From the IMG/VR virus record IMGVR_UViG_3300047476_001256, positions 1 through 58,432 of that record: DNA of 58,432 nucleotides; one strand, written 5' to 3'. Positions within the stretch are counted from its first letter, which is position 1. Every line of letters starts with the position of its first letter. The translations under genes and the position numbers were made by a program. This document shows positions 1 through 58,432 of the stretch, one piece after another. This stretch comes from a virus. Below the pieces are notes generated by a model. It did not search any database. It saw only the letters and a program-made list of their open reading frames with translations, and was not told where the DNA came from.

Positions 1-28
1 TCATATACCTTTGATTTATTCTTTATTA

Positions 29-205
29 TTATTGTTGTTCTATATCCTTAAACTTCTTTAATAGTCTATTCTCTCTTTTATTGTAGTATTCAGTTAGTCT
101 TTGTTCTAACTCTCTTATTTGATTTATATTCCTATTAAATTCCCTTATACTATCTATTATTAATACTATACCTATTATCACTATTATTGTTATTACTACT
201 ATCAT
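29..205 (-). CDS. Small membrane-anchored coiled-coil protein (58 aa)
   Basis: Read on the minus strand: an Ile/Val-rich transmembrane segment (residues 1-19) is followed by a charged helix rich in Arg, Glu, Asn and Lys up to residue 58. ATG start and TAA stop are clear and the frame is open. The architecture (short N-terminal anchor plus coiled coil) is seen in many tiny phage membrane proteins, including spanin-like ones, but no family is recognised. It is the last gene of the leftmost operon. Confidence 0.55.
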   Translation of the reverse strand: MIVVITIIVIIGIVLIIDSIREFNRNINQIRELEQRLTEYYNKRENRLLKKFKDIEQQ

Positions 206-253
206 ATATCCTTGCTGAATTTATTTTATCTTACTTTTCAAATTTGTTTTAGT

Positions 254-583
254 TTATTTTTGTGTTTCCAATAAGAATTTTATATCGATTAAAAATGTTC
301 CTATCGTTTGTAGGTTTTGTTTACTACAAAGGATATGGTTTTTTGTTTCGTTATCTTCCAATTTATAGTATGGATACTTTGTCATAGGGCCATGCATACT
401 TATATCCTTATATAACTTCAATATCTTATCACTTCCATAAAAAGGCTCTCTTAATCCTATTGAATAATATGTTTTTTGGTCTACTATCCATTCGATTTGA
501 TAGGATAAAGATTTGCCGGTATTCTTATCTTCACAAAGTATCGTTTGACCTATTCCTTTATTTGTTTCGTATATTGTTAACAT
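254..583 (-). CDS. Small paralogous-family protein (109 aa)
   Basis: Starts MLTIYETNKG, a variant of the M-x-TIKNI opening shared by about nine small genes in this window, then a beta-rich middle and a C-terminal helix (FLIDIKFLLETQK). No known domain is recognised. The 5' end overlaps the 3' end of the upstream gene (558..809) by 26 nt, so the two are co-transcribed. Function unknown. Confidence 0.65.
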   Translation of the reverse strand: MLTIYETNKGIGQTILCEDKNTGKSLSYQIEWIVDQKTYYSIGLREPFYGSDKILKLYKDISMHGPMTKYPYYKLEDNETKNHILCSKQNLQTIGTFLIDIKFLLETQK

Positions 584-809
584 AACTTCTACTTACTAAT
601 TTATTTACTCTATTTCTTTTGATGTGCATTGTTAGGTGTTTATTATCAATATACATTCTACTCCAACCTATTCTTTTCACTCTATTTTTATATCCTCTTG
701 TTTGATATCCCGTTATTTTTCTCCATCCTTTTGTTATAAACATTGGTAGTGTTTCAATCGTACCTTCACCATCTTTGAATTTCAATTGTGTTGTTTTTCT
801 TATATTCAT
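558..809 (-). CDS. Small basic protein with KGW-K-I-x-GY motif (83 aa)
   Basis: Strongly basic (many Lys, Arg, Asn). The motif KGWRKITGYQTRGY matches KGWEKISGYAYKGY at the start of the 173-aa protein encoded at 5858..6379, so the two share a domain. I chose the second ATG (MNIRK) because a tiny upstream ORF stops two bases before it; starting at 827 would add six residues. Function unknown. Confidence 0.55.
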   Translation of the reverse strand: MNIRKTTQLKFKDGEGTIETLPMFITKGWRKITGYQTRGYKNRVKRIGWSRMYIDNKHLTMHIKRNRVNKLVSRSYVNNIRNK

Positions 810-810
810 T

Positions 811-876
811 TTATTTATTTTTATCATTCATAATACAAAGCCATAACATAATCAATATTGCAAGTATGTATTTCAT
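811..876 (-). CDS. Possible 21-aa hydrophobic peptide
   Basis: MKYILAILIMLWLCIMNDKNK: a one-segment hydrophobic peptide whose stop lies 1 nt upstream of the start of the next gene. It sits directly downstream of the G-rich plus TTTTTTGATAGTAT element (891-939). It could be a membrane micropeptide or just leader sequence; length alone cannot decide. Confidence 0.3.
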   Translation of the reverse strand: MKYILAILIMLWLCIMNDKNK

Positions 877-890
877 ATCTTATCTTATTT

Positions 891-939
891 ATACTATCAA
901 AAAAATTTCCCTATTCGACATTATTTTTCCCCGGCCCCC
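891..939 (-). promoter_or_regulatory. Repeated regulatory element, copy 1
   Basis: Read on the minus strand: a G-rich run (GGGGGCCGGGG), a short AT spacer, GTCG-AATAGGGAAA and then TTTTTTTGATAGTAT, just upstream of a start codon. A near copy is at 2125-2178. It is conspicuous in AT-rich DNA. It could be a promoter variant, an operator or an RNA structure; the sequence does not say which. Confidence 0.45.
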
Positions 940-940
940 T

Positions 941-1267
941 TTAATTTATATCGTCTAATATTATACCCAACATTTTAATAAAGGTATTCTTATCCCTTAT
1001 ATCACTTATAAAAAGTCTTGCAACTTCACTACCCGTATGATAACCACCACCTACATATATTGAATACATCGCTTCTCCTCTTGCCGCCACCCATACACCT
1101 ACTCTTTCCAATGATAATTGCAGTGTCACATTACTACGATATAAAAAAAGATTAATCATATATCTCGTTTTACTTTTAGTTACATTATTGCATAACCACA
1201 CTCCACCATCCTTTGTATGTATTCTTTCGTATCTTATACCCTCTCTATAATTTTTTATTGTTAGCAT
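941..1267 (-). CDS. TIKN-family small protein (108 aa)
   Basis: MLTIKNYREG opening, a beta-rich centre and a helical tail containing IRDKNTFIKMLGIILDD. The same three-part layout recurs at 1275, 1815, 2208, 2536, 3390, 12726 and 15751. No enzymatic motif is visible. It is separated from its upstream neighbour by only 7 nt. Function unknown; the family pattern is the main evidence that it is real. Confidence 0.7.
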   Translation of the reverse strand: MLTIKNYREGIRYERIHTKDGGVWLCNNVTKSKTRYMINLFLYRSNVTLQLSLERVGVWVAARGEAMYSIYVGGGYHTGSEVARLFISDIRDKNTFIKMLGIILDDIN

Positions 1268-1274
1268 TGTGTTA

Positions 1275-1688
1275 TTATTTTTTCATTACTAAAAGTTCAT
1301 ACTCCTCTGCCAGTGTTTTCACTGCACTAAAAAAAGTAGTTTTATCCCTTACCGCAATTTTTGATATGTAGGTGGACATAACCAAACCTGCAGCCTGGTC
1401 ACCAATATACATTTCATACAACCCATCTCTATTTGGTTTTCTTTCAACCCATATTTCAAATTGGTATGTCCTATGTTCCAATACTATAATATACTTCGGA
1501 CTTGTTGCATTCCCACAAAATTGTGCAATAGTTTTAATACTGAAATAATTTGTTACTGCTAGTCCTTCTAGCGTTTCTCTTATATTCTTTATTGTTATCA
1601 TATTATTCCGATTATGCATTGTCTGTGCTTGTTTCATTGCATCTTTTGCATTCTTTATACTCATTTGTCTTAAATAATCACTATCCAT
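1275..1688 (-). CDS. TIKN-family protein with N-terminal extension (137 aa)
   Basis: The family opening (MITIKNIRETLEG) is at residue 30, after a 29-residue charged helix (MDSDYLRQMSIKNAKDAM). The family signature continues with DGLYEMYIGD and a tail VRDKTTFFSAVKTLAEEYEL. The start at 1688 lies two bases after the upstream stop, so the extension is probably translated, although internal initiation at MITIKN is possible. Function unknown. Confidence 0.68.
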   Translation of the reverse strand: MDSDYLRQMSIKNAKDAMKQAQTMHNRNNMITIKNIRETLEGLAVTNYFSIKTIAQFCGNATSPKYIIVLEHRTYQFEIWVERKPNRDGLYEMYIGDQAAGLVMSTYISKIAVRDKTTFFSAVKTLAEEYELLVMKK

Positions 1689-1689
1689 A

Positions 1690-1821
1690 CTAACAATTTG
1701 TTTTATATTTTTTCACTTTACCTTTTAATCTTTTAATGCAAATAATACATGCTCTGTTTTCTTTTATTACCTTTCTGATATTCCAAATTTTATTAACACG
1801 TCTATTTACTTCTACTAACAT
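1690..1821 (-). CDS. Small basic protein with CxxxC (43 aa)
   Basis: Lys/Arg-rich peptide with a hydrophobic ACIICI patch and a terminal Cys. Its ATG overlaps the stop of the gene at 1815..2126 by 7 nt and its stop is one base from the next ATG, which fits tight operon packing. Function unknown. Confidence 0.45.
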   Translation of the reverse strand: MLVEVNRRVNKIWNIRKVIKENRACIICIKRLKGKVKKYKTNC

Positions 1822-2126
1822 ACTTGTTTCATTTTATTCATAAATTCTGGTAAACTTTTTATTTGACTTAAATATAAGTTCATTGTTCCTCCTGGACCTT
1901 TCAATTCGTATAACATTCGTTTTTCGTTTGTAACTAAATCAATTGTTCCATTCGTTGCATCCTTTTCTAAACTAATTGTAGTGGATGCAATACCACCCGT
2001 TCTATCCAATTGAAATATATAATAGTCTTTACCATTATCACCTACATAATTTTTATATATGTGTGTTATTGTCCAATCATTTATTTGAATACTCTTTAAT
2101 ATTTCTATATTTTTTATTGTTATCAT
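1815..2126 (-). CDS. TIKN-family small protein (103 aa)
   Basis: MITIKNIEILKS opening, beta-rich middle (YYIFQLDRTGG) and C-terminal IKSLPEFMNKMKQ helix, as in its neighbours. Preceded immediately by the second copy of the GATAGTAT element (2125-2178). No catalytic motif. Function unknown. Confidence 0.7.
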   Translation of the reverse strand: MITIKNIEILKSIQINDWTITHIYKNYVGDNGKDYYIFQLDRTGGIASTTISLEKDATNGTIDLVTNEKRMLYELKGPGGTMNLYLSQIKSLPEFMNKMKQVC

Positions 2127-2178
2127 ACTATCAAAAAATTTTCCTTAAACGACTCACCCCCCAACCCCCGCCCCTTCG
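2125..2178 (-). promoter_or_regulatory. Repeated regulatory element, copy 2
   Basis: On the minus strand: GGGG-C-GGGGG-TT-GGGGGG, then GTCG-TTTAAGGAAAA and TTTTTTGATAGTATG, with the ATG of the 1815..2126 gene at its end. The last ~28 bases match copy 1 (891-919) at most positions. The three adjacent G runs could form a G-quadruplex in DNA or mRNA. Confidence 0.45.
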
Positions 2179-2207
2179 GTTCGTGGATAGTGGTTTCGTA
2201 TTTACTT

Positions 2208-2534
2208 TCACTTACTTAATGCAACTAATCTTAATTTGTCAATGAATATATCCATATTACGAATTTCATTTTTGATTAGATATAATATATTTCCGTTACT
2301 ACTTTTTAGTTTATATGCCTGTAAACTATCATTTGCAACAAATCCTCGACCTTCTCTATCCAATGTAATTGTTATTGCATATTTTCTATTGGTTATTGTT
2401 ATCTTATATTGATATGCATATGCATTGTATGTAACATTATCAATAGTAAATACTTCTTGTATACTTTCAACATAAAAGTTTTTCTTACCCAATGTCTTAT
2501 TGTTTAACTTATTTATATTCTTTATTGTCAGCAT
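2208..2534 (-). CDS. TIKN-family small protein (108 aa)
   Basis: MLTIKNINKLNN opening followed by a beta-rich body (YQYKITITNRKYAITITLDR) and a helical end (IRNMDIFIDKLRLVAL). Same three-part plan as the adjacent family members but low sequence identity, suggesting old tandem duplications. Function unknown. Confidence 0.7.
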   Translation of the reverse strand: MLTIKNINKLNNKTLGKKNFYVESIQEVFTIDNVTYNAYAYQYKITITNRKYAITITLDREGRGFVANDSLQAYKLKSSNGNILYLIKNEIRNMDIFIDKLRLVALSK

Positions 2535-2535
2535 A

Positions 2536-2883
2536 TTAAAACGGATTATTAAAGTTTGTGTTGCCTGTTGTTTTTTGTGCTTTTGGTTTGTATCTTATGA
2601 TAAAGTCTTCAAATATCATTGTAGTTAATTCAAAGGATTTCAATTTTCTATTTTGTACCCACGATCTTCCGAATTGTGACATATCCATTCCATCCCTTAA
2701 TACCATTTCATATTCATTTGTAATTGTTCCCTCTCTGAATATTTTTATTATGTAAGGTGTTCCATTATATCCAATAGTAAAAGAATACAATAAAGTGGTT
2801 TCATATACAGCACCTATTCTAAAGTCTTTATAATCATGTGCCCATCCTTCTAACTTCTTATAATTCTTTATTGTCAAATTCAT
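2536..2883 (-). CDS. TIKN-family small protein (115 aa)
   Basis: MNLTIKNYKKLEGW opening, beta-rich centre with NEYEMVLRDG and a C-terminal FEDFIIRYKPKAQKTT tail that is longer and more basic than in its relatives. Ends one base before the next gene. Function unknown. Confidence 0.68.
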   Translation of the reverse strand: MNLTIKNYKKLEGWAHDYKDFRIGAVYETTLLYSFTIGYNGTPYIIKIFREGTITNEYEMVLRDGMDMSQFGRSWVQNRKLKSFELTTMIFEDFIIRYKPKAQKTTGNTNFNNPF

Positions 2884-3013
2884 ATACTAAATAGTTTTGT
2901 TCTTTATGTGTACCAACTCTTGTCGGTTTTTGTTTTAGTAAACTATCATTTGACAATTCAATATTGTTTTTGATAATCATTTCAATTGTTCTCTGCATGT
3001 ATATTACTTTCAT
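2858..3013 (-). CDS. Small charged protein (51 aa)
   Basis: MKVIYMQRTIEMIIKNN... ending EFDNKEL. Its ATG overlaps the upstream TGA (ATGA), a common coupling arrangement here, and its 3' end runs 26 nt into the next gene in another frame. Predicted helical. Function unknown. Confidence 0.45.
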   Translation of the reverse strand: MKVIYMQRTIEMIIKNNIELSNDSLLKQKPTRVGTHKEQNYLVYEFDNKEL

Positions 3014-3378
3014 TTGACTTCAATACTTTTAATAATTGTTTTACCAATTGGAAAATGTGCTATAATTTCTCTTTCTTTATATCCATGTGAACCAATTTTG
3101 TATCTATAAAAATAATATGTACCACTACCACTATAATCAAATCCTCTTGCTTCAATAGTGTAAGGTAATACTACTCCACCTGATACAACTTCTATACTAA
3201 ATCGTTTCATTGGATAATCTCTATCCATCTCTTCTTGTGCATTTTTATTTAATTCTTCCCGCTTTAACTTTTCAGCCAATTCGTAATTGTTTCTTTTTAT
3301 TCTTTCTAAATCATCTATTTGTTCTAATGCTTCAAGTGACTTAGCCATTGGAAAGAATATGTCTTTTAATTTACTCAT
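3010..3378 (-). CDS. Hypothetical protein (122 aa)
   Basis: Start chosen at MSKLKDIFF, 11 nt after the upstream stop; a TTG ten codons earlier is less likely. An N-terminal helical, charged half (LEQIDDLERIKRNNYELAEKL) precedes a beta-rich half (FSIEVVSGGVVLPYTIEARG). The second half loosely resembles the bodies of the TIKN family. Function unknown. Confidence 0.6.
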   Translation of the reverse strand: MSKLKDIFFPMAKSLEALEQIDDLERIKRNNYELAEKLKREELNKNAQEEMDRDYPMKRFSIEVVSGGVVLPYTIEARGFDYSGSGTYYFYRYKIGSHGYKEREIIAHFPIGKTIIKSIEVK

Positions 3379-3389
3379 ATTGTTTATTT

Positions 3390-3659
3390 TTATATTGTTT
3401 GCATACAAATTAAAATCTTATCTATTGTGTCAAATTGGTTTTTATTTAATGGCAAAAAGTTTTCTCTATATTCCATTAAATACATTCCATCATTTCTTTG
3501 TTTTCTATGTAGTAAAATAGTTTCTACATTCGGTCTACCAACTGATGCGTACCCTAATGTAAATTCGTAGCAATGTGTATGTTCTTTCACTTCAATAATA
3601 TCATATACCTCATTGTATTTTGTTCCAACTATTTCTTCTATGTTTTTTATTGTTAGCAT
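3390..3659 (-). CDS. TIKN-family small protein (89 aa)
   Basis: MLTIKNIEEIVGTKYNEVYDI opening, family strand block DGMYLMEYREN and a short helical end FDTIDKILICMQTI. The shortest clear family member. Function unknown. Confidence 0.7.
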   Translation of the reverse strand: MLTIKNIEEIVGTKYNEVYDIIEVKEHTHCYEFTLGYASVGRPNVETILLHRKQRNDGMYLMEYRENFLPLNKNQFDTIDKILICMQTI

Positions 3660-3663
3660 ATTC

Positions 3664-3924
3664 TTACCATTTACTTAGTGGACATTCACTTTCAGGAACC
3701 AAAGTCTTTGCAGATATGTTGCAACCACAACCTTTTCTTTCTTTCTTTGTTATTATGTTTATTCCAACTTTCTTTGTTGAACATGTGTTATTCACTCTCA
3801 TATCACATGAATTACACAATAACAATCTATTCGCTGCCATTAGTTTTAACTTCGGGTCTAATGTTCCTATTTTATCTTTTACTACATTTGCCCATCCGTT
3901 GATTATTTGACTTAACTTTGACAT
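3664..3924 (-). CDS. Cys-rich zinc-binding-like phage protein (86 aa)
   Basis: Contains CNSC, a later C in NNTC, then GCGC and the ending CPLSKW. Six or more Cys in CxxC/CxC pairs suggest a zinc ribbon. Short proteins ending in CPL-x-KW are common in phages of Bacteroidota (family recall, not a search). N-terminal half is helical. Exact role unknown. Confidence 0.65.
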   Translation of the reverse strand: MSKLSQIINGWANVVKDKIGTLDPKLKLMAANRLLLCNSCDMRVNNTCSTKKVGINIITKKERKGCGCNISAKTLVPESECPLSKW

Positions 3925-3930
3925 ATTATT

Positions 3931-4128
3931 TTATTTTTTCAATTCAAAATCTTTATTGTATATGTTGTTCTCTTTTATTTTATTAACAGCATATTCAATT
4001 CCTTTACTCAATCCCTGTGTATGGATACCCGGTTCGTTTTTTAGTTCGTCAGAATATTCAATCAAATCTTCTAATACTTTTCTTTCAATTACAATAAATT
4101 CTTTGTAAGCTCCAATGATTTGTTTCAT
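3931..4128 (-). CDS. Hypothetical helical protein (65 aa)
   Basis: MKQIIGAYKEFIVIERKVLEDLIEYSDELKNEPG then a Lys/Asn-rich end. Entirely helical and charged. It lies just after a 30-aa membrane peptide gene and is presumably read from the promoter at 4228-4259. Function unknown. Confidence 0.55.
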   Translation of the reverse strand: MKQIIGAYKEFIVIERKVLEDLIEYSDELKNEPGIHTQGLSKGIEYAVNKIKENNIYNKDFELKK

Positions 4129-4130
4129 AG

Positions 4131-4223
4131 TTATTTATTTTTCTTTTTAGTATAATCCCATAACCAAATTGCATACATTGATAAAATGCATACTATATAC
4201 ACTATTGTTTGTTTTACATACAT
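4131..4223 (-). CDS. 30-aa single-pass membrane peptide
   Basis: MYVKQTIVYIVCILSMYAIW then WDYTKKKNK: one transmembrane helix with a basic cytoplasmic tail. The ATG lies only four bases from a TATATTTG -7 box (4228-4235), so if that promoter is used the mRNA would be leaderless or nearly so. Confidence 0.5.
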   Translation of the reverse strand: MYVKQTIVYIVCILSMYAIWLWDYTKKKNK

Positions 4224-4227
4224 TATT

Positions 4228-4259
4228 CAAATATACTACATTTTTTTCACTTCACCAAA
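4228..4259 (-). promoter_or_regulatory. Host-type promoter TTTGG-N19-TATATTTG
   Basis: Minus-strand TTTGG (4255-4259) and TATATTTG (4228-4235) are separated by 19 bases, the spacing found at fifteen other sites in this window. The -35 half lies inside the end of the upstream gene. It matches the known Bacteroidota consensus. Confidence 0.7.
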
Positions 4260-4756
4260 TTCCATTTTCCGTCTATTAGTTTGTAGTGTTTAATTCTTTC
4301 TAATCCGACTTGGTAAGGTATTGTTATAAAAGTTTTTTCTATTGTAGTCCAATTTGCTGGTAGTTTATCATCCTTATATAAATTTTTATGATATTCTTTT
4401 ATCAATCTCCAATCATACCATAAAAATTCAGTTAAACTACTATTTAAGAATTGAATATAATCAACATACCATTCTTTGTATTTATTAAAATATCCAAACA
4501 TATTAAAGTCTTGTTCATTCCAATACTTTTGTTTTCTATAAGGTATTCTAAAATGATTATGACTTTTAAACCTCTCCATGCCATAACTAATTTGCTCTAC
4601 ATCAGCACCTCGTTTGAATTTGTGGACTTCTAAATCTAAATCGGTTTTACCACCCATTTGAATATCATACCACCCATTTAATTCTAAAAATTGTTTTGCA
4701 ACTTCTCTATCTTCGGTATCATTGTGAGAAAGTGCAACTAATCTATCTACTGCCAT
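4247..4756 (-). CDS. Hypothetical protein (169 aa)
   Basis: Acidic/aromatic-rich protein. DREVAKQFLELNGWYDI and the segment DLDLEVHKFKRGADVEQ followed by many Tyr, Trp and His do not match a family I recognise; a D...ExxK-like pattern makes a nuclease fold conceivable, but this is a guess. It ends inside the promoter that drives the next small genes. Confidence 0.6.
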   Translation of the reverse strand: MAVDRLVALSHNDTEDREVAKQFLELNGWYDIQMGGKTDLDLEVHKFKRGADVEQISYGMERFKSHNHFRIPYRKQKYWNEQDFNMFGYFNKYKEWYVDYIQFLNSSLTEFLWYDWRLIKEYHKNLYKDDKLPANWTTIEKTFITIPYQVGLERIKHYKLIDGKWNLVK

Positions 4757-4757
4757 A

Positions 4758-5018
4758 CTATAACATATTACTCAAATCCTCTTCGTTTTCTTTTATATCT
4801 TTCAACTTTTGTTTAAGTTTTTCAAAGTCTATGTCCAACTTTTCACCTCTACCAACTTTGAAACTCCATTCAATGTAGAAAAACAATAAACCAATTGTTA
4901 GTGAACATACTCTTGTTGAATATAATACTCTATCAATTTCTTCAATTGCACCTGTCATTTCGATATCCAATCCTAAGATACTGCGATATTTACTAAATAA
5001 ACTTAAACCTATATTCAT
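4758..5018 (-). CDS. Hypothetical protein with hydrophobic helix and coiled coil (86 aa)
   Basis: A mid-protein hydrophobic stretch (VCSLTIGLLFFYIEW) may be membrane-associated; the C-terminal third is a Lys/Glu/Asp coiled coil (FEKLKQKLKDIKENEEDL). One base separates it from the gene below. Function unknown. Confidence 0.55.
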   Translation of the reverse strand: MNIGLSLFSKYRSILGLDIEMTGAIEEIDRVLYSTRVCSLTIGLLFFYIEWSFKVGRGEKLDIDFEKLKQKLKDIKENEEDLSNML

Positions 5019-5019
5019 A

Positions 5020-5697
5020 TTATTTTGTTTTCTTTGTTTTTCTTTTTGGTTTTTCTTCTTTTATTTCAGGTAAGACTTCCGATGCTTCTAATAATTTCTT
5101 TTCCAAATCTAATTTTACAATTTCAGTAATTTGTTTTCTAGCTTCGTTTGATATTCTACTAAAATTTAATGCTTCAAAATCTATTTTCAATTTATCTTCT
5201 CTATCTCTTTCAGCTTGTTTTCTTGCAGCTCTTACTCTTAATTTAGTCAATTCGACTTCATCAATATCATCCGACTTTACAATTGATTGTATTTTTTTAG
5301 TTAAATCAGTTACTCCTTTATTTCTATCATATTCTTTGATACCGGCTTTAACTAATATTTCCTCATTCTTTGCTTCGATATATTCCATTAATTGTTTATC
5401 ACTAAGTGCAGATTTTTCTTCTACCTGTGTTTTCCTTTCATCTGCCCATTGTTTTTGTGTTTCCCAACTTGCTTCTTTAACTCCGGCAATATGCAATGCT
5501 TTTTCAATATTACCACCCATTAATAATTCGGCAGGAACTTCTTCTACTGAACTGGTTGGTGGTGTCCAATTGACTGGACCAGATGTATAATTACCAAGAC
5601 TTCCTTCGTAATTCATTTTACTCATTTGTTTTGCACCTACTATATATCCAATAAAGAATATTACGATTACTGCAAATACTGCTAATACTAATTCCAT
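5020..5697 (-). CDS. Membrane-anchored coiled-coil protein (225 aa)
   Basis: N-terminal transmembrane helix (residues 2-21, VLAVFAVIVIFFIGYIVGA), then a linker with Pro and a long charged helical region to a Lys-rich end (KPKRKTKKTK). Probably tethered to the inner membrane with a cytoplasmic helical domain. No family recognised. Confidence 0.65.
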   Translation of the reverse strand: MELVLAVFAVIVIFFIGYIVGAKQMSKMNYEGSLGNYTSGPVNWTPPTSSVEEVPAELLMGGNIEKALHIAGVKEASWETQKQWADERKTQVEEKSALSDKQLMEYIEAKNEEILVKAGIKEYDRNKGVTDLTKKIQSIVKSDDIDEVELTKLRVRAARKQAERDREDKLKIDFEALNFSRISNEARKQITEIVKLDLEKKLLEASEVLPEIKEEKPKRKTKKTK

Positions 5698-5700
5698 AAC

Positions 5701-5871
5701 TTACTTTTTTGTTTTGTTGTTTTTCAATTTTGTTTCTAACTTTTCTATTTTTGATTTGATACTATTTGTTCTAACTGACTTATACCATTTACCCATATTA
5801 TTTACGGGTACCATATTTTCTACTTCAGTCAATTCTTCTTTTAATTTCTTTAGTGTCTTATATAGTGCCAT
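5701..5871 (-). CDS. Small basic helical protein (56 aa)
   Basis: MALYKTLKKLKEELTEVE then GKWYKSVRTNSIKSKIEKLETKLK: two amphipathic helices with a basic tail. The ATG overlaps the end of the 5858..6379 gene by 14 nt, and the stop lies close to the next start. Function unknown. Confidence 0.55.
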   Translation of the reverse strand: MALYKTLKKLKEELTEVENMVPVNNMGKWYKSVRTNSIKSKIEKLETKLKNNKTKK

Positions 5872-6379
5872 TTTGTTGTAATTTTAAATCTTCAATTTGT
5901 TTTTGTAACTGTTTTATTGTATCAACCAAATCTATTGATGTTCCCGTTGATGCATCATATATAGAGAATGTTCCACTATTATTTACTTGACCAATTATTC
6001 CGCCCATTGGTTTGGGTGTTATAGTTTGTAAAGAATGACTACTATACATTGGTGCAGATATCAATCTCGTTTTCAACATACCATCAATCATTTCCTCAAA
6101 TATCATTCTAAAATTTTGTTTGGAACTCATCATTTCTTTAGAATGTTCGTTTATTCTAGAACGACCTTCATCATCTTTTAGAATAACACTAAATGTATCA
6201 CTAATTTTAAACTTATGTGCAGGTGTTAATACTGATAATTCCCATTTTGGTTTTGTTGGGTCGTTCAAATCTAATATAGTTGCAAAGTATTTTGTTTCAT
6301 CCGCATTGTGTATTGGATTAACTATGCAGTAACCTTTGTATGCATAACCACTTATTTTTTCCCAACCTTTGATTTTCAT
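5858..6379 (-). CDS. KGW-motif protein with C-terminal coiled coil (173 aa)
   Basis: Begins MKIKGWEKISGYAYKGY, the same motif as the protein at 558..809. A beta-rich body with SSKQNFRMIFEEMIDGML (a helix reminiscent of the TIKN-family ending) precedes a Gly/Ser linker and a C-terminal coiled coil (DTIKQLQKQIEDLKLQQ), which suggests oligomerisation. Function unknown. Confidence 0.62.
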   Translation of the reverse strand: MKIKGWEKISGYAYKGYCIVNPIHNADETKYFATILDLNDPTKPKWELSVLTPAHKFKISDTFSVILKDDEGRSRINEHSKEMMSSKQNFRMIFEEMIDGMLKTRLISAPMYSSHSLQTITPKPMGGIIGQVNNSGTFSIYDASTGTSIDLVDTIKQLQKQIEDLKLQQNGTI

Positions 6380-6389
6380 ACTAATATCT

Positions 6390-6833
6390 TTAACTAGTTA
6401 AAATTTTAACTTCTTCAATCATATAGTTTCTTAAAGCATCTTTGTCTTTTATGGTATCCAGATAAACACTACCAACTGACATATCAAAACCTTTCCAAAT
6501 ATTCATTTGAACTCTATCAGCTATTATTGTAGTATGTAATTCAAATTTAACAAGTTTACTAAATGTATTATTTTTAACTCCTTCAAATTTGTAAATAGTA
6601 TATGGGGTTTTATCCGATGCATTTATTCTATCTTCCCAACCTATAAAAGATATTTCTATAAAAGAGCCATCTTGTAAATAGTTTTTACAATTTATGTGGT
6701 GTGGATTTTCTATTTTTAGTTTTGTTTTCACTTTGTTATTTTGTAGTACACAAGATAAGTGGTCGGTATCTATTAAATAATCCATATCAACACCATTGGT
6801 ATCTTTGCCACAATATCGACAAGTCCAATTCAT
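6390..6833 (-). CDS. Zinc finger fused to TIKN-like domain (147 aa)
   Basis: N-terminal CRYCGKD with later DHLSC and HHINC suggests a zinc finger. The rest is beta-rich and ends TIKDKDALRNYMIEEVKIL, the same kind of terminal helix as the TIKN family (compare IRDKNTFIKML). This looks like a domain fusion within that expansion. Function unknown. Confidence 0.62.
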   Translation of the reverse strand: MNWTCRYCGKDTNGVDMDYLIDTDHLSCVLQNNKVKTKLKIENPHHINCKNYLQDGSFIEISFIGWEDRINASDKTPYTIYKFEGVKNNTFSKLVKFELHTTIIADRVQMNIWKGFDMSVGSVYLDTIKDKDALRNYMIEEVKILTS

Positions 6834-6834
6834 T

Positions 6835-7026
6835 TTACTTCTTTTGTAATGTGAAATAGTAATTCCACTTTAACCAACTGATTGCAATTCCAAATGCAGG
6901 TGTAAATGTATTCGGCCCAGCATAGTATCTTTCACTAAACCATAACTTAAATATTGGTAATATAACTACTATATCTTTGTTCTTTTGTATTTTATTGTTG
7001 TCAATAACCCATTCTAATTTTCTCAT
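6835..7026 (-). CDS. Hypothetical aromatic-rich protein (63 aa)
   Basis: Contains VVILPIFKLWF and FGIAISWLKWNYYF hydrophobic stretches with no clear signal peptide. Possibly peripheral or membrane associated. It directly follows the upstream gene. Function unknown. Confidence 0.5.
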   Translation of the reverse strand: MRKLEWVIDNNKIQKNKDIVVILPIFKLWFSERYYAGPNTFTPAFGIAISWLKWNYYFTLQKK

Positions 7027-7027
7027 C

Positions 7028-7222
7028 TTATTTTATGTTTTGTTTTGTTTTTTCTATTGTTTCGTTTTGTGCCTGAACTTTCGACTTATACATATGTCTA
7101 ACTATTTCACCCAATTGGTGGTCGGTAGTATTTTCATCTAATATAATTTCTTTACGAATAGTCAGGGTTTGTTTTGCTTCTTCTGCCCATTCTATTATTT
7201 GTTTTGCATATTGTTTTTCCAT
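7028..7222 (-). CDS. Hypothetical helical protein (64 aa)
   Basis: MEKQYAKQIIEWAEEAKQTL... ending QNETIEKTKQNIK: fully helical and charged, coiled-coil-like. The start overlaps the upstream stop by one base (TAATG), consistent with translational coupling. Confidence 0.55.
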   Translation of the reverse strand: MEKQYAKQIIEWAEEAKQTLTIRKEIILDENTTDHQLGEIVRHMYKSKVQAQNETIEKTKQNIK

Positions 7223-7398
7223 TATCCAAAAAATTTACTTAATGTTTTTTCTGATTTTGTTTTGACTGATTTTTTCTTTTTAGTTTTTGGTTTCACTTTA
7301 ACAACTTCCGGTTTTGGTTGTTTAGTTAGTGCATACCATTGTTCTAACTTTTCTTTTGAGTCAATTATGTAATATCCATTTTTATCAGGTCTTATCAT
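7222..7398 (-). CDS. Lys-rich small protein (58 aa)
   Basis: An N-terminal NGYYIIDSKEKLEQWYALTK segment leads into a Lys/Pro/Val-rich basic tail (KVKPKTKKKKSVKTKSEKT), as in proteins that bind nucleic acid. First gene after the 7403-7434 promoter, whose -7 box ends only four bases upstream of the ATG, again implying a leaderless transcript. Confidence 0.55.
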   Translation of the reverse strand: MIRPDKNGYYIIDSKEKLEQWYALTKQPKPEVVKVKPKTKKKKSVKTKSEKTLSKFFG

Positions 7399-7402
7399 AT
7401 AT

Positions 7403-7434
7403 CAAATATACTAAATTTATTCGGTTTTACCAAA
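7403..7434 (-). promoter_or_regulatory. Host-type promoter TTTGG-N19-TATATTTG
   Basis: TTTGG (7430-7434) and TATATTTG (7403-7410) on the minus strand with a 19-base spacer. It directly abuts the terminator at 7435-7466, marking a transcription-unit boundary. Confidence 0.75.
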
Positions 7435-7466
7435 TAAAAAAGGGACATCGGTGAGAACGATATCCC
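7435..7466 (-). terminator. Rho-independent terminator
   Basis: Minus-strand hairpin GGGATATCG / CGATGTCCC with a 7-nt loop, followed by TTTTTT. It ends the unit that includes the gene at 7517..7690. Confidence 0.8.
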
Positions 7467-7516
7467 TTTAAGTCAAAATGACAAACAAATATTTTATTAT
7501 AATTTACTTTTTTATA

Positions 7517-7690
7517 TTATTCTACTGGTAAAAATATGTATTTAACGGTATCACCACATTCATTTGGTGTTTCCAATGATTCATTATTTTCTGACATCCA
7601 AACATCAACTTGTTCTTGTGTCATTGATTCACATCCTTCGACAGGTGTATTTGTGCAAGATTCACAAATTTTCCATAATTGTTCTTCCAT
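7517..7690 (-). CDS. Acidic Cys-containing small protein (57 aa)
   Basis: MEEQLWKICESC... with Cys at CESC, GC and NECGD and many Glu. The four Cys could bind zinc or form disulfides. It lies just before the terminator at 7435-7466. Function unknown. Confidence 0.5.
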   Translation of the reverse strand: MEEQLWKICESCTNTPVEGCESMTQEQVDVWMSENNESLETPNECGDTVKYIFLPVE

Positions 7691-7722
7691 TGTATTTTAT
7701 TTTAATTGTTCTACAATAAATA

Positions 7723-7929
7723 TCAAATAATTTCCAATTCCTCAATTTTATTCACAAATAGATATTCCATTGTTTGGTGAAACTTTAATATCTTCTCAAC
7801 TCCATAATATTCTTTTAATGTGTCTGCCATTTCACCCGACAATTCTTTATTAAATCTTTGGATTGGCATTTTCTTTACAATTTCATATAAATCACCACCA
7901 ACTTTTGCAGTTTCTATCTTTCTTATCAT
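7723..7929 (-). CDS. Hypothetical helical protein (68 aa)
   Basis: Start chosen at MIRKIETAKVGG because its ATG forms an ATGA overlap with the upstream stop; the longer frame would overlap the upstream gene by 52 nt. Helical, with EIVKKMPIQRFNKELSGEM and LFVNKIEELEII. Function unknown. Confidence 0.55.
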   Translation of the reverse strand: MIRKIETAKVGGDLYEIVKKMPIQRFNKELSGEMADTLKEYYGVEKILKFHQTMEYLFVNKIEELEII

Positions 7930-8267
7930 TTCCAGAATATTTGAATTAATAATATACTTGCGGCTAAGAATAGACAAGTAAGTGTTTTAAGTGTAATTGG
8001 TTCTTTGAATAATAACCAACTCAAACTCACAAATATTATAATACCAATACCAAATCCAATAAGACGAGATGGCCATAATTGACCATCACCCCACATTACC
8101 AAACTTTCTACCGATTTAATGTAAAACCAAGTAGCTGGGATTGCACTTAATAATATTAATATTGGATATTTTTGAAACCAATTATATTTTACACTTCCTT
8201 GTAGTTGCATAAAGGAAAAAACCTGCCCTAAGATACCATATAAGATACCAACTAATAACCTATTCAT
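7926..8267 (-). CDS. Four-helix integral membrane protein (113 aa)
   Basis: Four hydrophobic segments (residues about 3-20, 36-52, 68-85, 93-112) with short loops, the size and layout of small EamA/SMR-like or phage membrane proteins. No signature residue identifies a transporter. Function unknown; inner-membrane location is likely. Confidence 0.6.
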   Translation of the reverse strand: MNRLLVGILYGILGQVFSFMQLQGSVKYNWFQKYPILILLSAIPATWFYIKSVESLVMWGDGQLWPSRLIGFGIGIIIFVSLSWLLFKEPITLKTLTCLFLAASILLIQIFWK

Positions 8268-8281
8268 TTTGTTTTGTTTAA

Positions 8282-8464
8282 TTAATAATCTTCATCCTCA
8301 AATGATAATGCATCCATTGCAGCATCATCTTCATAAATTTCATCTTCAATCAATTCTAATCTTTCGTATACATCTTCTAAAAGTGGATGAGAAATACCAT
8401 CAGCATCAATTGATTTTAGGTTTTCTTTGATTTGATTTACCAACTTTAATATTCTTTGTTTCAT
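8282..8464 (-). CDS. Acidic helical protein (60 aa)
   Basis: MKQRILKLVNQIKENL then a very acidic end (EDEIYEDDAAMDALSFEDEDY). Overlaps the 3' end of the UVR-like gene by 59 nt in another frame; one of the two could be shorter than annotated. Function unknown. Confidence 0.5.
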   Translation of the reverse strand: MKQRILKLVNQIKENLKSIDADGISHPLLEDVYERLELIEDEIYEDDAAMDALSFEDEDY

Positions 8465-8771
8465 TTTTTAGATTTTCAATAAGTATATACAAATCACGAA
8501 TTTTTGCACATTTTTCGTATTCTTCTATACTCATAAAATAATCCATAGCTTTATCCAAAGTTAATTTTATGTTTTCTCTCTTCAAAAGAAAGACTATATT
8601 ATCATAATAATTTGATACCATTATAGCCTGAACTGTATCTAAATTTTCAGATAACATTTTTTCAGAGTATCTCAATAACTCCGAATAAATAACATATCTA
8701 TTTTTAGATAACCAATTAGGTAAGGACTCATTCTCCAAGTCAATGTGTAATATGATTGGTTCCTGTTTCAT
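8406..8771 (-). CDS. Protein with UVR (UvrB/UvrC)-like motif (121 aa)
   Basis: The segment AMDYFMSIEEYEKCAKIRD (about residues 74-92) matches the UVR pattern E-x-E-x-Y-E-x-AA-x-IRD, a helical hairpin used for protein contacts in UvrB and UvrC. The rest is helical, with a Lys-rich end. In phages such motifs appear in small proteins of unknown role, so a repair function is only suggested. Confidence 0.55.
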   Translation of the reverse strand: MKQEPIILHIDLENESLPNWLSKNRYVIYSELLRYSEKMLSENLDTVQAIMVSNYYDNIVFLLKRENIKLTLDKAMDYFMSIEEYEKCAKIRDLYILIENLKNETKNIKVGKSNQRKPKIN

Positions 8772-9254
8772 TTAAGATAAATATGTATTCTTTCTTTTTA
8801 ATTGAATATCCATTTCTGATTTGGTAGTTCCAATTTTACATTGTTTCTTATACCAATAATACAAATCTTCCAATGTTCCCTTACCTCTTTGTCGTTCCAT
8901 TGCCTTATCCCACAAATCTTTTCCAAATTCCTTAGTAAATTCACTTCGTAATCTCCATAATATCATTTGTTCTTCTTTGTGAGCTTCCAATTCTAACTTC
9001 AAAGCTTTTAATCGTTTCATTTGTGATGCTTCCAATGCAGCCTGTATTCTATTCCTTTCATCCGTTCCACCATAATTATCATATGCTTGTTGGTAAACTT
9101 TGTGTTGGGTTTCCCTCATTTGTTTTGCTTCACCAAACATATAACAATAGTCAAAATCTCCGTTTCGTATTTTCAATAACAAAGGTGCATCTGCAGGTAG
9201 TGGTTTATTTACTCTACCCTTTGTCCACCATCTATAACGATTATATCTTCCCAT
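8772..9254 (-). CDS. Hypothetical phage protein (160 aa)
   Basis: MGRYNRYRWWTKGRVNKPLP, then a long charged helix (ERNRIQAALEASQMKRLKAL) and a Lys-rich end. Proteins with this opening are familiar from phages of Bacteroidota, but I know no function. Overlaps the 3' end of the next upstream gene by 46 nt. Confidence 0.6.
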   Translation of the reverse strand: MGRYNRYRWWTKGRVNKPLPADAPLLLKIRNGDFDYCYMFGEAKQMRETQHKVYQQAYDNYGGTDERNRIQAALEASQMKRLKALKLELEAHKEEQMILWRLRSEFTKEFGKDLWDKAMERQRGKGTLEDLYYWYKKQCKIGTTKSEMDIQLKRKNTYLS

Positions 9255-9409
9255 AACTTTACTTTACTTTCTAAGAAATTCATTGCATCACTATCACCAT
9301 CCCAACTATCATATTTTCTAAATCTATTATACAATGCTTCCAATCCAAATTCATTATAGTATTTGATTAGTTCATCCAACTTAGGTATATGACAATTGTT
9401 AAATCCCAT
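9209..9409 (-). CDS. Hypothetical protein (66 aa)
   Basis: MGFNNCHIPKLDELIKYYNEF..., helical with acidic end. Start overlaps the upstream TAA by one base (TAATG). Function unknown. Confidence 0.55.
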   Translation of the reverse strand: MGFNNCHIPKLDELIKYYNEFGLEALYNRFRKYDSWDGDSDAMNFLESKVKLWEDIIVIDGGQRVE

Positions 9410-9975
9410 TATTTATTTCTTTTTTGTTTTGTATTCATTTTCTTCACTTCACTTTTGTATCTTTCGTTTGCAGCTTTTAAGTTTTCATTTGCTTCCCATT
9501 CATCACCTTCAAATAAATCTTCATCATCTTCAGGTTCATCACCCCATTCGAAAGTAACTCTATCTTCCGGTATTCTCATACCATAATCATCAAATTCACT
9601 TTCATCTTCTTCAGTTGCTCTATATCTACCAAAGAAATCATCTTCCAATTTCTCACGATCTTCATATCCATGTCTTAAGTTTTCAAATTCTTCTTCATCA
9701 CGTTTGAAATCATCCGCCGTATATGATTGTGGAAATTCAAATGAAAAATTCTCTTCAAATTCTTCATTTCTATACTCATCTGCTCTATCCAATATCCATT
9801 GTTTCCAACTATCTTTATGATAACCTAAACCGGTTGCAATAGTTTCAAATGCATCCATCAATTGGTCAATATCCAAATCACTATGGTCGTGTTCTACTGA
9901 TGTTTTTACTCCATATGCCTCACCTGTAAACTTTGCAGGTTTGTGATAGTGTGGGTTAAATTTTTCGTAATTCAT
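9409..9975 (-). CDS. Very acidic hypothetical protein (188 aa)
   Basis: Asp/Glu-rich throughout, especially residues 80-150 (EDREKLEDDFFGRY, DEPEDDEDLFEGDE), with a Lys-rich tail. The composition suggests a DNA-mimic or chaperone-like scaffold, but no motif confirms this. Part of a run of three acidic proteins (9409-10520). Confidence 0.6.
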   Translation of the reverse strand: MNYEKFNPHYHKPAKFTGEAYGVKTSVEHDHSDLDIDQLMDAFETIATGLGYHKDSWKQWILDRADEYRNEEFEENFSFEFPQSYTADDFKRDEEEFENLRHGYEDREKLEDDFFGRYRATEEDESEFDDYGMRIPEDRVTFEWGDEPEDDEDLFEGDEWEANENLKAANERYKSEVKKMNTKQKRNK

Positions 9976-9986
9976 ATTATTTGTGT

Positions 9987-10316
9987 TTATTCTTCTTCGT
10001 CAAAATTATAATCTTTGTTTGTTGAGTATAGTATTTCACCATCCCCATTTACTGACATATTTAGTGCACCTTTGTCTACCAAATCTTCAATAGTTTCACC
10101 AATACCATCTGCATTTACTTCATTGCAAACTTCCAAAAATTCATCATCAGATAATATTATTTCATTTTCTTGTTCCCATTTTCTTTGCATTCTAATTTGT
10201 AATGCTCTTTTCAATGGTAATGGCTCTATGAATAAATTTTCTTCAAAGAATCCATTTTCTTGTAAGGTATCAACTATCTGATTTGATATCTCAATTATTT
10301 CACTAAGTATGTCCAT
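9987..10316 (-). CDS. Acidic hypothetical protein (109 aa)
   Basis: Helical N-terminus (MDILSEIIEISNQIVDTL), central basic RALQIRMQRKWEQ and an acidic C-terminus (YNFDEEE). Overlaps the upstream gene by 14 nt. Function unknown. Confidence 0.6.
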   Translation of the reverse strand: MDILSEIIEISNQIVDTLQENGFFEENLFIEPLPLKRALQIRMQRKWEQENEIILSDDEFLEVCNEVNADGIGETIEDLVDKGALNMSVNGDGEILYSTNKDYNFDEEE

Positions 10317-10520
10317 TTTGTTTTTTTATTTGTTCAAAATTTTGTTGTTCTTCTTCCAGTGTTGGTATGTAATCAGGATCATTTTTCACTTTAGAAATAT
10401 ATTCCCAATATTCTTCATTTAACTTTTCTTGTAAAATGTATTGTTCGTATAAATAATCTTCATCACCACCGATACTGCCGGTTGATAATTGTTTGTTAAA
10501 TTCTTCGTTAGACTTCGACA
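10303..10520 (-). CDS. Acidic hypothetical protein (72 aa)
   Basis: Start taken at MSKSNEEFNKQL; the longer frame would run into the promoter-like element at 10538-10568. Glu/Gln/Tyr-rich helical protein. Function unknown. Confidence 0.55.
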
Positions 10521-10537
10521 TAATTATTTTCTTTTTA

Positions 10538-10568
10538 TAAATATACACTAAATTTTTGTTATTTCAAA
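10538..10568 (-). promoter_or_regulatory. Promoter candidate TTTGA-N19-TATATTTA
   Basis: Minus-strand TATATTTA (10538-10545) with TTTGA 19 bases upstream. One mismatch from the strong sites in each half. It sits 17 bases before the ATG at 10520. Confidence 0.5.
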
Positions 10569-11131
10569 ATAATCTTTTGAATAACCATAGCTGAATCCCG
10601 TTTCCATTCACTCTCAAACATACCATTCTTTTTTGTAGCATATGTATATTTCACTCTAGCAGTAATTGTAATCGTATCACCTTGCATTTCAGAAACAGGT
10701 GCAATAATTGTGTTTATCTCACCCGTTTCCAAATTACTATAACAACTTTTGTTAATGGTGGGTATCACATAGTTTGCATATGCAATCACATCTGGTAATT
10801 GAGATGTAGTCCATTGACCCGTATATTGGTTCAAATAGTTTTTGTATACTTTGAAAACTGGACTACCAGCTTTCATTACCCAAAAATGTGAACTTTCCCA
10901 ATTTACTATAACGGGTTCTGGACTGGGTGGCAATCCATCTATCAAAACTTTACCACTTATCCTATGTATATTTTGTCCATCAGGATTATACAAAGTAAAA
11001 TACGGATACCCATTTGAATCAATAGGCAATCTCGTATCCAATGTTAATGATAATATTGGTTTTTTAATTGGTGTTTCTACTTCTTTAGAACAACCTGTTA
11101 ATATCAATAATATTACAAATAACCATTTCAT
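10559..11131 (-). CDS. Lipoprotein (190 aa)
   Basis: Start chosen at MKWLFVILLILTGC: hydrophobic signal with lipobox LTGC ending at the Cys acylated by signal peptidase II. Upstream in-frame codons overlap the SWIM gene and are unlikely. The mature part is beta-rich (LSLTLDTRLPIDSNGYPYF, DTITITARVKY), Ig-like in feel, with no known domain. Likely exported and membrane-tethered in the infected cell. Confidence 0.65.
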   Translation of the reverse strand: MKWLFVILLILTGCSKEVETPIKKPILSLTLDTRLPIDSNGYPYFTLYNPDGQNIHRISGKVLIDGLPPSPEPVIVNWESSHFWVMKAGSPVFKVYKNYLNQYTGQWTTSQLPDVIAYANYVIPTINKSCYSNLETGEINTIIAPVSEMQGDTITITARVKYTYATKKNGMFESEWKRDSAMVIQKIILK

Positions 11132-11132
11132 T

Positions 11133-11726
11133 TTACTTTGTTTTAGCTTCTCTAATATGTTTACATTCATTTGCACCTGAGTATGCGTAAGATGGACAAT
11201 TACATTCCCAACTTCCGTTATCGTTTGTTACTTTATATGTAACATTCGGGTCTTTTGATGATGGTATATTAAATGTTTTAACTTCTGATAATCCTTTCTG
11301 ATGTAGTTTTAATTTAATCAAATCATCAACAGCATCATTCGATATCCATTGAGCTCTATTTTTTCTAAATTCAGAAAAGAAATATCCGTCATCAAATAAT
11401 GCATCCAATACTTTTAAAGATATATCTTCACCCTCATCACCAGCTACGTGGAATAAATTTCTATCCCCATCTTTTACAAATTTACCATTGTCGGCGTAAT
11501 CACCTGCAATAACAATGTTATCACCTACCCAACTACCAACAATTGGATTATTACTATTTAAATCACCACCACCTCTACCATTTCCATCAGCAAGTAATAT
11601 TGCCAAACCGGCTAACACTCCATTTGCTGACATACTAAATTCCATTAACTTTGCACCATCACCGAATGTGGATGGTCTTATGTATTGTTTCTTTTTGATA
11701 TTTACTATCTTATAATATTGTCCCAT
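11133..11726 (-). CDS. SWIM zinc-finger protein (197 aa)
   Basis: The C-terminus has WECNCPSYAYSGANECKHI, the CxCx10CxH pattern of SWIM zinc fingers (about residues 175-190), which bind DNA or protein. The N-terminal half, with GQYYKIVNIKKKQYIRPS, resembles a separate small phage domain. A second SWIM protein with identical Cys/His spacing is at 15406..15738, so the finger was duplicated and attached to different partners. Role unknown. Confidence 0.7.
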   Translation of the reverse strand: MGQYYKIVNIKKKQYIRPSTFGDGAKLMEFSMSANGVLAGLAILLADGNGRGGGDLNSNNPIVGSWVGDNIVIAGDYADNGKFVKDGDRNLFHVAGDEGEDISLKVLDALFDDGYFFSEFRKNRAQWISNDAVDDLIKLKLHQKGLSEVKTFNIPSSKDPNVTYKVTNDNGSWECNCPSYAYSGANECKHIREAKTK

Positions 11727-11728
11727 AA

Positions 11729-11932
11729 TTATTTCTTTTTTCTTTTGTCATATCCAACTGGATAATAATATTGTTCTTCTAATCTAATTGAGTGCACTTT
11801 GAAACCTGTAACTTCATCTTTGATTTCAATTGCTTTATCTGGATTTGTTCCCCATACCAAACCATCCAATACGATACGACCATCGTCTAATTTTCTAAAT
11901 TCGTTCATTTGTGTTTGAATTGCTTTTGCCAT
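11729..11932 (-). CDS. Hypothetical protein (67 aa)
   Basis: MAKAIQTQMNEFRKLDDGRI..., beta-rich with basic end YDKRKKK. Two bases separate it from the SWIM gene start. Function unknown. Confidence 0.5.
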   Translation of the reverse strand: MAKAIQTQMNEFRKLDDGRIVLDGLVWGTNPDKAIEIKDEVTGFKVHSIRLEEQYYYPVGYDKRKKK

Positions 11933-11954
11933 ACTATTTGTTTTTGTTTTATTA

Positions 11955-12311
11955 TTAAAATTTAATTACTCCCATTGCCATACCCAATGATAATTCGTAT
12001 CTATCGTAGAATTTAACTTTGTTTTTCACTTCGTTAATATCCACTTTACAATCTACACTTTCACCCTCATCATCACATCCCATAATCAACCCATTACCCG
12101 CAAATGGTTGATGTGCACCTTCAAATGTAAAAAATACATCCGTTCCGTTCATCAATCCTTCATCATCTACAAAAATAGCATCTTGTTTATCCAAATATGC
12201 ACCAATTGTAAATAACTCACACTCTAATTGTTTATAGATTTCTTTGTAGTCTTTACCCATTTCAACTTCTTTTACTTCTTTTGTCTTTGAGTTAATCAAT
12301 ATCGCTTTCAT
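11955..12311 (-). CDS. DUF3846-like protein (118 aa)
   Basis: Pattern DAIFVDDEGLMNGTDVFF then QPFAGNGLIMGCDDEGE and D, as in the DUF3846 family common in plasmids and phages (family recall). Starts MKAILINSKTKEVKEVEM, typical for the family. Biochemical function unknown. Confidence 0.65.
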   Translation of the reverse strand: MKAILINSKTKEVKEVEMGKDYKEIYKQLECELFTIGAYLDKQDAIFVDDEGLMNGTDVFFTFEGAHQPFAGNGLIMGCDDEGESVDCKVDINEVKNKVKFYDRYELSLGMAMGVIKF

Positions 12312-12314
12312 AAT

Positions 12315-12719
12315 TTATAATTTATATATTTTTACTTTTTTTAATTTTGTTTGTTTATCATTGTGTCCAACCAATATATCAATTCGTTTTCTATATCGTT
12401 TGTTCATTAAATCATGTACTCTATATGTTCCATCATATTTACCTGCACCAACTATTCTAACCTTTTGTCCAAATTTGTATTTTCGTTTCAGGTCTCTACT
12501 AACTGCAATTATTTTATGTTTCGTTGGGTTAGTAATTTTGAAACCAGATGCTGTAATATTCGGTGTTGAGTCCGTTTCATTTTCGTTTGCTTTGTATGTA
12601 GTTAGTGTAACAATTTCAGGTGTTATTGTTTCTATCATTTTGTTCACTCTAACTTCTTCCCGTTTTAATTCATATGGTAATATCAACATCACCATAGATA
12701 ATACTAAGTTTAAATTCAT
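12315..12719 (-). CDS. 3D-domain (double-psi beta-barrel) protein (134 aa)
   Basis: After a hydrophobic N-terminus (MNLNLVLSMVMLIL, a probable signal or anchor) comes ITASGF, IIAVSRDL and YRVHDLMNKRY-x4-IDIL, the order of motifs in 3D/RlpA-like barrels, with the Asp residues (about 101 and 112) in the usual places. Relatives are peptidoglycan-active lytic enzymes, so an exported cell-wall role is plausible. Confidence 0.6.
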   Translation of the reverse strand: MNLNLVLSMVMLILPYELKREEVRVNKMIETITPEIVTLTTYKANENETDSTPNITASGFKITNPTKHKIIAVSRDLKRKYKFGQKVRIVGAGKYDGTYRVHDLMNKRYRKRIDILVGHNDKQTKLKKVKIYKL

Positions 12720-12725
12720 AACTGA

Positions 12726-13046
12726 TTATTTAATTTTGCGTAGACTTTCGTATTTACTTACAACCAATCCAACATTAGTCAAAAATGTTTTCATAGTATC
12801 AAATCCACCTTTTATCCAATTATCATTGTAAATTTGATTACCATATGATTCGTAAACAATTCTAACATTATATTCATTATTGGCCTGTTCTTCTTTGTAG
12901 ATTTGTACAATCATACCACATTTACTACCCTTCCTTTTCGCGGATGCGGCCATTTCATATCTGTTGTCATTTTCCGATATATCGTATATTTCCCAATCAC
13001 CGAATACTCTGCCCTTTATGTTTTTAAAGTTTTTAATTTCTAACAT
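12726..13046 (-). CDS. TIKN-family small protein, distant copy (106 aa)
   Basis: MLEIKNFKNIKGRVFGDWEIYDI opening, strand block NEYNVRIVYESYG and terminal helix FDTMKTFLTNVGLVVSKYE match the 1-3.6 kb family, 9 kb away. This shows that the expansion is dispersed, not one tandem array. Confidence 0.65.
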   Translation of the reverse strand: MLEIKNFKNIKGRVFGDWEIYDISENDNRYEMAASAKRKGSKCGMIVQIYKEEQANNEYNVRIVYESYGNQIYNDNWIKGGFDTMKTFLTNVGLVVSKYESLRKIK

Positions 13047-13057
13047 ATAATTTTTTT

Positions 13058-13405
13058 TTAATTTGCAAATTTCATTAAACTAATTGACTCTTGTATAAAA
13101 TTACCCATATTAATAACAAATGTATCTTTTGTTTTTACCACATCGGTAGTTAATAAATTGTCTTGAAATATATACTCACCCATATCACCCTCACCTAATA
13201 CACATTTTTTCATACTAAAACAATCCATCTCCCAGTTGAATTCAAACTTTACACAATAATCACCTAAAAGGGGGCCATTACAAAATACCCACACCCAATT
13301 ACTTTGTTTTTTATTTTGTAAATTATCAAAATCAAAATAAAATTGATATCCTTCCAATTCAAAATCTACTCTATCTATTTTTTGAAAATTTTCTGGTCGT
13401 TTCAT
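13058..13405 (-). CDS. NFxKID-family protein, copy 1 (115 aa)
   Basis: Begins MKRPENFQKIDRVDFELEGY, matching MKKPVNFRKIDDVKFATRT at 25329..25658. The pair shares a W-rich body and a helical end. Possibly another branch of the small-protein expansion. Function unknown. Confidence 0.62.
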   Translation of the reverse strand: MKRPENFQKIDRVDFELEGYQFYFDFDNLQNKKQSNWVWVFCNGPLLGDYCVKFEFNWEMDCFSMKKCVLGEGDMGEYIFQDNLLTTDVVKTKDTFVINMGNFIQESISLMKFAN

Positions 13406-13411
13406 TTGTTA

Positions 13412-14065
13412 TTATTTTAAAAAATCTCTTAATGTTGTTTCAAATGCTTTATAATATTTTTTTCTATCTTTTATATCTACCCCTTTACCAAAACTATCAC
13501 TATCATATCCGAAAGAAAGATACGCCTGAATTTCATCATCAATTACTTTTTCAGTATATCCCATTTCTAAAAGATTAGTTTTGAATATATCTTTATGTTC
13601 TTGTGGAATTGTAGATAATACTAACTTAGCTTCTTTCTTATATGCAGGATTTGTATACCATAAACCATGACAAACTTCATGTTGAAATGTCCACCCTTCC
13701 ATATCACCTGCACCAATCACATATGCTTTCTTATTGATATCCATTTTACTATCTATCTCTCCTAATATTTCCCACATAGTTTCATCATACGGAGTTTCCA
13801 TTTCATTAGATTGATAACAATCCCATAAAACATCAAATGGAATGTTAAATCCACTCCAATCACTTGCATAACTAAAACCTCTTTTGTATTCACTACTATA
13901 CCATTTCATATAATCCCAAATACTGAAATCTTTTCCTCTGAATTTTTTATTAGGACTTTCGTAGTATTCTTGTCCTCTACAAAATAACATTGCTCTGTCG
14001 TAACTATCTTTAACGATAACTGCAAAGATATTTGGTTTTACTTCTTTAATTTTATACTTTACCAT
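13412..14065 (-). CDS. Putative zincin metallopeptidase (217 aa)
   Basis: QHEVCHGLWYTNPAYKKEAK (about residues 128-147) has HExxH (HEVCH), with a later DDEIQAYL that could give the third ligand. The rest, MVKYKIKEVKPNIFAVIV... and WDYMKWYSSEYKRG, is not recognised. Cytoplasmic by sequence. Catalytic activity is inferred from HExxH alone. Confidence 0.5.
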   Translation of the reverse strand: MVKYKIKEVKPNIFAVIVKDSYDRAMLFCRGQEYYESPNKKFRGKDFSIWDYMKWYSSEYKRGFSYASDWSGFNIPFDVLWDCYQSNEMETPYDETMWEILGEIDSKMDINKKAYVIGAGDMEGWTFQHEVCHGLWYTNPAYKKEAKLVLSTIPQEHKDIFKTNLLEMGYTEKVIDDEIQAYLSFGYDSDSFGKGVDIKDRKKYYKAFETTLRDFLK

Positions 14066-14066
14066 A

Positions 14067-14390
14067 TTATCTATTTTTTACATAATCTAATTGCATCTGT
14101 CTAACTTGTGCAATGTATGAACAAAATGTTTTTAAATCTTTGATACAATCCAATGGAATTTCTAACTTTCTAGTTGAACAATGTAGTGTAAATATTTTAT
14201 TACTATCACCTATTTTATCCAAATCAAAATACCACTTACCACCATTATCTTGGGAGTCTTTGTAACCAAATCGGTATTGACTACCAAAGTCTTCAATATA
14301 AACTGCCGTCAAAGTTCTACCCAATTCGTTTTGCATTAAAATATTAAACTTATGTGTCAATTCATCCGTAATTTCAAACTTTATTTTCAT
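14067..14390 (-). CDS. Small hypothetical protein (107 aa)
   Basis: MKIKFEITDELTHKFNILM then GGKWYFDLDKIGD and terminal helix LKTFCSYIAQVRQMQLDYV. Organisation (strand, body, C-terminal helix) parallels the TIKN family but the opening differs. Function unknown. Confidence 0.58.
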   Translation of the reverse strand: MKIKFEITDELTHKFNILMQNELGRTLTAVYIEDFGSQYRFGYKDSQDNGGKWYFDLDKIGDSNKIFTLHCSTRKLEIPLDCIKDLKTFCSYIAQVRQMQLDYVKNR

Positions 14391-14393
14391 AAC

Positions 14394-14753
14394 TTATATT
14401 TCTTTATTGTGTCTTTCTAAGGAATGTTCTTTAACTAATTTTGCTGATTTATTATATCCAGCATTTACTAATAATGTATGTGCTAGATTGTCAGCATCAT
14501 ATTCATCTTTATCATTTCTATCTTTTGTATGTTTCAATAGTATGTGTGCAACTTCATGTGCTTCCACCCATCTCAATTCATCTTTGGTTAGTTTCACTTC
14601 ACCATCTATGAATACACAACCCGAACTGGTCTCAGCAAAACCAAAACCACATATTTCGAATAGTGGTTTAATAACTTCATATCGGTAGTCATCTTTCTTT
14701 AGTATTGCAACTGCAACATCACTTTTGAATTCACTAAAATATGTCTTACTCAT
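14394..14753 (-). CDS. ImmA/IrrE-like metallopeptidase domain protein (119 aa)
   Basis: EAHEVAHILLKH (HExxH) followed by DEYDADNLAHTLL matches the ImmA/IrrE arrangement, where an Asp or Glu in E-x-x-AD is the third ligand. Start at MSKTYF, an 8-nt overlap with the upstream stop; the longer frame overlaps 92 nt. In mobile elements such proteins cleave repressors; here the target is unknown. Confidence 0.6.
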   Translation of the reverse strand: MSKTYFSEFKSDVAVAILKKDDYRYEVIKPLFEICGFGFAETSSGCVFIDGEVKLTKDELRWVEAHEVAHILLKHTKDRNDKDEYDADNLAHTLLVNAGYNKSAKLVKEHSLERHNKEI

Positions 14754-15126
14754 AATAGTATACAATGTGTATTGGTTCTTTAATTTTCTTTCCACCACCA
14801 TTTCGTTTACCCCATCCTTGGTCGGGATCATTTTCACTTTGAGTTGTTGGTATCTGACCAGTAAAATACTTTTCTAATACAACTGCAATTCCGTCACCGG
14901 GATTTGAATTAAACATTAAATCACATGCATCATGCCAATCCATTTTCCATTCAAAAGAGTCTTCAAAGTCTTTTTTGAATACTCTACCATAAGAGTCGTA
15001 ATGACCTCTCATCTCCTCTACAACCTTACCATTTTTCAATAGATACAATCTACATGCATCACCATCAAAAGAACTGGATGCAACTGGTAATCCACTTTCT
15101 TTACATATAAAACTAAAACATCCCAT
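14746..15126 (-). CDS. Conserved phage protein, MGCFSF family (126 aa)
   Basis: Opens MGCFSFICKESGLPVASSSF and includes CRLYLLKNGKVVEEM, DSYGRVF, DGIAVVLEKYF and NDPDQGWGK, all hallmarks of a widespread but uncharacterised family in phages and bacteria. Two Cys near the N-terminus may be half of a zinc site. Function unknown. Confidence 0.65.
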   Translation of the reverse strand: MGCFSFICKESGLPVASSSFDGDACRLYLLKNGKVVEEMRGHYDSYGRVFKKDFEDSFEWKMDWHDACDLMFNSNPGDGIAVVLEKYFTGQIPTTQSENDPDQGWGKRNGGGKKIKEPIHIVYYYE

Positions 15127-15146
15127 AACTTTTTAATTTAAATTTT

Positions 15147-15401
15147 TTATAAATAACAATTCATATTACACATAGTCAACAAATAAATGTTGTTTCTACA
15201 ATCGATATCTGCTCTACTCATAGACAAATACAAATTGTTATCGACTATCGCCTGAACGAAACCGCCACCTGCGTAGGAACTTTTATCTCTCGTACACATA
15301 ATACTAACCATAATATCCAAAATATGTTCACTTACATTTGTGAACCCATATTCAATAGCGAATTTAGTAGCTCGCTCTCTACATTGTTCTCTTATATCCA
15401 T
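15147..15401 (-). CDS. Conserved small phage protein (84 aa)
   Basis: SYAGGGFVQAIVDNNLYLSMSRAD is the recognisable core of a small family found in T4-like and other phages (family recall). Helical. No biochemical role known to me. Confidence 0.6.
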   Translation of the reverse strand: MDIREQCRERATKFAIEYGFTNVSEHILDIMVSIMCTRDKSSYAGGGFVQAIVDNNLYLSMSRADIDCRNNIYLLTMCNMNCYL

Positions 15402-15405
15402 AACT

Positions 15406-15738
15406 TTATTTTTTATTTTTTATTTCCTTAATATGTTTACAGTCACGCCCTCTACCGAAACCATGTGCTGGACAACTACAAGTCCAAATACCTTCATCAC
15501 TTATTACCTTATACACATTCCCCCTACTACCTTTAACTTTGTATTCCTTTTTTGGAGTTTTCTTCACTTCGAGTTTTTTACCATATTCTATTTTATCCCA
15601 AAGTGGTTCCAATTCGTTCCAACTATAATAACGATTTACTTTAACCCAACCATCACCATCCGAACTACATATTACATACTTTTGATTACTAAAAACCCCT
15701 TCGTATGAAAATGGTGGGTGAAATGATTTGAATCTCAT
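15406..15738 (-). CDS. SWIM zinc-finger protein, copy 2 (110 aa)
   Basis: GIWTCSCPAHGFGRGRDCKHI (CxCx10CxH, near the C-terminus) has the same spacing as the finger at 11133..11726, and both are preceded by YKV-x-D/S-x-G-x-W. The N-terminal ~65 residues differ, so the two proteins are different fusions of one finger module. Nucleic-acid or protein binding is likely. Confidence 0.65.
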   Translation of the reverse strand: MRFKSFHPPFSYEGVFSNQKYVICSSDGDGWVKVNRYYSWNELEPLWDKIEYGKKLEVKKTPKKEYKVKGSRGNVYKVISDEGIWTCSCPAHGFGRGRDCKHIKEIKNKK

Positions 15739-15750
15739 AAATTATTATTT

Positions 15751-16086
15751 TTAAAATGATACATTATTTTGATTATTATAATGTTCTAATTTGTGTAAAC
15801 ATCTTCTTAACAGAGTTGAAAAGTCAGATGCACCTCTACCCATATCCATAACTTCTTTTTTTGTAAGGGTCAACACAGTTGCTACGTGAAATCCCATTAC
15901 GAAAATCTCATATACATCTTTATAATGAGATTCTCTAAAGTAAACTTCAACTGGTTCAGGTTTTATGCGTGGTATGTTAAATTCAAATATGTATGCATTT
16001 TCTTTAACACTATACCTAACACCATCAACCCGATGTCCGTTACAATGCATTCCCATTATTTTTTGTACATTCAATATCTTTATCAT
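15751..16086 (-). CDS. TIKN-like small protein (111 aa)
   Basis: MIKILNVQKIMGMHCNGHRVDGV opening, DVYEIFVMGF strand block and FSTLLRRCLHKLEHYN terminal helix follow the family plan, but the sequence has drifted. Function unknown. Confidence 0.6.
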   Translation of the reverse strand: MIKILNVQKIMGMHCNGHRVDGVRYSVKENAYIFEFNIPRIKPEPVEVYFRESHYKDVYEIFVMGFHVATVLTLTKKEVMDMGRGASDFSTLLRRCLHKLEHYNNQNNVSF

Positions 16087-16097
16087 AACTTATAATT

Positions 16098-16484
16098 TTA
16101 ATATGGGCCTAATCCACTTCTATTTCTAATTCTTACATCAATTGTTCTATCTTGTTCGTTCCAAATTTTAGATTGTAAATCTTCCACATCACCCTCAACA
16201 TATAAATCGTCACCATCGATGAATTTAGCAACACACCATTTATCAGGAGATACTCCATTCAATTCCGTAAACCCACCTCTAATTTCTTTAATCATTGATA
16301 CATTGATAAGTTGTGGTAGGAATTGACTACCATGTGATGATACATTTAATTTTATAAACATAGGTTTTAATTTTAATAATTTGTAATATTGTTTTTTTGT
16401 TTCACTTTGTTCTGAGCTGTATGAGTTTGAACTTCTTAATATTTGTTGTTGTATCAACCCTGCTCCTAATAATACTCCTATCAT
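16098..16484 (-). CDS. Hypothetical protein with FlbD-like segment (128 aa)
   Basis: A hydrophobic N-terminus (MIGVLLGAGLIQQQIL) and Ser/Lys linker precede MFIKLNVSSHGSQFLPQLIN (from residue 42), similar in pattern to small MFIKL...LINV-x-x-I proteins. Translation may start at 16361 instead, giving an 87-aa protein. Function unknown. Confidence 0.52.
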   Translation of the reverse strand: MIGVLLGAGLIQQQILRSSNSYSSEQSETKKQYYKLLKLKPMFIKLNVSSHGSQFLPQLINVSMIKEIRGGFTELNGVSPDKWCVAKFIDGDDLYVEGDVEDLQSKIWNEQDRTIDVRIRNRSGLGPY

Positions 16485-16496
16485 AGTGTTTTAATT

Positions 16497-16868
16497 TTAC
16501 CACCAACTTGTGTAATAAACTGTCATACCATTTGCAATTGCTTCCCTAGCTTTTGCAACAAATTCCAAATCATCATTATCTTCGTCACCAGATGATATAC
16601 CGAAAAAGAAACCAGATGTATCAGGTAAGTTTCCCTCTTTAATATCGTATTCCAAATTGTCTAAATCTTCATTATCCAATACAACAGGTACACAATTGAA
16701 TGAGTCGGCTTTACCACCTTTCTCATAATATAAACTTTCCATCCAACCATGTAAGTTAGGATGCTTTCTCCAATAGTGTAATTCCGTTTCTTCAAAATTC
16801 TTAGTTGAAAAATCCACTTCCGTTTCTGGTTTTGCTTTGGTAGCAAATGCATTCATATCTAATCCCAT
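16497..16868 (-). CDS. Conserved MGLDM family protein (123 aa)
   Basis: Opens MGLDMNAFATK and has YWRKHPNLHGWMESLY, DLDNLEYDI, GFFFG and the end VYYTSWW, the full signature of a widespread phage/bacterial family sometimes mislabelled phosphoglycerate kinase. Function unknown. Confidence 0.7.
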   Translation of the reverse strand: MGLDMNAFATKAKPETEVDFSTKNFEETELHYWRKHPNLHGWMESLYYEKGGKADSFNCVPVVLDNEDLDNLEYDIKEGNLPDTSGFFFGISSGDEDNDDLEFVAKAREAIANGMTVYYTSWW

Positions 16869-16869
16869 A

Positions 16870-17103
16870 TTATACTAATTTATTTGTTATTTTTAAAATT
16901 GTTTCTTCATCTTCTTTTGATAATCTCCATTTGTTGTTGAATAGTTTATTAACTTGTTCATTCCAATCATCATCAGTATTTCTTTCTGATGTATCTTTCT
17001 TAGCAGTGTAACCAGCTTCATAAAGCTCATCTGCTAACTCTTGTTTTTCCCAACTACTTAGGGAATACATAATATCATCAATCTCAATGTCTATACTTGC
17101 CAT
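16870..17103 (-). CDS. Hypothetical helical protein (77 aa)
   Basis: MASIDIEIDDIMYSLSSWEKQELADELYEAG..., acidic and helical with a WN-rich middle. One base separates it from the gene below. Function unknown. Confidence 0.55.
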   Translation of the reverse strand: MASIDIEIDDIMYSLSSWEKQELADELYEAGYTAKKDTSERNTDDDWNEQVNKLFNNKWRLSKEDEETILKITNKLV

Positions 17104-17104
17104 A

Positions 17105-17368
17105 TTAATTTAAATTTAAATTGTTTGTTAATACACTATTTATCATTTGTTCTCCGTTTAATTGTCTAACTATACTAGTCAATTCAGCATTCATTGCTAT
17201 AGTCAAATCAATTAATTCTTCACTTCTAAACACACTATCATCTTTGCCAATCAAATCACCAAATGTTGAAATGGTTGCTTGTTTAATTGCGGGTGGAGTT
17301 TTTTCACTTCTTACAACTGCACATAATAGTGCGAATAATTCTGCTATTGCTTTTTCGTTATTTGTCAT
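17105..17368 (-). CDS. Hypothetical helical protein (87 aa)
   Basis: Start at MTNNEKAIAELFALLC, 11 nt after the upstream stop. All-helical, moderately hydrophobic, Asn-rich C-terminus. Function unknown. Confidence 0.55.
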   Translation of the reverse strand: MTNNEKAIAELFALLCAVVRSEKTPPAIKQATISTFGDLIGKDDSVFRSEELIDLTIAMNAELTSIVRQLNGEQMINSVLTNNLNLN

Positions 17369-17378
17369 TTGTTTTAAT

Positions 17379-18113
17379 TTATATGTTATTAAGTTTATAT
17401 TTTCCATCGGTATCTTTATACAAACATCTCCTACATCTTCTACCTACCGCATTAGTGGTATCTAATAAAGAATGTAAATGATGAATGAAACTGCCACCTT
17501 TAATCATATTTGAATTACCCCTAAGAATTACATCATAGTATTCTTTCAATTCAGTAAAAGTTACCTTACCATATAATTCAGTAAAGTCTAATAAAGCTTG
17601 TGCTATAAATCCCCAATCACCGGGTTGTAATTTATAACTCTTATTCATATACTTTCGTTTCATTTCCTTTCGTTGAAACTTTGGGTCTTTCATTTGAGTT
17701 TGATATTGTAAATTGTAGATAGCTTGTAGTGGTGCACTTGTTTGTTTTGATTGTTGTGTGTGTTTCACTCCATCTGCCAAACTATGTCCAATTGTTCCTA
17801 ACACTCTTGCAGTAATTACATTGGTATCATTTAACTTTAAATTGTTTCTTTGCATACCCTGTTTCTTATCTATCCTTTGACGATTTGGATTAGCATGATG
17901 TAAGTAAATGTCAATGTATTGTGCTACTCTCCACGGAACATCATTTTGTCTACTTCTACCCCAATTTTTCACTACGGATTTTCTATCACTATGACGACCT
18001 CTCAATGTAACCCAACCGAATATTTGTTCTAATACTTTTTTCACTTCCAACACTTGCTCCTCATTCTTCATTGGAATAGTTGCAATGTAGGTAGATGTTC
18101 TATTTGATGCCAT
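17379..18113 (-). CDS. Hypothetical protein (244 aa)
   Basis: Start at MASNRTSTYIATIPM, one base after the upstream stop. Basic protein with HSDRKSVVKNWGRSRQND and many Gln/Lys; the C-terminus has CRRCLYKD. Could be a nucleic-acid-binding structural or regulatory protein; no family recognised. Confidence 0.6.
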   Translation of the reverse strand: MASNRTSTYIATIPMKNEEQVLEVKKVLEQIFGWVTLRGRHSDRKSVVKNWGRSRQNDVPWRVAQYIDIYLHHANPNRQRIDKKQGMQRNNLKLNDTNVITARVLGTIGHSLADGVKHTQQSKQTSAPLQAIYNLQYQTQMKDPKFQRKEMKRKYMNKSYKLQPGDWGFIAQALLDFTELYGKVTFTELKEYYDVILRGNSNMIKGGSFIHHLHSLLDTTNAVGRRCRRCLYKDTDGKYKLNNI

Positions 18114-18114
18114 A

Positions 18115-18273
18115 TTATCTAATTTTTTTATCGTATTGTTTTGTAATTTCAATAGTTTGAATTGTGTTTATATTAGTTGTTAAACTATTCAATGAACTAT
18201 TGGTTAATCCTTTAATGATTATTGTATCACCACTTGCTGATAATACATTAACATCATAATATGTCTTTGTCAT
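18115..18273 (-). CDS. Small hypothetical protein (52 aa)
   Basis: MTKTYYDVNVLSASGDTIII then an Asn/Thr-rich stretch ending QYDKKIR. Its stop is one base from the next gene's ATG. Beta-rich. Function unknown. Confidence 0.5.
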   Translation of the reverse strand: MTKTYYDVNVLSASGDTIIIKGLTNSSLNSLTTNINTIQTIEITKQYDKKIR

Positions 18274-18282
18274 TTGTTTGTA

Positions 18283-18597
18283 TTAAATGTTTCCTAACTT
18301 TCTATCTTCACTTTGTGCTTCATTCATACTATCTGCGTAATCTTTGAATGCAGAATAATCACGTTGAATACTTTCTACATACTCACGTGATTTTTCCAAT
18401 TCTTTCACTTCATCAGTTAGTGCTTTACTTATCTTATTCAATAACTGAATTGATTTGTCTAACTCTCTATCAAAATATCCCATCAATTCGGGAGTATCAT
18501 TTTTAGCATTTTCAACTAATTCTCTATGTCTTTCAACTCCTTTACTAGCCAAATAATAAAGGTCATTTAATTCCAATAAGTTTAATTCTATATTCAT
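18283..18597 (-). CDS. Coiled-coil protein (104 aa)
   Basis: MNIELNLLELNDLYYLASKG then a long charged coiled coil (ELDKSIQLLNKISKALTDEV). Probably oligomeric. Function unknown. Confidence 0.6.
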   Translation of the reverse strand: MNIELNLLELNDLYYLASKGVERHRELVENAKNDTPELMGYFDRELDKSIQLLNKISKALTDEVKELEKSREYVESIQRDYSAFKDYADSMNEAQSEDRKLGNI

Positions 18598-18615
18598 ATC
18601 TTTATATTTTAATTA

Positions 18616-18873
18616 TTAATTATGTTTCATACCTTTACATACACCATATCCTTGTCTTTGAGATAGTTTGTATAATCTATCAGCATCTTCTTTAGGCATG
18701 ATTTGAATTTCGTTACCTGTCTTATGATTTGCAATTGCAACACCACCAACTTTTTGAATAGTAGAACAATCAACACAACTTTTGTAACCATATTTCACTA
18801 CTCGCAAAAGTGGCATCTTACCACCACACTTAATACATTGTGTCATTTCTAATTTTACTTTCACTTTACTCAT
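18616..18873 (-). CDS. Zinc-ribbon protein (85 aa)
   Basis: CIKCGGKM (residues 12-19) and CVDCST (33-38) form a four-Cys zinc ribbon with VKYGYKS between. The C-terminal half KTGNEIQIMPKEDADRLYKL and GYGVCKGM is typical of a small family in Bacteroidota phages. DksA/TraR-like or ribosome/polymerase-binding roles are possible but unproven. Confidence 0.62.
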   Translation of the reverse strand: MSKVKVKLEMTQCIKCGGKMPLLRVVKYGYKSCVDCSTIQKVGGVAIANHKTGNEIQIMPKEDADRLYKLSQRQGYGVCKGMKHN

Positions 18874-18877
18874 ATTA

Positions 18878-19210
18878 TTATTGTTTACTTTCTAAATAAG
18901 GTTTAAACCAACTTTTAATTATTCTATGTGTTAGGTCATCTCCGTCACTATCAACATCATTATATCGTTGTTTCACTTCGGATAAGACTTCATCTAACAA
19001 ATCATTGCCATCATACCTACATACTGAAATCAATATGTGTATCTTTTCTTGTAATTGTTTTTCGTTATTACGACCTCTCATATAAACATTGTGGTCATCA
19101 CTCATCATATATGAATAGTCATGTCGTTTCACTTCATCCATAAACTCACCATACAATTTACTTTCTTCATTATATGCATCGTTAATAAATGCGTCATTAT
19201 TTACTTTCAT
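18878..19210 (-). CDS. Acidic hypothetical protein (110 aa)
   Basis: MKVNNDAFINDAYNEESKLYGEF..., Asp/Tyr/His-rich and helical. Lies 4 nt from the zinc-ribbon gene below. Function unknown. Confidence 0.55.
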   Translation of the reverse strand: MKVNNDAFINDAYNEESKLYGEFMDEVKRHDYSYMMSDDHNVYMRGRNNEKQLQEKIHILISVCRYDGNDLLDEVLSEVKQRYNDVDSDGDDLTHRIIKSWFKPYLESKQ

Positions 19211-19211
19211 A

Positions 19212-19349
19212 TTATTTATTTTTACGAGCCCAATTACGACTCTGTTTTTTCTTTTTGTTTACTACGACTCTTTGTCTATATCTACCATCAAAAAGACCAG
19301 CTTGTAACTGGTCTTTTCTTTTTATTTGTCTTTCTATATCCGTTTTCAC
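19212..19349 (-). CDS. Small basic protein with GTG start (45 aa)
   Basis: GTG start overlaps the upstream TAG (TAGTG). Sequence KTDIERQIKRKDQLQAGLFD then GRYRQRVVVNKKKKQSRNWA, strongly basic. Likely binds nucleic acid. The same TAGTG coupling is used at 56733. Confidence 0.5.
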   Translation of the reverse strand: MKTDIERQIKRKDQLQAGLFDGRYRQRVVVNKKKKQSRNWARKNK

Positions 19350-20221
19350 TATCTATCATTATTTAATACAAACAATTTCTTTTTAGGAGTTTCTTTCACT
19401 ACATCATAAACACTAAACTTACTATCCATTGGAATAATAAATGCGTTATTAGATGTGTCAATTTTGTTTCTAACTTTCTTAAACTTCAATCCTACAATTA
19501 CACCTTGTGGGTCATAGTATCTCATATCATACGCATCACCATCAATTACATCATAACCCATAAATGTTTTTGGTAATACCTTGCCTTCAAATACCATAGC
19601 GACTCTACCTTTTTGTTTACTCAATAAGTCCAAACATTGTAACATATTGTGGCCACTAAATGAATAAGTCAAATCATAGTTATCATACTTATCTAACATA
19701 TCAAATCGTTTAGATACTTTAGTATAATCATAGAAAGGAATAAGTGGGAACATTTGTAATATATTCTTACGACCTAATTTGAAACTTTGTAAACTAATGT
19801 CGGATGTTCCATTGATACGAACTGAGAATTGATAACCTTTCATATGTGCGTCAATCTTAGCTTTAGTAATTTCGGTAACTAACCAACTCATAAAGAACTC
19901 TCTATGTTCAAAGAATAATTTAGTCTTTTTGATACGAGCTTTATTAATGTTATTCTTCTTAACATCAATACGATTATGTCCACTTTCAGTTAAACACGCC
20001 GTTCTACATTCTTCCGTACTCATAGGACATACATTATAACCTGATTGACTAGCGGGAGCGAGATACAATATATAAGTCATTTCGTTATATTGTAAACCTT
20101 TAGCGATTTTTGAACTACTCGCAACTGAACCTAAATAAGATAAACCAGTTAATTTTTTCGCAGAACTAATTGTTGTAAATTTCATTGTATTAATTTTAGT
20201 CATATTTTTAGTATTTGTCAT
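19349..20221 (-). CDS. GP88 family protein (290 aa)
   Basis: Matches the phage GP88 family pattern: SSSKIAKGLQYNEMTYILYL, YLAPASQSGYN-CP, ACLTESGHN, INKARIKKTKLFF, RINGTSDISLQS and FYDYTKV in order (Cys near residues 68, 74 and 78). The family is common in phage early regions, is often annotated only as gp88 and has unknown biochemistry. It is the first gene after the 20267-20298 promoter. Confidence 0.75.
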   Translation of the reverse strand: MTNTKNMTKINTMKFTTISSAKKLTGLSYLGSVASSSKIAKGLQYNEMTYILYLAPASQSGYNVCPMSTEECRTACLTESGHNRIDVKKNNINKARIKKTKLFFEHREFFMSWLVTEITKAKIDAHMKGYQFSVRINGTSDISLQSFKLGRKNILQMFPLIPFYDYTKVSKRFDMLDKYDNYDLTYSFSGHNMLQCLDLLSKQKGRVAMVFEGKVLPKTFMGYDVIDGDAYDMRYYDPQGVIVGLKFKKVRNKIDTSNNAFIIPMDSKFSVYDVVKETPKKKLFVLNNDR

Positions 20222-20266
20222 ATTATAAAAAATTTATATATACTCCTATCACTTTTGGAATATACC

Positions 20267-20298
20267 CAAAGATACGACATTTTAAGTTCCTGGCCAAA
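20267..20298 (-). promoter_or_regulatory. Host-type promoter TTTGG-N19-TATCTTTG
   Basis: TATCTTTG at 20267-20274 fits TAnnTTTG and TTTGG is at 20294-20298, spacer 19. Drives GP88. Motif half-sites start 38 bases farther upstream. Confidence 0.75.
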
Positions 20299-20449
20299 CT
20301 TTTTGGAAAAATAGGGTAAAATTAGCGGCTTGATTATCAACGAGTTATAAACTTTCTTTTTTACCATATGTAACTCGTTGATTCTCTATAAAGAATTTTT
20401 GGTTTTATTGGATAAAATAGCCGCCTGGAAATCAATGAGTTATACATAA

Positions 20450-20507
20450 AAATACCCCTAATTCGTAACTTATTGATTATCAACGAGTTATGAAAAATGG
20501 GGTATTT
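20450..20507 (-). repeat. Palindromic hairpin enclosing two ATCAACGAGTTAT half-sites
   Basis: Outer arms AAATACCCC / GGGGTATTT surround the inner inverted repeat TAACTTATTGAT / ATCAACGAGTTA. On the minus strand the structure is followed by TTTTTATG. It could act as a terminator, a protein-binding operator, or both. Confidence 0.6.
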
Positions 20508-20601
20508 AGGACATATATAAATAATATTATATATGATTTATTTGTTATATAATATGGGTATTTTTAGGTCAATTTTCACTTTGATTTTTGGGAACAAAAA
20601 T

Positions 20602-20625
20602 AGGGGGAACATTTCTGCTCCCCCT
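20602..20625 (-). terminator. Rho-independent terminator after ParB/GIY gene
   Basis: Minus-strand GGGGGA / TCCCCC stem with a 10-nt loop, followed by TATTTTTG. Six bases after the stop of the 20631..21980 gene. Confidence 0.8.
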
Positions 20626-20630
20626 TTAAT

Positions 20631-21980
20631 TTATTTTTTAGTATCTTTGGTATACATATCCAAATCTACATATTCTATTGGTGTAAAATTTTCAAGTTGT
20701 TGTAACTTTTGAAATTCAGCTCTTAGTTTTGGCCAATAGTTATCTCTTGCCCACTCGGATGTAAATTTGACATAACAAATGATTCGTTTTTGTTTTGGTT
20801 TATTTGACGCAATTCTTTCACTTTGTTCATTCCAATATGCCGATAGAATATTTTGTAATTTCATAGCAGCACCAGAATAACAACAAGCAAATACATCATC
20901 ATTAGTATTCTTTTCAATCAAATCATTAACAATTGGTTTATGCACTCCCTCATAGTCCATTACATTCCACCCACCTTTTCGTTTCTTTTTGTTAATGATT
21001 TCCTGTTTAACCCAACCAATTACTGTTTCAACTTGAGCAGTAGTTAATCCCAACTTAATCATTCTAACTTTATTCCTAGTTGTATTCCAAGATTGTCCCA
21101 TTTCGTGAAATCTCAATAATTCCTTTTCAGCATCTTCTTTACTATATGATTTAGCAGTAGATACTTCCGAATTTAATTCATTTCCCAATGCATATAGTTC
21201 GGCGTCTGAAAATTGTGAATGAATTTCTGGACCCAACTCAATGATTGGTAATTCTACTTCACGATATGCATCACCTAATTCGTAATAAGATGTTATAGTA
21301 TGGTTTCCACTAATTAATAGTTTATCATAATGCTCACCTTCAAATTGAACATCAATTAAATATACAGGAGGTTTTGCTCCTTCGGTAGAACCCATTGATA
21401 CTCGTATCTTTGATTTTATCTTTTCTAAGTTTTCTCTATCAATTGTTTCATATCTAACTTGTAATCTATTTTGTGTATACAATTCACTAATAGGATATGT
21501 CGTTTTTGATAGACAATCGAAATCAATTAATTCAAAATCATTTTTTTTATCATGTCTACCATCACGAATCCAATCAATTTCGTTTCTTAACTTTTCGACT
21601 TTATCAAAGTCTATTGGTTTAACTCCAGGAAATCCATTATGTTTGTTGTAATACTCATCACTTGCAGCCGCATTAACTTTTGTAAGCATTTCGTATTCCA
21701 ATTGTTTCATTTCTTTAACCGAACCCCATGCATGAATTGTTAATTTTAATTGGGAATTTGGATTCATTAAAACTTTCTTAAAATCCTTATCAGTTGCCGA
21801 TGTCCAATATGGTTTACTAACTTCTTCATGCATACCAATATATCGCATATCATTAATTAAATCATGCCATTCATAAGTTGTTGCACTATGTCCTTCTTCA
21901 GTAGGTGATAATGGGCCCTCTATATCTATAATTTGTTTGGGTCTAATTGATTTATGTTTTAATAATTCTATAAATTTCAT
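20631..21980 (-). CDS. GIY-YIG-like domain fused to ParB-like protein (449 aa)
   Basis: Start at MKFIELLKH, 15 bases downstream of the promoter -7 box; the longer frame has no ATG. Residues ~35-135 resemble phage GIY-YIG domains: YEWHDLINDMRYIGMH, later LEYEML (catalytic Glu position) and YYNKHNGFPG. Residues ~170-270 resemble a ParB/sulfiredoxin fold (LQVRYETIDRENLEKI, LLISGNHTITSYYELG). It could be a nuclease guided by a DNA- or nucleotide-binding module. Catalytic competence is uncertain because the usual first GIY is YEW. Confidence 0.6.
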   Translation of the reverse strand: MKFIELLKHKSIRPKQIIDIEGPLSPTEEGHSATTYEWHDLINDMRYIGMHEEVSKPYWTSATDKDFKKVLMNPNSQLKLTIHAWGSVKEMKQLEYEMLTKVNAAASDEYYNKHNGFPGVKPIDFDKVEKLRNEIDWIRDGRHDKKNDFELIDFDCLSKTTYPISELYTQNRLQVRYETIDRENLEKIKSKIRVSMGSTEGAKPPVYLIDVQFEGEHYDKLLISGNHTITSYYELGDAYREVELPIIELGPEIHSQFSDAELYALGNELNSEVSTAKSYSKEDAEKELLRFHEMGQSWNTTRNKVRMIKLGLTTAQVETVIGWVKQEIINKKKRKGGWNVMDYEGVHKPIVNDLIEKNTNDDVFACCYSGAAMKLQNILSAYWNEQSERIASNKPKQKRIICYVKFTSEWARDNYWPKLRAEFQKLQQLENFTPIEYVDLDMYTKDTKK

Positions 21981-21994
21981 GTTATTTGTTTTTT

Positions 21995-22026
21995 TAAATA
22001 TACTATTAATTTTTAATATTGCCAAA
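21995..22026 (-). promoter_or_regulatory. Host-type promoter TTTGG-N19-TATATTTA
   Basis: TTTGG at 22022-22026, TATATTTA at 21995-22002, spacer 19. This decides the start of the ParB/GIY gene, since codons upstream of 21995 lie inside the promoter. Confidence 0.75.
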
Positions 22027-22027
22027 T

Positions 22028-23131
22028 TTATTCGTAACTTTCTCTATCAATATTTATCACATATGGGAAACGTGGTATTAAATCCGGTGTGAGGTTAAAG
22101 TATTTGATTGTTGCAGATTTACCAATTAATTCACTACGAGATTCTAACAACTCATACCCCTCATCTCTCGTACACTTAACATTCGATTTAAAACGCTTGC
22201 CATCTGCAGTTTCAAAGACCATATAACCAACTTGTCCAGTTTTGTTACCCTCACCCTCAACTACATCTAAGATTTCGTATTCCTCATCTATGAACGATTT
22301 ATGTTTCAATAAGAATTTACTTCTTTTGTTTTCATACTCACGATCCAATCTCAATATTTGTCCTTCATATCCTTGTTCTACATATTCACCATATAATTCC
22401 ATTACATCATCTTCATTATCACATATATCAGTTCCTACTAATTTAAGAATATATCCATCCCAACTTTCACACATATTATGCAATTCATCAAATCTTTTCT
22501 TAAAGTTTCCACTATTAGATGGCAAATCATATATCCAATACTGAATATACTTTTTACTTTCTTTTAAGTCATCATCCGTTGGTTTTGTTTTCTTAACCAA
22601 TGATACAATTTTATTAAAATCATTTGCAAACTTATCACAATACAATTCACCATCAAATATCAAATCAGGTCTATCTTCAAATAATGGCACTAATGATTTA
22701 AAAATATGTGGTGCTGAAATGATTGGTTTACCATTTCTACTAAACATACCATCCTTAGTTACGATACAACGAATACCATCCAATTTAGGTTGTGAGAAAA
22801 TAGGATATTGAATTTTATCTTTACTATCTTCCCATTTACTCGCCAACATTGGTTCAAAGTATTGTGTTTTGTTAATGTGTTTGATATTCTCAAAGTAACC
22901 ACTTTCTAACTTCTTTGTTCTCTTTGCAACTGCTTCCAATATTGCCTGTTCTTTATCCGTAGTTGCGTTTGCTCTACCGACATTCTTACCATAACAAATT
23001 GTCCATTCATTCGTTGTGATTATACCCCCAACTTGGCCAGAGTGTGTTCGATATTTATTACCCACCACTTCAATTGTCCACTCTTGTGTTGCACCTGTCT
23101 TTGTCTTTTTGTATATTGTATCTAATTTCAT
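22028..23131 (-). CDS. ATP-dependent DNA ligase with N-terminal WGR-like domain (367 aa)
   Basis: Residues ~1-85 resemble a WGR domain (GKNVGRANATTDKEQAILEA). From ~110 the nucleotidyltransferase core has motif I QPKLDGIR (lysine ~116 receives AMP), motif III FDGELY (~160), motif IV YEGQILRL (~255) and motif V FLLKHK (~277), then an OB-fold tail. It seals 3'-OH/5'-P nicks using ATP. WGR domains bind DNA ends in PARPs; WGR-ligase fusions occur in phages, so the fusion is notable but not unique. Confidence 0.85.
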   Translation of the reverse strand: MKLDTIYKKTKTGATQEWTIEVVGNKYRTHSGQVGGIITTNEWTICYGKNVGRANATTDKEQAILEAVAKRTKKLESGYFENIKHINKTQYFEPMLASKWEDSKDKIQYPIFSQPKLDGIRCIVTKDGMFSRNGKPIISAPHIFKSLVPLFEDRPDLIFDGELYCDKFANDFNKIVSLVKKTKPTDDDLKESKKYIQYWIYDLPSNSGNFKKRFDELHNMCESWDGYILKLVGTDICDNEDDVMELYGEYVEQGYEGQILRLDREYENKRSKFLLKHKSFIDEEYEILDVVEGEGNKTGQVGYMVFETADGKRFKSNVKCTRDEGYELLESRSELIGKSATIKYFNLTPDLIPRFPYVINIDRESYE

Positions 23132-23132
23132 A

Positions 23133-23342
23133 TTAAAAGTATATTTTTCTTATTGTAAAAAAATCGTTTGGATTGTTTTTGTAATGGTAATTGTTTATTA
23201 ATTCGTTTTCAGCTTCACTCAATGTTTGATAACATTTTATGTTTTGATAACTTTTTGTGGTATCATTATCCTCTACCCACATATTACTCCAATTCAACCA
23301 ACAATTTGTTCTATGATTATATATTGTATAGTAACCTCTCAT
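23133..23342 (-). CDS. Hypothetical protein (69 aa)
   Basis: MRGYYTIYNHRTNCWLNWSN..., Asn/Tyr/Trp-rich, beta then helix (TLSEAENELINNYHYK). Resembles small phage proteins that pair a strand hairpin with a helix. One base separates it from the ligase start. Function unknown. Confidence 0.5.
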   Translation of the reverse strand: MRGYYTIYNHRTNCWLNWSNMWVEDNDTTKSYQNIKCYQTLSEAENELINNYHYKNNPNDFFTIRKIYF

Positions 23343-23347
23343 ATATT

Positions 23348-23707
23348 TTATTTTACTAATTCAATTCTAATTTTTCCATCGTCATTAAGCCAACCTTTCA
23401 ATGTAAAATGTGGGTCGGATGGATGCCCACTTGATAGATATCCAGCAAAGTGTGGTTGTTCTCCATCACTACCCGCATCTTTTATTGTTCTAAACTCAAT
23501 TGTTTTTGTTGTTATTACATTTCCAAAAGTGTCAATTTGAACATCCGATTTACGTGATATAATGTTTTTCAAAGATAGATGACCAGCACCAATTAAATCA
23601 CCCAATCGTAATTGGTAAGTTGCATCACTAACTCCTTTTATCTTCGATTTTATAGTCTTTCTTTTACTTCTCAGTTCTCTAACTTTATGTTGTGTGTATT
23701 GTGCCAT
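23348..23707 (-). CDS. Hypothetical protein (119 aa)
   Basis: MAQYTQHKVRELRSKRKTIK basic N-terminus, then a beta-rich body with DGEQPHFAGYLSSGHPSDPH. Function unknown. Confidence 0.58.
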   Translation of the reverse strand: MAQYTQHKVRELRSKRKTIKSKIKGVSDATYQLRLGDLIGAGHLSLKNIISRKSDVQIDTFGNVITTKTIEFRTIKDAGSDGEQPHFAGYLSSGHPSDPHFTLKGWLNDDGKIRIELVK

Positions 23708-23708
23708 A

Positions 23709-24173
23709 TTATATTTTTTGTCCTAAGTTATGAAATAGTTTTTTAATATTACCAAATGAACTCAATTGTGTTTTATCACAAATCAGTTTTGACAATTCCA
23801 TATATCCATTTTTTGTTTCTTCCAACAATGTTGCATGTGCAAATGTAGCAGTTCCATCTGACGGAATATTTAATTGTATCATTATTTTTTCCGGAACTGA
23901 ATAATTCCCCTTTACTTCACTTAGAGAAATGGCATAATCTTTACCAACTCCAGGATTATCCAATACTTCTTCCACATTCGTACAAAGATACATTTGTGTT
24001 TGTGCATGAAATACTGGAATATTAAACTCCATACCTTCTAAAAATTTTGGGCCTTTCTTTGTCATTTTTTTCATATCGTTTTCAAATAATAATTTTTCTC
24101 TTTCCTCTATTGGTAAATTCTTTATGTATTCCCAAATTTGAGGTGGTGTCATTCCTTCAAATATTTTCTTCAT
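23709..24173 (-). CDS. Hypothetical protein (154 aa)
   Basis: N-terminal helix MKKIFEGMTPPQIWEYIKNL (seen in several phage proteins), then beta strands and KNGYMELSKLICDKTQL near the end, a block similar to the NGLYEM motif of the TIKN family. One base separates it from its neighbour. Function unknown. Confidence 0.58.
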   Translation of the reverse strand: MKKIFEGMTPPQIWEYIKNLPIEEREKLLFENDMKKMTKKGPKFLEGMEFNIPVFHAQTQMYLCTNVEEVLDNPGVGKDYAISLSEVKGNYSVPEKIMIQLNIPSDGTATFAHATLLEETKNGYMELSKLICDKTQLSSFGNIKKLFHNLGQKI

Positions 24174-24174
24174 T

Positions 24175-24522
24175 TTACATACTTCTTTTTATCATTTCTC
24201 TAATTGTGTTAGCAATGCCCGTAGCAAATTCTTTTACAACGGATATATTTTCATATGTGAGATACCAAACACAATTATCACAATATACTTTGTAATAATT
24301 TTTATAGGTGGCCCAATTCATATCCGTACCGGTATATTCGTTTTTATCTACATATACTAACAAAATTCCTATCAAACCATCTATTGCAAATTTCACTCCG
24401 TATCTATCCGTTTCTTCAAATATGGTTAAGGCATATACATTTCTACGAAATTCAACCGATAGAGCAAATTTTAATTGTTCTTCATTGTGGGCTGAAATTT
24501 CTATGTTCAATATCCTTCCCAT
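24175..24522 (-). CDS. Hypothetical beta-rich protein (115 aa)
   Basis: MGRILNIEISAHNEEQLKFA..., many strands, CDNCVWYL (two Cys) and a helical, basic end (NTIREMIKRSM). Its start shares a base with the HAD gene stop (24522). Function unknown. Confidence 0.58.
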   Translation of the reverse strand: MGRILNIEISAHNEEQLKFALSVEFRRNVYALTIFEETDRYGVKFAIDGLIGILLVYVDKNEYTGTDMNWATYKNYYKVYCDNCVWYLTYENISVVKEFATGIANTIREMIKRSM

Positions 24523-25058
24523 TATCTATTTAATTTTGTTATACATTCATCAATTTTATCTCTTAATCTTCCACCTTGTCCAAAATCACCATCAACTTGA
24601 ATATGTCTAAATTGTGGAACTTTCATAAATTTGAATTGGTGTGATAAGTATAAATCATCAATTGCAATCCAATTACTAATCTTATTATCCTTAGCCCATT
24701 TAACAATTTGAGCTGCTCTTTCAAAGTCTAAAGATGGATTACTCAGTTTATTCCACAATCCAATTTGTCTACTATTCAAATGTGTTGTTATATCAATAAG
24801 TTTGGCGTAAATACCATACTCAATGAAAATGTCACTCATTTGTTTTAATGTGTAATGCAATTTCCAATCAGATGATAATACCAATTCTGCATTAGTTGCT
24901 TCACTTATCTTTGCTAACGCTTCACAATCTTCTTTAACCCAAGCGTAAGGTATTGTAAATTCATCGGAAGTATTTTCATTTATCTTCACTTTACCATCCA
25001 TCCAAGTTGCCCATGCCAATGGGCCATCTATATCAATGAATATTATTTTCTTTCTCAT
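24522..25058 (-). CDS. HAD-superfamily phosphatase (178 aa)
   Basis: Motif I IFIDIDGPLAWATW, motif II AELVLSSDWKLHY and a late acidic motif IAIDDLYL fit HAD hydrolases, most like the HAD_SAK type seen in phage and RNA-repair proteins. The expected reaction is phosphoester hydrolysis, perhaps end-processing of RNA or DNA. Position in an operon with ligase and other nucleic-acid genes fits repair but is circumstantial. Confidence 0.7.
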   Translation of the reverse strand: MRKKIIFIDIDGPLAWATWMDGKVKINENTSDEFTIPYAWVKEDCEALAKISEATNAELVLSSDWKLHYTLKQMSDIFIEYGIYAKLIDITTHLNSRQIGLWNKLSNPSLDFERAAQIVKWAKDNKISNWIAIDDLYLSHQFKFMKVPQFRHIQVDGDFGQGGRLRDKIDECITKLNR

Positions 25059-25061
25059 AAC

Positions 25062-25325
25062 TTATTTCATTATCTTATTAACTAATCCATTCCAATCTTG
25101 TCTTTCAATCTTATCTGCATTATACATTTCAAATTCATCCCTATCCTTATCATTACGAATTACAATTATATGATACTCATTATTCATATCCGATTTGTAT
25201 ATCGTTTCACAAGTTTGTCTCGCATCTTCATCACTCATCGAATTACTAAACCTCATTACGAATATTGGTTTGGGTTTAATTTGTGTTACCGATGGAGTGG
25301 AATTATTTGGTATTAAATGTGCCAT
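25062..25325 (-). CDS. Hypothetical protein (87 aa)
   Basis: MAHLIPNNSTPSVTQIKPKP then a helix (SDEDARQTCETIYKSD), strands YHIIVIRND and a helical end. Ferredoxin-like small fold is possible. Function unknown. Confidence 0.55.
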   Translation of the reverse strand: MAHLIPNNSTPSVTQIKPKPIFVMRFSNSMSDEDARQTCETIYKSDMNNEYHIIVIRNDKDRDEFEMYNADKIERQDWNGLVNKIMK

Positions 25326-25328
25326 ATC

Positions 25329-25658
25329 TTATAAATTATTGTAAAAATATTCAAATTGAATTACTCTATTGTGGGCCCAATCAACAAATGAATTAATTGT
25401 TTTCATAGGTTTACTCGTAAAGTTTCCAGTATGAATAGTATCAATCCAATTTCTTCCATCACCATTTTCTGCTCTCTTTATTTCATATGTTTCATTTTCC
25501 CAATCTATAATAAATGCCATTACATATATACTATTATCAGGTATAGTATATACCCATAATTCAGGGTCTATACCATTCGTTGAAAATTTATATTTACCAC
25601 CTGTTCTAGTTGCAAATTTTACATCATCTATTTTTCTAAAATTCACCGGTTTTTTCAT
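25329..25658 (-). CDS. NFxKID-family protein, copy 2 (109 aa)
   Basis: MKKPVNFRKIDDVKFATRTG matches the opening of the 13058..13405 protein; both have WVY/WVW and W-containing middle strands. Function unknown. Confidence 0.62.
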   Translation of the reverse strand: MKKPVNFRKIDDVKFATRTGGKYKFSTNGIDPELWVYTIPDNSIYVMAFIIDWENETYEIKRAENGDGRNWIDTIHTGNFTSKPMKTINSFVDWAHNRVIQFEYFYNNL

Positions 25659-25659
25659 A

Positions 25660-25920
25660 TTACAATTTTTGAATTTTTTCCATTACATCAGTCACATCTA
25701 TTTCTCTTAAATAACCAATCACATCATTCGTAATAGGTGTGTCATATGTTAAATCACCATTTTTGTCCAATACTGCCAATTCGTATAACCCATTAGGGCC
25801 ACCATATGAAAATTCGTGTTTAACTACCGATGCACCATATCCGTTGTCAAATGTGATACGACTAATAATTCCGTCAATGTGTGGATGTTTCTTAAATTTT
25901 AAATCTTTAAAAGTTTTCAT
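25660..25920 (-). CDS. TIKN-like small protein (86 aa)
   Basis: [20 protein letters not shown] start, [14 protein letters not shown] block and [13 protein letters not shown] terminal helix. The NGLYEL element is shared with TIKN members at 1275 and 3390. Function unknown. Confidence 0.58.
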
Positions 25921-25943
25921 TTGATTTGTTTTTATTATTTGTT

Positions 25944-26345
25944 TTAACCTATATTAACATCACCCCTTTGTGAATTTGGTCTATCATCCGAAGATGTTTT
26001 CTTACCATTAGCTCTTAACCAATTAGAAACTATAACACCAATCTCTTCTTTACATTTTTCTAATGCCATTAAAGTAAGGGTTTTACTCATACCAGTTTCT
26101 CTTCTAAGATAGTTGATGAAACCAATATAGTCAGCGGGGTCTTCTTGAAATTCTATTAACTTGGTTTCTGGCCATAATATAAATTTCTTATTATCCCAAT
26201 CAATACCTTGTGCCGCTTGCTTTACCGATGTAACAGATGTTCCACCAATACCAACTTTACCATTTGGAATACATACTTCCAATTCATCATAGAACTCACC
26301 TTCTGGTACAGCCGCAATTCTATCTTTTAATTCTTTTAGTTTCAT
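25944..26345 (-). CDS. Hypothetical protein (133 aa)
   Basis: Start chosen at [16 protein letters not shown]; the longer frame starts inside the tRNA-like minihelix. N-terminal helix then a strand-rich segment ([20 protein letters not shown]) and a C-terminal helix. Function unknown. Confidence 0.55.
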
Positions 26346-26363
26346 ATTATTTGTTTTAATGAG

Positions 26364-26407
26364 AAAATAGCAGGGGAATCGAACCCCTGTAAATTCCAAA
26401 CTATTTT
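26364..26407 (-). ncRNA. tRNA-like minihelix (acceptor stem plus T-arm only)
   Basis: Minus strand: AAAATAG, an 11-nt linker, a perfect T-arm (CAGGGG / CCCCTG with loop TTCGATT) and CTATTTT, which pairs with AAAATAG over 7 bp. The D-arm and anticodon arm are absent. It starts inside the prohibitin stop codon. It could be a site for RNase P/Z processing between two mRNAs, or a remnant of a tRNA gene. Confidence 0.5.
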
Positions 26408-27350
26408 ATTGAATGTTCTTAAACAATGTAGGTATTTGACCATATACTGGTAACTTGCCATCCCATTTGTTTACATATTCCATTTGAATAAGTAATGGTG
26501 TCAATGTTTGTTGTTTCATTCTGTTTGATTCAGCTTCCGCTTTAGCAGATGTTAATAAAGCTTGTGCATTACCCTCTGCGGTTGCAATTTTAATCTTAGC
26601 TTGAGCTTCTGCCGTTTTCACTTCGTTCTCTGCTCGTAATGCAGCTTGAACCGCATTGTTCTTAGCTTCAATTGATTTTTTAAATGTTTCTGGATAAACT
26701 AAGTTAGATGTAAACTGATTGATTACAAATCCCTCTTTCAATAATGAGTTATCCAATAATCTACGAACTTCAACTTCGAATACAGCACGATTACTAATCA
26801 ATTCATCAGCCGTATATTTGTTAGTTGCTAATCGGAATGCATCATAAACTGCTGTCTTTAAGAAACCCTCTTCGATATCTTCCAAAGGTCTACGATACTT
26901 ACTAAAGATTGCAGGAACTTTTTCTCTTTGAACGGAGTAGTTCATAATAGGTGAAACTGCAAATTCCGAACCATCCTTTGAGTTTACAATAAATGAATTA
27001 TCACCTACATATTCTTTGTGTTGAATAAAGGTCGGGAACTCATAGATTTTTGTAGTAAACGGATTATAGAATACCATACCTGTAACTGCTACTACATTAT
27101 CTACTCCTTTGTTATCACCATACTGATTTACTTTCACTCCTACATGTCCTGCGTCAATTCTTTCACACGACATAAATAAGAAAATTAATGTAATAAATCC
27201 TAATACACCAGCCGTAATTGTTTTTGTCATTTTTTGTTGTTTTAATTTTTGTTCTTGATTAAATTGTTCTTCCATTCTATCTAATTCTTCTTCACTTCTA
27301 CGCTTACCATAGTTATCCCATTGATAATCGTATCTTCTAAATTTTGCCAT
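26406..27350 (-). CDS. SPFH/prohibitin (band 7) membrane protein (314 aa)
   Basis: Charged N-terminus, one transmembrane helix (about residues 45-60, TAGVLGFITLIFLFMSC), the SPFH core (VGVKVNQYGDNKGVDNV... VFYNPFTTKIYEFPTFIQ) and a long Ala/Glu/Lys coiled coil (AQAKIKIATAEGNAQALL). Prohibitin-like rings organise membranes and regulate membrane proteases. Similar proteins occur in some T4-like and jumbo phages, where the role is not settled. Confidence 0.8.
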   Translation of the reverse strand: MAKFRRYDYQWDNYGKRRSEEELDRMEEQFNQEQKLKQQKMTKTITAGVLGFITLIFLFMSCERIDAGHVGVKVNQYGDNKGVDNVVAVTGMVFYNPFTTKIYEFPTFIQHKEYVGDNSFIVNSKDGSEFAVSPIMNYSVQREKVPAIFSKYRRPLEDIEEGFLKTAVYDAFRLATNKYTADELISNRAVFEVEVRRLLDNSLLKEGFVINQFTSNLVYPETFKKSIEAKNNAVQAALRAENEVKTAEAQAKIKIATAEGNAQALLTSAKAEAESNRMKQQTLTPLLIQMEYVNKWDGKLPVYGQIPTLFKNIQ

Positions 27351-27361
27351 GTTATATTGTT

Positions 27362-27664
27362 TTAATTGTTTACTATACTATAAATTCCATATTCCGGTAC
27401 AAAGATAGTGCGTGCTTCATGTTGTCTATCGTAATAATGAACTTCATATTGTTCTTGTCCACTATACCATTGAACAACTACTGCTCTCGTACTATCTGGT
27501 TTCAACCAAACTACATCACCTTGTTTGTATTTAGGTGGTGTTCTTTTTGGTTCTTTCACATTGCATGCGTAAGCAATTATTGATAATACAAAAATTGCAC
27601 ATATACCAAAGACTATAAAATGTCCAATTTCACGCCAATCGGTTTTTACTCCTTTACCTTGCAT
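27362..27664 (-). CDS. Membrane protein with SH3-like domain (100 aa)
   Basis: One hydrophobic segment (residues 14-34, GHFIVFGICAIFVLSIIAYAC), then YKQGDVVWLKPDSTRAVVVQ and YEVHYYDR, a typical SH3/KOW-like pattern. Probably membrane-anchored with a small barrel. It adjoins the prohibitin gene, so they may act together. Confidence 0.6.
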   Translation of the reverse strand: MQGKGVKTDWREIGHFIVFGICAIFVLSIIAYACNVKEPKRTPPKYKQGDVVWLKPDSTRAVVVQWYSGQEQYEVHYYDRQHEARTIFVPEYGIYSIVNN

Positions 27665-27665
27665 A

Positions 27666-28184
27666 TTATTTTGTTTTTGGTTTTCGTTTTGTTTTTGGTT
27701 CTTCTACTGAAATTTTCACTCTACCTTCTGCTATTGGTTTGATTACACCATCTATTTCATTCATACCTTTGGCATCGGTAAAATCAATTGTTACTTTTGA
27801 TTTCTTTCTTGTTTTTACAAAAGGTTTATCACTTTCAACTCCATCAAATTGTTTAGGGTTTGATTTCTTTTTCACTACATCACTATATGCATTATGCTTA
27901 GTAATGTTTTCTTGCATTGATTTCATTTGTTTTTCAACATGTTCTCTCCATTCATCATCCTTTTGTTTTTCGTATTCACTTTTACCTACCCAATGTTTTA
28001 CCAATTCATATCCTACAAAAATTAGGATTGCAAGTAATACAATCAATCCAATAAAACCTATCACATTGGATATGGTGTTTGCTTTAGTTATTAACTCAAA
28101 GCTAAGGTTTAATGTGTAGAAATACAACACTATTGTAATTGCTGTAATTGCTACAATTCTCAGTTTTTCAATCAATCTTTCCAT
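27666..28184 (-). CDS. Two-helix membrane protein with cytoplasmic tail (172 aa)
   Basis: Hydrophobic segments at about residues 9-28 and 40-60, then a charged region (EYEKQKDDEWREHVEKQMKS) and a Lys-rich tail. One base from the SH3 gene. Function unknown; context suggests a membrane complex with the SPFH protein. Confidence 0.58.
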   Translation of the reverse strand: MERLIEKLRIVAITAITIVLYFYTLNLSFELITKANTISNVIGFIGLIVLLAILIFVGYELVKHWVGKSEYEKQKDDEWREHVEKQMKSMQENITKHNAYSDVVKKKSNPKQFDGVESDKPFVKTRKKSKVTIDFTDAKGMNEIDGVIKPIAEGRVKISVEEPKTKRKPKTK

Positions 28185-28195
28185 ATTTGTTTGTT

Positions 28196-28840
28196 TTAAT
28201 TAATAAAAGGGTTATGTTCTTGTGGATAGAAATCTTCATCATCTATTATTTCTTTTGTGTCAATATACATCCACCTATCATCATCACTACTCCATTCAAC
28301 CAATCTACCGGAATCTTCATCAATCCATTCCAAATCACCCTCACATAAATCATCATCTTCATCCGTTACTTCATATACACCACAATATCCCATACCAGGT
28401 TCTGTGAATGATAAAGTAAATGTCAATTCGGGAAATTGTTTTGCAACATACCTAACCCATTCTATATTTGGAGCCCAAGCGGTATTGTATTGAACACTGA
28501 AAAACTCATCTTCATCATCTAAGATATAAGTTTCAGCAACATCCCATTTTGTTCCCCAATTGTCTACTCTCCAATTGTACCAGTCGGTATATCCGTATTT
28601 TTGTTTAAGTTCTTCTATCTTCTTTTCAAATTCCAACTTACCCTCAATATCATCTTCTTCACCCCTCCACATATTTGGAGATGTTTGTTCTAATAATTCG
28701 GTTGGAGTTTGTCGTAATATTTCCATTGTAAAGTTTAAGTCATCACTTTCTCCAAGTTTAACTAAAGTCAATTCTTTGAATTTCTGAATATCAATTTTGT
28801 TACCAGAAACATCTAATTTGTTTTCACACCAATTTGGCAT
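28196..28840 (-). CDS. YubB/api ferredoxin-like domain protein (214 aa)
   Basis: Opens MPNWCENKLDVSGNKIDIQK, the signature of the YubB/DUF1281 family of plasmids and phages, then a Trp/Asp-rich acidic body (DDLCEGDLEWIDEDSGRLVE) and WNTAWAP-like motif YNTAWAPNIEW. Function of the family is not known; acidic composition fits a DNA- or protein-binding decoy. Confidence 0.7.
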   Translation of the reverse strand: MPNWCENKLDVSGNKIDIQKFKELTLVKLGESDDLNFTMEILRQTPTELLEQTSPNMWRGEEDDIEGKLEFEKKIEELKQKYGYTDWYNWRVDNWGTKWDVAETYILDDEDEFFSVQYNTAWAPNIEWVRYVAKQFPELTFTLSFTEPGMGYCGVYEVTDEDDDLCEGDLEWIDEDSGRLVEWSSDDDRWMYIDTKEIIDDEDFYPQEHNPFIN

Positions 28841-28879
28841 ATAATTTAATTTTAATTGTTAATGTATATAATAAGAAAA

Positions 28880-28903
28880 GGGAAGCAACCTAAGTCACTT
28901 CCC
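28880..28903 (-). terminator. Rho-independent terminator after MoxR gene
   Basis: GGGAAG / CTTCCC stem with 12-nt loop and a TTTTCTTAT tail on the minus strand. Confidence 0.75.
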
Positions 28904-28929
28904 AATTCTAATCACCTAAATACTACTGA

Positions 28930-30222
28930 CTACCAAACAATAGTTTCGTCATCATTTTGTTCATCTTTCACTTCGTTGAACAATTGAGTGTTGTCATCAG
29001 TCTTAACGAACTTTTGTAGTAATTGAGTCATAAACACTCTTTCACTATCCAATCCGCCGTCATTACTGAAATAAGGTAAGATAGCGATTTCTGCGGCCTC
29101 CATTAAGGTAAATCCGTCATAAATCAAACCAGCAGCTTCAACATTCACACGGGTAGATACGATTGTAGAAATCTTACTCATATCCGTTTTGATTAACTGA
29201 CGAGTAGTGTCGGCAATCTCAGCTAAAGCTTGTAATGAATAATCATCAGCTTCAGGGAATTTGAACTTTAATAATTGGTATTCACTATCCTTATCTAATA
29301 AGTCCATTTCAATTTGGACAAATCTATCCATTAAGGCTCTATCCATAATACGGGTAGAGGTATAACTATTACCAATGTTAGCAGTTGCAATGAATGTAAC
29401 ACCACTTGCAACATTTACGATTGGTGAACCTTCCGCTTCGTCTAATCGTAAGTATCTTTGACCTTGGTCTAACACGGTCATTAAGATATTCCATGCTTCT
29501 GGATGTGCTCTCGAAATCTCATCCAATAAGATAATAGCGTTTGGTGTGGTAATTGCTTTAACGAAAGCAGACTCACTAAAGAATGTTCCGTTTTCTTTGT
29601 TAAAGTGTGTATTACCGATTAAGGTTGCTCTCGGGTCTTGTGTAGCACCTAAGTTAAAGTAGAAGTCAGGTCGTTTCAATGAACGAACTAACGATTGAGA
29701 TGCCAATGTCTTACCACAACCAGTAGGGCCTGTCATCATAATATTTCTACCACGAACCGCTGAACGAAGTAAGTATTTCCATTTCAAAGGTTCAATAAAT
29801 AATCCTTCGGGTTTCAATTCGGTTCCTTTCTCATGAATGAATTGTTTTAAGTGTTCGTGTGTTTCAAAAGCTTCTTGCACACTATCACATGTATTTTCTT
29901 CGATAACATTTGCAAGTTTTTTGAAGTCATCCATTTCCACCATTTTGTAGGTCAATTTACCCGTCTTACCTACATAACCACGCAATGCTTTACCATTCTC
30001 AGCAGCTTCTTTCATTTTAGCTTTTGAGATACCATTCACTTTGGTAATAACATCACCAGTTGTTGTCATTAATGCGAATGTTCTACCAATTTGGATAGAT
30101 TTGTAACATTCGTTAGTCAAACCAACATTATAGTCGATTTGTTTAGTTTTGCCAGAGGCAAGTCTTTTTACTCTCATAGAATTTGTTTTAGTAGTCTTTT
30201 TAGATAATTGTGTCTTTCTCAT
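28930..30222 (-). CDS. MoxR/CobS-like AAA+ ATPase (430 aa)
   Basis: Start at MRKTQLSKK, because codons upstream overlap the promoter at 30255-30286. Walker A MTGPTGCGKTLAS (~162), Walker B IILLDEISRAHPEAW (~229) and sensor ATAN (~277) place it with MoxR/CobS AAA+ proteins. These act as chaperones with VWA partners, in metal chelation or complex remodelling. The VWA/HExxH gene immediately upstream is the expected partner, and both have the same promoter plus palindrome arrangement. Confidence 0.85.
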   Translation of the reverse strand: MRKTQLSKKTTKTNSMRVKRLASGKTKQIDYNVGLTNECYKSIQIGRTFALMTTTGDVITKVNGISKAKMKEAAENGKALRGYVGKTGKLTYKMVEMDDFKKLANVIEENTCDSVQEAFETHEHLKQFIHEKGTELKPEGLFIEPLKWKYLLRSAVRGRNIMMTGPTGCGKTLASQSLVRSLKRPDFYFNLGATQDPRATLIGNTHFNKENGTFFSESAFVKAITTPNAIILLDEISRAHPEAWNILMTVLDQGQRYLRLDEAEGSPIVNVASGVTFIATANIGNSYTSTRIMDRALMDRFVQIEMDLLDKDSEYQLLKFKFPEADDYSLQALAEIADTTRQLIKTDMSKISTIVSTRVNVEAAGLIYDGFTLMEAAEIAILPYFSNDGGLDSERVFMTQLLQKFVKTDDNTQLFNEVKDEQNDDETIVW

Positions 30223-30254
30223 AAAATTTGGTATTTTTGGTGATTTGATTATAT

Positions 30255-30286
30255 CAAAGATACGACTTTTTCTTGATATGGCCAAA
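30255..30286 (-). promoter_or_regulatory. Host-type promoter TTTGG-N19-TATCTTTG
   Basis: TATCTTTG (30255-30262) and TTTGG (30282-30286), spacer 19. An ATAACTCATTGAT half-site follows at 30294-30306. Confidence 0.78.
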
Positions 30287-30293
30287 TCTTTTT

Positions 30294-30379
30294 ATAACTC
30301 ATTGATTTATAGTCGTTTATAGCGATAAAAAAACCCCAATACATAACTCGTTGATTTCCAATAAGTTAGGTTTTGGGGT
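30294..30379 (-). repeat. Palindromic motif cluster and hairpin
   Basis: Half-site at 30294-30306, another at 30343-30355 inside a hairpin whose arms ACCCCAA (30333-30339) and TTGGGGT (30373-30379) pair. On the minus strand it is followed by TTTTTTT, so it also looks like a terminator for the VWA gene. Confidence 0.6.
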
Positions 30380-30422
30380 GTTTTTTACCCTATTTTTAAT
30401 GTTTTTTAGTAATTTGTGAAAA

Positions 30423-30440
30423 GGGGACTCGAAAGTCCCC
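30423..30440 (-). terminator. Rho-independent terminator after VWA gene
   Basis: Stem GGGGACT / AGTCCCC with a 4-nt loop and TTTTCAC tail. The stop of the VWA gene is 28 bases upstream. Confidence 0.7.
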
Positions 30441-30467
30441 GATTTTTCACTTCGGGGCTTTCCGAGC

Positions 30468-32681
30468 CTATGATTTTTTAAGGAATAATTCGTTCATAGT
30501 CTTTGCAACTTCAAACACATTTTCCACATTGACATATTTAGCGTCATTTCCATAACACTTTTTGAATACTTGCCAATCGGATGAATGTTCAAATCTATCT
30601 TGTGAACACTCTGTGATAAAGTATGAAAGAATATTGATACCATTACCCATCATTTTCTTCACTTGTTTGTTAGTGTGTTCTGCGGCATTATTTCCAGAAT
30701 AGTGTATCTCATCATTTCCGTGACTGATACTATATGTGGGTTGTCCGTCAGAGAAGTTTAAGAAGTAACTATCCGTATCGTTTGTTGATGGGATAAGTTC
30801 TTTCATAATAGCTTCGAAACACAAACCTTCTGGTGTCGTATTCGTACAACTCAATGCTGACATATAGTAAGCAAATTGTTTGAATGAGTCCCTACGACTA
30901 TCATGTACAACTGCAACATAAGGTAATGACCTACCACCATTTTCGGTAGAACGGATTGAAACTTGTACATTGATATTACGAGCCATCTCACATGCTTTCA
31001 CAATAGCGACAGTTGATACGATACATCTTCTCAATTTATCACCACTCATTGATCCAGAATAGTCAATTGAAATATGTAAGTTTGCCTTTTTGAATTGGTC
31101 TACCTCTTTAGAATAGAATACATTTTCGTTATCATATCCCAATGACGCAACCATTCTACCATCAATCTTACCTTTCTTCAATCTACTGAATATTGTTTCT
31201 CTACTTTCACTACGGATTTGTAGTTTCTTACCCAATAGATTACCCATTATCGTTCCACGCTTCACTTCGTCAGTATAAGGAGTATTGATACCATCAGCAT
31301 TCCACTTTTTATGTGTAAATGGAAAGTCTTCACTCTCTAATAAAGCAGGAGTAAGTTTCTTCACTACGATACAATCCACACCTTTACCAACTCTAGTACC
31401 ATCTTGGTTAGTATAATCACTACCAACACGTGTCAATTCGGTGCCTGATTCTTGGATAGTATCTAACTTATCTGATTCTTGTTTGGTAAGTTGTTTCTTC
31501 TTAACTTTATCGTTTAAGAAGTCTTTTTGTTTTTGGATTTTCTTATCCAATTGTTTCTTAGCATTGTCCGATAACTTAACTTTTTGTCCCGATGTTCCAT
31601 CACCATCCTCACCCAATTCCATATCAGAAATATCATCAATCTCAATCTCACCATTACCACTTTCACCCTCACCTTTACCATTTCCATTTTGTGGTTGGGA
31701 TTGTGATAACTCCATAGGAACATATCGTAAGATTTCAGCAACTACATCAATTGCAAGATTAAGTGCGTCAGTAGTAGTTTTCAATCTACTGATGTTTTTA
31801 AGGTCTAACATTCTATATATGTTTCTCAAACCTTTCAACTTACCTAATGTAGTTTCTGGGTTGTTAAGGTTGATAATACGGAACATATAACTTTCCCAAG
31901 TTTCATCCGTATATTCATCACTCTTAATACCTTTAGTAACTATCTTATCATTGAAATAGTGTTCATACATACTGATATAGTAATCTCTATAACCTGGTGC
32001 TGAATTGAATATATAATTGTCAATTCTTCTATCTTCTACCCAATTGGTCAAACCTTGTACTATATCCAATACTTCTTCGGTTACAAACCCCTTACTACCA
32101 ATCTTACCATTTGATAAAAATATCTCCGATAATTGTGGTTTGTAATTTCCACCATATGTATCAATTAAAGATTTAATTTCATAATACATTTGGTCGGATG
32201 TAAGTGGTGTTTCTCCATTTGCAATGGCAGTTTTGTTTTGATGTTCTAAATTAGACATTCTAGATGAATAGACTCTTCTAATATCAGCAAATACACCCAA
32301 CATTTTGAAATCGGATAATACAATGTGTGAACCTTCGTGTAAGGCCAAACCTACCGACACATCAAAGTTATCATCTACATCAGCAGAAAGGATAACTTTT
32401 TCACCATCCGTTTTACTTTCACTCTTAGTAGCAAAAGAAACAGGTATAGATTTACCAGTTACAATTTGAACGAAGTTTGAAATAGCTCTTCTAACTGAAG
32501 CTAATTTATAAAGATTGTGTGTCTTTTTGTAAGCGTCTAAATCTTTCTTTTGATAAGAACCAAATTGTTCCATATAATCAAAAGATGTATCATAATCATC
32601 ATACCAAAATGATGATGTCTTACTTTTTGATTTTACAAGGTAATCTTTTGTACCTGTTTTGAAATTGTCATACCAACTCAT
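30468..32681 (-). CDS. VWA-domain protein with zincin motif, CobT-like (737 aa)
   Basis: C-terminal VWA domain with MIDAS start HISIDYSGSMSGDKLRR (~539) and later conserved Thr/Asp (FSDGQPTYS). The N-terminal third has VGLALHEGSHIVLSDF (HExxH, ~115), an arrangement seen in CobT-like phage VWA proteins. The middle is charged and low-complexity (GNGKGEGESGNGEIEIDDI). Expected partner of the MoxR ATPase. HExxH could make it a protease. Confidence 0.8.
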   Translation of the reverse strand: MSWYDNFKTGTKDYLVKSKSKTSSFWYDDYDTSFDYMEQFGSYQKKDLDAYKKTHNLYKLASVRRAISNFVQIVTGKSIPVSFATKSESKTDGEKVILSADVDDNFDVSVGLALHEGSHIVLSDFKMLGVFADIRRVYSSRMSNLEHQNKTAIANGETPLTSDQMYYEIKSLIDTYGGNYKPQLSEIFLSNGKIGSKGFVTEEVLDIVQGLTNWVEDRRIDNYIFNSAPGYRDYYISMYEHYFNDKIVTKGIKSDEYTDETWESYMFRIINLNNPETTLGKLKGLRNIYRMLDLKNISRLKTTTDALNLAIDVVAEILRYVPMELSQSQPQNGNGKGEGESGNGEIEIDDISDMELGEDGDGTSGQKVKLSDNAKKQLDKKIQKQKDFLNDKVKKKQLTKQESDKLDTIQESGTELTRVGSDYTNQDGTRVGKGVDCIVVKKLTPALLESEDFPFTHKKWNADGINTPYTDEVKRGTIMGNLLGKKLQIRSESRETIFSRLKKGKIDGRMVASLGYDNENVFYSKEVDQFKKANLHISIDYSGSMSGDKLRRCIVSTVAIVKACEMARNINVQVSIRSTENGGRSLPYVAVVHDSRRDSFKQFAYYMSALSCTNTTPEGLCFEAIMKELIPSTNDTDSYFLNFSDGQPTYSISHGNDEIHYSGNNAAEHTNKQVKKMMGNGINILSYFITECSQDRFEHSSDWQVFKKCYGNDAKYVNVENVFEVAKTMNELFLKKS

Positions 32682-32729
32682 AGCTCGGAAATTTTATGTG
32701 TTTTTGTAAATTAATTTTGTGAATATACC

Positions 32730-32761
32730 ACAATATACGACTTTTTTCCCGAATTACCAAA
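32730..32761 (-). promoter_or_regulatory. Host-type promoter TTTGG-N19-TATATTGT
   Basis: TTTGG at 32757-32761 and TATATTGT at 32730-32737, spacer 19. Drives the VWA gene; half-sites of the palindrome at 32794-32806 and 32843-32854 lie upstream. Confidence 0.7.
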
Positions 32762-32793
32762 TATTTATTAAACTTTTTTATAATATGTTGGAA

Positions 32794-32854
32794 ATCAACC
32801 AGTTATGCATAAAAAAAGACCTATATACATAAGTCTTTGATTATCAACGAGTTA
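32794..32854 (-). repeat. ATCAACGAGTTAT motif pair flanking a terminator hairpin
   Basis: Half-sites ATCAACCAGTTAT (32794-32806) and ATCAACGAGTTA (32843-32854) flank an AAAGAC / GTCTTT hairpin (32815-32838) that has a T-run on the minus strand. The pattern matches the gaps upstream of MoxR and GP88. Confidence 0.6.
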
Positions 32855-32878
32855 GGAAAATACCCCATTTTTGGTCAA

Positions 32879-33046
32879 TTATAGGGTAAAATCTTCATTA
32901 GTTTGCACTCCTTTTGGAATTTTCGTATTATTTTGTGGTTTGTTACCAACTACCGTGATTTTGGTTTGTGGTTGTTTGTCCTCTTTTAGTAAATCCCTAA
33001 TTTCACTTAATAGGTCTACTATAATTTTGAATTGTTCTAATTCCAT
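32879..33046 (-). CDS. Small hypothetical protein (55 aa)
   Basis: MELEQFKIIVDLLSEIRDLL helix, then a Lys/Pro/Asn-rich extended tail. One base separates it from the glycosyltransferase-like stop. Function unknown. Confidence 0.5.
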   Translation of the reverse strand: MELEQFKIIVDLLSEIRDLLKEDKQPQTKITVVGNKPQNNTKIPKGVQTNEDFTL

Positions 33047-33047
33047 A

Positions 33048-34124
33048 TTAATTGTTTAATAATTTTTTAAAATATTCGGTATAAGAATAATCGTGTATAT
33101 ATTCCATTAATTTTTTTCTATTGTCTTTCGACTTTTCAACAAAATATTCAAATTTTGACTCCAAATCATTACTTCCAATAAATTCATCAATAGATTTAAA
33201 TTCCGAATTTAATAGAAAAAAATGTTTTGATAATTCTTTAATCATTTCAATTGGCCCTACCAAGAAAAATGGATGATTAAAAAATAAAGCTTTAAATGTT
33301 TTTTCAGTTATAAAATATTCTGAATTATTTTGATAGTATATAGTTTCAAATACTAAATTATAATTTTTATAATTATAATCATTTATTGTTTCGAAATGTT
33401 TATATTTTGTAAATTCCAAATCATAAGAATCATTTATAGAACTTCCATTGAATATTTTATTTGGAAATTTTTTATGTAGTCTATTCAATATTTCACTACG
33501 CCAACTACTATCATTTGTTGCTTTGCTGTATGTGAATATTGGCAATTGATTTTTATCAAATTTTTTTTCTTTCATATTAGACATCAAATCCGTTAAATAG
33601 TAATATCCAATATAATAATAAAAATATTTAAAACTTAGTTTTGGGTCAAATATACCTATTTCCGAAAAATCATATGGTTCGGACATCATATCGTTTAAAT
33701 GAATATTTGATTGATTGGATGCCGATAAAATTAAATCTATTTTTGTAGATTTACATTTATCAAATAATTTCTTTGGAAAAACTTCACCCCACATCCAAAG
33801 TAATACCAATTTACAACCTGGATATGTTTCTCTAAACCTTTCACATTTATCATAATAGATATCGGTGTCGGATATCATTATTATTTTATTTTGATATGAG
33901 TTTATTTCTTCTGCTGGGACATTATCGTAAACTATATGATTCATTGATACAAACATTAAATCCGCTTTCATTTCTTCGGAATAATATTTTACATAAGTAG
34001 ATGATTGATACGCCCTATGGTCAAACTCATCTTTATATATTAGGTTTTCTTTTCCAAACAAACCAAATGCTTTACATAAAGCATATTTTCTATCTAAAAA
34101 AAGAATAAGATTATTCGGTTTCAT
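33048..34124 (-). CDS. Glycosyltransferase-like protein (358 aa)
   Basis: Near residues 265-290 the block NSEYFITEKTFKALFFNHPF resembles the FITEK-x-x-x-A-L motif of GT10/fucosyltransferase-like enzymes. The rest is very AT-rich with many Tyr, Asn and Lys, and codon use is more A/T-biased than its neighbours. It may modify host or phage glycans. Family assignment rests on one motif. Confidence 0.5.
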   Translation of the reverse strand: MKPNNLILFLDRKYALCKAFGLFGKENLIYKDEFDHRAYQSSTYVKYYSEEMKADLMFVSMNHIVYDNVPAEEINSYQNKIIMISDTDIYYDKCERFRETYPGCKLVLLWMWGEVFPKKLFDKCKSTKIDLILSASNQSNIHLNDMMSEPYDFSEIGIFDPKLSFKYFYYYIGYYYLTDLMSNMKEKKFDKNQLPIFTYSKATNDSSWRSEILNRLHKKFPNKIFNGSSINDSYDLEFTKYKHFETINDYNYKNYNLVFETIYYQNNSEYFITEKTFKALFFNHPFFLVGPIEMIKELSKHFFLLNSEFKSIDEFIGSNDLESKFEYFVEKSKDNRKKLMEYIHDYSYTEYFKKLLNN

Positions 34125-34407
34125 TTTCCATAAATTCAGTAAACTGCTTACCCGCTTTAGGGTTCACTTCGTATAAGTGTTCCAAACTTAATTCGTATCT
34201 ACCATTCTGTGTTTGTAATAAAAATGTTTCGGTTTGCAAACTATCAATTGCAACCTGCAAACTATCCACACTCTTTGAGTAAGATATACTTGCCTTTTCA
34301 CTTCTAAGTTTAGACAATTCTTTTTGTTGTAGATAACATATCAATAATACCGATACTGCACCTGTTCCAACAATTGCTTTTTGATATTTTTGTATAAATT
34401 CTTTCAT
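34111..34407 (-). CDS. Membrane-anchored coiled-coil protein (98 aa)
   Basis: One transmembrane helix (residues 11-26, AIVGTGAVSVLLICYL) then a coiled coil and a Glu-rich end. Overlaps the glycosyltransferase start by 14 nt. Inner-membrane spanin is one possible role; no outer-membrane partner was identified. Confidence 0.5.
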   Translation of the reverse strand: MKEFIQKYQKAIVGTGAVSVLLICYLQQKELSKLRSEKASISYSKSVDSLQVAIDSLQTETFLLQTQNGRYELSLEHLYEVNPKAGKQFTEFMENETE

Positions 34408-34418
34408 AATTATAAATA

Positions 34419-34595
34419 TTAAAAATCACCTTCCGAATTAACTGAGTTGTCATCCCATCCATCACGACCGGCTGATGTTAAAAAATCATTCTCATCGATA
34501 TCGATTTCATCATCCATTAAATAATCATTGCTTTTTATCAATACCCAAGCAATTAAAGAAATTCCAAATAAACTAAACAAAATAACAGCAAGCAT
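34419..34595 (-). CDS. Small membrane protein with acidic tail (58 aa)
   Basis: MLAVILFSLFGISLIAWVLI transmembrane helix, then an Asp/Glu-rich tail with the repeat-like DEIDIDEND. Function unknown. Confidence 0.5.
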   Translation of the reverse strand: MLAVILFSLFGISLIAWVLIKSNDYLMDDEIDIDENDFLTSAGRDGWDDNSVNSEGDF

Positions 34596-34629
34596 AAAAA
34601 AAATATATAATAAAGGTTTAATAATCCAT

Positions 34630-35151
34630 TTAATCCCACCATCCTCTCATCCCACCATCCATTTTGTTTCCTTTTAAAATCTTCCACAATTCTTTCCATT
34701 CGGCCTCTCTTATATCATGTGACCTTTGGAATACTTTTCTATTGTGTTCTTTTTGTTCAGGTGTATCTTCCTCATCACTCCATTCCCAATCAATATGTAA
34801 CTTACCTAATTCATTTTCGGCTTGTTCCACATATCCATCTTCTCGTATGTTATCAATCAACTGAATTGCTCTTTTGATATTATTCACTTTTTCCATTCTA
34901 CTTTCCTCAACTTCCCATCCATGAAATTCCAATGTGTGTGCAAGTTTAGTCAAAGAGCGTCTTAATATCATCAGTGAATACATATAGTCCCAACTACGAT
35001 GCTCCCACAATTCTTTTCTAAAATACCAAACATTCTCAAAGAAATATGGTATTTTATATCTAAACAATTCGTAGGTTTTATACCACCAAGTTCGATGTCT
35101 ACTCATTGTTTTTAGACTTTCCCAAAAACTATCTGCAAATTCTACTTTCAT
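34630..35151 (-). CDS. Conserved phage hypothetical protein (173 aa)
   Basis: Trp/Arg/Tyr-rich (RHRTWWYKTYELFRYKIPYF) with helical, acidic second half. This Trp-rich opening is common in T4-like phages of environmental hosts (family recall). Function unknown. Confidence 0.55.
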   Translation of the reverse strand: MKVEFADSFWESLKTMSRHRTWWYKTYELFRYKIPYFFENVWYFRKELWEHRSWDYMYSLMILRRSLTKLAHTLEFHGWEVEESRMEKVNNIKRAIQLIDNIREDGYVEQAENELGKLHIDWEWSDEEDTPEQKEHNRKVFQRSHDIREAEWKELWKILKGNKMDGGMRGWWD

Positions 35152-35153
35152 AA

Positions 35154-35315
35154 CTATTTGTTTTTATTTTTTTTCTTAAAAAAGTCCATTATTTTCTTCT
35201 CTTTTCGTATTGTAGTCCATGAACCATCCAATTTTTCTTCTAAAAGAGGTGCTTTCCACATTTCAAACATCATCCATAAAAATGTTCCAATGATGCCAAT
35301 TAAAACATATTCCAT
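35154..35315 (-). CDS. Small membrane protein (53 aa)
   Basis: MEYVLIGIIGTFLWMMFEMW transmembrane helix and a Lys-rich end (KIMDFFKKKNKNK). One base from the transporter-like gene. Function unknown. Confidence 0.5.
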   Translation of the reverse strand: MEYVLIGIIGTFLWMMFEMWKAPLLEEKLDGSWTTIRKEKKIMDFFKKKNKNK

Positions 35316-35316
35316 A

Positions 35317-35799
35317 CTATATAAGTTTTAAAATTCTATTCTCTACTAATTTGTGAGAATGTTTTATAATATAACCCCACATTAAATCACCTAATATTGA
35401 ATATCCAAAGAAAGGAATTGCCAAAGTATAACACATAGTCAACCCTTCAATCGTATGTGGGTAGTCCATAAACCATACTCCAAAATTTGACACTATGAAA
35501 AATACCAATGATGATAAGAATATGGATTTAACATTCATTTGATTTAAAAACCAACCCATTATTGTAACCAATACAAATCCGGCATATACCCATAATGATA
35601 TCATTCCAAATCCTAAAACTATGTCAGATAAGAACATTGCAACTAAAGGTGTTAATATACTTAACCATCTCTTTTGAAACATTAAACCAGAAAACAAAGC
35701 CAATGATGTTACTGGTGTAAAATTTGGTGGATGTGGTATCAATCTAAAACATACGGCAATTAAAATAAATGCCACTAATAAATTTTCTTTTTTGTTCAT
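35317..35799 (-). CDS. DUF6580-like integral membrane protein (160 aa)
   Basis: Opening RLIPHPPNFTPVTSLALFSG and several transmembrane helices with LVAMFLSDIVLGF are characteristic of a bacterial family resembling ECF-transporter S components. In phages it is probably host-derived. It could change small-molecule uptake in the infected cell. Substrate unknown. Confidence 0.62.
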   Translation of the reverse strand: MNKKENLLVAFILIAVCFRLIPHPPNFTPVTSLALFSGLMFQKRWLSILTPLVAMFLSDIVLGFGMISLWVYAGFVLVTIMGWFLNQMNVKSIFLSSLVFFIVSNFGVWFMDYPHTIEGLTMCYTLAIPFFGYSILGDLMWGYIIKHSHKLVENRILKLI

Positions 35800-35800
35800 A

Positions 35801-36277
35801 TTATTTGTTTTTCATTATGTTATATCTTCTCTGTCTTTCTTCTGCAGACAATTCTTCAGTATAGGTATGTGCAATGTTTGCTTTAACACATATTTCGGGT
35901 AACTTACTATTTCTGAAATAATTGTTTATATATCCTATGATGTTTGCCGAACCTATTGGATTTGCAGAGTGAACATATATTTGTGGTAAGGGTATTTTTG
36001 TATTCATACTTTCTGCTACTAAAAATCTTGCACAATCCATTCCCGTTTTTTCAGGTATTCTTTCGTAATTCAATTCGTAATTTGGTTTAACATTTGTATA
36101 ATATTCAACCATTGCACCTTCACCCAAATCGTGGTCTAAAGTGATTACTTCATACGCTCCCAAACCTTTCAATTTAATGTGTGCCACAAATTCATCATAG
36201 TTTCTCACCACTTCCCAATCACCTTCGGTTGGTATTCGGACATCATCTAAATACAACCATATTTTATTCTTTTCCAT
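35801..36277 (-). CDS. cREC-like cyclic-phosphate processing receiver-domain protein (158 aa)
   Basis: IWLYLDDVRIPTEGDWEVVR, ITLDHDLGEG and IYVHSANPIGSANI match the cREC-type receiver-like domain with LDDVR, LDHDL and HSaNP motifs (family recall). This group is proposed to process cyclic phosphates at RNA ends. Neighbouring phosphoesterase and HAD genes fit RNA end metabolism. Confidence 0.62.
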   Translation of the reverse strand: MEKNKIWLYLDDVRIPTEGDWEVVRNYDEFVAHIKLKGLGAYEVITLDHDLGEGAMVEYYTNVKPNYELNYERIPEKTGMDCARFLVAESMNTKIPLPQIYVHSANPIGSANIIGYINNYFRNSKLPEICVKANIAHTYTEELSAEERQRRYNIMKNK

Positions 36278-37131
36278 TATATTAAATTTGTTTTTTCTAA
36301 TTTTTTAATGTGGTCTATTACCCTATCTGCTACCCATCTATGTCCTTTAACTGAGGCGTGGTCTTCTTTATGATTGTATTTATAATTTCCATTCCAAGCT
36401 TTTGCAACATTCCATATTTGCAATTTGTTATTTTGTAAATACCCCATTATACCACCTTCCCAATTGGGTATATTGATAAATGAATCTTTTATTTTATCAT
36501 ACAATTCATTCTTCTTTAAAAAATCGGGTTGATTACCAGACCAAGGTACTAAAATAACTTTTATTTCTGGAAATTCCTTTTGAAATAACATTATTTTTTT
36601 GTATGTTTCTATCCAAAAATTTTCTTCATTATAATTTTTAATCCATTCAATAGCTGCTTCTACAACATCCGGATTGCTATTTTTTAATTTTAGATAATTT
36701 TCAATTTCTGTTGGGGTATTTGGTAGATATTCACCACCTTCTTTACCATGTAAATTTTCATCCCACCATCTCACATATCCTATTTCTAAAACAACATATT
36801 TTATCCTATCAATTAGTTTTTTAATTTCAACATCATCTTTTTTCTCATATAAATGCCATATTGCACTGGGAGCTGTTCCTCCTAAAGTTGGTTTATTGGA
36901 TGAATCGTGTACATTGAATTCATTATAATTTAAATCTTTACAAGTAAGAGATGACCATCTATAATATTTCCAATATTTTTTCTCATAGTTATCTCTAGTG
37001 TTTACATCTAATGGCAAATGGACTCCCTTACTTAAATATTCTTCACTATTTAATTCAGGATCCAATTCCCACTCCAACCCCAATCCAAATGTATTAGATT
37101 GTCCAGCAAAAACAATTGTATCTCTTTCCAT
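36277..37131 (-). CDS. SGNH/GDSL-like hydrolase (284 aa)
   Basis: FAGQSNTFGLGLE (residues ~8-20, block I Ser and Asn) and EDHASVKGHRWVAD near the end (block V Asp/His) fit SGNH esterases. The middle carries Gly and Asn residues needed for the oxyanion hole. Substrate may be an acylated glycan. A second SGNH-like protein is at 55903..56733. Confidence 0.62.
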   Translation of the reverse strand: MERDTIVFAGQSNTFGLGLEWELDPELNSEEYLSKGVHLPLDVNTRDNYEKKYWKYYRWSSLTCKDLNYNEFNVHDSSNKPTLGGTAPSAIWHLYEKKDDVEIKKLIDRIKYVVLEIGYVRWWDENLHGKEGGEYLPNTPTEIENYLKLKNSNPDVVEAAIEWIKNYNEENFWIETYKKIMLFQKEFPEIKVILVPWSGNQPDFLKKNELYDKIKDSFINIPNWEGGIMGYLQNNKLQIWNVAKAWNGNYKYNHKEDHASVKGHRWVADRVIDHIKKLEKTNLI

Positions 37132-37898
37132 TATATAAAATTGATTTGTCTTGTCATAAAATCGTAATCAAAAGTAATTGGTTCATTATAAACCTCATAT
37201 CTTAAATTACAACTACATCCATTAAAAGTATAAATATCACCCCACTCATCTTTATAAGGAATAATTCCATATCCATATGCTTCATGTATATGACCTGCAA
37301 AATGTAAGTGCGGTTTTACTTCATGCAATCTATGATACAAATCTTCACAACCTACATTTTGATAATTGTTTTGAGTCTTATCACAATATCCGTAAATAGG
37401 ACTATGTGTTATTACAATGTCTGTGTCATCTGGTATTTTGTTCCAAACTTCATTGATATCCTGCCCTCTATCTTTGTTAAAGGCCCAACCATATCCGAAA
37501 CTAGGACTGATAGGACTTCCCCATATTTTAATATTGTCGAATTCAACAAAACTATTCTCTAAATAAAATGTATCATTATCCAATTTAGATAACAACTCAA
37601 TCAACCATTCGGGTTTTCCTTCAACAGGTGGTTCAAAGTATTGTTTCTTATCAAAGTGGACTGACTTATCTCTAAATAAAACCTCACTATCAAAACTTAA
37701 GTCGTGGTTACCTGCAATAAATACTTTGAATTTATATGGTTGTTCACTAAACCATTTAACGAAATCTTCCACTTCGTGTTTTCTACCGATAGATGAAATA
37801 TCTCCACTATGTATTAACAAATCTCCTCCTGGTAATTTACCATTAAGTTGTTTGTGTTTATTATGTGTATCACTTATGTGCGTTATTCTCATTTTCAT
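37131..37898 (-). CDS. Calcineurin-like metallophosphoesterase (255 aa)
   Basis: RITHISDTHNKH, GGDLLIHSGDIS, VFIAGNHDLSF, IVITHSPIYG and HLHFAGHIHEAYG are the five metal-binding motifs in order. Dinuclear metal phosphodiesterase acting on nucleotides, nucleic acid or cofactors. Lies between SGNH and a conserved phage gene; substrate unknown. Confidence 0.82.
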   Translation of the reverse strand: MKMRITHISDTHNKHKQLNGKLPGGDLLIHSGDISSIGRKHEVEDFVKWFSEQPYKFKVFIAGNHDLSFDSEVLFRDKSVHFDKKQYFEPPVEGKPEWLIELLSKLDNDTFYLENSFVEFDNIKIWGSPISPSFGYGWAFNKDRGQDINEVWNKIPDDTDIVITHSPIYGYCDKTQNNYQNVGCEDLYHRLHEVKPHLHFAGHIHEAYGYGIIPYKDEWGDIYTFNGCSCNLRYEVYNEPITFDYDFMTRQINFI

Positions 37899-38191
37899 TT
37901 TACTTTCTTTAAATATTTTATAATATCTTTTATCTTATCCGTATCTTTTGGACTAATAATAAATTCATCAAATGCACCATACATACATTGATATCCAAAT
38001 ATATACTTTATACCATACTTTACTCTTTCCCAAAATGGTCTTTTGTTTAAGTGAGTATGAATATAAACCATAGGTGATTTTGTTCCATCCGGATATTCAT
38101 CTTCCGAATAATGTACAACCATTTGATGCTCGGTTGAATGACAATCACATATTAAAATATCGTGTGTTTCGTAAGGTATCTTTTTAGACAT
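37895..38191 (-). CDS. Conserved phage protein, CDCHSTEH family (98 aa)
   Basis: DILICDCHSTEHQMVVHYSE, then FWERVKYGIKYIFGY and YGAFDEFII, the signature of a small family in T4-like phages. Cys/His pattern suggests metal binding. The gene starts just after the promoter at 38210-38241. Function unknown. Confidence 0.65.
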   Translation of the reverse strand: MSKKIPYETHDILICDCHSTEHQMVVHYSEDEYPDGTKSPMVYIHTHLNKRPFWERVKYGIKYIFGYQCMYGAFDEFIISPKDTDKIKDIIKYLKKVK

Positions 38192-38209
38192 ATTATTGAG
38201 TTTACTATG

Positions 38210-38241
38210 TAAATATACGAAAAAAACCCCAAATTACCAAA
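38210..38241 (-). promoter_or_regulatory. Host-type promoter TTTGG-N19-TATATTTA
   Basis: TTTGG at 38237-38241, TATATTTA at 38210-38217, spacer 19. It overlaps the tRNA-operon terminator (38225-38264), so tRNA termination and re-initiation of protein genes share the same bases. Confidence 0.72.
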
Positions 38242-38264
38242 TAAATCTTCGGTATTAAGGGGTT
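38225..38264 (-). terminator. tRNA-operon terminator
   Basis: AACCCC / GGGGTT hairpin with T-run on the minus strand, after the last tRNA-like gene. Confidence 0.68.
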
Positions 38265-38305
38265 CAATGACTTATATATATTAAAAAAATTATATATGTA
38301 AATAG

Positions 38306-38477
38306 CTGTATCGGTAGGACTCGAACCATACAAACGGAGATTCAATAAGTAACATAAGTGCTTGCAAGCTTGGTGGTCTACCCCAGTATTACTCATCTAT
38401 TTCTTTATCCGTGCCCTCGGGACTGGAGGGTGTGTTTGCCAGGTTATAACTGAGATAACCAATTTCACCACGATACA
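38306..38477 (-). ncRNA. Giant tRNA-like RNA (172 nt)
   Basis: Acceptor TGTATCG / CGATACA (7 bp) and T-arm with a one-base bulge (GTAtGG / CCTAC, loop TTCGAGT) are tRNA-like. The D-loop contains an extra hairpin (GGTTAT / ATAACC, 38442-38460). The anticodon-position hairpin CCCTC / GAGGG has loop CAGTCCC, lacking U33. The variable arm (ACGGA / TCCGT) carries a 68-nt insertion with its own ATGAGTAA / TTACTTAT stem. No N73-CA end. Unlikely to be a normal decoder. Confidence 0.55.
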
Positions 38478-38573
38478 ATTTTTGAACTAACTCACTGGAA
38501 ACCTTATAATTGAATTGAATCAACTTATGGGTTAAGCACTCCGTTTATGTTAGTTCTTCGTGCTCCAAATTTG

Positions 38574-38661
38574 CGGAAAGACAGGGATTCGAACCCCAGA
38601 TACGCTCATCACGTATGCCGCTTTTCAAGAGCGGTGCAATCAACCTCTCTGCCATCTTTCC
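38574..38661 (-). tRNA. tRNA-Ser(TGA)
   Basis: Anticodon loop CTTGAAA; class II variable arm; acceptor GGAAAGA / TCTTTCC; 3' end followed by CA. Confidence 0.9.
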
Positions 38662-38668
38662 TAATATA

Positions 38669-38938
38669 CTAATAGATATGTGTTTCTTCGTTTCTGAAGT
38701 CTTTTGTATCTATTTCAAATTTTTCTTGTCTAATTCTAGCTTCTTCTGCTTCTCTAACCATTCTAATCCAAGTAATAGATACATCAACAGGCGCCAATAC
38801 CCATGCCATAACTAACACCATAATTGAGTCTAATTCCGGTGATGTCCCATAATCAACTCCTCTATTTTTGTATTTTTGATTCAGTTGATAGAAACAATAC
38901 ACTATGCAAATAACATAATAAATAACAAACCAATTCAT
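38669..38938 (-). CDS. Small membrane protein (89 aa)
   Basis: Two hydrophobic segments (MNWFVIYYVICIVYCFY and SIMVLVMAWVLAPVDVSI) and a basic/acidic helical tail. The only protein gene between its promoter (38961-38992) and the first tRNAs, so it is co-transcribed with them. Function unknown. Confidence 0.58.
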   Translation of the reverse strand: MNWFVIYYVICIVYCFYQLNQKYKNRGVDYGTSPELDSIMVLVMAWVLAPVDVSITWIRMVREAEEARIRQEKFEIDTKDFRNEETHIY

Positions 38939-38960
38939 AATTTTAAGTTTTAAGTTTTAA

Positions 38961-38992
38961 TAAATATACGATAATATTTTTATATTACCAAT
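38961..38992 (-). promoter_or_regulatory. Host-type promoter ATTGG-N19-TATATTTA
   Basis: TATATTTA at 38961-38968 with ATTGG at 38988-38992, spacer 19. A second TATTACCAA-type half site lies just upstream. Confidence 0.6.
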
Positions 38993-39013
38993 TTTTATAT
39001 TACCAAATAAATG

Positions 39014-39087
39014 TGGGAAAGATAGGACTCGAACCTATGACCTCAAAATTATGAGTTTTTTGCTCTAACCAACTGAGCTACATTCCC
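39014..39087 (-). tRNA. tRNA-Met(CAT), elongator-like
   Basis: Loop CTCATAA; D-arm GTAGCTCAGTTGG; acceptor GGGAATG / CTTTCCC. May be Met or, with lysidine, Ile2. Confidence 0.85.
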
Positions 39088-39090
39088 AAT

Positions 39091-39195
39091 AAAGATTATA
39101 TTCATTCCGCCTTTAGTAGTCTATTTACCATTCACTACCACGTTTATCTAGTCAGACTTCTTTGGGTTTGGTATCGTTCCCTTTATATAATCTTT
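39091..39195 (-). ncRNA. Structured spacer RNA A (105 nt)
   Basis: A perfect 11-bp terminal stem, AAAGATTATAT / ATATAATCTTT, encloses a more mixed core with GGGAACGATACC and GTGGTAGTGAATGG. It fills the space between two tRNA-type genes and has no ORF. Confidence 0.5.
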
Positions 39196-39203
39196 AAATA
39201 AGG

Positions 39204-39313
39204 TGCCGGAGGAGAGATTGGTTACTCACACGCAGGCCATTTCGGCTAATACTGCTCCTTTCTAGATTACGGCGCGTCTCAAAGTTGTACACACTTCTTT
39301 CCGCCACTCCGGC
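39204..39313 (-). ncRNA. Degenerate Leu-like tRNA-like RNA (110 nt)
   Basis: Acceptor GCCGGAG / CTCCGGC is perfect and the D-stem start TGGCGGAA is Leu-like, but the D-loop carries a hairpin (AAGT / ACTT), the anticodon region (TAATCTAGAAAGG) has no proper 5-bp stem and 7-nt loop, and the T-loop GAGTAACCAATCTC lacks TTCRANY. No CA end. Probably not an aminoacylated tRNA. Confidence 0.5.
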
Positions 39314-39319
39314 ATATTG

Positions 39320-39391
39320 TGGAGAATACCGGATTCGAACCGATGTATCATGCGTGCAAGGCAGGTGCTAAACCAACTCAGCTAATTCCCC
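39320..39391 (-). tRNA. tRNA-Ala(TGC)
   Basis: Loop CTTGCAC; acceptor GGGGAAT / ATTCTCC; T-arm TCGG-TTCGAAT-CCGG; 3' CA. Confidence 0.85.
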
Positions 39392-39397
39392 CATTTG

Positions 39398-39483
39398 TGC
39401 CTCAAGCGGGAATCGAACCCGCACCCACATTACTGCGGACGAGATTTTAAGTCTCGCGTGTATACCGATTTCACCATCGAGGC
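39398..39483 (-). tRNA. tRNA-Leu(TAA)
   Basis: Loop CTTAAAA, class II variable arm, acceptor GCCTCGA / TTGAGGC, normal D-loop. Confidence 0.9.
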
Positions 39484-39491
39484 GGTGATTG

Positions 39492-39563
39492 TAGTCCGGC
39501 GTGGAATCGAACCACGAATAGTTGCTTAGAAGGCGACGGTTATATCCATTTAACTACCAGACC
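39492..39563 (-). tRNA. tRNA-Arg(TCT)
   Basis: Loop CTTCTAA; T-arm CGTGG-TTCGATT-CCACG; G1-U72 wobble closes the acceptor; 3' CA. Confidence 0.88.
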
Positions 39564-39567
39564 ATTG

Positions 39568-39729
39568 GTTGTTTCAACTTGCAAGTTTACTCTTAACATC
39601 TCTTTCTCTACAACGACTGAACTTAATCACATTTGTAGTCCGAATGTAGCGTTGGGTAATTACTCCATGCTTCTATGTAACTCTATATACCTTACTTTGT
39701 TACTAAGTGTGTTAAGTGTATGAAACAAC
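39568..39729 (-). ncRNA. Structured spacer RNA B (162 nt)
   Basis: Perfect 9-bp terminal stem GTTGTTTCA / TGAAACAAC; internal hairpins such as ACATT / AATGT around CGGACTACA. Located between tRNA-Arg and tRNA-Asp; no ORF. Confidence 0.5.
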
Positions 39730-39732
39730 TTG

Positions 39733-39807
39733 CGGAATTAACGGGATTCGAACCCGTGGTCTCATCCGTGACAGGGATGCATGTTAGGCCAACTACACCA
39801 TAATTCC
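39733..39807 (-). tRNA. tRNA-Asp(GTC)
   Basis: Loop CTGTCAC; T-arm ACGGG-TTCGAAT-CCCGT; acceptor GGAATTA / TAATTCC; 3' CA. Confidence 0.9.
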
Positions 39808-39812
39808 AATTT

Positions 39813-39886
39813 GAGCCTAGTGATGGATTCGAACCTCCGACCCTCTCATTACAAATGAGATGCTCTACCAGCTGAGCTAACCAGGC
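39813..39886 (-). tRNA. tRNA-Thr(TGT)
   Basis: Loop TTTGTAA; acceptor GCCTGGT / ACTAGGC; one mismatch in the T-stem; 3' CA. Confidence 0.85.
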
Positions 39887-39887
39887 A

Positions 39888-40012
39888 ATTTAGAAGGTCA
39901 CCGATACCACCTTCAACGGAGAGTTATTTAATGTCATTTTGTCTAATTTATCTTTCGATACATAGTCGCAGGTTTCTCTCTTAACTGACGAACCCGACCC
40001 GGTTTTAAGTTT
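39888..40012 (-). ncRNA. Spacer RNA C (about 125 nt)
   Basis: Between tRNA-Thr and tRNA-Glu. Contains hairpins GAAGGT / ACCTTC (loop GGTATCGGTG) and AACC / GGTT around GGGTCG. No ORF; ends not well defined. Confidence 0.35.
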
Positions 40013-40013
40013 G

Positions 40014-40085
40014 TAGTCCCGAGGAGAATCGAACTCCCCTCTCGTCCGTGAAAGGGACGCGTCCTAACCGATAGACGACGGGACC
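40014..40085 (-). tRNA. tRNA-Glu(TTC)
   Basis: Loop CTTTCAC; acceptor GGTCCCG / CGGGACT with G1-U72 wobble; T-arm GGGAG-TTCGATT-CTCCT; 3' CA. Confidence 0.88.
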
Positions 40086-40087
40086 AG

Positions 40088-40187
40088 AACTAAAGGAAAG
40101 TAGAAGATGGGTGCGTGGACATCTACTTTTATGATTGGCGTTTCTAACCGGTCAGTATTACAATGAATACCCATCCCAATCAACCTT
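40088..40187 (-). ncRNA. Spacer RNA D, first RNA after a promoter (about 100 nt)
   Basis: Two stem domains: GATTGG / CCAATC enclosing GTATT / AATAC, then AAAGTAGA / TCTACTTT. It follows the 40196-40227 promoter, so it could be the leader of the lower tRNA block or a separate RNA. Confidence 0.42.
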
Positions 40188-40195
40188 TAATAAAT

Positions 40196-40227
40196 TAAAT
40201 ATACGATAAATAATTTAATCTACCAAA
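40196..40227 (-). promoter_or_regulatory. Host-type promoter TTTGG-N19-TATATTTA for lower tRNA block
   Basis: TTTGG at 40223-40227, TATATTTA at 40196-40203, spacer 19, between the YkuK-like gene and tRNA-Glu. Confidence 0.75.
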
Positions 40228-40683
40228 TTATAATTTTACTAAGTGGTCTGCTGCATATGTTGCAATAGGCCCCAAAGATTTATACCTAACTTCATATCCC
40301 ATTCCTTCTACCATACCAACTGCTTGTCTAAACACTTCGTTAGATTTATACTTTGGGTCTGGGTTAATGTCAATGTCAATCCATTTCACTTTAGGTATTC
40401 CTGCATTTTTCATTGACTCAGCAACTTCAACTGCATACCATACTTCGTTTAATAGTCTAACTGACCTTGTTGGTTCTCTTTGAGATTTCCACTTATTATA
40501 TAACACATGTGCACCTTTTCCTTTGTGGTATAATGCAACTACAATTGCATATATAGTCTTGTCCGAAAAGTTTTGAGAGTCACATCCAATTAAGATTTCT
40601 ACATCCTTATTTGACTCCATATACTCTTTTACATAATCAAGTAATTCTACTTTCTGACCACTATATAATTTTTTGTATGTCAT
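40228..40683 (-). CDS. RNase H-like protein, YkuK/DUF458 family (151 aa)
   Basis: Start at MTYKKLYSG; the longer frame would cover tRNA-Leu(TAG). EILIGCDSQNFSDKTIYAIV, ALYHKGKGAHV, VRLLNEVWYAVEV, DIDINPDPKYKSNEVF and AADHLVK are the DUF458 signature with several acidic residues. This family has an RNase H-like fold and is predicted to act on RNA. Its place inside the tRNA array suggests a role in tRNA or ncRNA processing. Confidence 0.72.
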   Translation of the reverse strand: MTYKKLYSGQKVELLDYVKEYMESNKDVEILIGCDSQNFSDKTIYAIVVALYHKGKGAHVLYNKWKSQREPTRSVRLLNEVWYAVEVAESMKNAGIPKVKWIDIDINPDPKYKSNEVFRQAVGMVEGMGYEVRYKSLGPIATYAADHLVKL

Positions 40684-40703
40684 AACATATGTTTTATTTT
40701 TTG

Positions 40704-40779
40704 TACCCGTAGAAAGACTCGAACTTTCAATTGTACGGCTTCTAAGACCGTTGCGTATGCCTAATTCCGCCATACGGGC
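40704..40779 (-). tRNA. tRNA-Leu(TAG)
   Basis: Loop CTTAGAA; acceptor GCCCGTA / TACGGGT; short variable arm for a Leu tRNA; 3' CA. Confidence 0.85.
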
Positions 40780-40785
40780 ATTTTG

Positions 40786-40874
40786 CGGAAGATGTAAGAT
40801 TCGAACTTACGATACGAATTACTCCGTATAACGATTTAGCAAACCGGCCCTATCAACCACTCAGGCAATCTTCC
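40786..40874 (-). tRNA. tRNA-Ser(GCT)
   Basis: Loop TTGCTAA; long variable arm; acceptor GGAAGAT / ATCTTCC; 3' CA. Confidence 0.9.
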
Positions 40875-40879
40875 TTTTG

Positions 40880-40951
40880 GGTGTAAGAACGGTATCGAAC
40901 CGTCTTCCCTGGCTCCACAAACCAGTGCATCACCTTAATGCTTCAAACACC
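40880..40951 (-). tRNA. tRNA-His(GTG)
   Basis: Loop TTGTGGA. An encoded G-1 pairs with C73, the key His identity element; 3' CA. Two mismatches inside the acceptor. Confidence 0.85.
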
Positions 40952-40957
40952 ATGTTG

Positions 40958-41025
40958 TTGCGGGGCTAGGAGTCGAACCTAGGACACTCGGCTTATGAGA
41001 CCGGTGGGAAACCATTCTCCCCGCA
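40958..41025 (-). tRNA. tRNA-Met(CAT), compact D-arm
   Basis: Loop CTCATAA; perfect acceptor TGCGGGG / CCCCGCA; T-arm CTAGG-TTCGACT-CCTAG; short D-arm (total 68 nt). Not a classical initiator (no GGG/CCC anticodon stem), but could fill that role. Confidence 0.8.
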
Positions 41026-41033
41026 ATATGTTG

Positions 41034-41104
41034 AGGTCAGTATTGGATTTGAACCAATGTGAAAGCTTTTGCAGAGCTCCTCCTCGCCTCTCGGACAACC
41101 GACC
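41034..41104 (-). tRNA. tRNA-Cys(GCA)
   Basis: Loop CTGCAAA; acceptor GGTCGGT / ACTGACC; T-loop TTCAAAT; 3' CA. Confidence 0.88.
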
Positions 41105-41111
41105 TTATTTG

Positions 41112-41183
41112 TAGCCCCTAAAGGATTCGAACCCTTACTCTAACATCCGTAGTGTTGTGTGCTATCCGTTACACTAAAGAGCC
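41112..41183 (-). tRNA. tRNA-Arg(ACG)
   Basis: Loop CTACGGA; T-arm AAGGG-TTCGAAT-CCTTT; 3' CA. A34 would normally be deaminated to inosine by host TadA. Confidence 0.85.
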
Positions 41184-41191
41184 ATCATTTG

Positions 41192-41262
41192 CACGCAGTG
41201 AATGAATCGAACACTCTCCTCTGGTTTTGGAGACCAGTTGGCTACCATAGCCTACCACGCAT
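41192..41262 (-). tRNA. tRNA-Trp(CCA)
   Basis: Loop CTCCAAA in a perfect CTGGT / ACCAG stem; acceptor weakly paired; 3' CA. Confidence 0.82.
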
Positions 41263-41265
41263 TTG

Positions 41266-41338
41266 TAGGAATAACAAGACTCGAACTTGTGACTTCAATC
41301 GTATCAGAATTGCACTCTACCAACTGAGTTATATTCCT
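41266..41338 (-). tRNA. tRNA-Ile(GAT)
   Basis: Loop CTGATAC; acceptor AGGAATA / TATTCCT; T-arm ACAAG-TTCGAGT-CTTGT; 3' CA. Confidence 0.9.
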
Positions 41339-41343
41339 ATGTG

Positions 41344-41415
41344 TTGTCCCTCAGGGATTCGAACCCCAACTATCTGGACCAAAACCAGATGTACTAGCCG
41401 TTATACTAAAGGACA
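41344..41415 (-). tRNA. tRNA-Gln(TTG)
   Basis: Stem TCTGG / CCAGA with loop TTTTGGT; acceptor TGTCCTT / AGGGACA; 3' CA. Confidence 0.87.
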
Positions 41416-41420
41416 ATAAT

Positions 41421-41493
41421 CTCAAGCATTCTACTCCCCGCAGTACGGAATTGTATCTTACTTAGCCCATCGTTAGCGGTATGGGTACTTGAG
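41421..41493 (-). ncRNA. tRNA-sized spacer RNA E (73 nt)
   Basis: CTCAAG / CTTGAG terminal stem enclosing CCCAT / ATGGG and CCG / CGG hairpins. Exactly tRNA length, between tRNA-Gln and tRNA-Gly, but without a T-loop or anticodon arm. Could be a collapsed tRNA. Confidence 0.4.
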
Positions 41494-41496
41494 TTG

Positions 41497-41568
41497 AGCA
41501 GGTGAGAGGAATCGAACCTCCGTCTCAGGCTTGGAAGGCTAGAGTAATAACCATTATACGACACCTGC
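41497..41568 (-). tRNA. tRNA-Gly(TCC)
   Basis: Loop CTTCCAA; acceptor GCAGGTG / CACCTGC; 3' CA. Confidence 0.88.
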
Positions 41569-41578
41569 TTATATTTTG

Positions 41579-41654
41579 TCGGAATAGCAGGATTCGAACC
41601 TGCGTGCTCCACATCCCAAATGTGGCGAGATAGACCGGACTCCTCTACATTCCG
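41579..41654 (-). tRNA. tRNA-Pro(TGG)
   Basis: Stem CCACA / TGTGG with loop TTTGGGA; acceptor CGGAATG / TATTCCG; 3' CA. Confidence 0.9.
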
Positions 41655-41703
41655 TTATTGTACTTCCTATGTGCAGAGTTGTCTAGTACTAACCATTCTC
41701 CAG

Positions 41704-41777
41704 TGACCCCTAATGGACTCGAACCATTGACTCCTATATTAAAAGTATAGTGCTCTAACCAACTGAGCTAAGAGGTC
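41704..41777 (-). tRNA. tRNA-Lys(TTT)
   Basis: Loop CTTTTAA; acceptor GACCTCT / AGGGGTC; followed by CT, not CA. Confidence 0.9.
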
Positions 41778-41816
41778 TGACTTTTGTCACTTTCCATTTT
41801 GTTTCTTTTTGGTTTG

Positions 41817-41889
41817 TGGTAATGAGTGGTATCGAACCACTTCCTAAAGATTTTCAGTCTTTCGCTTCTACCTAGTTAGCTTCATCACC
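41817..41889 (-). tRNA. tRNA-Phe(GAA)
   Basis: Loop CTGAAAA; acceptor GGTGATG / CATTACC; T-arm AGTGG-TTCGATA-CCACT; 3' CA. Confidence 0.9.
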
Positions 41890-41895
41890 AAATTG

Positions 41896-41977
41896 TGAGA
41901 GTAAGTGGACTCGAACCACTGAACTCGAATGAGAGCGGATTTACAGTCCGCCGCAATTGCCGCTATGCGATACTCCC
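41896..41977 (-). tRNA. tRNA-Tyr(GTA)
   Basis: Loop CTGTAAA with long variable arm; acceptor GGGAGTA / TACTCTC; 3' CA. Confidence 0.9.
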
Positions 41978-41985
41978 AATTGTTG

Positions 41986-42060
41986 TAGAAGATATAGGAT
42001 TCGAACCTATGACTTTCTCGGTGTAAACGAGATGCTCTAAACCAACTGAACTAATCTTCT
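41986..42060 (-). tRNA. tRNA-Val(TAC)
   Basis: Stem TCTCG / CGAGA with loop TTTACAC; acceptor AGAAGAT / ATCTTCT; 3' CA. Confidence 0.9.
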
Positions 42061-42065
42061 ATGTT

Positions 42066-42139
42066 GCGCTTTCCGAGAATTACGATATCTCGACCCCATC
42101 ATTAACAGTGATGTGCTCTGCCTCTGAGCTAGGAAAGCG
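42066..42139 (-). tRNA. tRNA-Asn(GTT), expanded T-loop
   Basis: Loop CTGTTAA; acceptor CGCTTTC / GAAAGCG; T-stem CGAGA / TCTCG but with a 9-nt loop TATCGTAAT. Lacks the CA end. First tRNA of the array. Confidence 0.75.
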
Positions 42140-42147
42140 TATATAAC

Positions 42148-42180
42148 AAAAAAACCCCTAACTTTTTTATCAGTTAGAGG
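42148..42180 (-). terminator. Terminator upstream of the tRNA array
   Basis: CCTCTAAC / GTTAGGGG stem with TTTTTTT on the minus strand, 9 bases before tRNA-Asn. Either the array has an unrecognised promoter or it is reached by read-through. Confidence 0.72.
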
Positions 42181-42213
42181 TCTTTTAAATATTGTTTATA
42201 AAACTATTACATT

Positions 42214-42333
42214 TTATCCTACATCCGTATCCTCTAACTTATCAATTCTATCTTGTGAATTAAACATACTAATGCCCGCCCACACCTTAAGTGTCGGTTG
42301 ATAACAATTTGTATGTAAGTTAAAGTTTTTCAT
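42214..42333 (-). CDS. Possible small protein (39 aa)
   Basis: MKNFNLHTNCYQPTLKVWAG then SQDRIDKLEDTDVG. ATG and TAA frame a 39-codon ORF between the long RNA unit and the terminator. Plausible but short; it could also be part of a non-coding RNA. Confidence 0.35.
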   Translation of the reverse strand: MKNFNLHTNCYQPTLKVWAGISMFNSQDRIDKLEDTDVG

Positions 42334-42370
42334 CGTTAATATATATAATCTTTTTATAAATAATGTTAAA

Positions 42371-42442
42371 AAAGTAATTTAATTTCAAAATACGCCACGT
42401 CAAGTCATGCTCCGGTTATTATCAGCCTCATCAAATTACTTT
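42371..42442 (-). terminator. 3' terminal stem domain of the giant RNA
   Basis: Perfect AAAGTAATTT / AAATTACTTT stem enclosing a ~52-nt core with GATGAGGCTGATAATAACCG, followed by TTT on the minus strand. It could end the giant RNA or be a separate small RNA. Confidence 0.5.
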
Positions 42443-42665
42443 TGATTAGTACAAACAGGTTTTAACGGGAGGCGATAAACCTTCATAGTGTACTGCTATC
42501 TAAATCGGTAACATATATCGTCTTTATTACATTTTTCACGAAAAATCCTCCCAAAAACGCTCATTACCAATTTTATTTTTTCGTTAATATCTTTTAGGTC
42601 TTTTAAACGATTTGACGGTTGAATAAGAAACCGCCGGAAATGTCGACCACGAAAATCTTCGTATT

Positions 42666-42763
42666 GAGCGGGGCCATAGAATCGAACTACATCCTCTCAC
42701 CTGGATCGGTAAGTGTGCTATCCCGTGGGTAAACCCGCGTGGAACCATTACACCAACTCCGCT
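42666..42763 (-). ncRNA. Embedded tRNA-like domain with D-loop hairpin (98 nt)
   Basis: Acceptor AGCGGAG / CCCCGCT (one mismatch), D-arm opening GGTGTAATGG and T-loop TTCGATT are tRNA-like. A 23-nt hairpin insert (42721-42743, TCCaCGcGGG / CCCaCGGGA) sits in the D-loop, and the anticodon stem CTTAC / GTGAG closes an 8-nt loop (CGATCCAG), so no codon can be assigned. No CA end. Confidence 0.5.
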
Positions 42764-43679
42764 TATAAATGGATGAGAATACTCCATTGGGAGAACTAGC
42801 TTTAGAAAGATTATTTGTTTCCTTTCGTTTCCACTACCTTTTGAGTAGTACCAATTCAATGTGGATGATTTAAGACTATCAGTCTTTAAGTTGCCGATTA
42901 CTCTCTCATTACTCCGCTTCTTCAAATCTGCCGACCTGATTAAACCTTGCGAGTCTAGAAGTTTTTCGTAAGAATCACAGACCTCTTGCGGAGGTATCGT
43001 GGCAAGGAACAACTCCCTACTATGTACACACCTTTCATCTGCAACTGGTAAACACTTAAGCTTAATTTTTATTGAATTTTGATAAATGCAAATCAAATTG
43101 AGTTTTAGTTTATAGAATTATTCAGGTAGCGGTTTACCACTAGCTCCCTCATCTTTTGAACGAGAGAATACTAAACTACCCGATGCAGTATCCCTACTGC
43201 GGTTTTTTAAGTCATCTTCAGTTATAGGTTTTGGTAAACTCTATAAGAGGATGGTAACAACACCACTTGTACACTATCTTATCTCGCGTCCTTTCGGATG
43301 GCTTGATGTTAAGATAACTTTCAAACTGAATACCGCAATGATGTAGAGGGATTAAGTCTACACTTCTTACTGATATTCTATGGGTTATTCTTATTGTTGT
43401 TCCCAACTCAGTCGGAGTATCTATACTACCCCAACCATTCCCACTATTCACCTAAAGTGTTACCCTCAACTACTTTAGCGAGAATGATATCCCACTTGCC
43501 TACTCAAGTTATTCTCTCCTTACGGGGAGAGTAACCGCAGATACACCACTTAAGTATATCCACTTTATCCTACTTTCGTAGTTTATTTGACCACCATAGG
43601 CGGCGGTTGTTTACTTTGTGAGTAGAAACTCACTTTGTAAAGATTTCAATATTTTAAAGAACTTTTCTTTCGGTTTTAA

Positions 43680-43711
43680 TAAATATACGAATAATTTTTT
43701 TTATTGCCAAA
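43680..43711 (-). promoter_or_regulatory. Host-type promoter TTTGG-N19-TATATTTA for giant RNA
   Basis: TTTGG at 43707-43711, TATATTTA at 43680-43687, spacer 19. Confidence 0.75.
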
Positions 43712-43782
43712 TATTTTTAAAACTTTTTTTGTAAATTTGATAACGAGTATCTTTCATCACCTATTGTTTCTCATTTACTTAT

Positions 43783-43814
43783 GTAATATACGAAACATTT
43801 TTAACATTACCAAA
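43783..43814 (-). promoter_or_regulatory. Host-type promoter TTTGG-N19-TATATTAC
   Basis: TTTGG at 43810-43814, TATATTAC at 43783-43790. Its ~70-nt transcript region (43712-43780) has no obvious product beyond a possible 18-codon ORF. Confidence 0.65.
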
Positions 43815-43834
43815 TTTATTTTCAAAAAACTTTT

Positions 43835-43918
43835 AAGATAATTGGTATCCGGCTTTCTTAAGAGCTTGAGCCCCGCACATAGTCGGTTTTATTACTATTG
43901 GCTTCAACCAATCATCTT
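43835..43918 (-). ncRNA. Small RNA H with 11-bp terminal stem (84 nt)
   Basis: AAGATGATTGG / CCAATTATCTT terminal stem (one G-U) encloses a core with GGGGCTCAAGCTCTTAAGAAAG. Own promoter at 43923-43954 and a TTTTTTG run after the stem. A 15-codon ORF (MCGAQALKKAGYQLS) lies inside; whether it is translated is unclear. Confidence 0.55.
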
Positions 43919-43922
43919 AAAT

Positions 43923-43954
43923 GTAAGATACGATAATTTTTTCAAACTACCAAA
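43923..43954 (-). promoter_or_regulatory. Host-type promoter TTTGG-N19-TATCTTAC
   Basis: TTTGG at 43950-43954, TATCTTAC at 43923-43930, spacer 19. Starts small RNA H. Confidence 0.68.
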
Positions 43955-43968
43955 TCTTTTTTATTTTA

Positions 43969-44039
43969 ATAATAATTGAAATGTTATACATTTTACGGGC
44001 GTCTTATTTTTACTTAGTCTACTCTCCCACAATTATTAT
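43969..44039 (-). ncRNA. Small RNA I with 5S-like sequence (71 nt)
   Basis: Perfect ATAATAATTG / CAATTATTAT terminal stem enclosing TGGGAGAGTAGACTAAGT and GACGCCCGT. The 5' part GTGGGAGAGTAG resembles the 3' strand of loop E/helix IV of Bacteroidota 5S rRNA. Its promoter is at 44077-44108. Ribosomal-protein binding is speculative. Confidence 0.5.
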
Positions 44040-44076
44040 ATTTTTAAAGAACTTATCATTGTTTCCTTTGATATAT

Positions 44077-44108
44077 CAAATATACGACAAATTTTTCAAT
44101 CTACCAAA
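44077..44108 (-). promoter_or_regulatory. Host-type promoter TTTGG-N19-TATATTTG
   Basis: Perfect consensus: TTTGG 44104-44108, TATATTTG 44077-44084. A palindrome half-site is at 44130-44142. Confidence 0.78.
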
Positions 44109-44129
44109 TATTTTTTTAAATCATTAGAA

Positions 44130-44142
44130 ATCAATGAGTTAT
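44130..44142 (-). repeat. ATCAATGAGTTAT half-site next to the tmRNA end
   Basis: One half-site; its last base is the first base of the tmRNA 3' CCA complement. Could be involved in termination or in control of the 44077-44108 promoter. Confidence 0.5.
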
Positions 44143-44515
44143 GGTGGAGATGAGCGGAGTCGAACCGCTGTCTTACTAGAAATCAATAATATCAGCATCT
44201 CACATGTTTATTCAGTTATTCACAACTGACAAATATATAAGTTTTTACATTTCGTTATAATCAATGTTTTGACTCGATTTAGGGTTCAGTCAATTTTCCA
44301 CCTTTATAGCTACTTCTGTTACTAGGCGTATGTAGTCCGGCCCTATTGTTTGAATTAGGCTGCTACAGCGTAATCCATACCTACAAACGCCATTAAATCG
44401 TTGTAAGTCATAGTTGACATTTCGTCATTTATTGTTTTGCAAGTATTTTAAGACATTCTTACTTTGTCTACATGTGATATTACCATTTACATAGCAATCA
44501 ATTCCATACATCCCC
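44142..44515 (-). ncRNA. ssrA: tmRNA (ssrA), 374 nt
   Basis: 5' GGGGATG pairs over 7 bp with 3' CATCTCC, followed by ACCA. T-arm AGCGG-TTCGACT-CCGCT is perfect. The internal reading frame ends TYNDLMAFVGMDYAVAA then TAA (44355-44408), with the AVAA end that ClpXP-type proteases recognise. The resume codon is not certain. It rescues stalled ribosomes and tags their products. Own promoter at 44554-44585. Confidence 0.88.
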
Positions 44516-44553
44516 ATATTTCAATGAACTTATCAATTTTTGTTTGATATACT

Positions 44554-44585
44554 CAAATATACGACAAATATTTGATATTACCAAA
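44554..44585 (-). promoter_or_regulatory. Host-type promoter TTTGG-N19-TATATTTG for tmRNA
   Basis: TTTGG at 44581-44585, TATATTTG at 44554-44561, spacer 19; tmRNA mature 5' end lies 39 bases downstream. Confidence 0.8.
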
Positions 44586-44603
44586 CTTTTTTTAAAGTTT
44601 TTT

Positions 44604-44630
44604 ATAACTTATTGATTATCAACGAGTTAT
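44604..44630 (-). repeat. Full palindrome ATAACTTATTGAT-t-ATCAACGAGTTAT
   Basis: Two half-sites in inverted orientation separated by one base, 18 bases upstream of the tmRNA -35. Same full palindrome as at 20466-20491. Confidence 0.7.
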
Positions 44631-44671
44631 GTATTATAAGTATTTATATAGATAAAAAATCGTAATATAAC

Positions 44672-45184
44672 CTATTTCCAATGGTTATTATCCCTTTCCC
44701 ACCAAAAAGTTATGTCTTGGGTTTGATTGTCATAATACTCACCTACGAAGTCCGACTTAAATGTAGAATGTGTATTTTCGTATAATGCAAGAGTAATCAA
44801 TTTTTTACCAGTTTCTAATCTTTTTTTAGTCCAATCTATGATATATGTGTAATTTCCACCTCTAATTACTGCAGCTTCTACAAATATCAAAGTTTTTCCT
44901 CTGAATAGACTTGAATGTAATCTGAACATTTCATACATTTCATCAACATATCTCCTATTCCAAACTTCATCAGGATATGGAACATCTATACCAAACCCAT
45001 CACAAACCTCACCATTGAAAGATAATTGATGTCTAAGTATTTGTCCTACCATTGCAGAATAATCGGTAGAAACAGTCACTATGCAAGAATTAGACGCATT
45101 AAAACCTACGTCTAACAATTGTTCTCCTAATTTTACTATTAGTTGTAATTCCTCTGTATGTGAAACAAATTTAATTGAACGCAT
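44672..45184 (-). CDS. Hypothetical protein, possible phosphoribosyltransferase-like fold (170 aa)
   Basis: The segment GKTLIFVEAAVIRGGNYTYI (~residues 106-125) has the hydrophobic-acidic-small pattern of a PRPP loop, and CIVTVSTDYSAMVGQIL resembles the first strand-turn-helix. Neither is diagnostic. Located next to the tmRNA unit. Function unknown. Confidence 0.5.
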   Translation of the reverse strand: MRSIKFVSHTEELQLIVKLGEQLLDVGFNASNSCIVTVSTDYSAMVGQILRHQLSFNGEVCDGFGIDVPYPDEVWNRRYVDEMYEMFRLHSSLFRGKTLIFVEAAVIRGGNYTYIIDWTKKRLETGKKLITLALYENTHSTFKSDFVGEYYDNQTQDITFWWERDNNHWK

Positions 45185-45199
45185 ACTATTTGTTTTTTA

Positions 45200-45835
45200 T
45201 TATTTAAACTTCAATCCTGTCAATTTTTCTACATCTACCAAATCTACCTTATTGTTATTTATACCATCTGGATTAGATAAGTCATTTTCAAATAAGAAAG
45301 CCATCCATTCATTTGACTTCTTAGTATAAACAACTTTCCAACATTGTTTAGGAACTGCAACTTGTCCAACTCTTTTAATTTCACCAACATTACCTGCCCA
45401 AATATGAACACTATCTTCTTTAGATGCAATTTCTCTAGTCAAAGTTTCTAACGATTTCCAATCACCTGCATTCAATCTATGTGTTTGTGCAGCCATATTA
45501 CTAAAGTAGAAACATTCATCTTGTACTGCTTGAGTTTGACATTGATTGGATTTTGCTGGCATCAAATGTCCTCTATCATATCCACTATTTACATAATCTT
45601 TAGATAAGTCAGTTTCGGTAGGTAATAAGGGGTCTGGTTTAAAATTATCTTTTCTAGCTAATGGTTTTTCACAAGCAACTTTTGCTTTTGTTTCCCACCA
45701 CTCTACCATTACTGGATATTTTTTTGACTTACTGAAATGTGATGTGTAGTTTGTGTGTTTTAATACTACTACATCTTGTGCAAATAAAGTAACACTAATA
45801 ACCAATAGTGTAACTAATGATAATACTTTTTTCAT
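45200..45835 (-). CDS. Secreted DNA/RNA non-specific endonuclease (211 aa)
   Basis: Signal peptide (residues 1-20, MKKVLSLVTLLVISVTLFAQ). Catalytic motif DRGHLMPA (His base) and metal-binding Asn in FSNMAAQTHRLNAG are present; the fold is the beta-beta-alpha-metal nuclease. Exported to the periplasm or medium, it would digest host or competing DNA. It starts after the 45852-45860 TATATTTAT box. Confidence 0.85.
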   Translation of the reverse strand: MKKVLSLVTLLVISVTLFAQDVVVLKHTNYTSHFSKSKKYPVMVEWWETKAKVACEKPLARKDNFKPDPLLPTETDLSKDYVNSGYDRGHLMPAKSNQCQTQAVQDECFYFSNMAAQTHRLNAGDWKSLETLTREIASKEDSVHIWAGNVGEIKRVGQVAVPKQCWKVVYTKKSNEWMAFLFENDLSNPDGINNNKVDLVDVEKLTGLKFK

Positions 45836-45851
45836 CCGATTTTTGTTTAGG

Positions 45852-45860
45852 ATAAATATA
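45852..45860 (-). promoter_or_regulatory. TATATTTAT box (candidate late promoter)
   Basis: 17 bases upstream of the nuclease ATG, with no TTTGG at the -35 distance. Identical box also found before the CsgG-like, 54985 and endolysin genes. Confidence 0.5.
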
Positions 45861-45871
45861 ATAAAATTAAA

Positions 45872-47329
45872 TTATAACATTACTCTACTACCTATCAGGA
45901 AGTTATGTAAAATAGGTGTTCCAGGTTGAGTTCCACCACTAAATTTATAGTTAAAACTGAATCCAAATCTTTTACTAATTTTATAGTCAAATGAACTACC
46001 TAAAAGAAATCCTGCATGTCTATTTACCGTTGTCCCACCTGTTTTTGAATTGTAAGATAATGGTGATGCCATTACAAATACCTGTGGTGATATTGTAAGT
46101 TTTTTTGAATACTGATATGGTTTAGTCCAAAATGCAACTGATGATGTAATGATAGAATAATCAAATCCACTATTTTGATTTTTTAAAAATAGATTTACCA
46201 TACCAACATTATATCCAAATGTTCCGTATTTTGGATGTGGTTTAATCCATGTATATCCTACCAATCCCATATAGTTTCCGTCTAAATATGCCGTAGTAAC
46301 TCCGTAAGAGTGTATTGCATCTAATTTGCCCTCATTAAATTCCATTTTAGTATAACCACCACCCAATGCAAATTGTTTCAAATTTGACCATATCATTGCA
46401 TTTGCAGAGAATGATTCATCACCAGCCATACTTGCCCTACTCCAACCCAATCCTAATATAGAACCAAACTTTCTATCTGCATTTTCGGCAACAGTATAAT
46501 CCGATGCTATTAACATTGGATTTAAGTTTCCATTTTTTTTCTTTTCTTCTTTCTTACTCTCTTTCTTATCTTCCTTTTTTTCCTCTTTTTTAGTTTCTTC
46601 TTTCTTTTCCTCACTCTTACTTTCTGATTTCTTTTCTTCTGATTTAGATTCTGATTTTGTTTCACTCTTACTTTCTGATTTACTTTCCGAAGATGAAGAT
46701 GAACTACTCTCACTCTTTGTTTCAGTTTTTGTTTCCGATGAAGATGAACTACCCCCACTTTGTGACGAAGATGAAGATGAACTACCCCCACTTTGTGACG
46801 AACTATTATTTGGTGGTGGAGTTGATGATGCAGAAGATGTAGATGCGGTTGCACCACTACTTGCTGCAGATGAACTTGCCGTAGATGCCGATGAAGATGC
46901 TGCAGAACTTGCAGAGTTACTTGCGGCAGTTGATGCAGAGCTACTTGCTGCAGAACTTGCTGCAGATGATGCAGCTGCAGATGCAGCAGAACTTGCGGCT
47001 TGTGATGCTGCGGTTGATGCAGCCTGTGTAACTGTATTGGTAACCGTTTGTTGAACTACTATATTTGTAGGACATGCTAAATTAGAATAACTCAAATAAA
47101 CTTGATTTATCCAAATTTGTAATTGACCTGTTTGAACTTCTATTGGTGAGAATGTTTTGACTTGATTATAAAAAGAAACACTTGCATAACCATTTATCAT
47201 TGTTGTAGTTGCAACTTTCTTTTCACCCGTGCATTTGTCTATGAAAGATTGTGTATAGGTTTGCCCATTAGCTTTGAATGCTAATAAAAATGTAACAATT
47301 AGAACTAAACCTATTTTCCATTTTTTCAT
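45872..47329 (-). CDS. Outer-membrane-barrel-like protein with low-complexity linkers (485 aa)
   Basis: Start at MKKWKIGLVLIVTFLL, which overlaps the upstream stop (TAATG). Signal peptide 1-22, Cys-containing N-domain, Ser/Ala-rich repeats (~95-175), Ser/Lys/Glu-rich repeats (~183-266) and a C-terminal region (~273-485) with alternating aromatic strands (FALGGGYTKMEF, YMGLVGYTW, FGFSFNYKF) like an outer-membrane barrel. Could be virion-independent surface modification. Highly repetitive DNA here invites frameshift. Confidence 0.65.
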   Translation of the reverse strand: MKKWKIGLVLIVTFLLAFKANGQTYTQSFIDKCTGEKKVATTTMINGYASVSFYNQVKTFSPIEVQTGQLQIWINQVYLSYSNLACPTNIVVQQTVTNTVTQAASTAASQAASSAASAAASSAASSAASSSASTAASNSASSAASSSASTASSSAASSGATASTSSASSTPPPNNSSSQSGGSSSSSSSQSGGSSSSSETKTETKSESSSSSSSESKSESKSETKSESKSEEKKSESKSEEKKEETKKEEKKEDKKESKKEEKKKNGNLNPMLIASDYTVAENADRKFGSILGLGWSRASMAGDESFSANAMIWSNLKQFALGGGYTKMEFNEGKLDAIHSYGVTTAYLDGNYMGLVGYTWIKPHPKYGTFGYNVGMVNLFLKNQNSGFDYSIITSSVAFWTKPYQYSKKLTISPQVFVMASPLSYNSKTGGTTVNRHAGFLLGSSFDYKISKRFGFSFNYKFSGGTQPGTPILHNFLIGSRVML

Positions 47330-47670
47330 TATCTTTTTTGTCTTGGTGGTAAAGGTCTTTGTGGGGCAGACCATCTATTATGTGGTATTGTAGGTCTATA
47401 CCATCTATTTGGTTGAATGTGTGGTCTTTGTGGAATTACAATAGGTCTTTGTCTTTGTATGATTATCGGATTGTAGTAAGGAACTCCCCAACCATAATTA
47501 AAAAAGAATGGTGATGGAACATACAAATCATCATATAGTACTCTTTGTTTTTTTACAACTGAGTCTTTTTGGTCTACATACACATATCTAACAGGTGTAC
47601 AACTTGCCAAATACATTGTAACCCATAAAAATAATATAAATCCTACACAAATTGAAATTATCTTTTTCAT
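47329..47670 (-). CDS. Pro/Arg-rich lipoprotein (113 aa)
   Basis: Signal with lipobox LASC (residues ~21-24), then a YVYVDQKDSV stretch and a Pro/Arg/Gln/Trp-rich tail (RPIVIPQRPHIQPNRW). Acylated and exported, possibly binding peptidoglycan or acidic polymers. Adjacent to the barrel gene. Confidence 0.6.
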   Translation of the reverse strand: MKKIISICVGFILFLWVTMYLASCTPVRYVYVDQKDSVVKKQRVLYDDLYVPSPFFFNYGWGVPYYNPIIIQRQRPIVIPQRPHIQPNRWYRPTIPHNRWSAPQRPLPPRQKR

Positions 47671-47671
47671 A

Positions 47672-47902
47672 CTATTTTAATTTATAACAAATTCTATCTA
47701 ATTCTTCTTTTCTTAATGCAATTGTTTGTTCTACAAATCCTGTATTTGAAACCATATCAACAACATACATTCCATTCATTTTTTCCGTAACTTCTATTTC
47801 TTGTCCCTCTATAAAACCCAATTCCATCAATTTCATTCTCATACATGGAATACATTTTTGACAATCTTCAGGTTGTGGAACATCTATTACTTCATAGTGC
47901 AT
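47672..47902 (-). CDS. FeoA-like SH3 domain protein (76 aa)
   Basis: CQKCIPC (residues 14-20) then RMKLMELGFIEGQEIEVTEK resembles the FeoA consensus (R-x-x-ELG-x-x-G-x-x-V), ending RKEELDRI. FeoA proteins modulate FeoB iron transport. Presence in a phage suggests altered host iron uptake, but only the fold is supported. Confidence 0.55.
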   Translation of the reverse strand: MHYEVIDVPQPEDCQKCIPCMRMKLMELGFIEGQEIEVTEKMNGMYVVDMVSNTGFVEQTIALRKEELDRICYKLK

Positions 47903-48099
47903 TGAGCCATCTTTAAAAATTCATCTTTGTCAAATATAACATCTTCATTTCTGAACTTTGCCATCATTGCAACTGCTATATCTTTTCTATTGTGTAAATC
48001 TTTAACCATTTTAATTATTTCTGCAACACCCATAACCATATCTCTATCGTTAGAATGGTCTGGACTTGCTTCTTTAATTAAACTACTTAGCTTTATCAT
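47887..48099 (-). CDS. Small protein with L-x-x-LIKE N-terminus (70 aa)
   Basis: MIKLSSLIKEASPDHSNDRD opening is like MKLLSLLKE at 57606..58088 and MKFIELLKH at 20631..21980. Similar N-termini are frequent in T4-like phage proteins of unknown function. Helical rest. Overlaps the FeoA-like start by 16 nt. Confidence 0.52.
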   Translation of the reverse strand: MIKLSSLIKEASPDHSNDRDMVMGVAEIIKMVKDLHNRKDIAVAMMAKFRNEDVIFDKDEFLKMAQCTMK

Positions 48100-48205
48100 T
48101 TTGTAATTTTTTTAAGATTACTAAATTTGCATCTACTAATTCTTTTTTCTTTACACCACTTCTTCTACTTCTCATTGCTCTTGGTTTTTTTGCTGCACTT
48201 CCCAT
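48083..48205 (-). CDS. Small basic protein (40 aa)
   Basis: MGSAAKKPRAMRSRRSGVKK then ELVDANLVILKKLQNDKAK: basic N-terminus, helical end. 17-nt overlap with the next gene. Nucleic-acid binding is plausible. Confidence 0.45.
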   Translation of the reverse strand: MGSAAKKPRAMRSRRSGVKKKELVDANLVILKKLQNDKAK

Positions 48206-48208
48206 AAA

Positions 48209-48937
48209 TTATTTAGCGAATACGCCCTTTTTAATCATTTTATCTAATATATTTGCACATGCAATATCTAATGCTTTCTTTGTAGATATAGATATTGTCG
48301 ATTGGTTGAATTTGATTGGGTCTACCGATGCATCCGAAACTAATGTTAATTGTCTATTTGTTTTAGCTTCACCTAAACCAGATGCTGCAATAATTGCACC
48401 TGTTTCTGCATTTGTAAATCTAACTTGTAAACCTATTCTTGTCACCATATTATCTTTGATACCATCTTTTAAGTTGATAGTTTCATCTTCCGATACCGAA
48501 TAATCATATACTTCAATTTCAACAAAGTAATGTGCTAATTTAATATTTCCTCTACCTTGTATTTTATTTTCAGAAATACCAGCATTTGATGCTTTGAATT
48601 GTTGCACCATTCTGTTTTTGATTTCAGTCTTATCTTCGGTAAATTCAAATCTATTAAGGTTGTCCAAATATTCCAATGTGATATTTGCAACACCCAAACC
48701 AACTCTCTTCTCTTTCAATTCAGGATACATTTCATACACTTCCTCACCGATACCACATTTAAGGATTTGAATGTATTTCTTTGGGCCTTCATAATCTAAA
48801 TATGCAGATATATCTTTCTTCTTTTCAAAATCTGCTTTAAATTCTTCTGTCTTTGTTACTCCTATTGTTTGTGCATGAAGGGCACCCACAACACTGCTTA
48901 GTAAAAAGAAACTTAATAACACTAATAATTTTTTCAT
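48209..48937 (-). CDS. CsgG-like protein (242 aa)
   Basis: Signal peptide 1-22 (MKKLLVLLSFFLLSSVVGALHA), then RGNIKLAHYFVEIEVYDYSV, RFTNAETGAIIAASGLGEAK and ACANILDKMIK, in the pattern of CsgG/HfaB outer-membrane secretion lipoproteins. No clear lipobox Cys, unusual for CsgG. Could form a pore or assist export of neighbouring proteins. Confidence 0.55.
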   Translation of the reverse strand: MKKLLVLLSFFLLSSVVGALHAQTIGVTKTEEFKADFEKKKDISAYLDYEGPKKYIQILKCGIGEEVYEMYPELKEKRVGLGVANITLEYLDNLNRFEFTEDKTEIKNRMVQQFKASNAGISENKIQGRGNIKLAHYFVEIEVYDYSVSEDETINLKDGIKDNMVTRIGLQVRFTNAETGAIIAASGLGEAKTNRQLTLVSDASVDPIKFNQSTISISTKKALDIACANILDKMIKKGVFAK

Positions 48938-48954
48938 ACATAATTTGTTTTGAT

Positions 48955-48963
48955 ATAAATATA
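48955..48963 (-). promoter_or_regulatory. TATATTTAT box (candidate late promoter)
   Basis: 18 bases upstream of the CsgG-like ATG and directly after the terminator at 48968-48988. Confidence 0.5.
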
Positions 48964-48967
48964 AAAA

Positions 48968-48988
48968 AAGGGAGTATTTAACTCCCTT
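48968..48988 (-). terminator. Rho-independent terminator
   Basis: AAGGGAGT / ACTCCCTT stem with TTTTTTT on the minus strand, ending the unit that starts with the lectin-cohesin genes. Confidence 0.75.
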
Positions 48989-48996
48989 CTCTAATT

Positions 48997-49269
48997 TTAT
49001 CCTTTTTCCGATTCGGCATCTAATTTGTTCTTATCATGTTCTGCTTTTCTATTGATGTATTTATCAACCGATGCAATGCCGAATGAACCTAAAGTGATTA
49101 CCAAAAATCCGTTAAAAATATATTCGTTAATCAATAATTCTTTACCCATCCAACCTGTGATAAGGTCTACGAATAATGCAATTACCATCATACCGAATGA
49201 CAAGAAACCAACTACTGATTTTTCGTTGATATCGTTGTTGTCTTTAAATAATTCTTTCCAAAATCCCAT
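48997..49269 (-). CDS. Two-helix membrane protein, holin candidate (90 aa)
   Basis: Transmembrane helices at ~20-38 and ~47-65 (VGFLSFGMMVIALFVDLI, IFNGFLVITLGSFGIASV) and a charged C-terminal tail. Size and layout match small phage holins. The endolysin is 7.5 kb upstream in the same direction. Confidence 0.52.
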   Translation of the reverse strand: MGFWKELFKDNNDINEKSVVGFLSFGMMVIALFVDLITGWMGKELLINEYIFNGFLVITLGSFGIASVDKYINRKAEHDKNKLDAESEKG

Positions 49270-49308
49270 AGTTTTATGTTTTAATTGTTATAAACTATGT
49301 AACCTATT

Positions 49309-49902
49309 TTATCCTGCCATTTCAGCATCTTCATCTTTAATCTTTCCACACTTCAAACATTCCTCATCACCATCACCATCTACATCACCCCAGATATGTT
49401 CACATTGTCTATGTGCAAAGTATTCATCAATTTTTCCGTCACCATCAAAATCTAAACCATCCATTACACCATCACCATCTTCATCCACTTCAACACCTTT
49501 CTTTTCTACTTTCGGTGTTTCTACTGCGGATGTTGTTTCGGTTGTTGGTAATACTAATGGTGTAGTTGACATTGGAACGATTGGAGTATTTGGCATATCT
49601 GCAGTATTACTCATTGAAGTTCCATCTTCTTCATCCATTTTTTGAACTAACATCTTATCTTTATCGGTATCACTAAACCAGTAATCTATGATTTTACCAT
49701 AACTACCAATGAAAGCACCTAATAACAATAATAAAAGTTCTTTCCACTCTCCTGCAATTTCGGACTTATAAAATATAGCGGCAAACATACCACCCATAAT
49801 TAACATAAATCCACCCAATACTAACGCAGTAATATACCATCTGCGTTTCATCATTGCGTTTAATAAATCTTTAAATCCGCTTGGCGGTTGTTGATTACTC
49901 AT
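49309..49902 (-). CDS. Membrane protein with Asp-rich Ca-binding-like repeats (197 aa)
   Basis: Two hydrophobic helices (~22-45 and 53-70), a Ser/Thr/Pro linker, then DEDGDGVMDGLDFDGDGKID and DVDGDGDEE (EF-hand/thrombospondin-3-like Asp loops), with CEHIW and CLKCGK that could bind zinc. Likely membrane-anchored and exposed to Ca-rich space. Confidence 0.55.
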   Translation of the reverse strand: MSNQQPPSGFKDLLNAMMKRRWYITALVLGGFMLIMGGMFAAIFYKSEIAGEWKELLLLLLGAFIGSYGKIIDYWFSDTDKDKMLVQKMDEEDGTSMSNTADMPNTPIVPMSTTPLVLPTTETTSAVETPKVEKKGVEVDEDGDGVMDGLDFDGDGKIDEYFAHRQCEHIWGDVDGDGDEECLKCGKIKDEDAEMAG

Positions 49903-49993
49903 CTTCTTTTTTTATTTTAAATGACCATTTAATTAATAAAGTCAATCCTACTACAAAAAATAGAACTGTCCCTATTTGATACCATATTACCAT
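49895..49993 (-). CDS. Single-pass small membrane protein (32 aa)
   Basis: MVIWYQIGTVLFFVVGLTLL then IKWSFKIKKEDE. ATG lies inside the end of the next gene; overlaps the membrane-protein start by 8 nt. Confidence 0.45.
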   Translation of the reverse strand: MVIWYQIGTVLFFVVGLTLLIKWSFKIKKEDE

Positions 49994-50310
49994 TCTGCTG
50001 GCTTCTCTTTGAACTCATCACCATCTTTCTTCTTAGGCTTTGGTTGCTCTGCAGGTTTTGCATTTGATGCTCCACCATTACCGCCACCATTTACAATTAC
50101 AGTTTTACCTGCTGATTGTTGTTGTTGGTTTGAGTTAGTGATATTAATAACCGGTGCTGCTTGTTGAACTGGAGTTGCTTCCTTATCATCACCACCTGTT
50201 AATTTTGTTGTTATCCACCCACCTACACCTAATGTAATAGTTGAAATGAAACCGATGATTACATTCTTAATAGATGAACCACCACCTTGTTGTTCTTGTT
50301 CTTCTGACAT
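49987..50310 (-). CDS. Membrane protein with Gln/Gly/Lys-rich tail (107 aa)
   Basis: One hydrophobic segment (NVIIGFISTITLGVGGWITT) after a Glu/Gln head, then Asn/Gln/Gly/Lys-rich low-complexity sequence. Function unknown. Confidence 0.5.
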   Translation of the reverse strand: MSEEQEQQGGGSSIKNVIIGFISTITLGVGGWITTKLTGGDDKEATPVQQAAPVINITNSNQQQQSAGKTVIVNGGGNGGASNAKPAEQPKPKKKDGDEFKEKPAEW

Positions 50311-50322
50311 AAATTGTTGTTT

Positions 50323-50703
50323 TTATAATTTGTTAAAATCTGTTATTCCTAATTGTTTTCCATTTGAGTCATATATACCAATTCTATAAGCTGATGATGG
50401 AAGTGCGTTTGTATATACTTTCAGTACATTGTCCCCCATTCTTACATCACTTGTAGATTTAGATACAACTCTATTTGCAATATCAAATATTCTAATAGTA
50501 ACAGTTTGTGCTACCTCACTCTTTACATTCATTGCAACTTCAGATGTTACAAAATGTGATTGTAGTTTGATACCACTTACACTTTGAATTTGTAATGTTG
50601 GGTCTATTTGATTTACTAATGGCATTTCAGTTGTTTTTCTACAACTCAATATTACTAATGTCATCAAAAATCCTAACCCTAAAATTTTGTCAATTTTTCT
50701 CAT
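50323..50703 (-). CDS. Lipoprotein with T9SS-sorting-like domain (126 aa)
   Basis: Lipobox VILSC (~20-22). The C-terminal part VTIRIFDIANRVVSKSTSDV and SAYRIGIYDSNGKQL resembles the Ig-like C-terminal domains that sort proteins through the Bacteroidota type IX system. If real, the phage routes proteins through a host secretion pathway. Confidence 0.52.
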   Translation of the reverse strand: MRKIDKILGLGFLMTLVILSCRKTTEMPLVNQIDPTLQIQSVSGIKLQSHFVTSEVAMNVKSEVAQTVTIRIFDIANRVVSKSTSDVRMGDNVLKVYTNALPSSAYRIGIYDSNGKQLGITDFNKL

Positions 50704-50704
50704 T

Positions 50705-51046
50705 TTACTTTACTATTATTATTGTTTTTCCTACTTTACTTTTGTTTTCATCCTCCAATAACAGATATAAATATTTAACTGAAAGTGATTTAGTATATAT
50801 TTTCTTTTTATTTTGTCCAATTTGACCGATAAATCTTTCTCTTGTCAAAACTTGGTTATTCACACTATCACCTAAAGTCAATGTATAGACACCATTTTTA
50901 GTTAATTCAAATTGTATTTCTTGTCCGTTTTCAACACTACTTTCGTTAACACTAAATATGTTTACAACAGGTTGTGGTGTAGGTATGACTTGTGTTTTTC
51001 TACATGCTATCAAACTTAAGAATAATATGAATATTAATTTTTTCAT
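50705..51046 (-). CDS. Lipoprotein with T9SS-sorting-like domain, copy 2 (113 aa)
   Basis: Lipobox LIAC (~15), then a beta-rich domain (VYTLTLGDSVNNQVL and KYLYLLLEDENKSKVGK) similar in layout to the neighbour at 50323. Start overlaps the lectin gene stop (TAATG). Confidence 0.5.
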   Translation of the reverse strand: MKKLIFILFLSLIACRKTQVIPTPQPVVNIFSVNESSVENGQEIQFELTKNGVYTLTLGDSVNNQVLTRERFIGQIGQNKKKIYTKSLSVKYLYLLLEDENKSKVGKTIIIVK

Positions 51047-53334
51047 TACTTCATTATTACTTTTAGTGTTTTTCCATTTTTATTTACTGCATCTGAAAAT
51101 CCAACTGAAATCAATCCTAATACATTATCTAATTTTGTTTGTGGTTTGAAACTAATTTTGTATTCAGTAGTATTATCCAAAATTCCACCATCCGTTATTA
51201 GAGAACCTAAATTGATATAATCACCTTTGTCAGTTCCATAGTTAGTTGGTGAACCTTTTGTTTTGAAACTAATATTATTAAATTGTAATAAACTATTATC
51301 ATAATTCAATTGTAATTGTGTTCCTACCAATTCTTGTCCTAATGGGTCTATTGTAATATATGCATAAACACTATCACCAATAATTTCAGTTATGATTGAT
51401 GCATTGATTTCATTTGATACAGGTAAACTCATACTTCTTACACTCATACTTACAACTGCATTTTGAGTTTGTTGTGCCGAATGTGAAAGATTTACATCAC
51501 CCACCCAAGTTACACTTAAATTATAGGTGTTGTTCAATGTTCCAGTATTCAAATTAAATGGAATTAAACTTCTCGTATAATTGAATTGTGTATTCCAATT
51601 TGATTTTGTTATTGCATCATATTCCGATTTGTTGTATAGTTTCATTAAATATGTTAATGCAGAATATTGTGTAAGTGGTTCTATTCCCGTTAGATGTCTT
51701 AATAATTTATAAGTATCCACTTCATTAAACACACCATTGCCATCCACATCTGCATTCATATATTGAATACCATATCCAAATTCCAATCCACTTTGATTTC
51801 CAAATAAACCCGTATTTGATAATTCTTTGAATGCTAAATATACATCCGAAACACTCACAATGTTTGAATATAATGTATTTAATTCGGTTTGTGAATTTGC
51901 AACAATTTCTATTCCATGTTGTTTGTAACTTTGGATTGGTGAAAACGAAAATGCTGCAGATGTTCCATACCAATTATCTTGTCTCCTTAATAAATTACTA
52001 TATGAACTTGTTGATATTTTATTTGTCAAATCACCTCTTAATAAATAAGTTTTCCACCAACCACTCACACTTATTACACTAACTGCACTATCGTAAATAT
52101 CCAATACTTTAATTGATGTAATTGTATTTGGGTCTATTGATGTACCGGTAAACATTCTATCATCTATAAGAAATTGATGTCCACCTAATGTAGCATCGTA
52201 ATCATATATTATTGCAGCTTCCCATTGTCCTGCAGATGCTATTGCTTTGTAATTATTACTATTCACTTTGTTAGTATCCAAATCATTTGTAATATCCGTT
52301 TTGCCCAATCCATTTAATGTTCTGGAATTATTAGTTGTAACACTCCATATATTATTTACATATGTGTTTACTTTTGCTGAAAATTTGGTTTCATCTAATG
52401 TGCTACCAAAATCAATATTAAATTGTGCTCTTAAAACATTACCATTTGAATGATTTGCCGAATTTGTATAAAATTCAGTGAAAGATGCATCATCTGGATT
52501 AGTCCAAGTTCCATATTCAATTACATACGCATTTGCCCAATTGTTTGATAAATCGTTCCACTTATTACCATTCCATTTTGTTACTGCGTAATCTTCTCCA
52601 TGATTATATCCATTTGGTTCACCCGATGACCAGTTATTATAAACACCAGGTATATTTCCAGCAGTTGGGCCATTTGATGTTTTCATTACTGTCCCTCTTT
52701 CAGGTCCTGCATCAATTACCCAAGTTCCATCTATTACCTCATCCGTTGCTGCGAACCATATATTTGTAACCGGTACATTATTATAAATGAATAAATCTTC
52801 ATCTGCAGAAGTTATGGTTACTAAATATCCAGTCTGTCCTTTGAATGTTGTTAATAAAGACCTTGCTCTTGCGTTGGTGTATGTTGTTCTATCAACCGTT
52901 GCAGTTATAGGTTTGTAAAAGTGTCCATTCACACCATTATAATAATATCCCGTTGGATTGACTGTTGCAGCTACTGATAATTTAACATTACCTATCGTTG
53001 CACCGGTATTTACTTTTAAGGATGTCAATGCATTGTTAATGTTTGCCATTGAACCTGTTACAACTAATCGAGTCTTATTTCCTGTTAATGTAAATCCACT
53101 TGCTGCCGTTAAACCGGCGGTGGTAGTTAAATAAAATGTAGTTCCCGATGGATATTCAACTAAACTAATTGATGCCAATACAATATCGGTTGTTGCAAAT
53201 CCACTTAATACAAACCCACTTGCATCTTGTCCCGATGTGGATGGTATAAATGATTTAGAGTCCGGAGCAGATACACTCTGTCCGAACCCTAAAAATGATA
53301 TTAAAAGAAATAATGTAACTAATAAGTGTTTCAT
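51046..53334 (-). CDS. Secreted lectin/dockerin/cohesin-like protein (762 aa)
   Basis: Signal peptide 1-19; beta-rich domain 20-135; C-type-lectin-like domain ~138-275 (ARARSLLTTFKGQTGYLVTI, NNWSSGEPNGYNHGEDYAVT, WNDLSNNWANAYVIEYG); dockerin-like segment ~530 (DVDGNGVFNEVDTYKLLRHL); C-terminal cohesin-like domain ~630-762 (LVGTQLQLNYDNSLLQFNNI). Glycan binding and self- or partner-association are likely. A signal peptide on a phage lectin is unusual. Confidence 0.62.
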   Translation of the reverse strand: MKHLLVTLFLLISFLGFGQSVSAPDSKSFIPSTSGQDASGFVLSGFATTDIVLASISLVEYPSGTTFYLTTTAGLTAASGFTLTGNKTRLVVTGSMANINNALTSLKVNTGATIGNVKLSVAATVNPTGYYYNGVNGHFYKPITATVDRTTYTNARARSLLTTFKGQTGYLVTITSADEDLFIYNNVPVTNIWFAATDEVIDGTWVIDAGPERGTVMKTSNGPTAGNIPGVYNNWSSGEPNGYNHGEDYAVTKWNGNKWNDLSNNWANAYVIEYGTWTNPDDASFTEFYTNSANHSNGNVLRAQFNIDFGSTLDETKFSAKVNTYVNNIWSVTTNNSRTLNGLGKTDITNDLDTNKVNSNNYKAIASAGQWEAAIIYDYDATLGGHQFLIDDRMFTGTSIDPNTITSIKVLDIYDSAVSVISVSGWWKTYLLRGDLTNKISTSSYSNLLRRQDNWYGTSAAFSFSPIQSYKQHGIEIVANSQTELNTLYSNIVSVSDVYLAFKELSNTGLFGNQSGLEFGYGIQYMNADVDGNGVFNEVDTYKLLRHLTGIEPLTQYSALTYLMKLYNKSEYDAITKSNWNTQFNYTRSLIPFNLNTGTLNNTYNLSVTWVGDVNLSHSAQQTQNAVVSMSVRSMSLPVSNEINASIITEIIGDSVYAYITIDPLGQELVGTQLQLNYDNSLLQFNNISFKTKGSPTNYGTDKGDYINLGSLITDGGILDNTTEYKISFKPQTKLDNVLGLISVGFSDAVNKNGKTLKVIMK

Positions 53335-53335
53335 A

Positions 53336-54985
53336 TTATTCTATTGTTAAATCAATCTTCTTACCGAAACCATCAACTGCATCTGCCAATACGAAGAAAA
53401 ATAAACCTGCAGTGTTTGTTAAAGGTTCTTTTGGTGTGAATACTAATTTATATGGAGTTCCCACTTTAATTCTTGCAGTTTTTAATTGGTCAATAGAACC
53501 AAATGTTAATCTACCATTATCATGAGTTGAGAAGTTTGTCATAGTTGATCCTGAATCGAATATAATATTATCTAAAGTTAATTTAGTTGAATCATAATTC
53601 ATAATCACTTGCAAACCTGCCAATCCTTCTTTTGTCAATGTAGTCGTTAATACAACCTTACCATTTTCCAAAGTAGATGTAATACCCAATGTTGCTTTTT
53701 CAAATACAGGTGCCGTATAAGACATCGATTGAACTGACATTGATTTGATTACATTATTATCGTTTATCGAATTAACATAATTGTTAGTTGCAATTCTATT
53801 TGCAATTGTGTCAGGATGTGATGAGTGTGACCAGTTTAAGTCACCTGCCCAAGCAAATACTGCATCAACAGTTTGTGATGGTGCCGTAATGTATACTCTA
53901 TTTTTTGTAACACCGTCTAACCAACTTTGATTTAACAAACCACTATACCATCTCCACGAAGTTGCAGTTGATGTTGGAACGAATGCATTTGCTGATACAT
54001 CTTGTCCCATTACATATGCAAATAAATTATATGAATCGGACTCATTAAAAGTCATATCATTTTTTGTTACATTACCAATTTTCTTTTCGAATGTAGGTCT
54101 TGTAAAAAAGTTTGAAACTCCACTAATATCGGTTTGTGCATGTCCTAAAAATGCTTTATATGCATCTGATACAGTTACAATATTGTTCATCCAACTTTTT
54201 TGAGAAGCAGGTGATACAAATACACCAACACTATCTCCAACTTTAACACCTGATGTGAATATTACCTCACCACTTGCATCCAATGCCGCCTGTGTAATTG
54301 GTTGTTGTGACCAATCAATATCACCACTGCCATCTGTTTTCAATCTCATCAATTGAACATTGTGGTCAGAAATTGTATAACCTTGTGGAAATAAAACTCT
54401 AACTTTGAATTGTGATGTGTTACCCGTTACATTTGATATAGATGACCAACCACCACCATAGATAGTTCCAACATTTGCACCAGTAGTATCAGTACCAGTT
54501 GCCAAATTTATTTTGAATATATTGTTGTAAGTGTTTTGGTCTTTTAGGATGTATTTTTGAGTAGCAATTAAACCACTAATAGATGCATCAGCTCTTTGAA
54601 CAGTCAATTGTCCAACATTCCAATCTGCATTTACTGCATATCCCCAAGGACTTAATCCATATTGTAAACTCAAAGTGTTATCACTTACACCTGCATTTGG
54701 AGTAAACTTATAGTTATTCCAACCGGTATAAAATGTTTGTGTTGATGCACCTTGATTAAATGTAGTTGAAACATATGTCAATGCCTTATTGTTGAATTGG
54801 TATCTAAACCAAAGATAACGAGGATTAACAATAGTATCTCCTTTTGTTAATGTGTATTTAATTGTGATTGTATCACCCACCTTTAATCCAATTGTTGGTG
54901 ATAATGACTGACTTATTGTTAATTGGCTAAATGACGATAGGGATACTAATAAAAATACCCCAATAAATAAAATGATTTTTTTCAT
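53336..54985 (-). CDS. Secreted cohesin-like protein (549 aa)
   Basis: Signal peptide 1-21; long beta-rich body; dockerin-like MTFNESDSYNLFAYVMGQD (~308); C-terminal cohesin-like LAGLQVIMNYDSTKLTLDNI (~427-549). Paralogous C-terminus to the 762-aa neighbour, one base away, so the pair may bind each other. Confidence 0.6.
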   Translation of the reverse strand: MKKIILFIGVFLLVSLSSFSQLTISQSLSPTIGLKVGDTITIKYTLTKGDTIVNPRYLWFRYQFNNKALTYVSTTFNQGASTQTFYTGWNNYKFTPNAGVSDNTLSLQYGLSPWGYAVNADWNVGQLTVQRADASISGLIATQKYILKDQNTYNNIFKINLATGTDTTGANVGTIYGGGWSSISNVTGNTSQFKVRVLFPQGYTISDHNVQLMRLKTDGSGDIDWSQQPITQAALDASGEVIFTSGVKVGDSVGVFVSPASQKSWMNNIVTVSDAYKAFLGHAQTDISGVSNFFTRPTFEKKIGNVTKNDMTFNESDSYNLFAYVMGQDVSANAFVPTSTATSWRWYSGLLNQSWLDGVTKNRVYITAPSQTVDAVFAWAGDLNWSHSSHPDTIANRIATNNYVNSINDNNVIKSMSVQSMSYTAPVFEKATLGITSTLENGKVVLTTTLTKEGLAGLQVIMNYDSTKLTLDNIIFDSGSTMTNFSTHDNGRLTFGSIDQLKTARIKVGTPYKLVFTPKEPLTNTAGLFFFVLADAVDGFGKKIDLTIE

Positions 54986-55635
54986 TATTTTTCTCCTAAT
55001 AGTTTGGTGATTAATTTACCAGAACCTTTTTTAAGTGCGTTACTCAATGATGTCTGATTAAATCCACCACCCTCATCTACTATGAGAGTTGACATTGAGA
55101 TTTCAGACGAACTTTCTTCTACTATAACCTCTTTGTCCTTTTTACCATCTTTATACAATGTTCCTTTCAAACGAATTACCACTTCTTCTTCTCCACTATG
55201 GAATACTGAAATGTTTTTCTTAGTAGATAGAACATCTAAAAATATAATTGAAACTTTTAATTTTTGTGTTGCGGATGGTGCCAAATCGTATCCTTTTTCT
55301 TGTAGATACTCTTCTAAAATGTTCTTAACACCGAATTCTAATTTTCTATTTCCTGCCAATTTACCAATTTTAACTTCATTGGTAACACCTTCTATCCAAA
55401 TATATTGTTCTTCATCATACCAAATATTACCAGGCATATTTTTGAATGAACCATTGAATTTATGGTCAAACCATGTTCCAACTTTTGCAGGTAATTCACT
55501 ACCACTATAATGTAAACCAACCATTGTAAATTGGAATAGTAATGCAATGATTACCCATGCCAATCCAATGTATGCAAGTGAAGATAATAATATATCGTTC
55601 CAATTTTCTTTTATTTCTAATAACTTTGCTTTCAT
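54985..55635 (-). CDS. Membrane protein with exported beta domain (216 aa)
   Basis: One transmembrane helix (~15-40, LAYIGLAWVIIALLFQFTMV) then a soluble domain with GNRKLEFGVKNILEEYLQEK and VVIRLKGTLYKDGKK. Resembles an assembly or anchoring factor for the following secreted proteins. Starts after a TATATTTAT box. Confidence 0.55.
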   Translation of the reverse strand: MKAKLLEIKENWNDILLSSLAYIGLAWVIIALLFQFTMVGLHYSGSELPAKVGTWFDHKFNGSFKNMPGNIWYDEEQYIWIEGVTNEVKIGKLAGNRKLEFGVKNILEEYLQEKGYDLAPSATQKLKVSIIFLDVLSTKKNISVFHSGEEEVVIRLKGTLYKDGKKDKEVIVEESSSEISMSTLIVDEGGGFNQTSLSNALKKGSGKLITKLLGEK

Positions 55636-55657
55636 ATCCGTTTTTACTTTTACGAAT

Positions 55658-55666
55658 ATAAATATA
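55658..55666 (-). promoter_or_regulatory. TATATTTAT box (candidate late promoter)
   Basis: 23 bases upstream of the ATG at 55635; no TTTGG at the expected distance. Confidence 0.48.
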
Positions 55667-55684
55667 AGTTACTGACTTAAATCA

Positions 55685-55876
55685 TTAGTAATCTGTGTTA
55701 TCTTTACCAAAACTACTCAAATAATGATGTATTGGTGTCCAAATACAATATACACCAATTGCTTCTAAAAATGAAAGTTTTGGTAACATTGGAATAAGTT
55801 GAGTCAAATAAGATATTGCCAAACCTATAACACAAGTAACGATTATAACATTTAATGTAATTTTTAATTTTTCCAT
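55685..55876 (-). CDS. Two-helix membrane protein (63 aa)
   Basis: Hydrophobic segments (ITLNVIIVTCVIGLAISYL and LEAIGVYCIWTPIHHYL). Starts directly after the 55881-55912 promoter. Function unknown. Confidence 0.5.
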   Translation of the reverse strand: MEKLKITLNVIIVTCVIGLAISYLTQLIPMLPKLSFLEAIGVYCIWTPIHHYLSSFGKDNTDY

Positions 55877-55880
55877 AAAT

Positions 55881-55912
55881 GTAATATACGAAAATATTTT
55901 AACTACACCAAA
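55881..55912 (-). promoter_or_regulatory. Host-type promoter TTTGG-N19-TATATTAC
   Basis: TTTGG at 55908-55912 and TATATTAC at 55881-55888, spacer 19. It overlaps the end of the SGNH-like gene. Confidence 0.65.
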
Positions 55913-56733
55913 TTATTTTTAATTATATGATTATACATCAATTCAAATAAATCATTGTAAGCAAGTTCTCCCAAATGGCCACCTATATCCATTATCCATC
56001 CACTTTTTTCGTATTCTCTATCACTATTTCCTTTTAAAACATTATATTTAGATATATCAATATCTTTAACTACAATTTTTTCTGCTTTTTTTGCATAGTA
56101 TTGTGTAAAACAAAAATTCATTTTTTCCAAAATAGTATCATCTGAATTAATAGATAAATAATTTTTAGGGTTTATCTCTTGCAACCAACTTTCTCTAGCA
56201 GTTAAAACATTCGAATCCAACTTACCCATATTTAAAAATAAATGTGGAATATTTTTTTGTTTGAAAAAATTATGTAATGCAATTGTATAAAGAATAGTAT
56301 CATCTGTTCCTTTGGGTTCAAATTTTAATAAAAGATGATTTCCACTATCATGTGATGGTATTAAACCAGTATATCCATGAAGTTTTCTATTCGGAGAATC
56401 TCCTAAATATGATTTTTCAGATTCTTCTTTTAATTTATTATATTCTAAATTTATAGAATTATCTAAAATTAAACTTCTTTCAGGATGAGACCATCCAATT
56501 ATAACAAAATCAAAATCATTTTTAGAACAATCTATCAATGTTCTACGAAAAATCGATTCATTACTGGAACCCAATGCAGATGCAATATAACTAGATTTTG
56601 CATCCAATTCATTTTCTTTGTAAAACAAATTAGACAATAGACTCTTATCCGATAAAATATAATTTGGAGAAATCATAGAATCGGGATACAAAAAAGAGCA
56701 ACTATTCCAATATAACCTTTTTTTATTTTCCAC
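55903..56733 (-). CDS. SGNH-like hydrolase, GTG start (276 aa)
   Basis: GTG start overlaps the upstream TAG (TAGTG). YWNSCSFLYPDS, FVIIGWSHPERSL and the end IMDIGGHLGELAYNDLFELM (Gly-Gly-His) resemble phage SGNH-type proteins with Ser/Cys near the start and a His late. Sequence is AT-rich, like the 33048 gene. Substrate unknown. Confidence 0.5.
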   Translation of the reverse strand: MENKKRLYWNSCSFLYPDSMISPNYILSDKSLLSNLFYKENELDAKSSYIASALGSSNESIFRRTLIDCSKNDFDFVIIGWSHPERSLILDNSINLEYNKLKEESEKSYLGDSPNRKLHGYTGLIPSHDSGNHLLLKFEPKGTDDTILYTIALHNFFKQKNIPHLFLNMGKLDSNVLTARESWLQEINPKNYLSINSDDTILEKMNFCFTQYYAKKAEKIVVKDIDISKYNVLKGNSDREYEKSGWIMDIGGHLGELAYNDLFELMYNHIIKNNLV

Positions 56734-57572
56734 TATGATAGTAAGTGATAATACTCCTTGAAGTGTTTAATCCTATCTGCCAATCCGATTGTTCCACCGT
56801 TTACTCTTTTAGTAATCTTTGTTACAACTGCATCCGTTGCTCCTTCATCTGCCATTTTATGTAAACCATTTTTAGAGAAGAACCAAGCTGCTGATAGCAA
56901 TGCGTAGTCAGTTGCAACTTTCTCTGGATTTGTAGTCATATCTTCGCCGATTGATTTACCAAATGCAGTGTAGTTATCTTTACCTGTTAATTGAATGTAT
57001 CCTCTACCACAGAATTTTGCACCATCACCACTACTTTCAGGACCATTACCCATTCTACCACCATATACTTTGTTAGCAATTTTTTGTGGTTGTCTTGCGT
57101 ATTGATTTGCAATTGCTTCGGTTGGGAAATACTTTTTGAATATACCCATCAAACCTTTTGCCGAATAGTTTAAGTTTTCTTTTGTAAGTCTAAATCCACC
57201 ACTTTCATGCCCACATTGTGCTAAGAAGTGTGCTAATCTCAATGGAGTATTAATTTGGAATTTTGCAGCAGTGTCAGGAATCATTTTAATTACTGCATCT
57301 GGAATATGTCCTTTTAATTTGTCTAATTTTAATCCACCAACAGGTACGATTGGAGTTGGTTCAACAGGTGCAACTGATACACCACTATGACCCATAATCA
57401 TTTCCCATGTCTTAGGGCCTACAATACCATCTGCAGGTAATCCGTGTTTTGTTTGAAATTCTTTTACGGCCGCTTCTGTTTTTGGGCCAAAGTTAGTAAC
57501 AGCTGGAGAGATACCTAATTTCTCTTGCATCAACTTTACATTTTCATTATTGTCACCTTTTCTTAACAACAT
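56733..57572 (-). CDS. GH19 endolysin with peptidoglycan-binding domain (279 aa)
   Basis: Residues ~5-62: PG_binding_1 domain (LRKGDNNENVKLMQEKLGIS, DGIVGPKTWEMI). From ~95: GH19 chitinase-type muramidase with HFLAQCGHESGGFRLTKENL (catalytic Glu), FCGRGYIQLTGKDNYTAF and a C-terminal helical end. Degrades peptidoglycan for lysis. No signal peptide, so release requires a holin. Confidence 0.88.
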   Translation of the reverse strand: MLLRKGDNNENVKLMQEKLGISPAVTNFGPKTEAAVKEFQTKHGLPADGIVGPKTWEMIMGHSGVSVAPVEPTPIVPVGGLKLDKLKGHIPDAVIKMIPDTAAKFQINTPLRLAHFLAQCGHESGGFRLTKENLNYSAKGLMGIFKKYFPTEAIANQYARQPQKIANKVYGGRMGNGPESSGDGAKFCGRGYIQLTGKDNYTAFGKSIGEDMTTNPEKVATDYALLSAAWFFSKNGLHKMADEGATDAVVTKITKRVNGGTIGLADRIKHFKEYYHLLS

Positions 57573-57593
57573 AATTTATAAGTTTAATTTCTT

Positions 57594-57602
57594 ATAAATA
57601 TA
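57594..57602 (-). promoter_or_regulatory. TATATTTAT box (candidate late promoter)
   Basis: 22 bases upstream of the endolysin ATG; identical to the box before the nuclease, CsgG-like and 54985 genes. Confidence 0.5.
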
Positions 57603-57605
57603 ATG

Positions 57606-58088
57606 TTATATCTTAAACTTACCTTTGTAGTTTATAATTTTTACTGGAATGTTTTTAAGTAGTGCAAATGCAGCCATTAAACGAGTATTCCCTGCTAATA
57701 AAAATAATTTACCATCCTCATCTCTTAATACTATTGGTGGTGGGACAGGTCTACCAGTTGAATATGCATTTACCAAACTACCCCAATCTCTATTATATTT
57801 GTCTGAAAGTGTAATTAAAACATCCGATGGATATTCTGCATCAATTATTTCAGACACATCACTATTCATTAAAGATTTGAATTGAACATCTGAAAGTTTA
57901 ACAGGTTTAGATGATTTCATAATATCAATCATTTCTTCCTTACTTTCAAATGCATTAGGTGCAACTCTTTTAGTATTATCATTTTTGAAATACTCATTAG
58001 TTTCACTCTTATATTCTTTATCTGTGTAATCTCTTATTACAACATCTTTAGAATAGTATGATTCTTTTAAAAGAGATAATAATTTCAT
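57606..58088 (-). CDS. ParB/Srx-like protein (160 aa)
   Basis: Start at MKLLSLLKESYYS, next to the upstream stop; 31 earlier codons read the small basic gene in another frame. The end PPPIVLRDEDGKLFLLAGNT followed by RLMAAFALLKNIPVKI matches ParB/sulfiredoxin folds, which bind nucleotides or DNA. Shares the L-x-x-LLKE N-terminus with the 47887 protein. Confidence 0.62.
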   Translation of the reverse strand: MKLLSLLKESYYSKDVVIRDYTDKEYKSETNEYFKNDNTKRVAPNAFESKEEMIDIMKSSKPVKLSDVQFKSLMNSDVSEIIDAEYPSDVLITLSDKYNRDWGSLVNAYSTGRPVPPPIVLRDEDGKLFLLAGNTRLMAAFALLKNIPVKIINYKGKFKI

Positions 58089-58089
58089 T

Positions 58090-58224
58090 TTATCTGCCTT
58101 GTCCTTTGTATTTCTTTGGTTTTGGAGTATGCTTGTTATAACTCTTTGTACCAGAACCTGGACCAGTTTTTCTCTTACCAAACGATGTTTTTTGAGAAGA
58201 ACTACTACCTTTTGCTTTTGCCAT
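58090..58224 (-). CDS. Small basic Gly/Ser/Lys-rich protein (44 aa)
   Basis: MAKAKGSSSSQKTSFGKRKT then GPGSGTKSYNKHTPKPKKYK and GQGR. Extremely basic, probably nucleic-acid binding. Stop and next ATG are separated by one base. Confidence 0.48.
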   Translation of the reverse strand: MAKAKGSSSSQKTSFGKRKTGPGSGTKSYNKHTPKPKKYKGQGR

Positions 58225-58253
58225 AATTGGTTATTTTCCGATTTACTTTACTT

Positions 58254-58432
58254 TTACTTTTTTGTTGTCTTAGTTGCTTTTTTAGTTGCTGGTTTTTTTA
58301 CTTTATCAGCTACTTTTGCAACTTCAGCTACTGCAGTCTTTACTTTTTCTGCTTTAGCTTTTGCTTTCTTAACTACAACTTTAACTTCTTCAACTTTCTC
58401 TTCGATTGCATCTGGAATGTTGTTGTTGTTTG
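58254..58432 (-). CDS. Lys/Ala-rich C-terminal tail of a truncated protein
   Basis: The frame runs off the right edge. The visible end is Lys/Ala/Val/Thr-rich (VKVVVKKAKAKAEKVKTAVA and KKPATKKATKTTKK), like histone-H1 tails. Fits a DNA-binding or DNA-condensing protein; the N-terminus lies outside the window. Confidence 0.55.
   Translation of the reverse strand, partial: NNNNIPDAIEEKVEEVKVVVKKAKAKAEKVKTAVAEVAKVADKVKKPATKKATKTTKK

What the first reader, a model, noticed from the sequence alone, without database searches (positions are those of the whole stretch)
42366..43673. Candidate giant ornate RNA (GOLLD/ROOL-like or new class)
A 1.3 kb protein-free unit with its own promoter, many stable hairpins (several with GNRA loops), an embedded tRNA-like domain and a terminal stem plus T-run, next to a tRNA array. 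GOLLD and ROOL phage RNAs share size, phage location and proximity to tRNAs, and some GOLLD RNAs are reported to contain a tRNA. Sequence alone cannot tell whether this is one of those classes.
Basis: partly seen in the sequence, partly recalled or inferred. Interest (0 to 1): 0.9.

Follow-up and report, generated by a model that had tools for sequence, protein, structure and literature searches.

The report
Phage GOLLD RNA with tRNA-like tail
This is a phage copy of GOLLD, a known giant RNA whose family forms hollow RNA cages; relatives show two features not found described for GOLLD in the papers searched: an rRNA-type 'keep transcribing' signal at its start, and a decayed or shrunken tRNA fixed to its end that probably marks where the RNA is cut free.

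Summary
The element is real and is a GOLLD RNA, on the minus strand. Rfam RF02032 matches over its full length (1-416/416, 287 bits, E 4.5e-81) at 43183-42770. Homology and covariation extend the RNA to 43604-42770 (835 nt; cryo-EM env-38 GOLLD is 833 nt). 97 of the 100 strongest covarying column pairs among 88 relatives are Watson-Crick. It is not a new class and not ROOL, OLE or HEARO.

Two things go beyond 'another GOLLD'. (1) A boxA (GTTCTTTRA), the sequence found in host 16S-23S spacers, lies in the leader of 51 of 62 non-redundant relatives (chance 0.4). (2) The GOLLD 3' end is nearly always followed at once by a terminator or by a tRNA/tRNA-like element. The tRNA-likes lose decoding (8-nt anticodon loops, or no anticodon arm) but keep acceptor stem, T-arm and elbow pair, with compensatory changes, and were swapped or shrunk repeatedly. 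Best reading: an RNase P-type 3'-end processing tag, analogous to MALAT1/mascRNA, on a GOLLD transcribed under rRNA-type antitermination. No transcript or cleavage data exist.

The parts
43785..43814 (-). upstream promoter (TTTGGTA-N17-TATATT), start point about 43778
   Evidence: Bacteroidota-type -33/-7 layout from general knowledge
43731..43778 (-). leader hairpin 'motif M' (core AATAGGTGATGAAAGATACTCG), directly at the upstream start point
   Evidence: an 18-nt piece of the motif occurs in 92 viral contig stretches; 13 predicted pairs, 8 with double changes; promoter in front in 38/42, GOLLD within 1.5 kb in 27/42; the window copy is slightly diverged
43682..43711 (-). GOLLD promoter TTTGGCA-N17-TATATT; predicted start about 43672
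   Evidence: similar position in close relatives
43652..43662 (-). boxA-type element GTTCTTTAAAA
   Evidence: the related GTTCTTTGA box lies in host 16S-23S spacers
43184..43604 (-). GOLLD 5' domain (about 420 nt), outside the Rfam model
   Evidence: homology in relatives from 43604; covarying helices
42770..43183 (-). GOLLD 3' domain = full RF02032 match
43053..43132 (-). variable linker bounded by covarying helix 43138-43133:43052-43047
   Evidence: compare the disordered, cage-interior linker of env-38 (PMC12286853)
42668..42762 (-). tRNA-Gly-like domain: 6 of 7 acceptor pairs, T-arm with canonical loop TTCGATT, D-loop with GG, anticodon stem 5/5 but 8-nt loop CGATCCAG; followed by T-CAA like several array tRNAs
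42721..42744 (-). 24-nt hairpin inserted in the D-loop of the tRNA-like domain (shared with L088, L218)
   Evidence: blastn homology to several relatives stops at 42744
42446..42666 (-). variable 3' spacer, absent in several relatives
42368..42443 (-). 3' terminal element E: 14-bp outer stem with conserved internal loop, then T-run (terminator)

Best explanation
A GOLLD RNA gene of a Bacteroidota phage, read on the minus strand from about 43672. Shown: family membership, the 835-nt body, its covarying structure, a boxA in the leader, and a structurally constrained non-decoding tRNA-like domain fixed a few nucleotides behind the GOLLD 3' end, in a lineage where that spot holds a tRNA, a tRNA-like element or a terminator. 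Inferred: boxA recruits host NusB/S10 so that polymerase finishes the long untranslated RNA without Rho termination; the RNA folds and about 14 copies assemble into a hollow cage as env-38 does; RNase P cuts 5' of the tRNA-like domain, giving GOLLD the same mature 3' end that other GOLLDs get from a terminator. What the cage does for the phage is not shown; a role tied to translation during infection is the most likely guess (tRNA array and tmRNA alongside; ribosomes reported to bind GOLLD).
For: Membership. Structure: 97 of top 100 covarying pairs Watson-Crick, background 14%; a long-range loop/linker-flank pair 42989:43060 also covaries. boxA: 79/91 leaders, 51/62 non-redundant, null mean 0.39, none on the antisense, 3 in 74 kb of GOLLD body; 63 of 120 genome hits of AGTTCTTTGACATATTG lie in 16S-23S spacers. 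3' end: of 98 flanks 39 terminator, 24 tRNA, 25 tRNA-like, 10 neither by the automatic rule. tRNA-like: anticodon stem 85/85 paired, shuffle mean 53, maximum 69; 13 minimal forms keep a 7-bp acceptor (6 in one), a 5-bp T stem (4 in one) and a 7-nt T loop without an anticodon arm; L227 shows G19-C56 changed to A19-U56, the elbow pair that RNase P stacks on (PMC11693755). Repeated switching: at least 7 changes for the minimal form and for terminator versus tRNA on the GOLLD tree. The window copy folds as a cloverleaf with a D-loop hairpin.
Against: No transcript, 5' or 3' end, or cleavage data. Nine full-length tRNA-likes have a non-canonical T loop (RGCRRNA with A18/G55), which may weaken RNase P binding. 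Five relatives carry an intact tRNA-Gly(UCC) at the site, and decay of a redundant tRNA (the window has another tRNA-Gly at 41496-41568) explains part of the pattern. The folding energy of the tRNA-like domain alone is not unusual (z -0.57). Twelve leaders lack the strict boxA. The acceptor, D-loop and anticodon-arm assignments were made by hand.
Confidence: 0.6

Rival explanations
1. Ordinary GOLLD beside a tRNA array; the tRNA-like domain is a redundant tRNA gene decaying neutrally, with no role in GOLLD maturation.
For: A separate canonical tRNA-Gly(UCC) exists at 41496-41568; intact copies still occur in five relatives; a pseudo-tRNA was reported within Mycobacterium GOLLD (PMC6582537).
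Against: 85/85 anticodon-stem pairs kept with many double changes in 17 diverged forms, which neutral decay would break; minimal forms recur with the same acceptor/T geometry on separate branches; terminator and tRNA substitute for each other at the same spot.
Confidence: 0.22
2. The tRNA-like domain stays attached and works as a decoy or display on the cage, for example for tRNA-cutting host defences or the translation machinery.
For: Kretsch et al. suggest that covalently linked tRNAs could be held or exposed by GOLLD cages (PMC12286853); 8-nt anticodon loops.
Against: Minimal forms lack the anticodon arm altogether; terminator-ended GOLLDs carry no such domain.
Confidence: 0.13
3. The promoter-proximal GTTCTTTRA is not an antitermination box but a shared leader motif that came along with recombination of promoters (rival to the boxA step only, so its confidence is not part of the same sum).
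For: It often follows motif M and the promoter at short distance.
Against: It sits at varied distances from the promoter, is absent from the antisense and nearly absent from GOLLD bodies, and equals the box in host rRNA spacers.
Confidence: 0.2

Closest known systems
GOLLD RNA, Rfam RF02032 (env-38 structure, Kretsch et al. 2025, PMC12286853)
   Same: Full 3' domain model, 835 versus 833 nt, a 5' domain of about 420 nt, variable linker, phage location near tRNAs, L21a loop with GC dinucleotide
   Different: boxA leader and 3'-attached tRNA-like domain plus element E; the tRNAs that paper mentions lie in the linker
MALAT1/MEN-beta lncRNAs with mascRNA/menRNA (PMC11693755, PMC12941219)
   Same: A long non-coding RNA followed by a non-decoding tRNA-like element that keeps acceptor, T-arm and G19-C56 elbow
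   Different: Mammalian and with proven RNase P processing; here phage, unrelated, processing inferred only
rrn antitermination leader (boxB-boxA), PMC10250234
   Same: GTTCTTTRA box close behind the promoter of a long untranslated RNA; a hairpin in front of it in some relatives
   Different: Drives GOLLD instead of rRNA; factor binding untested
ROOL RNA
   Same: Giant phage RNA near tRNAs that forms a cage
   Different: No Rfam ROOL match here

Membership tests
GOLLD (RF02032) | match to the conserved 3' domain above the gathering score (150 bits) | tested here: met
   287.3 bits, model 1-416/416
GOLLD (RF02032) | less conserved 5' domain of about 400 nt upstream | tested here: met
   homology from 43604 and covarying helices
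GOLLD (RF02032) | covariation-supported ornate structure, no conserved protein | tested here: met
GOLLD (RF02032) | phage or prophage location near tRNAs | tested here: met
   virus record, 23 tRNAs and a tmRNA, phage protein families
GOLLD (RF02032) | homo-14-mer cage | not testable with these tools
   only the sequence of contact loops was seen
ROOL / OLE / HEARO | match to the Rfam model | tested here: not met
   no match in the window at gathering, none in 42140-44141 at E up to 10
RNase P-matured long RNA (MALAT1/mascRNA type) | tRNA-like fold with acceptor, T-arm and elbow pair just behind the long RNA | tested here: met
RNase P-matured long RNA (MALAT1/mascRNA type) | cleavage by RNase P at the 5' end of the tRNA-like element | not testable with these tools
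   needs biochemistry or RNA-seq
rrn-type boxA antitermination site | boxA sequence of the host-phylum rRNA operon in the leader | tested here: met
rrn-type boxA antitermination site | NusB-S10 binding and read-through | not testable with these tools
   needs gel shift and reporter assays

The most novel reading that the evidence does not exclude
GOLLD cage RNAs of Bacteroidota phages are made like rRNA and finished like pre-tRNA: transcribed under boxA antitermination and released by tRNA-processing enzymes acting on a non-decoding tRNA mimic that evolved repeatedly from real tRNAs, a phage counterpart of MALAT1/mascRNA.
Probability: 0.5. Interest if true: 0.8.

Novelty: new variant of a known kind. 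Interest (0 to 1): 0.6.

Why it matters
How GOLLD RNAs are made and matured, and what they do, is open. A host-type boxA and an interchangeable terminator/tRNA/tRNA-mimic 3' end give testable handles on their biogenesis and define the likely true ends for structural work. [quoted passage not shown] a phage case would show that the trick arose independently.

Tried and rejected
New RNA class, ROOL, OLE, HEARO: no match. Protein-coding region: frames broken in relatives. Element E as antisense to 16S rRNA (a 12-nt match ACGTCAAGTCAT noticed by eye, 16S sequence from memory): dropped because L179 and L216 change CTTG to CACG while keeping the internal hairpin. Element E in cellular genomes: none. 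An automatic acceptor/T-arm score on flanks alone separates poorly from shuffled sequence at low thresholds (null 70% at 15, 1% at 18), so the tRNA-like calls rest on comparison and covariation instead. LR756502, a 642-kb uncultured phage, is the only DNA-level hit among 50,697 phage records. Weinberg 2009 and Morgado 2020 are not held in the library, so an earlier remark on 3' tRNAs or boxA cannot be excluded.

Full report
WHAT IS THERE. The window is a 58,432-base virus record. On the minus strand the Rfam GOLLD model matches over its whole length at 43183-42770 (287.3 bits against a gathering score of 150, E 4.5e-81). No ROOL, OLE or HEARO match appears. An upstream tmRNA (44142-44515) and a downstream array of 23 tRNAs lie on the same strand. 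Pfam and PHROG hits (ATP-dependent DNA ligase, endolysin, nuclease, MoxR/CobS-like AAA ATPase and others) fit a large phage. A Bacteroidota host is inferred from the promoter type, the boxA and the signal-peptide style; it is not proven.

RELATIVES. A neighbouring protein, one DNA hit and the DNA ligase led to 11 relatives with GOLLD; pattern scans of viral contigs gave about 100 more loci, and 98 loci in all match the window by blastn. Far relatives match across 43604-42770, 835 nt. The cryo-EM GOLLD env-38 has 833 nt with a 5' domain 1-420 and a 3' domain 421-833 (PMC12286853); here the split is 43604-43184 and 43183-42770.

STRUCTURE. On 88 aligned GOLLDs (effective number 35) 97 of the 100 strongest covarying column pairs are Watson-Crick or G-U in over 80% of sequences, against 14% of background pairs. 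Helices cover both domains. The linker is bounded by helix 43138-43133:43052-43047. Loop base 42989 covaries with linker-flank base 43060, a long-range contact. The L21a loop CGCAA keeps the GC dinucleotide that self-pairs between chains in env-38 (PMC12286853; the loop assignment is mine). The two reading frames over the RNA are not conserved. Membership in GOLLD is therefore established; cage formation is inferred from the family.

TRANSCRIPTION START. The promoter motif TTTGGYA-N17-TATNTT occurs 10 times in the window, always on the minus strand, expected 0.15. Behind it lies GTTCTTTAAAA (43662-43652); this 11-mer occurs twice in the window, expected 0.19. Across relatives GTTCTTTRA lies in 79 of 91 leaders and 51 of 62 non-redundant ones; simulated leaders give 0.39 on average, the antisense strand none, and 74 kb of GOLLD bodies three. 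AGTTCTTTGACATATTG hits in prokaryotic genomes are mostly Bacteroidota, and 63 of 120 lie in 16S-23S spacers, one of the places where boxA is expected (PMC10250234). So this is an rRNA-type boxA; antitermination is inferred.

LEADER HAIRPIN M. A further small hairpin (UUUGAA-AC-UUAUAGGUGAUGAAAGAUACUCGGUA-UUCAAA) lies right behind an upstream promoter in the window (43778-43731, slightly diverged). An 18-nt piece of it occurs in 92 viral contig stretches. Its stem covaries (8 pairs with double changes) around an invariant loop; a promoter precedes it in 38 of 42 and GOLLD follows within 1.5 kb in 27 of 42, often with boxA 12-17 nt after it. Hairpin then boxA is the order of the rrn leader. Nothing in Rfam matches it in the window.

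3' END. Right after the last GOLLD helix the window has a tRNA-Gly-like domain (42762-42668): acceptor 6/7 pairs, canonical T loop TTCGATT, D loop with GG, anticodon stem 5/5 but an 8-nt loop CGATCCAG, and a 24-nt hairpin inserted in the D loop; its minimum-energy fold is a cloverleaf with that hairpin. It is followed by T-CAA, the same trailer as several array tRNAs. Relatives carry at this spot intact tRNA-Gly(UCC), tRNA-Gly-like forms with 8-nt anticodon loops and T loops RGCRRNA, or minimal forms of about 45 nt without anticodon arm that keep a 7-bp acceptor, a 5-bp T stem, a 7-nt T loop and a GG-bearing D remnant; distant lineages have tRNA-Met(CAU). In 17 full-length forms all 85 anticodon-stem pairs are kept, with many double changes; shuffled partners give 53. 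L227 changes both members of the elbow pair, G19-C56 to A19-U56. Of 98 flanks, 39 have a terminator at once, 24 a tRNA, 25 a tRNA-like element and 10 neither by the automatic rule; several of those ten show the last GOLLD helix itself followed by a T-run. On the GOLLD tree the minimal form needs at least 7 changes, terminator versus tRNA at least 7; exchange by recombination may contribute.

READING. Decoding is lost while acceptor, T-arm and elbow are kept. The ribozyme RNase P reads the stacked G19-C56 elbow and measures to the cleavage site, and mascRNA/menRNA use that to end MALAT1 and MEN-beta (PMC11693755). That a terminator and a tRNA(-like) element alternate at the same place points to one shared task: making the GOLLD 3' end. 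I put this at about 0.6, neutral decay of a redundant tRNA at about 0.2, and an attached decoy or display at about 0.13. [quoted passage not shown]

TERMINAL ELEMENT E. 42443-42368 is a 14-bp stem with a conserved internal loop ending in a T-run. All 19 viral hits of its pattern lie 3' of a GOLLD on the same strand, about 65-350 nt behind its end; its outer stem differs between relatives while pairing is kept; there is no hit in cellular genomes. It is the likely primary 3' end of the transcript.

LIMITS. No expression data; the acceptor, D-loop and anticodon-arm assignments of degenerate forms were made by hand; the two original GOLLD papers were not readable here.

Noticed in passing
window 43731-43778 (-); L106, L129, L221, L365 and others: Small covarying leader hairpin 'M' (loop AUAGGUGAUGAAAGAUACUCGGUA) behind phage promoters; an 18-nt piece occurs in 92 viral contig stretches, some without GOLLD nearby, with no Rfam match in the window; hairpin-then-boxA order suggests a nut/rrn-like antitermination site.
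   Followed up: partly
window 42333-42214 (-): Conserved 39-aa microprotein frame (MKNFNLHTN..WAGISMFN..LEDTDVG) just behind the GOLLD unit; similar frames in L098, L179, L233.
   Followed up: partly
window 43815-43917 (-): Short stretch between two stacked promoters with a 10-bp closing stem GATGATTGGT/ACCAATTATC and no obvious long reading frame; possibly another small RNA.
   Followed up: no
window 43960-44078 (-): Another stretch behind a stacked promoter with a boxA (44042-44052); a similar sequence (AATAATTGTGGGATAGTAGACTAA...AAATAAGACGCCC) recurs upstream of GOLLD in L170 and L220.
   Followed up: no
T loops of tRNA-like elements in L106, L170, L189, L214, L221, L116, L111, L228, L132 and minimal forms L108, L168: The canonical T loop TTCRANN is replaced by RGCRRNA (with A18 for G18 in the D loop of the full-length forms) in distant GOLLD lineages; unexplained.
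   Followed up: partly
window 38573-42138 (-): Most of the 23 array tRNAs are followed by CAA after the discriminator base instead of an encoded CCA.
   Followed up: no
window 40958-41025 (-): Rfam finds a further tRNA (33 bits) that ARAGORN does not call.
   Followed up: no

Follow-up and report, generated by a model that had tools for sequence, protein, structure and literature searches.

The GOLLD RNA forms a 14-mer cage and is often encoded near tRNA islands, sometimes with tRNAs in the linker (PMC12286853), and a pseudo-tRNA has been reported inside a mycobacterial GOLLD (PMC6582537). The ends and the maturation of this RNA appear undefined in natural phages. Elsewhere, tRNA-like elements are known to mark RNA ends. 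In human cells, mascRNA follows MALAT1 at its 3' end and menRNA follows MENbeta; both combine a longer anticodon stem with a compact loop and have an elbow that RNase P reads (PMC11693755). Release of an RNA at both of its ends has been achieved with t-elements, RNase P and tRNase Z (PMC4326828). Here we describe a tRNA-like element that adjoins the 3' edge of a phage GOLLD. In our literature search, neither a non-decoding tRNA-like element at this edge nor an alternation between such elements and terminators was described; the original GOLLD description was outside the scope of that search, and an earlier mention of 3'-adjacent tRNAs is possible.

The window, a virus record of 58,432 bases, carries the element, GOLLD, a tmRNA and a tRNA array, all on the minus strand. 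The conserved 3' domain of GOLLD (RF02032) was found at 42770..43183 with a score of 287.3 bits, above the curated gathering score of 150, and the match spans the entire Rfam model (1-416 of 416). The variable 5' domain would occupy approximately 43184..43675, limits that we deduced from where the promoter lies and the 3' domain begins. The best-scoring promoter-like site, of the Bacteroidota type (TTTG ... TATATTT), is located at 43682..43711 and, judged by its sequence, is the likely start of the GOLLD transcript. The tRNA-like element itself covers 42667..42762 (G1 to U73, 96 nt), as assigned from its cloverleaf fold, its sequence and its relatives. Because G1 lies 7 nt past the 3' end of the Rfam match, the element adjoins the giant RNA at its 3' edge instead of lying inside it. 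The original prediction had placed a tRNA-like domain within the long RNA; the cloverleaf proved real, and its location had to be revised.

The element is positioned between GOLLD and an array of 23 tRNAs called by ARAGORN. The sole terminator-like site 3' of GOLLD on the same strand within 42100-44200 is at 42149..42186; there is none directly behind the element, and this first one follows ~480-500 nt downstream. A 3'-terminal tRNA-like structure of the plant-virus type forms the very 3' end of its RNA; here the first terminator-like site, a predicted and not a mapped end, is ~480 nt further on. The tRNAs already reported with GOLLD, whether in arrays, in linkers or as a pseudo-tRNA, surround the same host RNA (PMC12286853, PMC6582537), but the window's element differs from them in its place at the 3' edge, its non-standard form and its alternation with terminators.

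Other features share this strand upstream. A phage-encoded tmRNA (44515-44142, minus strand) has the tag DEMSTMTYNDLMAFVGMDYAVAA, and similar tmRNAs are present near GOLLD in relatives; in phage DSS3_MAL1, a permuted tmRNA is found downstream of GOLLD. Between 43680 and 44600 on the minus strand we observed a run of similar Bacteroidota-type promoter-like repeats (TTTGGTA ... TCGTATATTTG), which stand upstream of the tmRNA, of short unassigned stretches, and of GOLLD.

The minimum-energy fold of 42772-42664 is a cloverleaf with a D-loop hairpin and a 6-bp anticodon stem, and fold and covariation together place all four arms (acceptor, D, anticodon and T). Both stems that had been predicted to be well formed do form. 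The T arm (TGTAG-TTCGATT-CTATG, 42675..42691, minus strand) has two wobble pairs, a canonical loop and the elbow residue C56; the acceptor (GCGGAGT/GCCCCGC) falls short of that description, with five Watson-Crick pairs, one U-G pair and one A-C mismatch. The D-stem (GTGT/GCAC) closes a D-loop of 31 nt, compared with 7 nt in most relatives. Within it, the hairpin CCACGCGGGTTTACCCACGGG (42722..42742, minus strand) follows G18-G19 in the variable 20a part of the loop. This hairpin, which was part of the prediction, is present in the minimum-energy fold at a length of 21 nt instead of 23 nt, the excess of the D-loop being 24 nt. The D-arm, U73 and UCC would class the element as Gly(UCC) type. ARAGORN called no tRNA at the element, and the Rfam tRNA model (RF00005) gave no match in 42150-44140 even at E-values up to 10. 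The folding energy of the window's element alone is unexceptional (z = -0.92) and not significant, so the case for more than chance rests on comparative evidence.

By analogy, mascRNA and menRNA appear to be the closest parallel. In both cases a long structured non-coding RNA (MALAT1 and MENbeta/NEAT1 in human cells, GOLLD here) is immediately followed by a tRNA-like element, and a longer anticodon stem and a compact loop are combined with a kept elbow. Examined by the features that define mascRNA-like and t-elements, the GOLLD element delimits the end of a non-coding RNA and keeps the acceptor/T stack and the 19-56 elbow. The differences are also clear. MALAT1 and MENbeta are human nuclear RNAs for which processing by RNase P and RNase Z is proven, whereas for the GOLLD element we infer it. 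Unlike their human counterparts, moreover, the GOLLD elements resemble particular tRNA isotypes, and the window's copy has a full D-stem and a D-loop hairpin.

The anticodon arm (CTTAC-CGATCCAG-GTGAG, 42696..42713, minus strand) has the 8-nt loop that had been predicted. No U precedes UCC, and the two ends of CGATCCAG, C and G, can pair; with C32-G38 paired, the effective stem is 6 bp and the loop 6 nt. We observed C32-G38 in 17 of 17 Gly-type elements compared with 5 of 727 other tRNAs with 7-nt loops from the same contigs. All five exceptions are themselves Gly-type, and at least three of them (L139, L140 and L141) are tandem second copies of the element. Glu-type elements show a corresponding loop closure (CTTTTCAG, CTATTCAG and CTTTTCGG). 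The loops of elements measure 6, 7 or 8 nt, and 727 of the 733 other tRNAs of these contigs have 7 nt; U33, present in 714 of 727 other tRNAs, is often absent from elements. An 8-nt loop closed by C32-G38 and lacking U33 suggests that the window's element no longer decodes.

These loop data bear on whether the element could be a working but unusual tRNA-Gly, with an altered loop that protects it from anticodon nucleases and with a place beside GOLLD that it owes to the tRNA arrays. Most Gly-type members do retain UCC, U73 and G1-C72/C2-G71, some have a normal 7-nt CTTCCAG loop, and anticodon-loop changes that escape nucleases have been described for phage tRNAs (PMC10264068). Those phage tRNAs share the altered loop with the element but are functional, whereas the elements show a changed loop length and closure together with decay of other arms. 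The 8- or 6-nt loops, the missing U33 and the invariant C32-G38 are difficult to reconcile with decoding, as are T-loops changed to AGCGAAA or GGCAGCA in several relatives (with C56 retained) and minihelix relatives that have no anticodon arm at all. In addition, ARAGORN identified an ordinary tRNA-Gly(UCC) already in the array (41568-41496, loop CTTCCAA). We therefore regard a working tRNA-Gly as rather unlikely.

Selection on the shape was examined in an alignment of 17 Gly-type elements with padded columns, from which the D-loop insert had been removed in the rows of the window and L143. Standard pairs made up 95.4% of cells, and double-sided changes numbered 65 compared with 21.7 in shuffles; as the alignments include relatives, these cell counts are not independent events. 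The anticodon stem was 100% paired, and all five of its standard pairs change on both sides. The elbow pair 19-56 is G-C in 16 sequences and A-U in one, and its compensation is thus supported by a single sequence. In the minihelices (n = 12), the acceptor was 100% paired with four compensated pairs.

This covariation already disfavours a functionless, decaying tRNA pseudogene from the array, an explanation that we consider very improbable. It would accommodate the acceptor mismatch and the altered loops, and the pseudo-tRNA inside a mycobacterial GOLLD, which is without detectable expression, offers a precedent (PMC6582537). However, compensatory changes occur throughout the stems, the Gly and Glu types have the same C32-G38 closure, D-loop hairpins recur in separate lineages, and the element and terminators nearly exclude each other behind GOLLD, as the following counts show.

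In four large phage contigs related via a neighbouring gene, and in LR756502, a tRNA-like element is found ~15 nt or less behind GOLLD. To estimate its frequency, 91 distinct GOLLD 3' ends were collected by a pattern in the last GOLLD helices, blind to downstream sequence, and sets gathered for their downstream sequence were excluded. An automatic call required an acceptor and a T arm; a variant without the T-loop requirement was dropped because of its poor separation from shuffles. At 26 of the 91 ends, a tRNA or tRNA-like element begins 8-21 nt after the conserved TCTCA. Background rates were 0.05% in shuffled flanks and 0.8% (14/1820) at random places in the same contigs. When bacterial genomes were scanned for GOLLD with a near-identical collecting pattern, 57 of 59 matches were due to chance and served as a negative control, with elements at none of them (0/57); both real matches have a downstream tRNA. 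The three matches of a first GOLLD pattern (L002-L004) were not GOLLD and were discarded.

Intrinsic terminators were detected within 110 nt in 41-42 of the same 91 ends. Only one end scored for both an element and a terminator, and its tRNA call, 183 nt long, is spurious. This near-exclusion gave a Fisher p of 2.9e-8, a value that is too strong since the sequences are related. The automatic call found neither feature at 23 ends (about a quarter); inspected by eye, several of these are tRNA-like (e.g. L053, L073 and L133) or have terminators (L061 and L125).

The elements at this site are of several kinds. The Gly type comprises the window and about 18 others, the Glu type includes L010, L052, L077, L101 and L279, and the Met type is represented by, for example, L036, L063 and L065. 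A minihelix type lacks the anticodon arm and consists of an acceptor and a T arm only; the sequence that links them, AATGGTTA, is apparently a D-loop remnant. Altogether, Gly, Glu, Met, Asp, Phe and Ser types were all found at the same site behind GOLLD, and different isotypes at one place suggest that the tRNA shape is what counts. Cultured phages also provide examples, each 10 nt downstream of GOLLD: an annotated tRNA-Asp in Acinetobacter phage Herod and, in Streptococcus phage Javan636, a tRNA whose anticodon is UUA (2574-2651 of its contig). A second UUA-anticodon tRNA was seen directly behind GOLLD in contig L205; as if for reading UAA, these two may be real suppressors or decayed tRNA-Lys. 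Some members, of the Met and Asp types, resemble ordinary tRNAs, and part of the pattern is therefore accounted for by closeness to tRNA arrays. The idea of a reused tRNA scaffold, as first put forward, finds good support in the recurrence at one site in many phages, the covariation, the closed loop, the minihelices and the near-exclusion with terminators.

We consider it reasonably probable that the tRNA-Gly-derived, non-decoding element is a processing signal of the GOLLD transcript, with RNase P acting at the GOLLD 3' end. A structural or processing role within the long RNA had been proposed; processing is the best reading of the present data, for an element that lies 3' of GOLLD. Transcription would proceed from the promoter at ~43700 through GOLLD and the element and stop ~500 bases later at the 42149 terminator. 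With the G19-C56 elbow and the acceptor/T stack intact, the element would fold as an L, and RNase P would cut 5' of G1, so that GOLLD has a defined 3' end ~7 nt past its last helix. A cut 3' of U73 would be made by RNase Z or trimming nucleases. The D-loop hairpin is placed where the length of the D-loop normally varies, and the elbow need not be disturbed by it. A cleavage signal would explain why the distance is short and fixed, why elements alternate with terminators and why the isotype does not matter, and also why the acceptor, the T arm and the elbow survive and why minihelices occur.

Some observations do not fit this proposal well. The A-C mismatch in the acceptor of the window's copy speaks against a processing role, and the anticodon-stem covariation exceeds what a pure RNase P substrate should need. 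The UCC kept in most Gly-type members could mean that glycylation still matters. Charging or a protein partner would be compatible with both the retained UCC and the strong anticodon-stem covariation.

Alternatively, the element could remain attached to GOLLD, either as a structural domain or as a tRNA mimic tethered to the RNA cage, e.g. in glycylated form or in complex with a tRNA-binding protein. Consistent with this, the entire cloverleaf is under selection, including the anticodon stem, synthetase identity positions are largely kept in the Gly and Glu types, and it has been proposed that the cage carries tethered tRNAs as cargo (PMC12286853). However, the intact acceptor/T stack and elbow make the element a likely RNase P substrate, and the window has no terminator right behind the element to make it the 3' end. 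Many GOLLDs end in a terminator at this place, which indicates that GOLLD does not need the element as a domain. Permanent attachment therefore seems unlikely to us.

Returning to processing, we propose more tentatively, at somewhat below even confidence, that these phages have a dedicated class of non-decoding tRNA mimics, characterized by the C32-G38 closure and sometimes a D-loop hairpin, that sets the GOLLD 3' end (in LR756502 perhaps both ends) via tRNA-processing enzymes and would be the phage counterpart of MALAT1-mascRNA. The t-elements of archaea and plant mitochondria likewise have a tRNA-like form and direct RNase P and RNase Z to the ends of an RNA (PMC4326828), and by description their reduced form resembles the minihelix class; unlike the elements reported here, they are without link to GOLLD. 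In bacterial Y RNAs, too, a tRNA mimic is built into a non-coding RNA as one of its modules; Rfam gave no Y RNA match here. An element that alternates with terminators would offer a directly testable answer to how GOLLD ends are defined, and a possible reason for the location of GOLLD in tRNA arrays. If true, the proposal would also provide a viral example in which RNase P requirements could be dissected across many natural variants, minihelices among them.

D-loop hairpins are not confined to the window. Contigs L143 and L344 have the same insert with two bases changed, and the stem, with one mismatch, is preserved in both versions. We rejected a repeat or an assembly artefact as the source of the hairpin, which is single-copy in the window and present in these two other contigs. 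In the huge phage LR745206 (L279), a Glu-type element behind GOLLD (fold z = -3.05) combines an 8-nt loop with a D-loop hairpin unlike the window's. Apparently identical elements flank GOLLD in this contig (LR745206.1, about 1165-1262 and 2627-2722), and a third tRNA-like element with another hairpin is found further downstream. In a second huge phage, LR756502 (L005), a longer D-loop insert is part of a Glu-type element just upstream of GOLLD, and a plain element followed by a terminator lies just downstream. The separate hairpins in relatives of the window and in huge phages indicate that such inserts have more than one origin, always at the position following G18-G19. They are most simply read as tolerated insertions.

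Finally, we noted further features 3' of the element. Between it and the terminator, a conserved stretch with complementary ends, AGTAATTTGATGAGGCTGATAATAACCGGAGCATGACTTGACGTGGCGTATTTTGAAATTAAATTACT (42440-42373, minus strand), recurs 3' of GOLLD in several relatives and has no Rfam match. A small open frame of 39 aa, MKNFNLHTNCYQPTLKVWAGISMFNSQDRIDKLEDTDVG, follows at 42333-42214 (minus strand); similar small frames are present behind AGTAATTTGATGAGGCTGATAATAACCGGAGCATGACTTGACGTGGCGTATTTTGAAATTAAATTACT-type stretches in relatives and often start with MK.L.LHT and end with LEDTDVG. Further downstream, at 40958-41025 on the minus strand, a tRNA-Met-like gene with a short D arm scored 33.4 bits in Rfam and was not called by ARAGORN.
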